Assembly: GCA_023818375.1 (NCBI GenBank)
Contig: JAMWCC010000011.1
Span: 1 to 36,840, forward strand
From: Candidatus Omnitrophota bacterium
GTDB taxonomy: Bacteria; Ratteibacteria; UBA8468; B48-G9; DTJG01
Direction of reading: 5' to 3'
Length of the DNA stretch: 36,840 bases
Part shown: in pieces, positions 1-36,840 of the stretch
Position numbering within the stretch: the first letter of the stretch is position 1
Layout: each line of letters begins with the position of its first letter
Translations under genes and position numbers: made by a program
The notes under the pieces: model-generated
What the model saw: only the letters and a program-made list of their open reading frames with translations
Told to the model about the DNA's origin: nothing
Database searches by the model: none

Positions 1-868
1 TTCCAGTGTACTTTGGTGCACTGCCATGAGTTGGCTCAAAAATCGCAACGGTGTCTCCATAGTTGGCACCAGGTGAAAGTCCAAGCCCACCAACAAGTCC
101 AGCGCACAGATCAGAAAGAATATCTCCATAAAGGTTTGGACAGACAAGAACATCGTATTTATGCGGCTTCTGAACAAGTTGCATAGCCATATTGTCTACA
201 ATTCTATCTTCAAATTCAATATCAGGATACTGGCTTGCAATAACTCTTGCTGTTTCAAGAAATAGACCATCGGTAAACTTCATAATGTTAGCTTTATGAA
301 CAGCCGTTACTTTTTTTCTTCCGTTTTTTCTCGCATACTCAAATGCAAATTTTACGATTCTCTCTGTCCCAGAAACAGAGATTGGCTTTATGCTAATGCC
401 TGCGTCATCTTCTATTTTCTTCCCTGTTAGGCTATTGATTAGTCTGGCTAATTCAAGTGTTTCTTTTTTACCCTTTTCAAATTCAATCCCTGCATATAAA
501 TCTTCCATATTTTCTCTTACTACAACAAGATCGATTCCCTTATAGGTCGTTCTGGCTCCCTGATACACCTTAAATGGTCTAACACATGCATAAAGATTAA
601 AAATCTGTCTCAATGTAACATTAATACTTCTGTATCCGCTTCCGACAGGTGTGGTAATTGGGCCTTTTAAACAGATTTTATTTTTTTTGATTGATTCTAT
701 TGTTTGTTCCGGTAAAGGATTTCCATATTTTTCAATCGCTGGTAAGCCAGCCAAACATTCCTCCCAGTGTATTTTGACTCCAGTAGCTTCTATACATTTT
801 TTTGTAACTTCTGTTATTTCGGGACCTATACCATCACCTGGAATCAATGTTATTATATGTGTATTCAT
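1..868 (-). CDS. NAD-type isocitrate/isopropylmalate dehydrogenase, 3' end off window
   Basis: Beta-decarboxylating dehydrogenase; 289 codons are visible from the ATG at 868 and the frame is open to the window edge, so roughly the last 40-50 residues are missing. Seen: the N-terminal GDGIGPEI signature, then [55 protein letters not shown] and [11 protein letters not shown]. The S-x-N-x-x-LR signature is the substrate loop typical of isocitrate dehydrogenases, whereas leucine-pathway enzymes usually differ there, so NAD-dependent isocitrate dehydrogenase is favoured; isopropylmalate or homoisocitrate activity cannot be excluded. The start overlaps the stop of the upstream dehydratase subunit as ATGA, indicating translational coupling and a joint pathway step. 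Confidence 0.88.
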
Positions 869-1362
869 AGTTTGAAGTCCTTGTATTTTTTTAAGTAATT
901 TATTATCCCACCCTCATTTATAATTTCTAATAGAAAGTCAGGTAGCGGGGTTATTTCAATTGTTTCGTTCTTTGTTTGATTAATGATTATGCCTTGTTTC
1001 AAATTGATTTTAATAAAGTCATCTTGAGAAATATTGTCTGTATTTGCTTCTATAAGAATCAATCCAACATTGATACCATTTCTGAAGAAAATTCTTGCAA
1101 AGCTTTTTGCAATTACTGCTCCTACATCTGCATACTTTAGTGCAAGGACAGCCTGTTCCCGTGAAGACCCACAACCAAAGTTACTGCCAGCTACTATAAT
1201 ATCACCTGGCTTAATTTTCTTTGAAAAATCTGGATCAATGTCTTCAAAAATATGGGAGGCAAGTTCCTTCATATCAAGGGTTTTGAATTTATACCTTCCA
1301 GAAATTATATAGTCGGTATTGATATCATCTCCGAATTTGTGCACCTTTCCCATAATTTCCAT
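865..1362 (-). CDS. leuD: LeuD-type aconitase-superfamily dehydratase small subunit
   Basis: Small (swivel-domain) subunit of a two-subunit 3-isopropylmalate dehydratase or aconitase-like enzyme, 165 aa. Seen: [16 protein letters not shown] near the N-terminus, then [20 protein letters not shown] and [17 protein letters not shown], all hallmarks of the family. The frame is open further upstream, but the ATG at 1362 has an AGGGG Shine-Dalgarno four bases before it, so I use this start. It ends in an ATGA overlap with the dehydrogenase gene. The large 4Fe-4S subunit is not in the window; it may lie past the left edge or elsewhere. With the isocitrate-type signature of the neighbour, the pair could make 2-oxoglutarate rather than leucine; the gene symbol is by family, not proven substrate. 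Confidence 0.85.
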
Positions 1363-1441
1363 ATTTCCCCTTTTTTCTTGATGAATAATTTTAATATTAA
1401 ATTGAGTGAAGGTCAAAAAAGTCAAACCAATTGGCTACTCA

Positions 1442-2074
1442 TTATGCTCTTGCTACTGTTAGTATAATTACCTTACTCGCCCCGGCATTTTTAAGTGTCC
1501 GGGATACTTCATTTGCTGTTGCGCCGGTTGTATATACATCATCAATAACAAGAATTTTTTTGTCTTTGATCAAAAAATCACGCATTACTTTATAAACGTT
1601 TCTAACATTTTCCTTTCTTTCAACATTATTGAGATCTGTTTGAGATCTGTTGTTTTTTACTTTAACGAGGCAATCGTAGATAGCTGGCTTTCTTTGTAAT
1701 TTTCCCAGTAAATGGGCTATTAACCAGCTTTGGTTGAATGACCTGCGAAATTCTCTTAAAGGATGTAATGGTACAGGAATTATCAGGTCGAATTCAATTT
1801 CTCTATGTTGATTTAAAAAATCATTCATCCATTCAGCCAGTGGGCGGGAAATCCATTTTCTTTTACCATATTTAAGGTGTTGAAGAACATTTTTTACTGG
1901 TCCTTCGTACATAGCGAGTGAATAAATGTTTTCATCCTGGTTAGGTGCAGGTATTACCTGAATAATGCAACTACGGCAAAAACAATATTTTACCTTCACT
2001 TCATACCTGTTGCAGCCAGGGCAGTTTTCAGGAAAGATTAGGTCTATGATATCATGAATTAGTTGAATTTTCAT
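1442..2074 (-). CDS. comF: ComF-family phosphoribosyltransferase-like protein
   Basis: ComF/GntX family protein, 210 aa. Seen: an N-terminal zinc-ribbon pattern with CPGC near residue 20 and CFCRSC about 15 residues later; an IIPVPLHPLREFRRSFNQS segment typical of the family; and the PRPP-binding loop KKILVIDDVYTTGAT near residue 175. In naturally competent bacteria ComF helps DNA uptake, but in many others the role is undefined. It is the first gene of a minus-strand run toward leuD (79-base gap). Its ATG lies only 14 bases from the divergent lptF ATG and has no visible Shine-Dalgarno, so its promoter must lie inside lptF coding sequence or its true start differs. Confidence 0.85.
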   Translation of the reverse strand: MKIQLIHDIIDLIFPENCPGCNRYEVKVKYCFCRSCIIQVIPAPNQDENIYSLAMYEGPVKNVLQHLKYGKRKWISRPLAEWMNDFLNQHREIEFDLIIPVPLHPLREFRRSFNQSWLIAHLLGKLQRKPAIYDCLVKVKNNRSQTDLNNVERKENVRNVYKVMRDFLIKDKKILVIDDVYTTGATANEVSRTLKNAGASKVIILTVARA

Positions 2075-2088
2075 TTTTACGCAAAGTT

Positions 2089-3165
2089 ATGAAACGAGTG
2101 AAGAGTTATCTGTATTCTGAATTTGGTCACTTTTTCTTTATGGCTGTTCTTGTTTTTTCTTTTCTTTTTATGGTTCGTCCCTTTTTATGGCTCATGGATT
2201 TAATTATAAACCATTTTTTCACAACTATCACGGTTTTAAAATTTTTTATTCTATCGTTATTTGAGGTCTCTCCTGATATCGTGGCTCTTTCTTTTCTATC
2301 CGCTATATTGGGAACCATCGGAAGAATGAATATGGAAAACGAATACCGAATTTTTCTGATATCAGGTATTCCAGCAAAACAGATATTTAGACAATTTTTA
2401 TTGTTTGCCGGTATATTTGTAGTAATGGTATTTGTACTTAGTTTTTTTGTTGTGCCTTCAGCATCATACAGCAAAAAGTTGCTACTCACAAAAGCCCGTA
2501 TGGATGAACCAATAAAGATATTTAGAAGTAGAAAACTAATAAAAGAGTTCCCTGGAATAACTATTTATGTTGATAGAATTGATAGAACGAACCTCGACAA
2601 TATCTCAATTGTTTTCAGAGAGGGTTCAAAACGTGTTTGCAGAATTCAGGCAAAAACAGGAAAAATTGCTTTTGACAGTAAAGGTTGTGTATATCTGTTG
2701 TTAAAAAATGGTCGAATTGAAACCTACTCGATAAAAGATGGACTTATTTATAGAGTGATGTTTGATGTTTACTATTTTTCATTACCATACCAAACAACAG
2801 TAACTTTTCCACCGCTTAGAAGATTAAAAGAAATGACACTTCCACTATTAATTGAAAAATTGTATTATGTAAGAGGAAATGAGTCCAGAGAAATAATTCT
2901 TCTGTTTGTTAAAAAAATTTTTTTTACTCTTCTTCCTTTTTTCTATTTGTTTTTTGGATTCTATGCAGGTATTGGAATAAAAGTTACTGGTTATTTCCAA
3001 GTAGTTGGTACAGGACTGACACTGGGTCTTCTATCATATTTTATTATCCTTTTAGGGGAGGCGATTGCCTACAAAAGCGGTAATGTTTTTTCTTTTTTAA
3101 TTGCTCCGACAATTTTTGTTATTTCGACTTTTTTGTTTAAAAGGAACTTTTCCAATGTTACTTAG
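2089..3165 (+). CDS. lptF: LPS export ABC transporter permease LptF
   Basis: YjgP/YjgQ-family permease, 358 aa. LptF and LptG form the inner-membrane dimer that, with the LptB ATPase, extracts lipopolysaccharide and drives it along the Lpt bridge. Seen: two N-terminal hydrophobic helices (residues about 13-75), a third near 100-125, a periplasmic beta-rich region (about 130-255), then three C-terminal hydrophobic segments, the standard order for the family. It overlaps the next gene, a second YjgP/YjgQ protein, by 11 bases, which supports the LptF/LptG pair. Which of the two is F or G rests on order only. The ATG at 2089 lacks a clear Shine-Dalgarno; a GTG at 2098 is an alternative. First gene of a seven-gene plus-strand run. 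Confidence 0.88.
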   Translation: MKRVKSYLYSEFGHFFFMAVLVFSFLFMVRPFLWLMDLIINHFFTTITVLKFFILSLFEVSPDIVALSFLSAILGTIGRMNMENEYRIFLISGIPAKQIFRQFLLFAGIFVVMVFVLSFFVVPSASYSKKLLLTKARMDEPIKIFRSRKLIKEFPGITIYVDRIDRTNLDNISIVFREGSKRVCRIQAKTGKIAFDSKGCVYLLLKNGRIETYSIKDGLIYRVMFDVYYFSLPYQTTVTFPPLRRLKEMTLPLLIEKLYYVRGNESREIILLFVKKIFFTLLPFFYLFFGFYAGIGIKVTGYFQVVGTGLTLGLLSYFIILLGEAIAYKSGNVFSFLIAPTIFVISTFLFKRNFSNVT

Positions 3166-4171
3166 GGATAAATATATTTTTGCAAATATCTTTTTATTCT
3201 TTTCCGTTATATTGATGGCTATATCTGTTTTCCTTTTGTTAATCGAAGCCTTATGGGGATTTATAGACGCAAAAAATACTGGAGTGTTTAATTTTAAATA
3301 TTGGTTGATAAATTTCTACGACAGTTTTCAAATCTTATTTCCTTTTATCACATTTCTCAGTGGACTTTTCGTTTATTCGGAGATGCAGAAGTTCCAGGAG
3401 ATTTCCGTCTTTGAAGTAAAAGGGATTTCTGAACTTCAGATTTTCAGAACCTTTTTTTACTTCGGTCTGTTTTGTTCCTTTTTATCTTTCATTTTGGGCT
3501 GTTTTGTGCCATACCCTTATGAAAAAAAAGAGAAAAACAAAACTCATTATTCTGTAGATTTCACAACACCTAAAATTTTTCTATGGATTGAAAACTACAA
3601 CAATGGTATTGGAGAAAATGTCATATTTAAAATGAATAACAATGAAACTTTGTTTACCTGTTATGCAAATAAGGCTGAATTTTCAAAAAACATGATAGTT
3701 TTTTATAATGGTTTCATGACAGATGAAAGTGATGAGAGAAGAAATTTCAATTCGTTTGTTTTAAATGTAAACTTTAATCCACTGCACATTTTAGAATATT
3801 TAACACTTCCTCTTGACCGGCAGTCTTTTTTTAATTTATATCCGATTTTGAAGAGTATGGCACAATTGGATATCAAGGCAAAAGATGATTGGATATCACT
3901 GTTTTCAAAGATTTCTTATCCTTTATTAAATTTCTTCATAATGATTCTTCTTATTCCGTTTTTTTCTTGGAAAAAATTTCTTTCTAGGCCGAAGGTTTTC
4001 ATTATCGCTTTTATATTTGCGTTGTTAACTTACTCTTTATACACTGCAGGCCTTTCCCTTGGAAAGGCAGAAATTATTCCTTGGCAAATATCTCCGTGGC
4101 TGTCGCATATTGTTTTGAGCATTGTTTTCGCAAGAAAACTTATTTGGCATACTGAGATAAAAGGTGTATAA
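3155..4171 (+). CDS. lptG: LPS export ABC transporter permease LptG
   Basis: Second YjgP/YjgQ-family permease, 338 aa, partner of LptF in lipopolysaccharide transport. Seen: N-terminal LLRDKYIFANIFLFFS followed by a long hydrophobic helix, two more helices around residues 55-125, a soluble periplasmic stretch (about 130-240) and three C-terminal hydrophobic segments. The frame is open upstream, but the ATG at 3155 has AAGGAA eight bases before it and gives the usual N-terminus, so it is preferred. The 11-base overlap with lptF implies coupled translation and 1:1 production. glyS begins 32 bases after the stop. Confidence 0.87.
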   Translation: MLLRDKYIFANIFLFFSVILMAISVFLLLIEALWGFIDAKNTGVFNFKYWLINFYDSFQILFPFITFLSGLFVYSEMQKFQEISVFEVKGISELQIFRTFFYFGLFCSFLSFILGCFVPYPYEKKEKNKTHYSVDFTTPKIFLWIENYNNGIGENVIFKMNNNETLFTCYANKAEFSKNMIVFYNGFMTDESDERRNFNSFVLNVNFNPLHILEYLTLPLDRQSFFNLYPILKSMAQLDIKAKDDWISLFSKISYPLLNFFIMILLIPFFSWKKFLSRPKVFIIAFIFALLTYSLYTAGLSLGKAEIIPWQISPWLSHIVLSIVFARKLIWHTEIKGV

Positions 4172-4203
4172 TTTAGTTCAACTGAACTAATCAGGAATAC
4201 TTC

Positions 4204-6300
4204 ATGAAAACAAAAAATCTTTTGATTGAAATTGGTTGTGAAGAATTACCAGCTTGGGCTGGAGAACATTTTATATCAAAATTCAAGCCTTTATTTGCTG
4301 AGCAGCTTGTTGCAAGAAATCTTCACGCTGATGAAATAAGATTTTTTTGCACACCACGGAGGCTTTTAATATTTGTCAAAGATTTAGCTGATCAGATACC
4401 TCCTGAGGAAAAAGAAATAACAGGCCCAAGGTACGAGCAAGCTTTCGATGAAAACGGAAAACCAACTTCTGTGGCACATGGCTTTGCTCGAGCTCATAAT
4501 GTTTCTGTTTCCTCTTTAAAAATTAAGGAAGTTGCTGGAAAAAAAGTTGTCTGTGTGATAAAAAAGACCCCTGCTGTTTTGACAGTAGATGTCATTTCGC
4601 AAGTTATTCCGTTTATTTTGAGAAAGATTGATATTCCAAGAGGTATGAGGTGGAATGAATCCAAGGATGTTTTTTATAGGCCAATCCGTTGGATATTAGC
4701 AATATTTGGCGATAAAAAAATAGACATTGAATTTGCGGGAATTAAAAGCTCCAACCATACTTTCGGCCACAGGCTTTTATGTCCTAAAAAAATTTCCATA
4801 TCAAATTGGAAAGACTATTTTGATAAGGTACAAAAGTCATTCGTTATCGTTGATAATGAATTAAGAGAAATGCTTATCACTAATCTGATGGAGAAATTGC
4901 TCAAAAGAAATGAAACATTTGATCATTCTATAGTTAGCGACCTTTCTAACCTTGTCGAGTATCCGTGCGTTATAAGATGCAAATTTCCCGAGACTGAATG
5001 TAATCTTCCTGAAGAAGTTCTAAATGTCTTGGTAAAAAAGGCAAAAGGTGTTCCAATTTTTTCAGATGGTAGTTTCAGGGGAGAATTTTTTATTGTAACT
5101 GATGGAAATGCAGGTGAGGATGTCCGCACAAACTACGAAAACTTAATCAAAACAAGAATTATGGATGCACAATTTTTTTATAATGTTGATATCTCCATTC
5201 CTTTTGAACTTATGGGAAAAAAACTTGATAAAATAATTTTTCATCAAAGATGGGGTTCCGTAGCTGGTCGTGTTGAGAGATTAAAACAGATTTCAATTAA
5301 GGTTTCTGACGTATTTGAACTTACTCCAGAAGATAAAAACATTTTTTTCAGGGCTACATCATTATGCAAAAATGATCTTGCTTCTGAAATGGTTAGAGAA
5401 TTCCCTGAATTACATGGAGTCATAGGAGCAATTTATGCAGAAATTTTTGGGGAAGATGCACAAGTTTGTAAAATTATTTCTCAGTACAAAAGACCTGCTT
5501 ATCCAGGGGATTTGTTGCCAGATAATAAATACGCCAGTATCCTCGGCATTATGGATCGCCTTGATTTTATCATCGCCTTCATCGCGGCGGGAACAGATGT
5601 TTCTGGTTCAGAAGATCCCTATGGTTTAAAGAGGACTGCCAATGGTTTATTTGCTCTTATTGAAAGTCTTGGAATAGAACTCGACTATAGCATTATTGTG
5701 GATATGGTTTTAGATTCTTATCAAAAAATTGAAGATGTAAGAAATAAGAAAAACAGTATCGTTGAGTTTTTGTTACAGAGGTTTGAAGCATTACTTGAAT
5801 CTGATAATTATCCGAAGGGATTTAGGGTAGGAGTGATTCGCATTGATGGAATGAATTTTGTCAGGGTTAAGAGAAAATTAGAAGCAATCAGAAATTTTAT
5901 CAAGGATATGAAGGATGCAGATGTGATTTTTATACCCGTAAGTCGCGTCGCAAATATTTTAAAACAGGCGACTGAAAAAGGAATACAGATCTGTGCTGAA
6001 TTTGATGAAAACTTGCTTGAAAATGAAGCAGAAATAAAACTGGCTGAGTTATACATGGAGTTTTCAAGAAGGTCTAACGAGCTACTGGAGAAGAAAGATT
6101 ATCAAGAATTTTTAAAGCTTTTATCAGAGATAAAACAACCGATAGATAGATTTTTTGATAATGTACTGGTTATGTGTCCTCAGGAACGTCTCAGGAATAA
6201 TCGCCTTTCATTGCTTAAAAAATTTAATGAAATTTTTATGAAATTTGCGGATTTTTCGTATGTAAGGGAGGAAGATATCAAAAATGTTAGAAAAGTCTGA
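4204..6300 (+). CDS. glyS: glycyl-tRNA synthetase beta subunit
   Basis: Beta subunit of the bacterial tetrameric glycyl-tRNA synthetase, 698 aa, close to the usual ~690. It contributes tRNA binding to the alpha2beta2 enzyme that charges tRNA-Gly. Seen: N-terminal [13 protein letters not shown], the [15 protein letters not shown] stretch, IPRGMRWNE with [19 protein letters not shown], then [18 protein letters not shown] and [16 protein letters not shown] in the second half, all recognisable family signatures. AGGA lies eight bases upstream of the ATG. The catalytic alpha subunit gene glyQ, normally directly upstream, is absent here; its place is taken by lptFG. The 3' end overlaps glyA by 17 bases. 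Confidence 0.96.
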
Positions 6301-7516
6301 TTCAATTATCGCCAGATTAATCAAAGAAGAAATAAAAAGAGAAAGGGAAACAATTAACCTTATTGCATCTGAAAATTATGTCAGCAAAAACGTTCTCTCT
6401 GCAGTTGGATCAATTTTGACCAACAAATATGCAGAAGGTTATCCTGGCAGAAGGTATTACGATGGATGTGAAAATATTGATGAAATTGAATCTGTGGCAA
6501 TAAGAAGAGCATTGAGACTTTTTAAAGCTGAACATGCAAATGTTCAACCACATGCAGGAAGCCAAGCGAATATGGCTGTGTATCTATCAGTATTGAAACC
6601 GGGAGATGTTATCCTTGGTATGGATCTTGCCTCTGGTGGACATCTTACCCATGGTACAAAAATAAATTTTTCCGGAACCATATTTAAACCATTTTATTAC
6701 GGAGTTAATAGAGAAACCGAACAGCTCGATTATGACGAGATTTTTGAAATTGCGCAAAGGACTAAGCCGCGTATGATTATATGTGGAGCAAGCGCTTATC
6801 CAAGGTTGATTGATTTCAAAAGGTTTTATGAAATGGCTAAAAATGTGGGTGCTTATCTTTGTGCTGATATAGCGCATATAGCTGGACTTATTGTCGCTGG
6901 TTTACACCCGTCACCTGTGGCGTATGCGGAATTCGTTACGGGAACGACCCATAAAACCTTACGTGGTCCACGAGGTGGATTTATCTTGTGCAAAAGAGAA
7001 TTTGCGCAGCTTATAGACAAGGCGGTATTTCCCGGAATTCAAGGTGGACCTTTAATGCATGTAATTGCGGGCAAGGCAGTTGCTTTTAAGGAGGCAATGG
7101 GAAGGAAATTTAGGTTGTATCAGAAAAATGTTGTGAGCAACTGTTCATTTATGGCAAAAGGTTTTGTTGAAATGGGATACAGATTAGTTTCTGGTGGGAC
7201 GGATAATCATCTGTTGCTATTAGATTTGAGAAATAAAAAAATAACAGGGGATGTCGCTCAAAAAGTTTTGGGAAGTGTCGGTATTACAGTAAATAAGAAT
7301 GTTATTCCCTTTGATCCTCTGCCACCGAATATAGCAAGCGGTATAAGAATTGGAACAGCGGCTATCACAACCAGGGGCATGGGTAAGACTGAAATAAAAA
7401 AAATTCTTGAGTTTATTGATGAGGCACTTAGCGCAAGTGACAAAATTAGTGAGCTAAGACATATTAAAAAAAGGGTTAAAAGGTTTGCTTCGCAATTTCC
7501 TATCTATGCAGAGTAA
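6284..7516 (+). CDS. glyA: serine hydroxymethyltransferase
   Basis: PLP-dependent enzyme, 410 aa, that interconverts serine and glycine while charging tetrahydrofolate with a one-carbon unit. Seen: [10 protein letters not shown] and [17 protein letters not shown] near the N-terminus, [19 protein letters not shown], the PLP-lysine motif [15 protein letters not shown] near residue 220-235, and [14 protein letters not shown] near the C-terminus. Full length. The start overlaps glyS by 17 bases and a GGGAGG Shine-Dalgarno lies about 12 bases upstream inside glyS. Placement after the glycyl-tRNA synthetase subunit groups glycine supply with glycine use, and the following deaminase links it to thymidylate precursors. 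Confidence 0.97.
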
Positions 7517-8000
7517 AAATAAAACTAAAAAAAATGTAAGACCTGATTGGGATAATTATTTTATTGAAATTGCAATCCTTGTTAGTAAGAGATCGACGTG
7601 CATGAGAAGGAAGGTTGGAGCAGTTCTCGTAAAGGATAAGAGAATACTTGCTACCGGCTATAATGGCGCACCTTCTGGGATTCAGCATTGCGAAATAACG
7701 GGTTGTTTAAGAGAAAAGCTTAGAGTGCCATCGGGAGAAAGACATGAACTGTGTCGTGGGCTTCATGCTGAGCAAAACGCAATTATTCAATCAGCCTACC
7801 ATGGTGTTTCTATTAAAGGAAGTACCCTTTACATAACCTGCCATCCATGCTCTGTTTGTGCGAAAATGATCATAAATGCTGGTATAAAAGAAGTTATTAT
7901 TTCCGAAGGTTATCCTGATGTTCTTGCAGAGGAAATGCTTAAAGAAGCAGGAGTTTCTGTAAGACTTATGGAAAAAGTACCGAAACGCAAGGTACCATAG
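7506..8000 (+). CDS. dCMP/cytidine deaminase-family protein (ComEB-like)
   Basis: Zinc-dependent deoxycytidylate deaminase family member, 164 aa from the ATG at 7506. It would convert dCMP to dUMP, the substrate of thymidylate synthase. Seen: [13 protein letters not shown] at the N-terminus, [17 protein letters not shown], the zinc/catalytic motif LHAEQNAI with the proton-shuttling glutamate, and [13 protein letters not shown] with the two zinc cysteines. The start overlaps glyA by 11 bases; there is no good Shine-Dalgarno, so a TTG at 7485 is an alternative and translational coupling to glyA is likely. Serine hydroxymethyltransferase upstream supplies methylene-THF for the same thymidylate step, which fits the neighbourhood. 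Confidence 0.92.
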
Positions 8001-8015
8001 AAACAGGAGTAACAA

Positions 8016-8273
8016 ATGGAAAAAAAAGTTTATCTTTTTGGAAAGCAAGGTTGTGGACTATGTCAAGGGTGGAAGAAAAAGCTTGAGAATTTCAATATAA
8101 ATTTTCAGTACCTTGACATTGAGAATCCCGATAATTTAGCAGAATTTACATTGATGGGACTCACAAAGGTTCCAGCCCTTGTCATTGGGGAAATAAAGTT
8201 TGAAGGCGTTAGACCTTCTGATATCACAATAGAAGAGATAAAGAAAATGATTGAAGGAAAAAATGAATCCTAA
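8016..8273 (+). CDS. glutaredoxin-like thiol protein
   Basis: Small thioredoxin-fold protein, 85 aa. Seen: a beta strand KVYLFGKQ followed by the redox motif CGLC, a helix, FQYLDIENP, and the cis-proline stretch TKVPALVIG, with a short C-terminal helix. This is the glutaredoxin/NrdH-like architecture; the CGLC active site is atypical compared with the CPYC of classical glutaredoxins. AGGAG lies six bases before the ATG. The last 11 bases overlap recJ. A role in thiol-disulfide exchange is likely, but the substrate cannot be read from sequence; the nucleotide-metabolism neighbour suggests, weakly, a link to deoxynucleotide production. Confidence 0.8.
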   Translation: MEKKVYLFGKQGCGLCQGWKKKLENFNINFQYLDIENPDNLAEFTLMGLTKVPALVIGEIKFEGVRPSDITIEEIKKMIEGKNES

Positions 8274-9864
8274 GTCTGTTTCTCCTATTTTTTATGAAAT
8301 ACTCAGGAAAAGAGGTATAAAAACAACATACGACATTGAAAGATTTCTCAATCCAAGTGTAAAGGACCTGAGAGATCCTTTTTCTATTGTGCAGATGTAT
8401 GAAGCATGCAAGATTATTGAACAACTAATATACAAAAAAGGAAAAGCTTTTATCTATGCCGATGGTGATGTGGATGGTATTACTGGTGCTGCTATGCTGG
8501 TAAATCTTTTCAAACATGTTGGCGTTAGTTTTGATGTAAGAGTAACACATAGGTTGGAAGACTATGAGATTGAGCCTTCTTTTGTTGACAAATTAAAACA
8601 ATTTGGATACGAGATTCTTATTACGATAGATACAGGAACATCCTCCCGTGGGTTGATTGAATATTGTGAAGAAAATAATTTTCCGTTAATCATTATTGAT
8701 CATCACAGGGGGGATATAGAAGATGATTTTAATTATGTAACTATTCTGAATCCTTCCCTTAATAGAGAAGATAAAGATATGGACTTTCTTACTGCATCGG
8801 GTCTTGTTTTTAAACTTGTTCAATCCCTTAGGTCGACCATGCCAATCTTCGATGAAGACGAATTTTTGCGTTATATAGAACTTGCTGCAATAGGTACTCT
8901 TGGCGATTATGGCTTGTTAATTGATGAGAATCGCCTGATTGTGAAAATAGGTCTTAATTATTTGGAGAGTACTCGAATTTTTGGTTTAGAGGTACTAAGG
9001 AAATATTTTTATATTCCAAGAAAGTCAGGTGACATAGAACCAATTACTCGCTATCTTAACCCAAAGTTGAATACACCAGGAAGATTTGGAAAACCAGAGC
9101 TTGCTTTTAAGATTTTGACAGCAAATAAAGATGATGAGCTTTTCCCCATTTTTCAGGAAATAGAGAGAATGGAAAAGGAGAAACAAAATATATTTAGAAA
9201 GTTAAATAATGCGATTTCAAAAGCTAACATGAATGAACCTATTTTTGCTATTTTTGAGGGAATACCCTGTTCTTTTTCTGGACCGGTTGCAGCTCGTTTA
9301 AGTGAAAGAGTCCATGCTCCTGCGATGGTTGGGATACGTAAGGGTGAGATAATTCAAGGGTCTGCTCGTGGATATGACAACACTGACCTTTATGAATTTT
9401 TTCGGAATCACAGGTATCTTTTTTTATCTTTTGGCGGACATAAAAATGCAGTGGGTTTTAAATTGAACAGTTGCTTGATAAAAGAACTTCAATCTGTGTG
9501 GAAGGAGATAAAGGTTAACTCCTGTAAAAAAGAGGCGTCTTCAAATGATCCAATTAAAGTTGATTTTGATACATTGACTGTACCATTCATTGAAGCGCTT
9601 GAATTATTAAAACCATACGGACCCGGTAACCCGCGAGTTCTATTTACTACTTCGAATGTACAATGCTTAAAGATTACGAGATACCAACAGGATAAGATTG
9701 TGGCTTGGGTTAAACAGAATGACAAAATTTTTGAGGCACATTTTCCTAAAAACTTTAAGATGCCTTCTCGTCTATTCTCAATAACATTTACGCCGCTTGC
9801 CAAAAAATCGAATGGATTTTATGTCATCTGGCTTGATGTGAAGGACTGTTCCGAAATTCTTTGA
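8263..9864 (+). CDS. recJ: RecJ-like DHH-family single-strand exonuclease
   Basis: DHH/DHHA1-family phosphoesterase, 533 aa, of the RecJ type that degrades single-stranded DNA 5' to 3' in recombination and mismatch repair. Seen: [15 protein letters not shown] (metal-binding aspartates, near residue 75), [11 protein letters not shown], the name-giving IIIDHHRGD near residue 150, an aspartate-containing [10 protein letters not shown] segment, and [13 protein letters not shown] (GGH motif of DHHA1) near residue 395, followed by a C-terminal OB-like region. It is slightly shorter than typical RecJ. The ATG at 8263 has AAGGA four bases before it; a TTG 12 bases upstream is less likely. The 3' end overlaps the convergent rpmB by 46 bases. 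Confidence 0.88.
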
Positions 9865-10043
9865 GGCCTTTTAACCTTGCCAGATTTGAGGCATTGGGTG
9901 CATATAGCTAATTTACTTATCTTGCCCTGATATTCTACAAGAAGCTTTTGAACATTTGGTTTCCACGTTCTTCTGGTCTTCACATTTGAATGACTAACAT
10001 TATTCCCTGTTTTTGGACCTTTTCCACATATTTTGCATTTCAT
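9819..10043 (-). CDS. rpmB: 50S ribosomal protein L28
   Basis: Ribosomal protein bL28, 74 aa. Seen: [19 protein letters not shown] followed by [16 protein letters not shown], the diagnostic L28 pattern, then [14 protein letters not shown]. The CxxC pairs (KICG lacks one, but C-x2-C occurs in CKIC and CTQC) suggest a zinc-binding C-plus version. A strong Shine-Dalgarno (AAGGAGC) precedes the ATG and lies inside the last codons of the upstream polymerase gene, which rpmB overlaps by 44 bases in another frame. The C-terminal 13 residues lie over the end of the opposite-strand recJ. An essential-type ribosomal gene as the last member of a surface-glycan operon is unusual. Confidence 0.93.
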
Positions 10044-11811
10044 CGTTGCTCCTTTCTTGTTGTTTCAGTTTAATATCTCTAAATACTGGAAAGGTTTTTA
10101 TCAAGTATTCTATATATGGGTGATCTGGTTTTATTTGCGCTGCCCTTTCCAGATATTTTTTTGCATCTGCCCACTTTTTTTCCTGATACAGGTTTATTGA
10201 CACAAGTCCAAGCAAAACATCAATATCATACGGATTGAGCCATAAAGCTTTCTCATAATAGTAAATGGCTTTTTTAAAATCACCCACTTGCATGTAGAGT
10301 GTACCTAAGTTCGCATCGGTTTTTGCAAAATGCGGAAAGAGTTCATTGTTTATTTTAAGATAAACTCTTTCGGCATTTTTTAGATCACCGATTTGCCCGT
10401 AGGCAAAAGCCATTTTGTACAAAGCTACTACATGGCTGCTATTTATTTTACACACTTTCTTATAATTTTCAATAGCAGAAAGAAAATTATTTGCCTCCCT
10501 TGCAGCAATTCCATTTTTTAAATACACTTCCGGTACAAGTCTGTAATAAGTTTTCCACACTGATAACGCAAGCATAGAGACAATAATTACAATGGATAGT
10601 ACGTTTTTCATCAATCCAGTTATTTTTATTGTTCTGGAATTTTTATTCCAGCTGAAACAAAGACCGAGTAGAAACCAAAAATACATCGCTGTAGAGGTAT
10701 TGGTTAAATTTGTTGAAAGAATATTATCAATTAACACTGCGAGGATACCAGAAGAAGCAAAAAGAAAAATTTCTTCTGTTTCCTGTGAATGTTTTCTCAA
10801 ACCTTTATAAAATGCCATCACGATAATAAGAAGAAAAAAAACAACTCCAACGATGCCGTTTTCTGACCATATCTCAAGATACTGGCAATGAGGATGATTT
10901 GTTATGGGTGTTGCCTGTGGACGCAAAAAATATTCTCTGAAACGATAGTAGGGATAATAAAATATAAAATTGCCAGTTCCCCATCCAGTAACAGGTTTTT
11001 CTTTTATTAGATTCCACGTACCTTTCCATATGTAATATCTAATGTCTTGTGTAAATTGGGTCTGTATTTTGTTCCACAATAGCAAAGTCAAAACTATTAT
11101 TACGATAAAACCTAGAAATTTCAGATATTTGATTTTATGGTTTCTAAGTAGCAAGAATATTAGAAAAGAAGATGCTACAAGAAGTGCGAAAATAGCTGCT
11201 CTTGATTTTGTTAATGCAAGAGCAGCAAATGTTATTAGAAAATACAAAATGGCGACGGCACCATATTCTTTTTTAAAAAAATAGGCAGTAAGAAATATTG
11301 GCATCAGTAAATGGCCAGCAAAAAAATTCGGATTTCCAAAGGTTGAAATTGGATAATGTGTTTGTGGATATTGAACAAATGCTGTTATTGAAGCAATTAC
11401 CATTGCTGAACCCCATATGAATGCATCCTTTTTATTCCACTCCCATAGCATTCCTGCAATAAATAACAGATAGTACAAGAGACAATTTTCAAGTGCCTGA
11501 GCTGCGCCATATTTTACCGGTGCATAAAAATATCCTATTAACAACCAACCAAAATAAAGCGTTCCTGTAATGAAACCAATAGTATCGATCGAAATATTTT
11601 CCTTTTTTAAAAATAAAATTGCACCAAAAATTAACACAGATATTACACCCAGTATATCTTTGATTATTGTGTAATCATATGCTGGTTTGAAATTTAAAAG
11701 TGGTGTGATGCCAAAAAAGATCACTGAAAAAGAAATTGTGAGTATTTTAATATTTTTGTACCCTGCCTTAATTTTAAAATCTTTGAATTGGTTTGCTCTC
11801 TTTTTGTTCAT
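10000..11811 (-). CDS. O-antigen ligase/polymerase-like membrane protein with TPR tail
   Basis: Polytopic membrane protein of the Wzy/WaaL O-antigen polymerase or ligase superfamily, 603 aa. Seen: about ten hydrophobic segments in the first ~420 residues; a periplasmic stretch with [19 protein letters not shown] and [17 protein letters not shown], matching the conserved W-G-x-G-x-F and H-x2-L/Y-x2-x-x-E-x-G pattern of the Wzy_C domain; then tetratricopeptide repeats (about residues 425-570: [59 protein letters not shown]). It would polymerise or attach lipid-linked glycan on the periplasmic side. Four bases after the sugar-phosphate transferase gene in the same operon. Polymerase and ligase cannot be told apart from sequence. 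Confidence 0.86.
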
Positions 11812-11815
11812 TTGT

Positions 11816-13102
11816 TTATCTTTTTAAAAGTAAACGTAAGGTAAACATTATTATAGCAAGATCGAGCCAAATGCTCCAGTTCTCGGCATAATAAAGGTCA
11901 TATCTAAACCTTTCTTCAGGTTCAGTCTGTCCTCCTTTTAGTCCATGGATCTGTGCCCATCCGGTCATACCGGGTGTAATTTTTACCCTTTCATAAAATC
12001 CAGGTATGGAAAAAAATAGTTTGTCGTCTATTGAAATGGGTCTTGGCCCAACTATACTCATGTCCCCTTTTAAGACATTGAAGAGTTGAGGTATTTCATC
12101 CAGATTGAAACGCCTTAGAAATTTTCCGATTTTGGTTATCCTCGGGTCATTTTCTAATGTATATGGCAGAAAAAAGCTTTCATCTTTTTTCATGGTTCTG
12201 AATTTTAGAATTTTAAATTTTTTATTTCTGTAGCCGACTCTATCTTGCACAAATATCACCGGACCTGGAGAATGAAATTTAATTATTGTAGCAATAATAA
12301 AAATAATTGGCAGTAAAAGGCACAAAAAAAGCATTGCCAGAGTAATATCAGAAAATCTTTTTATCGTCTTATTATGCCACATTTCAAGTGGAAATGTCTG
12401 AGTCGTAATAACCGGAAAGCCATCTATATCCTCAACCCTTCCACCACTTAAGAAGATGTGGGAAATTTTTGGGTATATAAAATAAGGAATTTTGTAGTTA
12501 TCACAAAATCGTTCGATTTTATGAATTTGACTGATGTCATCAAGACAAATAATGACGCAGATTCTATTTATATCTAGTTTTTCAATTGAATTTTTTAATT
12601 CATCTGGGGAAATAATTTTTATGAAATTAGCACCATGAATTGTTAATCTTTTTGAAAGAAGTACAAGGTCATTTTTATTTCCTACTAAAAAAAATCGAAT
12701 TTCTTCTTTTTTTGAAATGAGATTAAAGAAAAGATGGATTAGTGATAGAAAAATGAAACTGGTTAAAATTCCAAGTCCTAACGCTATTCTGGAATAGGAA
12801 AAGCCCCTATAAAAAAATGTCATGGCACTAATTATAAGACAAGCATAGAAGCTACTCTGAATTATCTTACTAAATTCTAAGCATGAATTTACAAATGTCT
12901 GTACTTTGTAAATCTGATTGACACTTAGTAGTATTATCCATACAAGTGCTGCAAATATTGTTATCTGAAGATATGGAGCAAGTGGTGGAACACCTTTTTC
13001 AGGAAATATTGAGAGTGAAAATCTTAAAATATATCCAATCAACATTCCTGATACCACACCCACAAAATCAAAAAAAATCAGCAATTTTTTATTATTTTTC
13101 AT
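11816..13102 (-). CDS. undecaprenyl-phosphate sugar phosphotransferase
   Basis: Polyprenyl glycosylphosphotransferase (WbaP/WcaJ-type), 428 aa, which transfers a sugar-1-phosphate to undecaprenyl phosphate and so starts glycan assembly. Seen: four N-terminal hydrophobic helices, a Rossmann-like middle region (about 135-220), one further membrane helix near 250, and the catalytic bacterial sugar transferase domain with KRFSDITLA, SPGPVIFVQDRVG, KFRTMK, LRRFNLDEIPQLFNVLKGD, MSIVGPRP and TPGMTGWAQIHG. Full length. It overlaps the preceding glycosyltransferase gene by 11 bases. The sugar (galactose, glucose or N-acetyl derivative) cannot be read from sequence. Confidence 0.92.
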   Translation of the reverse strand: MKNNKKLLIFFDFVGVVSGMLIGYILRFSLSIFPEKGVPPLAPYLQITIFAALVWIILLSVNQIYKVQTFVNSCLEFSKIIQSSFYACLIISAMTFFYRGFSYSRIALGLGILTSFIFLSLIHLFFNLISKKEEIRFFLVGNKNDLVLLSKRLTIHGANFIKIISPDELKNSIEKLDINRICVIICLDDISQIHKIERFCDNYKIPYFIYPKISHIFLSGGRVEDIDGFPVITTQTFPLEMWHNKTIKRFSDITLAMLFLCLLLPIIFIIATIIKFHSPGPVIFVQDRVGYRNKKFKILKFRTMKKDESFFLPYTLENDPRITKIGKFLRRFNLDEIPQLFNVLKGDMSIVGPRPISIDDKLFFSIPGFYERVKITPGMTGWAQIHGLKGGQTEPEERFRYDLYYAENWSIWLDLAIIMFTLRLLLKR

Positions 13103-14192
13103 TTTTGAGTTTGCAAAATAAATCTTCGTATTTTTTCCCTACTTCTTCCCAGTTGTATAGCTTTCTAACCCTTTCACGTGCTCTTTCCCCCAAACTTGAA
13201 AAAAAGGCGGGTTTATTCAAAATTTCTTTTATTGCACTTGATAATGAACCAATTTTTTTTGTGTAGTAGATACCGCAATCACCAAGGACCTCTCTGTTAA
13301 ATGGTACATCTAAAGCGAGAATTATTGAACCACAACCCATGGCAGATAACAATGCGGGATTGGTTCCACCGACCTCATTACCATGTATGTAGGCTATTGA
13401 ATTTGCCTGTAATTCCATATATGCATTTTTGTCATACACAGTACCGATAAACCTAACCTTTTCCGAAGCCATTGACTTTAATTTTTTTACATAGTTTGAA
13501 CCGCTGTGTATATCCCCTGCAATTACAAGAGGAATCTCAGTGTCGATCTGTTGATACTCTTGTACCATTAAATCTTGATTATTCTCAGGTTCAAGTCTGC
13601 TTCCTGTAAAAAAGTAATTTTTTGGTTTCAATCCGAAGCCAGATAGTATCTCGGGATTCTTTGAATAAAATATCTCGCCTCCATAGGGTATAAAAATAGA
13701 ACTTTTATTAAAGCGGGATCTATAATATCGTCCAATCTCAATGGAATCAACTATTATTGAATCTGCAATTAGAGTTGAAAAAGATGAAGCGAACTTAAAA
13801 TATATCTTACCCATAAAGCCCCATTTTTTTCGTTTCCATTCAAGCCCATCAACATTGATAGCAACCTTTTTTCCAAAAAACTTTGCAAATAATGCTATGG
13901 GGCTATTTGCAGCGTTAAACATAAGTATGACGTCCGGACTCCAACTTAATGTAAATAAAACACTGAAAAAAGTATGGGAGAAAGTATCGCTAATCTTGCC
14001 CCTAATGGAGATAGGGTATATGAGTTTTATTCTGGGATGGATATTTGGTTTGTCAGGATATAAATATCTTCTGCAACTTACAAGGACCTTATGCCCTTTA
14101 TTTGCAAGATATTCTGCAATTTTTTCAGCACACGTTTCAAAACCACCATATCTGGCTGGTATTCCTCTTGTTCCAATAATTGCAATCTTCAT
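13092..14192 (-). CDS. GT4 glycosyltransferase with DUF1972-type N-terminus
   Basis: Retaining GT-B glycosyltransferase, 366 aa from the ATG at 14192. Seen: KIAIIGTRGIPARYGGFET at the very N-terminus, the signature of the rhamnosyltransferase-like DUF1972 family; AINVDGLEWKRKKWG; FTGSRLEPENNQDLMV; and a C-terminal donor-binding half with SIAYIHGNEVGGTNPALLSAMGC, where the conserved glutamate and following helix hold the nucleotide sugar. The longer frame to 14252 adds residues not seen in the family, so the internal ATG is chosen. Eight bases after the preceding glycosyltransferase and overlapping the sugar-phosphate transferase by 11. Probably adds the second or a later sugar; linkage unknown. 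Confidence 0.87.
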   Translation of the reverse strand: MKIAIIGTRGIPARYGGFETCAEKIAEYLANKGHKVLVSCRRYLYPDKPNIHPRIKLIYPISIRGKISDTFSHTFFSVLFTLSWSPDVILMFNAANSPIALFAKFFGKKVAINVDGLEWKRKKWGFMGKIYFKFASSFSTLIADSIIVDSIEIGRYYRSRFNKSSIFIPYGGEIFYSKNPEILSGFGLKPKNYFFTGSRLEPENNQDLMVQEYQQIDTEIPLVIAGDIHSGSNYVKKLKSMASEKVRFIGTVYDKNAYMELQANSIAYIHGNEVGGTNPALLSAMGCGSIILALDVPFNREVLGDCGIYYTKKIGSLSSAIKEILNKPAFFSSLGERARERVRKLYNWEEVGKKYEDLFCKLKNEK

Positions 14193-14200
14193 CTTGATAA

Positions 14201-15328
14201 TTATATCAAAGAAAGAACATTTTTGTACACTTGGATGGTTTTCATTGCACACTCGTGCCAGGTAAATTTTTTTACCAACATGAGTCCTTTTTCCCTCAAT
14301 GTATTTTGAAGATTAGTATCATGACAAATCTTTATGATATTTGAGGCTATTTCTTCATAGTTCTCAGGATTAACATGAATGGCTGTGTCCCCGGTGACCT
14401 CTGGAAGCGAAGAAGTATTAGACGTAATAACAACACATCCGCAAGCCATTGCTTCCAGTGGCGGGAAACCGAATCCTTCATAAAAAGAAATGTAGATAAA
14501 AACTTTTGCTCCGGAGTAAAGGGAGACAAGGTCTTTGTCGTCGATATATCCTGTTAGTATAATTCTGCTGTTGAATCTTGAGTTTCTTATTTTTGAAAAA
14601 ATTTCATCATAAAGCCAAAGTTTTTTTCCGACTATAACCAGATTACAGGGAAAATTTTCGTTTTTTTCAAGTACCTTGGTAAAGGATTCAATTACCCCTT
14701 TAAGATTTTTCCTTGGCTGAAGATTTGATACTGTAAGAATATAGGGTTGACGGATTCCATACTTGGCAAGGGTTTCTTTAATCTCCTTCTGGCCTGCAGG
14801 CTTAAATTTATTAGAAATTCCATTATAAATTACACATATTTTGTCCCGCTTAACATTATAAATGTTTAAAATCTCCTTTTTTGAAAACTCAGATACAGTA
14901 ATAATCTTTTTTGCTTTCTTAATTGATAAAGGCATCATGAGGTTCATTTTTAATCTTTCATAGATTGGAAAAAACTCGGGATGTGTAAAATAAGAGACAT
15001 CATGGAGTGTTATTACTGATGGAATGCCTATGTGTGGCGGAAGATGATATTGGGTATGTAAAAGGTCAAGCTTTGATTTCTTTGCATTTTTTGGTAAATC
15101 AAAAAACAATCTTTTTATTGGGTTGACTGATACTCTCTCAATTTCAAATGATTTGTTCCCCTTTAAAAAATCAGGAATTTTTGCTTTGTGATTGAAAAAG
15201 ATCGTAAAACTAAGTCCACACGTTTCGATTTCAGAAAGTCCCTTCAAAAGTCCCTCAATGTATCTTTCGTTTCCTCCTTGTTTCAGACCAATAGCGTGGG
15301 CATCAATGCCTATTTTTTTTTGTTTCAT
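14201..15328 (-). CDS. GT4-family glycosyltransferase
   Basis: GT-B fold glycosyltransferase, 375 aa. Seen: [20 protein letters not shown] at the N-terminus; [20 protein letters not shown] and [10 protein letters not shown] in the acceptor half; [19 protein letters not shown] at the start of the donor half; and the GT4 EX7E-type segment [18 protein letters not shown] followed by [11 protein letters not shown]. These features are those of mannosyltransferase-like enzymes in O-antigen clusters. The start overlaps the end of the upstream glycosyltransferase by 26 bases and the stop is eight bases from the next gene, so it is co-transcribed. No membrane segments: it should act on undecaprenyl-linked glycan at the cytoplasmic face. 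Confidence 0.88.
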
Positions 15329-16628
15329 TTAAAATTTTTGCGTAAAGTTGTAGGTACTTTGATGCTGTGTTTTTGATATCGAAATTTTTTTTCACATGCA
15401 TGGAAGATGCCTCTGACATGCTTTTTAATAAAATTTCGTTCGTTATTAGTTTTTTTATTGTCTGTGCCATGATGGAAGTATCGTTACCAGGTATTAAAAA
15501 CCCGGTTTTCCCATTTATAACCTGTTCCTTTATTCCACCTGCTGAAAAGGCAACAACAGGCGTACCGCAGGCCATCGCTTCTGTTATTGCCAGGCCCCAT
15601 GTTTCATATTCCGCAGTGCTTATGTAGATATCAGCTGCGCGATAGAATTCTGCTACTATAACATCGTCATTTATAAAAGGTATAAATCTTATTTCTACAT
15701 TTCCATGGAATTCAGTTTTTCCTTTTTCACCAAGGCAAAGAATTACAACGTTATCTCCAAGATGCATATCCTTCAATATAAGAGCAACCTTTCTTAAGTT
15801 TTTGAAATTTTTGTATCTATTGGTTTTCAAATCTCTTCCAGATGAAAGTAAAATAACTGCATTTTCTTGAAGGTTTAATTTTCTCCTTGAAGCCTTTTTG
15901 TTTCCTGGCTTAAAAACAGAAAGGTTGACTCCGTTATTAATTACTTCCAAACCTCTTACAAATTTCTCCACAGGCGATTTTCTTACAATTTCCATTGCCC
16001 ACTGAGACGGTGTGCAGACGTATGGTCTGATTTTTTTGATAACTTGAATCTTTTCTTGTAAATTTTTCCGAATGCCGTATCTTACAATAAAGGATGGAAA
16101 CCATGATTCCGGACAATCTTCACATCCAGTTTTCCATTTTTCACAATTACCTGGTTGTATGCATTTGCCGGTTAATAACCACATATCGTGAAGTGTGATT
16201 AGCACTGGAAAGCACGTGTAGGCGTAAAAAAGAAGATATGGATTGATAAATCTGTTGTGAAGATTATGGAAATGTAGTATATCGGGTTTGAAGTGTAACC
16301 TATCAGCTATTATTGCGTCAAAATTTACATAATTCCATGTTTCACGTCCAGTAAATATCTTCCTAAAGGTGCCGGGTTTTTCAAATTGCCTGAGTAATTT
16401 TTTTAAATAATTTTCCCTTGAATATCTCTGATTTATTTTGTGAAAAAATTCATAAAAGGCAGAAATTCTTGGTTGAGGGAACTCCATTACGAACTGATAG
16501 TTTGATATTTTACGATTTACAAAAAGAAAGGCTTTATGTCCCACTTCATTGTAAATAGAACAGAGGGAACAGACGATTTTTTCTGCCCCACCATGAATGT
16601 CGTATGGATTTATCAAAAGAATATTCAT
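15303..16628 (-). CDS. GT4-family glycosyltransferase
   Basis: GT-B glycosyltransferase, 441 aa, first gene of the minus-strand polysaccharide operon. Seen: N-terminal NILLINPYDIHGGAEKIV (nucleotide-fold glycine loop), LHFHNLHNRFINPYLL, LITLHDMWLLTGKC followed by a cysteine-rich loop CIQPGNCEKWKTGCEDCPE, which is typical of one GT4 subgroup, and in the donor half ISTAEYETWGLAITEAMACG and VVAFSAGGIKE. The cysteine loop could bind metal. A candidate promoter lies 35-65 bases upstream. The acceptor and sugar are not deducible. Confidence 0.89.
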   Translation of the reverse strand: MNILLINPYDIHGGAEKIVCSLCSIYNEVGHKAFLFVNRKISNYQFVMEFPQPRISAFYEFFHKINQRYSRENYLKKLLRQFEKPGTFRKIFTGRETWNYVNFDAIIADRLHFKPDILHFHNLHNRFINPYLLFYAYTCFPVLITLHDMWLLTGKCIQPGNCEKWKTGCEDCPESWFPSFIVRYGIRKNLQEKIQVIKKIRPYVCTPSQWAMEIVRKSPVEKFVRGLEVINNGVNLSVFKPGNKKASRRKLNLQENAVILLSSGRDLKTNRYKNFKNLRKVALILKDMHLGDNVVILCLGEKGKTEFHGNVEIRFIPFINDDVIVAEFYRAADIYISTAEYETWGLAITEAMACGTPVVAFSAGGIKEQVINGKTGFLIPGNDTSIMAQTIKKLITNEILLKSMSEASSMHVKKNFDIKNTASKYLQLYAKILNETKKNRH

Positions 16629-16663
16629 AGGTTTAAATATTTGCTTATCGCCATTTCTTATTA

Positions 16664-16693
16664 ATTATAATAAATTCAGTGCAGAAGTGTAAA
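16664..16693 (-). promoter_or_regulatory. candidate promoter of the glycan operon
   Basis: On the minus strand TTTACA (16693-16688) and TATAAT (16669-16664) are separated by 18 bases, a sigma70-type arrangement. The -10 end is 35 bases before the first glycosyltransferase ATG. It sits in the 174-base intergenic region that also holds the divergent tRNA promoter. Confidence 0.5.
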
Positions 16694-16765
16694 ATTGATG
16701 AAAATATGTACTGATAGGGTTTTTAAAAACTTATCTTTGTCTGTTGCGTGATGGGTACTTAGTTA

Positions 16766-16794
16766 TTTACTGCAAGTCAAATTTAGTTTATAAT
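16766..16794 (+). promoter_or_regulatory. candidate promoter of tRNA-Ala
   Basis: TTTACT (16766-16771) and a perfect TATAAT (16789-16794) with a 17-base spacer. The expected transcription start is about 16801, only one or two bases before the mature tRNA 5' end, so the precursor would have almost no leader. It is also the only promoter I see for the gene that follows the tRNA. Confidence 0.55.
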
Positions 16795-16802
16795 ATTTTG
16801 TA

Positions 16803-16874
16803 GGGGGTATAGCTCAATGGGAGAGCGTCCGCCTTGCACGCGGAAGGTTGTCGGTTCGAATCCGATTACCTCCA
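16803..16874 (+). tRNA. tRNA-Ala(TGC)
   Basis: Full cloverleaf: acceptor GGGGGTA pairs with TACCTCC (one G-T pair), D arm GCTC/GAGC, anticodon stem TCCGC/GCGGA around loop CTTGCAC with anticodon TGC, and T arm closing around TTCGAAT. Discriminator A. The 3' CCA is not encoded (ACA follows the stem). Reads GCN alanine codons. The next coding sequence starts 25 bases downstream with no room for an independent promoter of normal layout. Confidence 0.97.
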
Positions 16875-16899
16875 CAATTTAAAAAAGGAAACATTACCC

Positions 16900-18219
16900 A
16901 TGGAACCTACCAAAAAAACCTCAAGAGCTTTGGAAGAAATTATGAGTTCTGAAGATATAAATAATATCTTTATTCCGAAGCTCAAAGAACTTTCTTCAAG
17001 TTTTTTTGATATAGCTAAATATTTTATTGAGCATAAGAGTTTTTGCAGTAAAGAATTTTTTGTAACATTTACAAAAGAAAGCGACAAAATAGAGGGTTTT
17101 CTTGATGATCATGGCGCGGGTAATAACAAGACCTTTTTTTATTTCCGAGAATTGATTGCGGCTATAAGATGGTTTACTCAAGCAATTTTTCAAAATCTAC
17201 ATATTATTTCAAGATACGAATCCTACTTTCTCAATCTTTCATTGGAGAAAGAAAAAGAGTTTTTAGATACATTGAAAAACAATTTGAATTTTTTGGTCGA
17301 AACATTAACAATTTTTTGCCGTGAAATACTTGTCGAAGGAAAAATTCTAAATATTCTTCCTGAAGCAGATGTCAATAAAAGTGGTTTTGTCAGCTTTGAA
17401 ATTCCTTATAGGAAAATGCTCCCTTCTGATCTTGAACAGCAAGATGTTGGTGATAGAGACCGTCTTATAAATTTTCTGTTAAAATTTCTTGATCTGGGTC
17501 AGGATCTGGAAATGTTCTCAAGCGACCATAATCTAGAGTCCTATATTACTGAAGAAACACTTGAAAATTTCAGATCTAGGTATCACAGGCTACAATCAAT
17601 ATATGATACCTATATTGGAAATACGGACATAGCAGATCAACTGCGAAGTCTTGCATCTTTACGTGGTCATATTTCGGTTAATCTTCATCTTTTTGAAATG
17701 GCGCGTTCTCTTATTCATTTTTACGAAAGACACACAGAAAGATTAACAAGAATTTCCGAAGAAAAACCGGGTTTAAGAGAGATTCGTTTTAATGACATTA
17801 GGAAATGTGTTGAGCTTTTTATACTTCCTTTTGTTGTTTTTTTTGCCAGGACTGGTAAGAATCTTGCTGAACAGATATTTCAATCTCTTGGGACAGACCC
17901 TGACGAATATGTGCTTGAAACAATATCTTTTGTAATCTCTCCTTATAGAATTGAGGATTTTCATTTAAGGCCAGTAATGCCGGTGACACAAATTGCTGCA
18001 AAATACTCCGCTAATATTGACCTTTATTTCAACAGAAAAAGATATGATTTGAAAAGCCCTCTCGAAATGGCGATGGCAATTCCGGACATTCGTGAAAGAC
18101 TTGCAATAGAAAGTGTTCGTTTGATAGTGAGGGGTCCTAGAAAAGCAACAAGAGAAATCCTAGAGTTTTTTACACAATGTTGTGGTGCGATTCCAGAACA
18201 ACAACTGATTAAGAAATAG
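16900..18219 (+). CDS. uncharacterised helical protein with C-terminal HPr-like domain
   Basis: 439 aa from the ATG at 16900, which has AAGGAA nine bases upstream; an apparent longer frame starts inside the tRNA and is rejected. Residues 1 to about 335 are mostly amphipathic helix with no motif I recognise and no signal peptide. Residues about 340-425 read as an HPr fold: FHLRPVMPVTQIAAKYSANI, then a strand and DLKSPLEMAM, then VRLIVRGPRKATREILEFF. His355-x-Arg-Pro matches the phosphohistidine loop of HPr, and Ser386 lies 31 residues later, the same spacing as His15 and Ser46 of Bacillus HPr. HPr carries phosphate from PEP in the sugar phosphotransferase system, or acts in regulation; no Enzyme I, EII or HPr kinase is in this window, so a regulatory role is only inferred. 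Unusually long for the family (~88 aa). Confidence 0.7.
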   Translation: MEPTKKTSRALEEIMSSEDINNIFIPKLKELSSSFFDIAKYFIEHKSFCSKEFFVTFTKESDKIEGFLDDHGAGNNKTFFYFRELIAAIRWFTQAIFQNLHIISRYESYFLNLSLEKEKEFLDTLKNNLNFLVETLTIFCREILVEGKILNILPEADVNKSGFVSFEIPYRKMLPSDLEQQDVGDRDRLINFLLKFLDLGQDLEMFSSDHNLESYITEETLENFRSRYHRLQSIYDTYIGNTDIADQLRSLASLRGHISVNLHLFEMARSLIHFYERHTERLTRISEEKPGLREIRFNDIRKCVELFILPFVVFFARTGKNLAEQIFQSLGTDPDEYVLETISFVISPYRIEDFHLRPVMPVTQIAAKYSANIDLYFNRKRYDLKSPLEMAMAIPDIRERLAIESVRLIVRGPRKATREILEFFTQCCGAIPEQQLIKK

Positions 18220-18293
18220 TTTCTTGGAAAAACGTCATTTATTTACTATTAAAATCCTTTCTATGTAAATATTTCTCATATTATTTTGGAGTC

Positions 18294-18322
18294 TTGACTA
18301 CTGTATAAATATACAGTATAAT
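18294..18322 (+). promoter_or_regulatory. lexA promoter
   Basis: TTGACT (18294-18299) and TATAAT (18317-18322) with an exact 17-base spacer: a near-consensus sigma70 promoter. The start is expected near 18329, giving a leader of about 14 bases that carries AAGGA (18331-18335) before the lexA ATG. Confidence 0.85.
18299..18318 (+). promoter_or_regulatory. LexA operator (SOS box)
   Basis: TACTGTATAAATATACAGTA is a nearly perfect palindrome with CTGT-N8-ACAG, one base from the E. coli consensus. It fills the spacer between -35 and -10 of the lexA promoter, so bound LexA would block RNA polymerase: autorepression, relieved by DNA damage. The downstream dinB cassette would be in the same regulon. 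Confidence 0.92.
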
Positions 18323-18342
18323 AATTCAAAAAGGATGAATCT

Positions 18343-18927
18343 ATGAAAAAAATAACACTGCGTCAGGCTGAAATATTAAAATTTATCAGCAGTTATATAA
18401 AAAATAATGGATATAGTCCTTGCGTGGAGGATATCAGACTATATTTTGGTTTCAAAAGTCCAAATGCTGTTACATGTCATCTCAAAAGTCTTATAAGAAA
18501 AGGATATTTAAGTAAAGAATTAAATAAGGCACGCTCCCTAAAAATAAACCTTCCATTTTTTGTATCAGGTATACCTGTACTTGGTAAAATTGCAGCAGGA
18601 AAACCAATCATCGTTGAAGATTTTTCTGGAGATTTTCTTTTCTCTCAGGATGAAATAAAGGATGTTTTCGCTCTGAAGGTCAAAGGAGATAGCATGCAGG
18701 ATGCTCATATTTATGATGGGGATTATGTTATTGTTAGAAAAAATATTGAAATTAATAATGGTGATATTGTTGCAGCTCTGGTTGGTGAAGAAGCAACAGT
18801 AAAGTATTTCAAAAAAGTAAGGAGTAAAATTTTTCTTGTTCCAGCAAATCCATCTTATGAGATTGTGGAAATAAAAGAAAATTTTATTGTCGGTAAGGTG
18901 ATAGGAGTTTACAGGAAAATAAAGTGA
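18343..18927 (+). CDS. lexA: LexA repressor
   Basis: SOS transcriptional repressor and self-cleaving protease, 194 aa. Seen: winged helix-turn-helix (residues 1-65) with recognition-helix sequence GFKSPNAVTCHLKSL; cleavage site Ala85-Gly86 in KIAAGKP; catalytic Ser117 in GDSMQD; and general-base Lys154 in ATVKYF. All elements for RecA-stimulated autocleavage are intact. The S-P-N-A residues of the recognition helix match those of E. coli LexA that contact CTGT, consistent with the operator seen in its promoter. The stop overlaps the next start as GTGA, so lexA, the small gene and dinB form one transcription unit. Confidence 0.97.
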   Translation: MKKITLRQAEILKFISSYIKNNGYSPCVEDIRLYFGFKSPNAVTCHLKSLIRKGYLSKELNKARSLKINLPFFVSGIPVLGKIAAGKPIIVEDFSGDFLFSQDEIKDVFALKVKGDSMQDAHIYDGDYVIVRKNIEINNGDIVAALVGEEATVKYFKKVRSKIFLVPANPSYEIVEIKENFIVGKVIGVYRKIK

Positions 18928-19175
18928 TTATTACAGATGTGAATGAACATATAAAGGTTAAGCTAATAATGGGTAATGGCACTATTAAAATTGTTTCATT
19001 GATATGGAATAATAGGGTTATTCCTGTTGAAAAAATAACATATCGCTGGGTTACAAAGGAAGGCATTTATCCTATTTTTCATTTTGCAATATCATCTGGA
19101 GCCAATATTATGGAGATTCATTTTAATCCAGTAAAACTTCAATGGAAGATCGATAGAATTCATATGGAAGGTTGA
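18924..19175 (+). CDS. small beta-rich protein between lexA and dinB (DUF6504-like)
   Basis: 83 aa, GTG start overlapping the lexA stop (GTGA). No cysteine pairs, signal or membrane segment; predicted mostly beta strand. The pattern VSLIWNNRVIPVEKITYRW, then FHFAISSGANIMEIHF and LQWKIDRIH resembles the small DUF6504-type proteins encoded next to translesion polymerase genes in actinobacteria and Deinococcus (aromatic/W-x-x-R-x-x-x-V, a tryptophan, then a C-terminal W-x-I/L-x-R-I). This is recollection by eye, not a search result. Being sandwiched in the SOS unit with one base to dinB suggests an accessory role in damage tolerance. Confidence 0.7.
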   Translation: MIITDVNEHIKVKLIMGNGTIKIVSLIWNNRVIPVEKITYRWVTKEGIYPIFHFAISSGANIMEIHFNPVKLQWKIDRIHMEG

Positions 19176-19176
19176 A

Positions 19177-20412
19177 GTGAAAAAAATAATTGTTCATATT
19201 GATATGGATGCATTTTTTGCGTCAGTTGAACAGGCATTAAATCCTTTGTTAAAAGGAAAACCTGTGTTTGTTTCAGGTAATACTGCCAGGGATTCTGTGA
19301 TTGCTGCCTGTTCGTATGAGGCAAAAAAATATGGTGTAAAATCAGGAATGAGTGTATATGAGGGATTAAATCTATGTCCTAATGCAGTAATTGTAAAAGG
19401 AAATCCTGAAAGATACATTGATACATCAAAAAGAATTTTTAATATTCTGCAAACTTTTACAGAAAAGGTTGAGCTTTATTCTATAGATGAAGGATTTCTT
19501 GAAATTACACTTGATGATGATTCTTATGAAAATTTAGAAAAATTAGGTCTTTCTATAAAAAAAGCAATCTATGAAGAAACCTCCCTCACCTGCTCTGCTG
19601 GTATTTCCTGCAACAAGACTGTTGCAAAGATTGCATCTGATTTATGTAAACCTGATGGTATTATGATAGTAAAAGAAGAACAAATTCCTGAATTTATGGA
19701 AAATTTACCTGTGGAAAAGGTGCCTGGGATAGGTCCCAGGATGGCTGAATCTCTTACTTTAATGGGTATTGAATTTTGTGGACAGGTAAGGAAGATCCCG
19801 GTGTCTTTATTCAAAAAGAAATTTGGTATTAAAGGAGAAGAAATTTGGTATTTATGCCAGGGTTTTGGAGATACAAGTGTAACTGTTCAATCGCCTCAAC
19901 CAAAATCATTCGGTCATTCATATACTTTAATGGAGGATACAGATGATATAGATCTTTTATTAAGTGTTTTATGTAGATTATCTCATCAGGTTGGAATGAG
20001 GATGAGACAAGAAGATTACTGTGGCAATGTAATTGTTTTAACTTTGAGATATAGCGATTTTACATCATTTACAAAAAGGAAAACTTACCCATTCTGGTTT
20101 AATGATGATCAGACGATATTCAGAAATGCCAGCTCTATTATGATAGAAGAATGCTTTAAAAAAATAAGACTTATTGGGGTTAGTGTCTTGGGTATACAAA
20201 GAAAATATCAAATGTCAATATTCAGAAATGAAAAAAGAGAAAAAATGTTAAAAGCAATGGATTCAATAAACAAAATTTATGGAAGAGACACAATTTTCCC
20301 ATGTTTAATGCTTTATGAAAAGATGAAATACAATCCCGTAAAGAAAACGCATGCTTTTATGTTTGGTGAATTAAAGAAAATTTCTACTCTGATACCAGAA
20401 CAGCCGGTATAA
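19177..20412 (+). CDS. dinB: DNA polymerase IV (Y-family translesion polymerase)
   Basis: Error-prone Y-family polymerase, 411 aa, GTG start one base after the preceding stop. Seen: IIVHIDMDAFFASVEQ with the first catalytic aspartate, the steric-gate phenylalanine pair, YSIDEGFLEI with the second D-E pair (the common form is DEAF; here DEGF), CSAGISCNKTVAKIASDLCKPDG, the helix-hairpin region VEKVPGIGPRMAESL, and a little-finger domain after about residue 240. Complete. It copies past lesions during the SOS response; the shared LexA-controlled promoter supports damage induction. I see no obvious beta-clamp peptide at the extreme C-terminus. The last 29 bases overlap the convergent pseudopilin remnant. 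Confidence 0.96.
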   Translation: MKKIIVHIDMDAFFASVEQALNPLLKGKPVFVSGNTARDSVIAACSYEAKKYGVKSGMSVYEGLNLCPNAVIVKGNPERYIDTSKRIFNILQTFTEKVELYSIDEGFLEITLDDDSYENLEKLGLSIKKAIYEETSLTCSAGISCNKTVAKIASDLCKPDGIMIVKEEQIPEFMENLPVEKVPGIGPRMAESLTLMGIEFCGQVRKIPVSLFKKKFGIKGEEIWYLCQGFGDTSVTVQSPQPKSFGHSYTLMEDTDDIDLLLSVLCRLSHQVGMRMRQEDYCGNVIVLTLRYSDFTSFTKRKTYPFWFNDDQTIFRNASSIMIEECFKKIRLIGVSVLGIQRKYQMSIFRNEKREKMLKAMDSINKIYGRDTIFPCLMLYEKMKYNPVKKTHAFMFGELKKISTLIPEQPV

Positions 20413-20899
20413 AAGGCGCAAACTCACCTTTTTTCAATCTTTCTGGTTCCACAGCTTCAGCGTGTCCATCCAAAAAAAGGATGTTTGCTCTTTGATTATG
20501 CCGGCAGTGAATTACATAATTCTTACCTTTAGATTCTTCAAAGAACCACATTTCTCTCTGGATATTGGTTGCCCACGAATCAGCCAGCAGTATAAAATCC
20601 TTAGGCGGTTTTTTATACTTTTCAGGCAGTTCAGCAATCTTTACAAAACTCCTTGTCCAGCTTCCATAACAGAAGCTGATAGAAACTTGCTGTGGTTCGA
20701 TGGAAGGACAATGGACAATTCTTTTATCTGTTATGTATTTGTAATAACCCATCAGCACAGTTGTCCATATCCTCGGGTAATCTGGTTGTCTCGGGTTTTC
20801 ATTCGGGACAAGATAGTCATTAAAATCAGCCGCGTACATCATGTGTGCCATATGGCATTGTTTTAAATTGCTTATAAAGAGTGTTTGATTTTTTTCCAT
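20384..20899 (-). pseudogene. headless type II pseudopilin / DUF1559-like fragment
   Basis: 171 codons from the ATG at 20899. Seen: ISNLKQCHMAHMMYAADFNDYL, written here in two parts (ISNLKQ and MMYAADFNDYL), matches the stretch that normally follows the N-terminal transmembrane helix of H-x9-DG pseudopilins, and CRHNQRANILFLDGHAEA carries the H-x9-DG motif near the C-terminus. The prepilin signal and the GFTLIE-type hydrophobic helix that should precede are absent; upstream codons read the opposite strand of another frame. Without them it could not be processed or assembled, so I call it 5'-truncated. Homology stops near 20875-20899, the likely breakpoint. The family is abundant in PVC-type genomes. 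Confidence 0.75.
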
Positions 20900-21347
20900 T
20901 AGAGAAAAGCATAAATATTCCTGTTGGGATTTTTGCAAAATTACTGCTGATGGAGAAAAATGGAAGATTAATGTTGGGAGAAACAATCTTACAGGGCCTA
21001 TTGAAGAACGGGTTTCATGCTGGCCAAGAATCAAAAAGTCATTTCATGAAATAGACAATTTTGGAACACTTGTTTTTAAAAAGGATTTGCTTGATGCAAG
21101 GACAGCAAAAATTAAGGAAGATATGATAAATCTTTCACGATATACTACTCTCAAAAAAAGAATAATTGACCTTGCTGATGCTTATAGGAACGACTATATG
21201 AAGTATCTTGAAAAAGCAGATGCTATTCCTTCTCTTTCTGCAGATGCAAAACATCTTAAGGGGGTCTGGATTACTGTTATTGATTATTATGAGAAAATAA
21301 AAGGTGAAAAAAATTTCAATAGAAAATTTATAAAACCGAGATTATGA
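20889..21347 (+). pseudogene. C-terminal remnant of an unrecognised protein
   Basis: An open frame with protein-like composition from a stop at 20886 to the TAG-type end at 21347, about 150 codons. Seen: KYSCWDFCKITADGEKWKIN, GRNNLTGPIEERVSCW, then a helical tail with LADAYRNDYMKYLEKAD and HLKGVWITVIDYYEKIKG. No ATG lies near its 5' end; the first usable starts (TTG 21087, ATG 21123) would discard the tryptophan/cysteine-rich part. It faces the pseudopilin fragment, and both lose their 5' ends at the same place, so it looks like the tail of a gene cut by a rearrangement. I do not recognise the family. A short expressed protein from 21087 cannot be excluded. Confidence 0.5.
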
Positions 21348-21362
21348 ATTTGGATGAATTTT

Positions 21363-23372
21363 TTAAGGTAATTCTTGATTCTGATGGTGATGAAATTTGT
21401 AAACTTTTCCGATTTCGTTTTCAAAGATAATGCAGAAAATTGATGGATGTAAATTTGCCCAGGTTTCTTCAATAAATGGTTCTGGACTTCTTTTTTTTAT
21501 CACCAGTAGCTGTACTCTATGTTTTACCAGTCCTTCAAACCATATTTTAAAATCTGGTGATGATCGGTACAAAGACTCAAGTTTTTTAAAATCATAGGGA
21601 GAAAAAAATTCACTTTTATCAATTAAATATTCATGAATTAGTGTTTCTTCTAGTCTGTTCACTGGTTGATAATACACAAAGTTTTCAAGATCTTTGCCAT
21701 AAAAAGGAAAAATGAAGAAGTCTCCTACATATGCGATTGCTTTTTTTTGTCCAGGTTTATAAGAATCAACAAAGCTCCAGACTTCTGCTTGCTTTCCATA
21801 AAAAATTTCGAAGACTTTCATCCTTGTATTTTTATAGAATTGGATATTTGAAAAAAAAATAAAAATTAGCGTAGTTGAAGTAATTAGTGATGTAGCGATT
21901 GAAATTTTTCTTATTTTTTCCTTTTGTGAAAAAAGTCCTAAAAGCAGTGGAAAGATGAAAAGGAATAAAAAAAGGCTCATAAGAGTTAATATTGGATGTG
22001 AAAAGGAAAAATGGGAAAACATAATCAAAAATAAAAATTTTGCAATATCTGAAAATTTTTGAGTATATCCATCGGTTATTTTGTCGAAAAGGATTGCGAA
22101 ACTTGAGCAGAAAAATCCGTATATAATTAACAGATGTCGCATCTGGTAATAATACGTAGGAAAAACAAAAACATATGCAAGAATAATGATTATTGGAAGA
22201 AAAAGAAAATAACAGAATTTTTTATTTACTCTGCAAATTGTCAGTCCTACAAGCCAGACTGAAGTAAGAAACATAAAAATTTCAGAAGGAGCGTCAATTT
22301 CATAAGGGGAGAGTATTGTTTGGAAAAAATGCCGAAATTTTGTAATAAGACTTTCTTCGGGGAAGGTGTAAAGCCCGTTTAAATTGAACATCAAAAAGGA
22401 AATTTTTGCAGGATAAAGCGGATTTCCTGTTAGTATCCAGCATTGAATATACCACCAAAAGCCTGTTAATACAAAAAACAATAATCCCATCATGTATACC
22501 CAATATTTTTCTTTTGGTTTTGTTTTGTTAAAAAACAATAGAGGTAATGAAAAAATCAGAAAAATTAAACCCAGTGTTTTTGTTCCCACAAGCATTCCAG
22601 CGTTAATGCTTGCAAGAATAATTCCATATTTTTTATGTAAAGATAGTAAAAAATAAACAGTTGAAAAATAAAAGGCAACCAGCATCAGATCAACAAAAAC
22701 AAGTGTTACTTGTTTCAAAATTGGTTTTATGATTATGAAAAAGATGGATGCAAAAATTGCTGAATTTTTGGAAACATTAAATTTTCTGAGAATTAAATAA
22801 ATTGCGCATCCAGCATATAAAGCAAAAGGCAATTGAACAAGATTTACAAATATGTCAGAAGCAAATATTAAAAAATGCATCAGGTAAAAAAGATCACCTG
22901 TTAATGGATAGTATGACATGGCAATATCTGAGAAATAAATAGGGATACGCTCTAATCTGCCTGTTTGAAACCACCTGGCAGAAAAAGGAAGGTGATAATA
23001 AATTCCATCAGTCGTTATCGGCGGAAGATTTCGCTGTAATAAAACAATGTTGATTAACCAGGACAAAAGAAAAGCTCCAACGCACAATGCATAAAAATCT
23101 GGTTTTTTTTTTTGGTATTTAACAAAAAGATGGAACTTCTGCTGTCTTTTTAGTTTTAGTAACGTAAGAATTATTAAAATTATCGATAAAAAAACCACTA
23201 AAGAGGTTTTCGTTGCACAGTTGAGAAAGCCTAAAATGGTTAAGCTACCTGTAATAATGCCATAAAAGACAGTAAAAAATACGAGAATATTTTCGGCAAG
23301 GTTTCGGAAACCTAAATGGGTTATTACAAGTAATGTGTTAGCAACCAATAGGCTCAGAATTAGAATAGACAT
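21363..23372 (-). CDS. polytopic GT-C-like membrane glycosyltransferase
   Basis: Integral membrane protein, 669 aa, with about 12-13 hydrophobic segments over residues 1-490 and a soluble C-terminal region of ~170 residues. Seen: a first large periplasmic loop with PITTDGIYYHLPFSARWFQ and IPIYFSDIAMSYYPLTGDL, which resembles the aspartate-bearing first loop of GT-C enzymes (dolichyl-phosphate-mannose transferase / ArnT clan). Such enzymes use polyprenyl-phosphate sugars to decorate lipids, glycans or proteins outside the cytoplasmic membrane. No Shine-Dalgarno is evident. It lies downstream of tRNA-Ser on the same strand and 15 bases from the end of the facing gene remnant. Substrates unknown; a general membrane protein of unknown function is the alternative. 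Confidence 0.7.
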   Translation of the reverse strand: MSILILSLLVANTLLVITHLGFRNLAENILVFFTVFYGIITGSLTILGFLNCATKTSLVVFLSIILIILTLLKLKRQQKFHLFVKYQKKKPDFYALCVGAFLLSWLINIVLLQRNLPPITTDGIYYHLPFSARWFQTGRLERIPIYFSDIAMSYYPLTGDLFYLMHFLIFASDIFVNLVQLPFALYAGCAIYLILRKFNVSKNSAIFASIFFIIIKPILKQVTLVFVDLMLVAFYFSTVYFLLSLHKKYGIILASINAGMLVGTKTLGLIFLIFSLPLLFFNKTKPKEKYWVYMMGLLFFVLTGFWWYIQCWILTGNPLYPAKISFLMFNLNGLYTFPEESLITKFRHFFQTILSPYEIDAPSEIFMFLTSVWLVGLTICRVNKKFCYFLFLPIIIILAYVFVFPTYYYQMRHLLIIYGFFCSSFAILFDKITDGYTQKFSDIAKFLFLIMFSHFSFSHPILTLMSLFLFLFIFPLLLGLFSQKEKIRKISIATSLITSTTLIFIFFSNIQFYKNTRMKVFEIFYGKQAEVWSFVDSYKPGQKKAIAYVGDFFIFPFYGKDLENFVYYQPVNRLEETLIHEYLIDKSEFFSPYDFKKLESLYRSSPDFKIWFEGLVKHRVQLLVIKKRSPEPFIEETWANLHPSIFCIIFENEIGKVYKFHHHQNQELP

Positions 23373-23500
23373 TACAATAGTTCAAAGCTGTCTTTTAGTT
23401 GTATTTCTTTACTTTCCTCACTAATATCATATCAAAGGTTGTTTTTAAAAATCTGCAATAACAATACTATGACAAAAATGTTAGCAATATACCATCTGTG
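23373..23500. other. intergenic, nothing recognised
   Basis: 128 bases between the GT-C-like gene start and the tRNA-Ser 3' end. I see no terminator hairpin, convincing promoter or small reading frame. Confidence 0.5.
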
Positions 23501-23591
23501 CGGAGGGGGTGGGATTCGAACCCACGGTACCGCCTTTCGACGATACAACGGATTAGCAATCCGCCGCACTAGACCTCTATGCGACCCCTCC
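23501..23591 (-). tRNA. tRNA-Ser(GCT)
   Basis: Class II tRNA of 91 bases on the minus strand: acceptor GGAGGGG pairs with CCCCTCC, discriminator G as in serine tRNAs, anticodon loop TTGCTAA with anticodon GCT inside a CGGAT/ATCCG stem, a long variable arm (ATCGTC/GGCGGT region) and T arm GTGGG-TTCGAAT-CCCAC. Reads AGC/AGU. The 3' CCA is not encoded. Confidence 0.96.
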
Positions 23592-23670
23592 GAATAAAAA
23601 ATATTTTATCATATCTTGATGGGTTATCCCAATATCCTGAATTTATGATTTGTCGTATAATAATACGGTT

Positions 23671-25173
23671 ATGATTGGCGAAAAAAAATTTTTTTTATGG
23701 GTTTTGATTTTTTCTTCCTGTATAAGATTACTATTTGCCAGTTTGGTCCCTATTACTGGTGATGAGGCGTATTTTATTGTTTGGGCAAAGCATCTGAATT
23801 ACGGCTACTATGAACATCCACCAATGATTGGCTGGATTATGTGGCTGTTATCGTTTTTGGGAGATAACATTTTTGTGTATAGAATTTTTCCTCTAATTTC
23901 TGTCCCTATAATAGCGCTGCTAATGGTAAAAATTTTGCAGGAATTTGATGAAAAAAAGGCATACCTTTGTGGTTCTGTTTTTCTTTTATCGCCAGTCAGC
24001 ATACTTAATGTTTTGAGTGTGAATGATGTTCCTTTGATTTTTTTTACATTCCTTTCAGGTTTTTTTTTCTATCGGGCAGTTAAGAAAAATAAAATAACAG
24101 ATGCAATTCTATCAGGTTTTTCTGGTGGTTGCGCGTTTCTTTCAAAATATTTTTTTGTGTTGTTCATCCTTGCATTGCTTGGTTTTTGTACAATTTCAAG
24201 AAAAAAAGAATTATGGAAAGTCTTTTCATTTTTTATGTTTGCTGCCCTTCCCTTGATGTTTATCAATCTGCTCTGGAATTACAATAATTGCTGGTTGAAT
24301 GTAATGTTTAACCTTTTTTTCAGAAACAAAAATCTATCAATAGATTTTGCAAATGTTTTTATCTTCATAATTGAACAGATTTTTCTGATGACACCTTTTC
24401 TTGCTTTCGTATTTTTTAAGGATAGGTTTTTCTGGAGAAAGGTTAAAGAAAATAAAAATATCATATTGTTCTGGTATTTTTTTATTGTTCCTCTGGTATT
24501 TTTCTCAATCCTATCATTGACAAAAAAGATTGGGCTTCACTGGATGGCTTCCTTTTATCCTTTTTTCTTCATACTTTTAATTTTTTCCAACGAAAAGATT
24601 ATAAAAAAAGCAATAAGATACAACGTTTATTTTTCCGTAATTTTTTCAATTCTTGTGATGACGATTGTTTTTCTACCTGTTGAAACCTTCCGTTCATTAA
24701 AAAAATACCCTGAAATAGTGATGTTTATGAAGCCTGTCGATTTGTGTAAAAAAATTTGTGAAAGAGCAGATGACAGAATATTAGCTTCAACCGGATATAC
24801 TGAAACGTCGGTATTTTCTTATTATTGTAATCGCGAATTTGTTTTATTTGGTTCAATGTCAAGAAGCGGAAGATATTTTGATTTTATATCAGACTTTAGG
24901 GACTATGATGGCAGGAATTTTTTAATAGTATCTCTCAATGAACGCGATACTAATAGATTTGCAGAGTTATTTAAAAAAATTAATGTAGAAATTATTGAAA
25001 CTTATGGTGCAAGATTTTTTTTCATATACGGAGACTCCTTTATTTTCAATAATTATCGTGAATTGTTTTTGAGAAAACTACTTGATGCATACTATTCTTT
25101 TCCTTTTTGTTTTCCTTCCGGACGCAATTTTTTCAGAGAGAGGTATTTTCCTGAAAACTTGTTTTCTAAATAA
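23671..25173 (+). CDS. ArnT/PMT-clan membrane glycosyltransferase
   Basis: GT39/GT83-like dolichyl-phosphate-mannose transferase family protein, 500 aa. Seen: an N-terminal helix, then PITGDEAYFIVWAKHLNYGY and YEHPPMIGWIMW, the classic first-loop motif with catalytic D-E and the H-P-P signature; about ten to eleven further hydrophobic helices to residue ~350; and a soluble C-terminal domain. It should transfer a sugar from a polyprenyl-phosphate donor to lipid A, glycan or protein at the periplasmic face. The ATG at 23671 is used; an in-frame TTG at 23650 is possible. There is no clear Shine-Dalgarno. Functionally it fits with the O-antigen operon, though it is separate from it. Confidence 0.85.
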   Translation: MIGEKKFFLWVLIFSSCIRLLFASLVPITGDEAYFIVWAKHLNYGYYEHPPMIGWIMWLLSFLGDNIFVYRIFPLISVPIIALLMVKILQEFDEKKAYLCGSVFLLSPVSILNVLSVNDVPLIFFTFLSGFFFYRAVKKNKITDAILSGFSGGCAFLSKYFFVLFILALLGFCTISRKKELWKVFSFFMFAALPLMFINLLWNYNNCWLNVMFNLFFRNKNLSIDFANVFIFIIEQIFLMTPFLAFVFFKDRFFWRKVKENKNIILFWYFFIVPLVFFSILSLTKKIGLHWMASFYPFFFILLIFSNEKIIKKAIRYNVYFSVIFSILVMTIVFLPVETFRSLKKYPEIVMFMKPVDLCKKICERADDRILASTGYTETSVFSYYCNREFVLFGSMSRSGRYFDFISDFRDYDGRNFLIVSLNERDTNRFAELFKKINVEIIETYGARFFFIYGDSFIFNNYRELFLRKLLDAYYSFPFCFPSGRNFFRERYFPENLFSK

Positions 25174-25218
25174 CTGATTTTTCTTTGTTTTAGGTGATTT
25201 AATAGAAACAATTTTTGT

Positions 25219-25247
25219 TTGACTTTAAATTTTCTAAATGCTATAAT
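25219..25247 (+). promoter_or_regulatory. gyrB operon promoter
   Basis: TTGACT (25219-25224) and TATAAT (25242-25247) with a 17-base spacer. The start near 25254 gives a ~21-base leader holding GGAGG (25262-25266) before the gyrB ATG. A 15-base inverted repeat AAACAA-TTT-TTGTTT (25206-25220) touches the -35. It should drive gyrB-gyrA and the downstream genes to lgt. Confidence 0.82.
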
Positions 25248-25274
25248 TTATGTATAAAACTGGAGGCAAATGTT

Positions 25275-27635
25275 ATGGAAAAAAAGATTGATGGTAGATA
25301 TGATGCGACAAAGATCCAGGTACTTGGAGGAATAGAGGCAGTTAGGAAAAGACCCGCAATGTACATTGGTGATACTTCTGTTTTTGGTTTGCATCATTTG
25401 GTTTATGAGGTTGTTGATAATAGTATTGACGAAGCGATGGCTGGATACTGCACTGAAATTTCTGTTGTGATTCACGTTGATAATAGTGTTTCTGTTTCAG
25501 ATAATGGAAGGGGAATACCTGTTGACATCCATAAGACAGAGAATAAACCTGCTGTTGAAGTTGTCCTTACGATGCTTCATGCAGGTGGTAAATTTGACAA
25601 AAAAGCATACAGGGTATCTGGGGGATTGCATGGTGTTGGGGTTTCGGTTGTTAATGCCCTTTCAGAATGGCTTGAAGTTGAAATAAGAAGAGATGAAAAA
25701 ATATATCATCAAAAATATGAAAGAGGCAAGCCTGTTTCCGAACTTACAGTGGTTGGTAAAACAAAAGAAACTGGAACAACCGTAACTTTTAAACCGGATT
25801 CTGAAATCTTTGAGACCATTGAATTTGATGACAACATTCTTGCCAGTAGACTGAGGGAACTTGCTTTTTTAAACCCACAGGTAACGATAAAATTCGAGGA
25901 TGAAAGAAAATCAAGAAGCGAAATTTTCAAATTTGAAGGTGGCTTGGTTTCTTTTGTAGAGTTTTTAAATAAAAACAAAGTTGCCATCTTTAATCCACCC
26001 AACTATTTTAGGAAAGCAGAAGGGGATATGGAAATTGAGGTTGCTTTTCAATATAATGATGGCTACAATGAAACAATACTTTCATTTGTCAACAATGTAA
26101 ATACAAGAGACGGAGGTACACATCTTACAGGATTCAGAGCTGGCCTAACTAGAAGTATAAATGAGTATGGAAAGAAAAACCAGTTATTAGATTCTAATAC
26201 CACGTTGGGAGGTGAAGATGTTAGAGAAGGTCTTACAGCAGTTATAAGCCTGAAAATTCCTGATCCTCAGTTTGAAGGGCAAACCAAGACTAAGCTTGGT
26301 AATTCCAATGTAAAACCTTTTGTTGAAAGCATTACTTTTGACAAAATTTATACTTTTCTTGAAGAGCATCCTGACGCTGCAAGAGATATTTTAAATAAAG
26401 CCATTACTGCTCTAAAATCAAGAGAGGCAGCAAGGAGAGCAAGGGATTTAACAAGAAAAAAATTGGCTGAGGGTGCAGAACTTCCAGGAAAGCTTGCAGA
26501 TTGTTCTTGTCGTGATCCAAAATTGCGGGAGCTTTTCATTGTTGAGCGAGACACTGCAGGTGGTAGTGCCAAACAAGGACGCGATAGGACATTTCAGGCC
26601 ATTCTACCTTTAAGGGGAAAGATTATAAACACTGAAAAGGCAAGGCTTGATAAGGTACTAAGTAATAATGAAATAAGAATGACAATCAGTGCTATAGGGG
26701 CTGGGTATGGTGAAGATTTTGACATTTCGAAAATTAGGTACAACAAGATTATTATTATGACTGATGCTGATGTTGATGGCGCTCATATTCGAACCCTGCT
26801 TTTAACATTTTTTTTCAGGCAGATGCCAGAATTGATAAAACAAGGTTATTGCTATATAGCGCAGCCGCCCCTATATAAGATAAAAAAAGGAAAAAAAGAA
26901 GCCTATATCGAAAGTGAACAGGAAATGGAGGAAATACTTCTTAACCTTGGAAGTGAAAAATTAGAAGTTAAGGTAGCTTCTTCAGGAAAAATTCTTTCTG
27001 GTATTGAGAATAAAAGATTGGCAAGACTTTCAAAACGCTTTAGCGAATTGAACAAGATGTTAAAAAAGCGGGGAATTGATATCGAAAAATACTTTTCTTT
27101 GGTCGATACAAAATCCGGGGTTCTTCCGAGTTATCTAGTAAAACTAAACGGGAGAGAATACTATTTCTTTACTGACAAGGAACTTTCACAATTCATGGAA
27201 AAAAACCAGCTTAATAATCAGAATCTTTTTGTGGGAAATTATCAATTGATAGAAATATTTGAAAGAAGAGAGTGTGAAAAACTCATTGCTGAGATCAGGA
27301 ATCTGGGTTTGTCAAAAGAATTCTGGAAGGAGACATTTGAGGTTTTACTAGATGGGGATAATGAAAAAGTAGCATTTGAACAGGTATTTGATATTGTTAA
27401 AGAAAACGGAAAAAAAGGTGTTACAATTCAGAGATATAAAGGGCTTGGAGAAATGAATCCAGAACAACTCTGGGAAACTACAATGAATCCTGCAACAAGA
27501 AGATTGTTGAGGGTTTCTCTTGAAGATGCAGCAAAAGCAGAAGAGATATTTACAATTCTCATGGGTGAGCAGGTTGAACCCCGTAAGCAATTCATTCAAG
27601 CCTATGCCCTTGAAGCAAGGAATATTGATATCTAA
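25275..27635 (+). CDS. gyrB: DNA gyrase subunit B
   Basis: ATPase subunit of gyrase, 786 aa, from the ATG at 25275 (GGAGG eight bases upstream; the longer frame is rejected). Seen: GHKL ATPase signatures [55 protein letters not shown]; transducer domain [15 protein letters not shown]; Toprim domain with [16 protein letters not shown] and [19 protein letters not shown]; and C-terminal [20 protein letters not shown]. With GyrA it introduces negative supercoils using ATP. Odd point: the first Toprim motif reads [14 protein letters not shown] where nearly all gyrases have VEGDSAGG, so residues 425 and 427 are altered while catalytic Glu424 and Asp426 remain. gyrA follows nine bases later. Confidence 0.97.
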
Positions 27636-27644
27636 GGAGGAATC

Positions 27645-30104
27645 GTGGAAGTAAAAGACAAAAAGGAACAACCAAAAGAAAAAATAACAACCATTGGAAT
27701 AGATGTTGAAATGAAAAATTCTTACCTTGATTACGCTATGAGCGTAATAATTGGTAGGGCTTTGCCTGACGTAAGAGATGGGTTGAAACCTGTTCATAGA
27801 AGAATACTTTATGCGATGATGGAACTAGGTTTAGAGCCCGGCAGACCTTATAAAAAAAGTGCTCGTATCGTTGGGGAGGTAATGGGTAAATATCATCCAC
27901 ATGGAGATTCGCCAATTTATGAATCAGTGGCAAGAATGGCACAAGATTTTACTCTAAGATACCCTCTTGTTGATGGTCAAGGTAATTTTGGCTCCATTGA
28001 CGGAGATCCTCCTGCAGCCATGCGTTATACTGAAGCAAGGTTAAGACCACTTGCTATGGAAATGCTTTCTGATATTGAAAAAGACACAGTTGAATTTATG
28101 CCAAATTTTGATGAATCTCTTGTGGAACCAGTGGTCTTACCAAGCAAGGTTCCTAACCTTTTAATAAATGGTTCTTCAGGTATCGCGGTTGGTATGGCTA
28201 CAAATATTCCACCTCATAATCTTGGTGAAGTTTGCGATGCTTTGATTATGTTGATAAAAAAACCGGATTGTACCACAGAGGATATTATGAAATTCATTTC
28301 TGGACCTGACTTTCCAACTGGTGGGATAATATGCGGAACACAAGGAATTGTTGAAGCATATAGCAGTGGAAAGGGAATTATTACAATAAGGGGAAAGATC
28401 GAAATAGAAGAGGCTAAGAACCATGACAATATTATTATAACTGAAATACCATACGAAGTTAATAAAGCAACACTGGTTGAAAATATTGCTAAGCTTGTTG
28501 AAGAAAAAAAGATAGGCGGCGTTAGTCATGTTCGTGATGAATCTAGTAAAGAGGGTATAAGAATTGTATTGGAAGTAAGAAAAGGTGAAAATACAGATAT
28601 AATCATTAATCAGCTTTATTCGAATACCCAGCTTCAGACAACCTACGGAATAATAAATCTCGCTCTTGTAAACAGACAGCCTAAGCTTCTCACTCTGAAG
28701 GAAATGCTTGAGTTATTTCTTGAACACAGAAGGAATATTGTTATAAGAAGAACTCGGTTTGATTTAAAAAAGGCTGAAGAGCGGCATCATATCTTGCTTG
28801 GGTTGAAAATCGCTGTTGACAACATAGATAAGGTAATTGCTTTAATAAAAAATTCTGGTAGTGTTGAAGAGGCTCGAGATAAGCTTATGAAACAATTTAA
28901 TCTCAGTCAGAAGCAGGCGGATGCAATTTTAGCTTTGCCCCTTGGAAAACTTACACGACTTGAAAGAAATAAAATAGAAGAAGAGTTAAAGGATCTCAGC
29001 AAAAAGATAGAAGAACTAAAGGCAATTCTGGCCAGTAGAGAAAAGGTGGATGCCATAATTGAAACTGAACTAAAGGTTTTGAAAAATAAATATGGTGATG
29101 AAAGAAGAACAGAAATAGGTTCACCAATAGAAGAACTGAGTGATGAAGATCTTATTATACCTGAAGATATAGTCGTAACAGTGTCAGCACGTGGCTACGT
29201 TAAGAGACTTCCGCTTGAAACCTATAGAAGACAGCGACGCGGAGGAAAAGGAATTTTAGGAGCAGGAACAAAGGAAGATGATTTTGTTAAGCATGTTTTT
29301 GTTTGTTCAACTATTGATCAGTTGCTGATATTTACGGAAAATGGAAGGGTACACTGGTTAAAGGGGTATTTGATACCAGAGGCAAGTCGGGTTGCAAGAG
29401 GCAAACCTCTTGTTAATCTTTTAAGAATCCAGAACGATGAAAAAATTGCTGCAGTGATACCTGTTTCTAGTTTTTCTTCGGGACAATTTGTTCTTATGCT
29501 AACAAAAAATGGTGTAGTTAAGAAAACTCCATTACAGGCGTATAGCAAACCAAGACAAGGTGGAATTATAGGGATTTCCCTCAAGGATAACGACAGATTA
29601 ATCGATGTTAAACTTACTGATGGGAGCAAGGATATAATGCTCTTTACAAAGCATGGTTTTTGTATCAGATTTAGTGAACAAGAGGTAAAACCTATTGGAA
29701 GAACTGGTATGGGGGTTATTGGGATAAGGTTTAAAAATCCTAAGGATGAAGTTGCCTGCGGACAGGTATTTACTTCTGAAAATCCCACAGAAGAAATTTT
29801 GACAGTTTCAGCAAATGGTTATGGAAAGAGGACACTTGTGAAATATTACAGGAAACAGAAAAGGGGAGGTAAAGGTGTTATTGATATGAAGGTGAATGAC
29901 AAGACCGGCTATGTTGTGAAAACCAAGATGGTGAAAGAGGATGACGAAATTATTGTTATGACCATGGGTGGAATGACAATAAGGTTGCCTGTAAACGAAA
30001 TCAGAAAAGTTGGTCGCAGTACGCTCGGTGTTAAACTCATCAATCTTAATGAAGGGGATCGTATTGCAGATGTCGCGATCGTCCGAGAGACTGAAGAAAT
30101 TTGA
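27645..30104 (+). CDS. gyrA: DNA gyrase subunit A
   Basis: DNA-cleaving subunit of gyrase, 819 aa, GTG start with AAGGAGG five bases upstream. Seen: [20 protein letters not shown] at the N-terminus; the quinolone-pocket region [27 protein letters not shown] with the catalytic tyrosine; a coiled-coil/gate region; and a C-terminal beta-pinwheel with the GyrA box [13 protein letters not shown] near residue 525, which marks gyrase rather than topoisomerase IV, plus further blade repeats ([13 protein letters not shown]). In E. coli numbering the pocket has Ser83 retained and Glu instead of Asp at 87. Its last 35 bases overlap the archease gene. Confidence 0.97.
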
Positions 30105-30507
30105 ATATATTGACCATCCTGCTGATATTGCTTTTAGGGTCTATGGAAGGACATTGGTATCACTTTTTAAAAATGCAGCACAGGCAATCTATGACATCCT
30201 AAAACCACATAAAAGTTCCTGTAAACGCGTGTACATTAAAAAAGATCAGATTTCCTCAGATTCATTGGATGGGCTTCTCGTTCTTTTTTTAAATGAAATA
30301 CTTTATCTTGCCCTCGAGAAACATTTGATTTTTACTAAGATTTTGATTAAAATAAGTTGGTCTCGCATACCAAATATACTCAAATACGAGATGATAGGCC
30401 ATAAAATTGACGATGTGGCAAGAGAAATAAAAGCAGTTACGTATCACAATCTGAAAATTAGAAGGATAAGCAATTACTATCAGGCCGATATTATCGTTGA
30501 CATTTGA
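30070..30507 (+). CDS. archease (RtcB ligase activator family)
   Basis: Archease-family protein, 145 aa from the ATG at 30070; a TTG at 30064 fits the GGGG-type Shine-Dalgarno better and is an alternative. Seen: [20 protein letters not shown] and [13 protein letters not shown] at the N-terminus, [13 protein letters not shown] in the middle, [12 protein letters not shown] and the closing ADIIVDI: the full archease pattern with its metal-binding aspartates. Archease speeds the guanylylation and turnover of the RNA ligase RtcB in tRNA splicing or RNA repair. No rtcB lies in the window. It overlaps the gyrA 3' end by 35 bases, so it is translated from the gyrase transcript. Confidence 0.92.
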
Positions 30508-30518
30508 AAGGGGGCATT

Positions 30519-30905
30519 GTGAATCAGAAAGAATTAAAGATCTTTAAAAATGCGCTTCTGAAAGAGAAAGAAAGAATACTCAAAAGTATTACTCAACTAG
30601 AACAAAACACCCAACAGAGTTCACGAGGAAATATTTCCGAGGGCGCAGGGGTTCCGACTCATATCGCAGATTTTGGTACAGATGCTTTTGAAAAAGATCT
30701 TGATCTTAATTTGACCTCTTCAGAGCTTGAACTTTTGCAGAAAATTGAGGAATCTTTGAAAAAAATTGATGAAAAAAAATACGGCATATGTGATTCCTGT
30801 AAAAAACCTATTCCAAAGGCGAGACTTCGCGCAGTTCCCTATGCCAAATTCTGTATTAAATGCCAGAGGGTTCAAGAAAAGGAAGAAGGTAGACAACAAG
30901 GATAA
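30519..30905 (+). CDS. DksA/TraR-family zinc-finger protein
   Basis: 128 aa from a GTG at 30519 with AAGGGGG five bases upstream; a TTG at 30504 is less likely. Seen: an N-terminal coiled-coil helix pair (LKIFKNALLKEKERILKSIT, then ELELLQKIEESLKKIDEKKY) with an acidic segment DFGTDAFEKDLD at the tip, and a C4 zinc finger CDSCKKPIPKARLRAVPYA followed by CIKC. This is the DksA layout: the coiled coil enters the RNA polymerase secondary channel and modulates initiation, often with ppGpp. Without tests it is a general DksA/TraR-type protein (also seen as YbiI/YocK types). Its tail overlaps the lspA frame. Confidence 0.9.
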   Translation: MNQKELKIFKNALLKEKERILKSITQLEQNTQQSSRGNISEGAGVPTHIADFGTDAFEKDLDLNLTSSELELLQKIEESLKKIDEKKYGICDSCKKPIPKARLRAVPYAKFCIKCQRVQEKEEGRQQG

Positions 30906-31368
30906 AAAGATTGTTTTTTTTTATGTTGGATTTTCAATTGCTTTTATTCTGGATAGAGCAAGCAAACAAATAATTTTGTCAGTAATTCCTGAGAATTCGC
31001 ATATTGAAATTTTTAGATTTTTTCGGATTACAAATATTAGAAACTCCGGAATATGTTTTGGCCTTTTTGATAATCCAATTTACCTACCGATATTTATCTT
31101 TACATCCCTCATTGCAATAGGGTTTATCATCTCATACGTTTATAAAAAAAGATCAGAACTACCATTACTTTCACTTTTTAGTTTTGGTATTATTGCCGGT
31201 GGTGTGCTTGGTAATTTAATTGATAGAATCATATTTTATGGGGTTATTGATTTTATAGACTTTCGGATTTGGCCTGTTTTTAATCTTGCGGACTCTTTTA
31301 TTGTCCTTGGGGTTTTAACCCTTGTTATGATTTACTGGAGACAAAAAGATGCATCCTGTATGTTTTAA
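30841..31368 (+). CDS. lspA: lipoprotein signal peptidase (signal peptidase II)
   Basis: Aspartyl membrane protease that cleaves the signal peptide of lipidated prolipoproteins. Seen: first helix with FILDRASKQIIL, then NIRNSGICFGLFDNP (the N-x-G-x-x-F/A-G motif), two helices, AGGVLGNLIDRI with the first catalytic aspartate, DFIDFRIWPVFNLADSFI with the second, and a final helix. 175 aa from the first in-frame ATG (30841), which has no Shine-Dalgarno and gives a 23-residue basic leader overlapping the DksA-like gene. An ATT at 30910 has AAGGA seven bases upstream and would give a normal short N-terminus (152 aa). The start is therefore uncertain; the function is not. Confidence 0.93.
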   Translation: MPNSVLNARGFKKRKKVDNKDKKIVFFYVGFSIAFILDRASKQIILSVIPENSHIEIFRFFRITNIRNSGICFGLFDNPIYLPIFIFTSLIAIGFIISYVYKKRSELPLLSLFSFGIIAGGVLGNLIDRIIFYGVIDFIDFRIWPVFNLADSFIVLGVLTLVMIYWRQKDASCMF

Positions 31369-32086
31369 GATCGGCAATTTTGTTGTCTACTGGTACGGAG
31401 TTTTTGTTGCTATGGGAGTTATTTTAACTGCTTTTTTGTTTCAACGCGAGGCGAGAAAGAACGGTTATTCTGATGAGGTCTCGGGTAAAATTATATTTTA
31501 TACTGTGCTGGCAGGTATCATTGGTGCCAGAATTGCTCATGTCTTTTCGTATTCCCATTACTATATTCGCAATCCCTTGGAAATTATAATGATTCGCAAC
31601 GGAGGACTTGCAATCCAGGGCGGGATATTATTCGGGATGATTGGATTGATATTGGCTGCAAGAAAATTTGGCACAGATGTTATGAAAGTTTTAGATATGG
31701 TTGCAAAATACCTACCCCTTGGGCAGGCAATTGGAAGAATTGGTTGTTTTTTCCATGGTTGTTGTTATGGAAGACCTTCTGAAAAATGGTTTGCAATCAA
31801 ATTTCCATTTTTGGAAAAGTCGGTTTACCCTACGCAGATCTATTACTTTATTGGGGATATTATCATCTTTTCCATTCTTTATTTTTTTGCCAAAGATAAG
31901 CAAAATGATGGAGAAATTACTGGTTGGTACTTTATTTTTATTGGCGCCTTCAGATACTGGATTGACCAATACAGGGGTGATTTGATACCCGGAACATTGG
32001 GGTTCTATCCTACCCAAATTTACGCAATATTATTTTTTCTTATAGGCGCACTTTGGATTTTTAGAATATCCCTGGTTAAAAAATAA
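31349..32086 (+). CDS. lgt: prolipoprotein diacylglyceryl transferase
   Basis: Inner-membrane enzyme, 245 aa, that moves diacylglycerol from phosphatidylglycerol to the lipobox cysteine, the step before LspA. Seen: N-terminal FKIGNFVVYWYGVFVAMGV, a helix with GIIGARIAHVF, NGGLAIQGGILFG, the Lgt signature GQAIGRIGCFFHGCCYGRPS, YPTQIYYFIGD, and a C-terminal RYWIDQYRGD. About seven hydrophobic helices. GGAG precedes the ATG by seven bases. It overlaps lspA by 20 bases, pairing two consecutive steps of lipoprotein maturation. It ends tail-to-tail with the opposite-strand transporter gene, overlapping it by 11 bases. Confidence 0.95.
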   Translation: MHPVCFKIGNFVVYWYGVFVAMGVILTAFLFQREARKNGYSDEVSGKIIFYTVLAGIIGARIAHVFSYSHYYIRNPLEIIMIRNGGLAIQGGILFGMIGLILAARKFGTDVMKVLDMVAKYLPLGQAIGRIGCFFHGCCYGRPSEKWFAIKFPFLEKSVYPTQIYYFIGDIIIFSILYFFAKDKQNDGEITGWYFIFIGAFRYWIDQYRGDLIPGTLGFYPTQIYAILFFLIGALWIFRISLVKK

Positions 32087-34055
32087 TCTGATATATTGTC
32101 TTTGCAATCAAGGCAATGGCTATTGAAACCATTCCTATTAGTCCAACTCCGCAGCTGTATCCTGCAAGGATTATTGGTGTATACCTTCTCCATGTCTCTG
32201 CACCAAATTTCTTGGCAAAATAAAATCTTCCCAACATTGCACCAAAGAAAAGAGGGATTGTTGAATGGGGCCATGCAGCAACCCCACCAATGAGTCCATA
32301 GAAGAAGGCAACAGGCATCTTGAGAAGGGTAAGAATCACATTCAGAACTATTGCGCCAGCAGCGAAAGATATAAAATAGAAAGGTTTAATTGCTTTGATC
32401 ATATAGCTGGTTCCTGATTCTCCAAGTGTACTGCTAATCCATAGGCTTTGTGTTATTGCGTTAAGTGGCCACATTTTTTGAACATAAGGATACGTCGCTG
32501 ATGGAATGGGCGATAGATGCCATATAATTGACCAGAAAAGAAAACTGCAAAAAAGCATTATTACTAGGGCCGTAAATTCTGCTTTATAATAGCTTGTAAA
32601 TTTCGTTCTTGTCAGTTCAAGTTGTTTGAATGCCTGAGCCATTCCGCCGACGTCAAAATAGGGTATTGGAGAAAACCATATTGCTGCTCCTTTGTATCCG
32701 CTGAAAATGAAGCTTGCTTCTCGTACAAGGGGAAATGAAACTCCAGTGTGAACACCAGTAATTCCAAACATTCTTGCAGATGTGTAACTCAGAAATGGTG
32801 TCAGAATGAATCCAAAAAGAATGAAAATAAAAACAGGAAATTCAGGGACAAGAATATGGGTTAAGATTATAAAGCAAATTGTCGCTAATATCCACAATCC
32901 CAGGGCAACAGAGATTGGATAATCCCCCCTACCCTTTGGCAATTCTTCTTTTTTAGTTGTTTGTACCGTTTTCCTTCTTGCGGCAATCATTTTCCAAATC
33001 CCAAGCAGCCCTACACATATTCCACCACCGATAATCGCATTTATCCAAAAATCCATATTAACAGAGATTGAGGTTGGTACCACACTCATTCCTGGCTGCC
33101 AATTTTTAATAATTTTCGCTTGATACAAAATGGGATTGGCAACACATTGAGCTAGTATGGATGAAGTTAAAGATCCAACAACAACCCAGAATGGCAGGAC
33201 AAATCCGGTAAGTATTGTTCCGAGGTCTGTTAAAAACCCAAACATTGCTGCTGGTGCTTTCGCGCCTATCTGTGCTGTAAAATCAACCCATGGTATTGGT
33301 ATTAGTTGAAACGGTTTTGACATCAACAATCCAGTAACGGTCGGTATCACAACATAGAATGCTCCGAAAATTATGCCAATCATGGCGCTTATGCTAAAAA
33401 TTCTCCATCTCCAGCTTTCCGTTTTTCCAGAAACCTCAGCAAGTGCAGTTGCGCCTTCTGAAGCAACCGGTGCCATTGGAAATGCAAGTTTTTCTCTGTC
33501 ACTGGTGATTCTGAACATAACATAGCCCAGCGTAAATTGTGTAATCCTTATTAAGAAAGCAAAGACCACAATAATAATAATGGGTTTTATCCAGTCATGA
33601 TGGAAGAAAGTTCTTTTTAAGATTGCTTCTGAATTCGCAGGTGGGACTACCCATGAGGGTATTTTATCGGTTATGCCAAATGAATGCGCATAGTGTGATT
33701 GAACAAAATACTGTCTCCATATCAACTCACCAAAGGCGCCACCGTGTATTGTAAGGCCAGCGGTTCCCAGTATTGTACCACCACCAGCAACAGCGCCAGC
33801 GAGAATGTAAAGTATGTAAACTTCTTGTTTTTTAAGTGGAACAAATGAGCGTTTGGCAATTTCAACAAGAAGTATTACAGTTACCCATTGGGCAGCCCCG
33901 CCCAATCCGCTGCCTGTGATTAATCCTAAATAGATTGCACCTGGAAGCATTATAAAACCAATGAAGATTGCTGCTATAACAGCCTTAATTCCAAATCCCT
34001 CCTGGAATTCTTCCAAAACCTCAGGTTTTAAATCGGGTATGTCTTTTTCTTTCAT
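32076..34055 (-). CDS. OPT-superfamily-like polytopic transporter
   Basis: Large integral membrane protein, 659 aa, from the ATG at 34055 (AAAGGGG upstream). Seen: about 14-16 hydrophobic segments, an N-terminal cytoplasmic acidic stretch, glycine-rich helices (LGLITGSGLGGAAQWVTVIL, AGAVAGGGTILGTAGLT), a SDREKLAFPMAPVASEGATA loop and the RMFGITGVHTGVSFPLVREA stretch. The P-M-A-P/S-x-G-A-T loop and glycine helices resemble oligopeptide transporter (OPT) superfamily and DUF6784/6785-type proteins. The cargo is not known. It starts 10 bases after the FtsX-like gene, so the two are co-transcribed and may act in one envelope process. Confidence 0.72.
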   Translation of the reverse strand: MKEKDIPDLKPEVLEEFQEGFGIKAVIAAIFIGFIMLPGAIYLGLITGSGLGGAAQWVTVILLVEIAKRSFVPLKKQEVYILYILAGAVAGGGTILGTAGLTIHGGAFGELIWRQYFVQSHYAHSFGITDKIPSWVVPPANSEAILKRTFFHHDWIKPIIIIVVFAFLIRITQFTLGYVMFRITSDREKLAFPMAPVASEGATALAEVSGKTESWRWRIFSISAMIGIIFGAFYVVIPTVTGLLMSKPFQLIPIPWVDFTAQIGAKAPAAMFGFLTDLGTILTGFVLPFWVVVGSLTSSILAQCVANPILYQAKIIKNWQPGMSVVPTSISVNMDFWINAIIGGGICVGLLGIWKMIAARRKTVQTTKKEELPKGRGDYPISVALGLWILATICFIILTHILVPEFPVFIFILFGFILTPFLSYTSARMFGITGVHTGVSFPLVREASFIFSGYKGAAIWFSPIPYFDVGGMAQAFKQLELTRTKFTSYYKAEFTALVIMLFCSFLFWSIIWHLSPIPSATYPYVQKMWPLNAITQSLWISSTLGESGTSYMIKAIKPFYFISFAAGAIVLNVILTLLKMPVAFFYGLIGGVAAWPHSTIPLFFGAMLGRFYFAKKFGAETWRRYTPIILAGYSCGVGLIGMVSIAIALIAKTIYQIIF

Positions 34056-34065
34056 TTTTTCCCCT

Positions 34066-36840
34066 TTATGTTGTTGATAAGCCCAGGATTTTTTTACCCT
34101 GCTTTTCAAAATCCCTTTTTATCTCAATGCTTACAGTTCTCCAGATTAAGAACTGTTTTCGGATTCCATCTAAAAATCTTCTGTTCAGTCTTTTCCAGTC
34201 AGAGGATTCTCCGCTTTCTCTTGTTATTTCAAGGTTTATTGTATAAAAATTGTATTGCCCTAGAGGAGACATTATAAATTTTACACTCTGTGTTACCCCA
34301 AGATCAAAAGGAGCAAGGGTCACATTAGTTTCTATAATGTAGGTATGTTTTCCGGTTGGACTTTTTTCCACACTAAATTTTGTATCTTTAGTGTAAAAGT
34401 TTCCTAGAGAAACATCCTGATAGGAATTTAGGTACTCTGACAAAAACGTAGAAAGTCCTATGACCTCTATTTCACTTACTGTAAAAGGAAATTCAAATTT
34501 CCATAAGTCTCCTTTTGGTTCTGGAAGTATCCATCTACGCGTAACATCAGGAACTGCCATCTGGGATGCTTTTCTCGCTGGATAAAGCGTTGACAGCAAT
34601 ACTGTGATGATTATGATAATCGTGGCAAAAACAGCTGAAAGTGATGAATAGTTAAGTATTAGTCCTTTTAAAAGACCAGTAACTATGAGAAATTTTGTAA
34701 CCATCTGACCTAGAAGATACCCCCCTACTGCCCCTAAAACTGCAAAAACACCAGCTTCAGCAAGATACAAAGATGCAACATGTACAGGAGCAAGTCCAAC
34801 AGCGCTATATGTACCAATTTCTCTTAATCTTTCATATACGGAACCAAGCATTGTATTGAGCACTATCATTGCTGCGATAAGAATTGGGATAACCAAATTG
34901 CTTAAACCAGAAAGTGATGTAAGTCCAATGCTGCTGTAAACAGTTACTTTATCCTGATATCCGACAAAAAGTATAGCAGCAAGTTTTGAAATAAACGATT
35001 CAACTATCCCTTTGACATCCACACCTGGATAAAATCTTACTGCTATGGATTGGAGGGTACCATCAAGCTCTTTGATTGTGCTTATTGGAACTATGGGAAT
35101 GTTTGCGGGTTCAATATGTATGAAGCTTTCAATTTTTTCCACTGAAGTTAAAACCTGTGCCTGTCGTTCCATTTTTATCTTGCCTAATTCCTTTGATGGA
35201 AGGGATGCAAAGTTAACAGGTGTTAGAATTTCATCATCAAGGTCTTTTAGTGTATTGAATTTTTCCGAATCAAAAATTCCTTTAACAAGGAATGTTTTTC
35301 CGTATATTATAACTTTCGCGGCTCCGACATCTGTTTCTTTTATACCAAGTTCCTTTGCAATTTTGTCGGGTAATATTATGACATCTGATTCACCTTGCTG
35401 AAGCCATGAGCCACTTTTCAGACACTTATCAATTTCAGTTACTTCCTTTTCTTCAGGAGTGAGGCCTAATAGACCAGATGCATAACAACTTTTTTCTCCA
35501 GCCTTAATTTCCACTGCAGTTTTATTTTCAAGCTCTTCATTTATGAACCAGTATCTCTGTGCTATAACACCATTTCCCTGAAAGTCATCAACTACGTATT
35601 TATATGCAATTTCTTGTAATGGACTCCATGCCCTATCTCTAAGTAATACTCCTTCATAGGATGGTTTGTTTGGTCTTATAATCTGATTAAACTTCATAAA
35701 GGACTTTATTGAGGTAAAAGATAGGACAGTGAATGTTAGTAATACCAGCGTTATTCCTGTTAGCATTGTTCTAATTTTCCTTCTTTTCATGTTCGCCACA
35801 CCAAGAGAAAATGCTGTTCCAGTAGCAGCGATTCTTCCAACATCAGTCTGATAAACCCTGGCACCTTCCCTTTTCAATCTTTGCATCTGTTCTTCAAACT
35901 TTGAGGCAACAATCGATATTACGACGATTGAGAGTGCAAGTACAATGAATGCAAGCAATATCACTTCAGGAGCATTCGTCAACTTAAATGCGGGGTGAAC
36001 CAGGCGCATTATCAGATAAATTAAAATAAAGATTGCTGCCATTCCTGCAATTCTTTTTTCAAGTTTTGCAAATCCAAAAAAGAGTCTTTCTCCAAAATAT
36101 GCAAATGGCATCAACAAAAGGAAATAAAAAATGATACCTTTTATTACATCATTTGCAGTACTTTTAACATCAGGATATGCACGAGATTCTATCGCCTGAG
36201 ACTGCCTTGCAAAACTAAGAAACATTTCCCAGTTTCGTTCTTTTTTTGCATCTTCTGCTTTTTTTAACAATTGTTTTGATTGCTGTTGTAAGGCATCAAG
36301 GCGTTCGTTTCTTATGTTATATCTTTTGAAATTTGCCACTCTGTATGCATCAAGTATTATCATATCTTTGGCTGCCTGATATTGTAGAGATTCAATCGTT
36401 TCTGTTGTATCGACTGGAAATCCTAGTCCTTCGGCTTTGTTTTTGTCCTGAGTTGTTGGTTCTGAATTGAGTAACAAAAGTCTTATACCCAGAGGACCTG
36501 ACTGACCAATTATTTTTACATAGGTTTTTGGTTTTGCAAACACCACTCCAACGGGTTCTCTGTATGAAATCCAGCTCCAGGAAGAAAGGTCAGATGTTTC
36601 AAGGAAGTATGAATAGGCTTCTGGTAAACTGTTTGAAAGATCAAAGACATCAAGCTTATTAATGGCTGTTAGATAAAATGGATCAATAAGCCCTATCAAA
36701 TTGATAGGCTTGCAATCAAACAACACTATCAACCACTTTTTATTCAGTACGTCAAGACCAACTCTGTTGGGATATTGTTCATTTCCATGAACACCAAAAT
36801 CTGGTGCCATCACGATTTCGCCACTGGCTTTGTCAAATTT
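34066..36840 (-). CDS. giant FtsX/MacB-like permease, 5' end off window
   Basis: At least 924 codons; the frame is open to the window edge so the N-terminus is missing. Order seen: a soluble region (visible residues 1 to ~235) ending in a coiled-coil-like LDALQQQSKQLLKKAEDAKK; three hydrophobic helices (~235-320); a basic cytoplasmic loop FEEQMQRLKREGARVYQTD; the FtsX/MacB core with VANMKRRKIRTMLTGITLVL, a periplasmic MacB-type domain (~385-640) and three helices containing VYERLREIGTYSAVGLAPVH, the typical FtsX signature; then an extra C-terminal soluble domain (~780-920). FtsX-type permeases work with a cytoplasmic ATPase as mechanotransmitters or lipoprotein/peptide exporters. No ATPase gene is in view; it may lie past the right edge. 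Confidence 0.8.
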   Translation of the reverse strand, partial: KFDKASGEIVMAPDFGVHGNEQYPNRVGLDVLNKKWLIVLFDCKPINLIGLIDPFYLTAINKLDVFDLSNSLPEAYSYFLETSDLSSWSWISYREPVGVVFAKPKTYVKIIGQSGPLGIRLLLLNSEPTTQDKNKAEGLGFPVDTTETIESLQYQAAKDMIILDAYRVANFKRYNIRNERLDALQQQSKQLLKKAEDAKKERNWEMFLSFARQSQAIESRAYPDVKSTANDVIKGIIFYFLLLMPFAYFGERLFFGFAKLEKRIAGMAAIFILIYLIMRLVHPAFKLTNAPEVILLAFIVLALSIVVISIVASKFEEQMQRLKREGARVYQTDVGRIAATGTAFSLGVANMKRRKIRTMLTGITLVLLTFTVLSFTSIKSFMKFNQIIRPNKPSYEGVLLRDRAWSPLQEIAYKYVVDDFQGNGVIAQRYWFINEELENKTAVEIKAGEKSCYASGLLGLTPEEKEVTEIDKCLKSGSWLQQGESDVIILPDKIAKELGIKETDVGAAKVIIYGKTFLVKGIFDSEKFNTLKDLDDEILTPVNFASLPSKELGKIKMERQAQVLTSVEKIESFIHIEPANIPIVPISTIKELDGTLQSIAVRFYPGVDVKGIVESFISKLAAILFVGYQDKVTVYSSIGLTSLSGLSNLVIPILIAAMIVLNTMLGSVYERLREIGTYSAVGLAPVHVASLYLAEAGVFAVLGAVGGYLLGQMVTKFLIVTGLLKGLILNYSSLSAVFATIIIIITVLLSTLYPARKASQMAVPDVTRRWILPEPKGDLWKFEFPFTVSEIEVIGLSTFLSEYLNSYQDVSLGNFYTKDTKFSVEKSPTGKHTYIIETNVTLAPFDLGVTQSVKFIMSPLGQYNFYTINLEITRESGESSDWKRLNRRFLDGIRKQFLIWRTVSIEIKRDFEKQGKKILGLSTT

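Follow-up and report, generated by a model that had tools for sequence, protein, structure and literature searches.

The protein of 439 residues encoded at positions 16900 to 18219 of the window (the whole stretch of 36,840 nucleotides analysed here, to which all unlabelled coordinates refer) ends in an HPr domain, as confirmed by family profile, conserved active site and predicted fold. HPr, a small protein module, carries phosphate in the phosphotransferase system (PTS) of bacteria; in the present protein it is fused to a new conserved domain, and the fusion apparently replaces free HPr. Judging from the sequences, the fused protein probably serves a regulatory phosphotransferase pathway as its phosphate carrier. 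In the reading that we favour, and consider reasonably likely, it acts as the HPr-type phosphoacceptor and carrier in a relay from PEP through Enzyme I and HPr to an EIIA protein, with the new domain in a probably regulatory role. Enzyme I, encoded elsewhere in the genome, would take the phosphate from PEP and hand it on to His355 in the C-terminal HPr domain; the next acceptor would be the PtsN-type EIIA encoded beside Enzyme I, possibly along with other targets. The N-terminal helical domain would tie this relay to something else, either as a sensor of a signal that gates phosphotransfer or as an output that depends on the phosphorylation of His355.

The gene lies on the forward strand, with its start codon at 16900 and its stop codon at 18217-18219. 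The longest open reading frame opens at a TTG within the upstream tRNA-Ala gene; the ATG at 16900 serves as the natural start, which gives the 439 residues and agrees with homologues of similar length, found in 22 genomes by a first search of 61. A profile search that included distant lineages brought the relatives of the fused protein to a total of 35 genomes, and in their tree the members from the window's order form one fully supported clade. Among named records, the nearest are metagenome-assembled genomes that carry the labels Candidatus Omnitrophota and candidate division TA06. On the same strand, the all-helical N-terminal domain (residues 1 to about 329) spans 16900-17886, and the HPr domain (residues about 336 to 432), delimited by profile, profile-profile and fold matches, spans 17905-18195. 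Within the latter, the codon at 17962-17964 specifies His355, which aligns with HPr His15, the site of PEP-dependent phosphorylation, and the codon at 18055-18057 specifies Ser386, the equivalent of Ser46. The two residues are 31 positions apart, as are His15 and Ser46 in HPr, and both codons lie where the earlier note had put them.

Taken alone, the window protein gives matches to HPr that are suggestive only, with E=0.028 and 14.9 bits against PF00381 (below the cut-off of 23) and E of about 0.05 against HPr chains of the PDB. A profile built from 18 homologues matches the same PDB chains with E=1e-6. This profile also retrieves 29 short open reading frames, nearly all of 88 to 129 residues, which match profile positions of about 335 to 431 alone and correspond in size and place to a free HPr. 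Several divergent full-length homologues exceed the Pfam cut-off by themselves, at 23.4 to 31.8 bits, while the cut-off of 47.9 for TIGR01003 is reached by no member scanned. Relatives far outside the window's class carry the classical HPr loops PQPLGFHARPSTYISLI and PKPLGFHARPATYVSLI, of the textbook GFHARP type. The active-site loop of the order's own members reads EDFH[IL]RP, against GxHARP in HPr, and a full-length profile made from the order only did not reach free HPr with hmmsearch. The profile-profile alignment of the HPr domain does reach it, with a probability of 87 over 73 columns (E=4.5e-6). His355, Arg357 and Pro358, which form the His-x-Arg-Pro active site, are identical in all 32 complete members, and the position of Ser386 is occupied by Ser in 29 of them, by Asp in two and by Cys in one.

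The AlphaFold model of the full protein, calculated on the alignment, has a mean pLDDT of 85.5 and a pTM of 0.82, and its C-terminal unit is predicted to follow the order b-a-b-b-a-b-a, that is, the open-faced sandwich of HPr. Foldseek relates the model to many HPr structures, with probabilities of 0.96-1.00 and TM-scores on the target of 0.61-0.76. A chance likeness to HPr is ruled out by the invariant His, Arg and Pro, by the divergent homologues that pass the Pfam threshold and by the predicted fold. The earlier note, which had proposed the domain, named the lack of a profile match to HPr, a different fold or the loss of His355 as evidence against it; the profile match exists, the predicted fold is that of HPr and His355 is kept throughout.

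Some members show peculiarities of their own. The HPr domains of L054, L055 and L066 (family f5), L106 and L108 hold an insertion of about 50-90 residues between the second helix and the last strand, with the His loop intact. In L108 (genome G209), the frame moreover opens far upstream of the homologous start, and the additional N-terminal stretch, of low complexity and rich in R, G, P and A, is most likely not coding.

The proposed role as a carrier is based on the PTS inventory of these genomes. It had been claimed that the protein has no PTS partners nearby, and this is correct for the window but misleading; on another contig of the same genome, Enzyme I and a PtsN-type EIIA are encoded side by side, and what is missing is free HPr. 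The gene row on that contig (C91) is kdsA-kdsD-kdsC-lptC-spoIID-hpf-ptsN-ptsI, in which hpf, ptsN and ptsI are named by family models and the remaining genes by reading of their sequences. Enzyme I has 572 residues, scores 580 bits with TIGR01417, for which the cut-off is 341.7, and retains SHTAIMA, the active-site motif, at His189; it consists of the three EI domains alone, without the N-terminal GAF domain that is a feature of PtsP. The EIIA (L051:4530-5009) matches PF00359 with E=7.5e-38 and retains the His of its GIAVPH motif. Its best NCBIfam model is PtsN (TIGR01419), at 111.8 bits and so below the equivalog cut-off of 138.7, and this PtsN-like protein is the sole EIIA found in the window's genome.

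In the sister family f4, the corresponding cluster reads kdsC-lptC-spoIID-hpf-ptsN-EIIAman-ptsH-ptsI, and the gene order of the window's genome is identical to it, minus EIIAman and ptsH. At 17 loci from 16 genomes, relatives of families f5 and f10 included, ptsN is followed directly by ptsI, and the absence of room between the two genes rules out a hidden ptsH beside ptsI at these loci. Searches with PF00381 detected no free HPr in the window's genome, nor in the order as a whole (28 genomes), and the same search does find it in three of the four f4 genomes and in many outgroups. This implies that ptsH was lost from the order or was never present in it, while Enzyme I is kept in 27 of those 28 genomes. 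Of all 49 genomes searched, 47 have an Enzyme I above the TIGR01417 cut-off; where no HPr other than the fused one was found, this holds for 24 of 26. Published surveys report a strong co-occurrence of Enzyme I and HPr, with a few species having HPr without Enzyme I (PMC2405797); to find Enzyme I and no HPr at all would therefore be unusual. With no free ptsH found in the whole order, the fused protein would be the HPr of the relay, and the path from PEP to Enzyme I, His355 and PtsN is the simplest one consistent with the gene inventory.

The suggestion that this system serves regulation rather than sugar uptake gains support from the same inventory. No match over the cut-off was obtained for PTS_EIIC (PF02378) in the 28 genomes checked, including that of the window, in a search confined to this permease family, and no EIIA other than the PtsN-like one was found in the window's genome.

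In 26 genomes no HPr candidate other than the fused protein was found: 18 from the window's order, three from family f5, three from family f10, and the genomes G208 and G248. The two exceptions among them without an Enzyme I over the cut-off are G002, which is 63% complete, and G248. A broader proposal, which we put forward tentatively and at slightly less than an even chance, is that free HPr was lost from the whole order and from several other lineages, where the relay would depend solely on an HPr joined to a new, strongly conserved helical domain that acts as sensor or effector.

Several observations speak against the carrier reading. They include the EDFH[IL]RP loop, the scores of the window protein below the Pfam and NCBIfam cut-offs, the lack of a detected Enzyme I in G248, and the distance of the gene from its presumed partners, no locus having been seen in which it lies near ptsI or ptsN. 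To these are added the genomes that hold both forms of HPr, discussed below, and the gaps in the distribution. The fused protein was not found in eight of the 26 genomes of families f1 and f2, where incompleteness would account for about four misses (P about 0.04), and both genomes of family f3 gave no match either; nearly all of these genomes without a detected fused protein have Enzyme I.

Part of the apparent absence of the gene in some assemblies may be explained by its position, which is often close to a contig end (L012, L013, L018 and others); in G014, on a contig of 368 kb, only 155 bases separate it from the end, and in G026 it is cut by the contig end. In L007 (G009), an in-frame TAA interrupts the N-terminal part of the gene just before the conserved HFYERH motif, reflecting either a pseudogene or an assembly error. 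Plasmid copies of the fused gene were looked for and none was found.

The N-terminal domain, of about 330 residues, is predicted to be all-helical, with eight main helices and a pLDDT of 88.4 for this part alone (residues 1 to about 329), and has a flexible loop at residues 157-181. It was correctly described as helical and of no known family: it matches nothing in Pfam (24 members scanned), NCBIfam or the PDB, and no fold match is significant. Twelve of its residues are nonetheless identical in all 32 complete members, namely F24, E65, L68, D69, N76, L174 (within the flexible loop), D236, R255, H273, E276, R277 and H278, more than are invariant in the HPr part. Since most of these are polar residues fixed across many families, they point to a putative site of binding or catalysis and not simply to a linker.

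Attempts to relate this domain to something known gave no match of weight. The weak Foldseek likenesses to CHAD (6qva; probability 0.66, TM 0.31-0.33, E=0.66) and to PhoU (1xwm; probability 0.47, E=1.1) are not evidence of kinship, and CHAD has no match in the Pfam scan of the N-terminal domains of 24 members. CHAD, PhoU and other known helical families are thereby rejected, as is an internal duplication, which its two four-helix halves had suggested (hhalign probability 0.2, E=0.17). A link of the gene to a defence system is rejected too, since PADLOC gave nothing of weight.

Nine further genomes encode the fused protein together with a free HPr. This coexistence argues for a role of the fused protein beyond phosphate carriage, and in these genomes it must do something besides acting as the sole carrier. 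The HPr domain could then be a terminal phospho-acceptor, phosphorylated on His355 by Enzyme I, or by free HPr where present, that alters the activity of the N-terminal domain and does not hand its phosphate to PtsN. The nine genomes, in which the fused copy is not needed as a carrier, and the greater number of invariant residues in the N-terminal domain favour such a switch, but it would leave PtsN with no other HPr found to serve it in the order, where ptsN and ptsI are still neighbours within a single cluster, and we consider it unlikely.

It is more doubtful still that the HPr fold is only a binding module, no longer phosphorylated, with PtsN and Enzyme I connected by another route or the relay lost. 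The divergent active-site loop and the weak score of the single sequence would fit this proposal, and so would two kinds of genome: those of family f3, which have Enzyme I and PtsN with neither kind of HPr found, and G248, which has the fused protein with no Enzyme I found. Against it, the residues of the HPr domain that remain invariant across many families are precisely His355, Arg357 and Pro358. Two loci of family f3, L173 (G011) and L181 (G013), show Enzyme I beside PtsN. For G248, which is 96% complete and carries the fused gene at L098, free HPr was not found either, and the pattern corresponds to an assembly gap or to a fused protein that is used without Enzyme I.

The claim that the protein reads the state of HPr kinase is not supported. 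HprK (PF07475, TIGR00679) was not found in the window's genome, which is 89% complete, nor in any genome searched in which the fused protein is the only HPr, by a search that also missed the HprK of B. subtilis used as a control; its absence is provisional. HprK was found clearly only in five of the nine genomes with both forms of HPr. A switch that integrates phosphorylation from PEP at His355 with that by HPr kinase at Ser386 is very improbable. Ser386 does sit at the Ser46 position and is a serine in most members, but the kinase is not found where it would be needed, three members have Asp or Cys instead, and Ser46 also occurs in HPr proteins whose hosts lack HprK, E. coli among them.

The genetic neighborhood gives no clue to the output of the preferred carrier, as no functional neighbour is conserved across lineages. 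Depending on the lineage, the gene is found near rpsB and tsf, near HNH, NUDIX, CvpA and aminotransferase genes, near an M20 peptidase and AnmK, or near a sigma factor. In the window, a tRNA-Ala(TGC) gene identified by ARAGORN (16803-16875, forward strand) stands 24 bases before the start codon and may share a transcript with the fused gene; among the 17 relatives of the order scanned, 13 likewise have this tRNA upstream in the same orientation. A sigma-70-like site upstream of the tRNA (TTTACT-17-TATAAT, 16766-16794, forward strand), obtained in a consensus scan whose count is not above that of shuffled sequences, is a possible promoter of both.

Downstream of the fused gene lie lexA, an ORF of 83 residues and a DinB-type polymerase, a neighbourhood seen only in the genus. 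Before lexA, a promoter-like TTGACT-17-TATAAT (18294-18322) encloses an E. coli-type SOS box, CTGTATAAATATACAG (18301-18316), and CTGT-N8-ACAG sites near the 3' end of the fused gene are also present in four relatives of the genus (L002, L003, L061 and L062). The LexA of this lineage probably represses itself together with the downstream ORF and the DinB-type polymerase.

HPr is central to one of the most thoroughly studied systems of signaling and transport in bacteria, and its fusion to an uncharacterised domain at least as conserved as the HPr part offers a specific candidate for the missing step in a PTS that, in these genomes, would otherwise seem defective. It is also a warning for annotation: by the usual Pfam cut-offs, such genomes appear to have Enzyme I and EIIA without HPr. 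The new domain, defined by its invariant residues, can now be used to seek its signal or target. If the proposed role is true, the central carrier of the relay would itself be a regulator. Neither this PTS layout nor the architecture of a helical domain followed by HPr is described in the open-access literature searched.

Among the known systems, HPr itself (PtsH; PF00381, TIGR01003) shares with the C-terminal domain the b-a-b-b-a-b-a order, the active-site His, Arg and Pro, the Ser46 position and an alignment over the whole domain. Its free form has about 88 residues and a GxHARP loop, whereas here the domain is the C-terminal quarter of the protein, with the loop EDFHLRP and scores under the family cut-offs. 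Crh (catabolite repression HPr) from Bacillus is similarly HPr-like and regulatory, but it has no His15 site and acts by way of Ser46 and HprK; in the fused protein the His is invariant and HprK was not found. FPr (FruB), DhaM and other multiphosphoryl transfer proteins also contain HPr as one domain of a larger protein. Their partners are IIA and/or EI domains, as in the HPr fusions surveyed, which join only other PTS domains (PMC2405797), whereas the helical domain has no detectable relation to any PTS protein, with no IIA or EI match in the window protein or in the N-terminal domains of 24 members. A regulatory PTS is known from bacteria without permeases such as Brucella (PMC2937029), and PTSNtr, the nitrogen-related PTS, is an analogue of the relay from PEP through Enzyme I and HPr to PtsN (PMC13104625). 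NPr (PtsO) of PTSNtr is a free small protein, and the PtsP of that system has a GAF domain, unlike the Enzyme I found here; the fused protein resembles NPr in its likely place between Enzyme I and a PtsN-type EIIA, in a setting with no PTS_EIIC permease detected and with an hpf-ptsN cluster.

Follow-up and report, generated by a model that had tools for sequence, protein, structure and literature searches.

A conserved gene pair encoding an OPT-family transporter and a giant FtsX permease in Candidatus Omnitrophota and several other bacterial phyla

The stretch of DNA analysed here (the window) is an entire contig of 36,840 bases from a Candidatus Omnitrophota genome. At its right-hand end, on the reverse strand, lie a transporter gene and, just upstream of it, part of a gene for a giant permease:

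32076..34055, reverse strand: OPT-family transporter gene, 659 aa (ATG at 34055, stop at 32076)
34060..34065, reverse strand: Shine-Dalgarno-like AGGGGA, within the 10-base gap between the transporter and permease genes
34066..36840, reverse strand: last 924 residues of the giant FtsX permease, whose gene is cut off by the end of the contig
34558..34890, reverse strand: FtsX C-terminal domain (PF02687), residues 651-761 of the permease fragment, E 4.5e-13

An earlier note on this DNA had put the two genes 10 bases apart, which agrees with a permease ORF ending at 34066 and a transporter ATG at 34055; the transporter end of 34120 that it gave overshoots this start. The contig stops before the permease ORF does, and the window keeps the last 924 residues of a protein that at full length has about 1463 aa in relatives. 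Since the window is the whole contig, the genes to the right were read from the loci of relatives. These supply the N-terminal part of the permease and a gene for a TPR protein, as the expectation of further rightward genes had it, and no complete unrelated operon interrupts the pair on that side.

Is the transporter an OPT protein? Taken alone, the window protein matched no Pfam model at E<=10, and the OPT profile drew 0 matches when PDB sequences were searched with it. Nine of 17 aligned orthologues match Pfam OPT (PF03169; best 1e-12), and the other aligned members are 54-89% identical to the window transporter. The predicted structure (pLDDT 83.3) has a Foldseek match to barley YS1 (7wst) at E 3.7e-13, and the two folds align over 553 residues at rmsd 3.9 with Z 22.7, against Z 4.0 for the first unrelated row. 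Barley YS1, at 14% identity, is the closest solved structure and, by the title of 7wst, holds a metal chelate. The model thus gives the transporter a predicted OPT fold along the whole protein, and the label 'OPT-like' proposed earlier is borne out.

The other label proposed for this protein, DUF6784/6785-type, has to be given up. The window transporter had no match to DUF6785/DUF6784 (PF20581/PF20580) at E<=10; it is a separate operon member elsewhere, seen as a neighbour at loci L092 and L137, that matches both families (3.1e-152 and 9.4e-163). With no match, and with both families side by side at such loci, the identification of the OPT gene as a DUF6785/6784 protein was rejected. The DUF6785 profile aligns with that of the OPT transporter (hhalign E 1.1e-5 over 229 columns, probability 82%), which makes it a distantly related membrane protein and frequent operon neighbour of the transporter but a separate protein family. 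A literature search that left most subscription papers outside found no description of DUF6785.

Conservation was examined within the window's class by a search of 41 genomes. The OPT transporter occurs in 30 of the 35 class members and in none of the six outsiders. Counting the window, this gives 31 class loci, at 28 of which the giant permease lies directly upstream on the same strand; at the remaining three (L053, L055 and L056) the transporter itself is cut by a contig edge. Complete permeases at these loci have about 1460 aa. Raw gaps between permease and transporter range from -8 to +164 bases, a range that leaves out the window, whose ORF call begins at a spurious TTG. Of the 21 class loci that hold the permease start, 20 have a gene upstream of the permease for a TPR protein of about 175 aa, and the unit in this class is TPR-permease-OPT. 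By eye, the TPR protein appears lipoprotein-like or membrane-anchored, and the next gene upstream is often glycyl-tRNA synthetase alpha; the sole locus without the TPR gene (L059) is at a contig edge. All 20 same-phylum genomes of at least 85% completeness have exactly one copy of the transporter, suggesting that its role in the envelope is a core one and not accessory. Some of these genomes measure only 1.1-1.3 Mb.

The pair is not confined to the window's genome or to its class. A scan of named genomes yielded 575 confirmed relatives, the best 80 of which were taken as loci, with weaker relatives left out; the lineages among these best 80 include Omnitrophota, Latescibacterota, Armatimonadota, Desantisbacteria, Gemmatimonadetes, Kiritimatiellota, Desulfobacteraceae and others. 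In the first ORF set some OPT and ATPase genes of G+C-rich loci were masked by antisense ORFs of greater length, and locus counts were therefore taken from a six-frame profile scan. By this count the giant permease is upstream of the OPT gene at 64 of the best 80 of 575 loci, six others being at a contig edge and ten having no upstream giant permease in the DNA covered. Twenty-one of the 80 (L061-L078, L085, L093 and L134) are same-class genomes that overlap the class set; the other 59 comprise 45 pairs, four edge cases and the ten without a permease. The ORFs are more than 400 bases apart in 13 of the 64 pairs, four of which (L084, L087, L089 and L137) have a DUF6785 gene at the locus; gaps are mostly short. 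The pairing is far beyond chance, and the neighbourhood analysis suggested by the earlier note finds it in several phyla.

What else do these operons contain? Many of the best 80 of 575 loci are truncated, which bears on all the following counts of members, whose families were named by Pfam and NCBIfam. A LolD-like ATPase is present at 25 of the 80 loci (26 were counted, of which L115 is false, a protein without the motifs) and a half-size FtsX also at 25. A protein of about 300 aa with no family name is found at 26, a PqqD-like protein (PF05402 match, 2.1e-14) at 24, a TPR protein at 21 and a DUF6785/6784 gene at 17. Nine have a protein with an H-X9-DG-like end, whose NCBIfam match (0.0083) is below cut-off. 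Evolutionary distances among OPT proteins correlate with those among giant permeases (r=0.87 over 63 loci), half-size FtsX subunits (r=0.86 over 25 loci) and ATPases (r=0.50 over 26 loci, the false L115 among them); shared species history contributes to all three values.

In the window's own genome the system is split over three loci. A half-size FtsX and an ATPase form a gene pair on a second contig (C108); this ATPase shares 75% identity with its operon counterpart at L095, scores as LolD-like and gives further scores with peptide exporters (DarD, for instance), and its best outsider matches reach 50%. A DUF6785/6784 gene is on a third contig (C114), where, by eye, it adjoins genes resembling hldE, kdsB and pyrG. 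The class as a whole has the ATPase/half-FtsX pair at a separate locus beside housekeeping genes; in two members (L183 and L184) a PqqD-like gene still precedes the half-size FtsX. Distribution follows that of the transporter: the giant permease is found in 31 of 35 class members versus none of six outsiders, the half-size FtsX (at E<=1e-40) in 29 versus none, and DUF6785 in 31 versus none, with none in 14 control genomes either. PqqD occurs in six of the 35 class members and two of the six outsiders, and no PqqD gene was found in the window's genome. Fisher values for this co-distribution count related genomes as independent.

The N-terminal part of the giant permease, which lies beyond the window, was predicted for the relative at L065 (pLDDT 84.1). 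The modelled ectodomain aligns with 1amp (Z 27.6, rmsd 2.4 over 254 residues) and with 6hc7 (Z 28.3 over 372 residues, rmsd 5.6), and the ectodomain profile matches 2ek8 at E 5.8e-16 as well as nicalin and the transferrin receptor. Pfam Peptidase_M28 matches among the permeases range from none (L031) to 2.6e-16 (L058). On these models the permease is predicted to start with an ectodomain of the M28-aminopeptidase fold. Nicalin and the transferrin receptor are non-enzymatic relatives of the M28 peptidases. Two other ideas about the architecture were discarded: that the C-terminal domain of the permease duplicates the operon protein of ~300 aa (0.3% probability in hhalign), and that the permease by itself supplies both FtsX halves (a single FtsX domain is recognised by Pfam).

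The ectodomain appears to be a conserved pseudopeptidase. The comparison covered the 48 permeases of the greedy ORF set that exceed 1400 aa, with truncated, shorter ones removed, at active-site positions set by alignment, whose zinc-ligand and catalytic roles we take from M28 enzymology. The first zinc-ligand His is replaced by Tyr in 34, Phe in 13 and Gln in one; the catalytic Glu is His in all 48; the next zinc-ligand Glu is Phe in 43, Tyr in three, Cys in one and Asp in one; and the last His is Asp in 45, Asn in two and Gly in one. Two Asp positions are largely kept (48/48 and 45/48). Metal and catalytic residues are accordingly lost in 48 of 48 sequences, and we rejected the ectodomain as an active peptidase.

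How might these parts work together? The reading that we favour, while holding it as tentative, is that the pair makes up the membrane core of an envelope system composed of type VII ABC and OPT parts, with a pseudopeptidase as its receptor. The giant permease would supply half of an ABC complex of type VII, the LolCDE/MacB/FtsEX kind, and its partners would be the half-size FtsX and the LolD-like ATPase, which are encoded at a second locus here and within the operon itself in other phyla. The M28-fold pseudopeptidase would most likely be a receptor that holds a peptide-like or chelate-like ligand and leaves it uncleaved; movement driven by ATP and passed on by the FtsX helices may load, gate or release this ligand, and the OPT carrier, with its DUF6785 relative in many genomes, would take it across the inner membrane. 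This reading starts from the pairing, the domain content, the active-site loss, the OPT fold and the co-distribution with ATPase, half-permease and DUF6785; from these we infer the formation of a complex, the type of ligand, the direction of transport and the coupling of ABC to OPT. Of the envelope or export system that the earlier note had proposed, the deep, conserved and operonic pairing is supported, whereas export is not established. Points against the favoured mechanism are the ten of the best 80 of 575 OPT loci with no upstream giant permease, the unlinked ATPase in the class, the dispensable PqqD and the weak OPT-ATPase distance correlation.

A signal transducer is an alternative that we think unlikely, if credible. 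Here an FtsEX-like ABC complex would move a periplasmic domain and so control an envelope enzyme, and the OPT protein would be a separate, co-regulated importer of peptides or wall fragments. The FtsX- and LolD-type parts are there for it, as is the TPR gene directly upstream of the permease, and type VII ABC systems activate periplasmic enzymes and take their function from partner proteins, according to PMC12646458. Against this, the OPT gene beside the permease is as tightly conserved as any subunit, and 17 of the best 80 of 575 loci also hold DUF6785, another OPT-like family.

The two genes could also be independent and share only their regulation, with the OPT protein importing peptides or metal chelates and the permease belonging to an unrelated efflux or lipid-extraction pump; we would not expect this to be the answer. 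OPT carriers elsewhere function without an ABC partner, and in this class the ATPase pair lies apart from the OPT gene, both of which fit independent genes. What does not fit is the same order with mostly tight spacing at most of the best 80 of 575 loci, across many phyla, nor the retention of a single copy in all 20 well-covered genomes of the phylum, the 1.1-1.3 Mb ones included.

Export and maturation of a peptide seems improbable. A PqqD-like protein would recognise a precursor, the ABC complex would export it, and the OPT or DUF6785 protein would re-import the product, for example a peptide metallophore. The PqqD-family gene at 24 of the best 80 of 575 loci, the metal chelate named in the 7wst title and the scores of the ATPase against DarD-like exporters are consistent with such a route; however, PqqD is missing from the window's genome and most of its class, and a non-systematic look brought up neither a precursor peptide nor a radical SAM gene. 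Scarcely tenable is an active M28 aminopeptidase fused to the permease and supplying amino acids or dipeptides to the OPT carrier, for although the M28 fold is predicted and several relatives have Pfam matches, the catalytic Glu is His in 48/48, the last His is Asp in 45/48, and the His and Glu zinc ligands are aromatic in 47/48 and 46/48.

Returning to the composite ABC and OPT system, we can put a wider proposal, which we regard as doubtful at present: that it represents a composite transporter class in which a type VII ABC motor would be mechanically coupled to an OPT carrier and a pseudopeptidase ectodomain would receive the substrate, many lineages adding a DUF6785 relative and a PqqD-like peptide-recognition protein, and that it would be core envelope equipment of several little-known phyla. 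If true, the link to OPT through a dead-peptidase permease would widen the known roles of the type VII ABC superfamily. A concrete hypothesis is also gained for DUF6785/6784 and for bacterial OPT proteins.

To our knowledge few type VII ABC systems have been characterised, and they are defined by their partners. The present system has an FtsX-type permease domain (PF02687, E 4.5e-13) and, by gene order at other loci, a LolD/MacB-type ATPase linked to the permease; the giant permease at L137 scores 24.1 bits (4.9e-5) against MacB_PCD, under the cut-off of 27. It is not the LolCDE of the phylum. The half-size FtsX subunit (217 aa) scores 57.9 bits and does not reach the curated LolC/E cut-off of 362, and a different LolCE-like protein in the window's genome scores 305 bits against LolC/E. 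The genome has its own separate LolCE/LolD-like and MacB-like genes, and the OPT-permease system is therefore a further one.

The literature search, which left most subscription papers outside, turned up no described OPT-FtsX partnership, as the earlier note had supposed, and no account of an OPT-FtsX system with PqqD or M28. The system has an FtsX-type permease (PF02687) with a large periplasmic part, together with a LolD/MacB-type ATPase, in common with LolCDE, MacAB, FtsEX and YbbAP-TesA. The last of these, which according to PMC12646458 pairs a type VII ABC system with a hydrolase, resembles it further in joining a hydrolase to a permease. Unlike all of these, it has a permease of about 1460-1800 aa with a predicted N-terminal pseudopeptidase, a half-size second subunit and a secondary-transporter gene as constant neighbour. 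The M28 peptidases, the transferrin receptor and nicalin have the M28 fold in common with the permease ectodomain, but here it is fused to an FtsX permease. Similarly, the window transporter resembles the OPT family (PF03169) and barley YS1 (7wst/7wsr) in its modelled fold over the whole length, but it has no Pfam match of its own and stands in an operon with an ABC permease. The OPT-permease system is apparently undescribed, and it would belong with the type VII ABC systems.

At its 3' end the gene for the OPT-family transporter (minus strand) meets a convergent open reading frame of 245 codons' worth of protein (245 aa; 31349-32086, plus strand), the two overlapping tail to tail by 11 bases (32076-32086). 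By eye, the product of this reading frame is Lgt-like. Other features of the window are:

10000-16628, minus strand: polysaccharide cluster comprising an O-antigen ligase with TPRs, a sugar transferase and three glycosyltransferases
16803-16874, plus strand: tRNA gene
23501-23591, minus strand: tRNA gene

The DUF6785/6784 gene of the same genome, which encodes a distantly related transporter, lies at a separate locus where inspection revealed adjoining hldE-, kdsB- and pyrG-like genes (L187:3833-9135). Judged from the sequences of these neighbours, there are hints that the organism is an LPS-making diderm. The pair formed by a half-size FtsX subunit and a LolD-like ATPase is preceded, in five loci of one family (L173, L175, L177, L178 and L185), by a run of genes that by eye resembles a dipeptide/oligopeptide ABC importer.

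In one relative (L054:9710-14088) the giant FtsX permease is encoded by two open reading frames (537 and 922 aa) that overlap by 4 bases, and the split point parts the pseudopeptidase ectodomain from the permease. This arrangement could be either a natural split or an assembly error. In all 48 giant permeases compared, His replaces the M28 catalytic Glu (residue 285 in the L065 protein); the catalytic role of the aligned position is that established in M28 enzymology. Among the best structural matches in the ectodomain comparison is 2anp, a solved enzyme that itself carries a Glu-to-His change (E151H according to its title).
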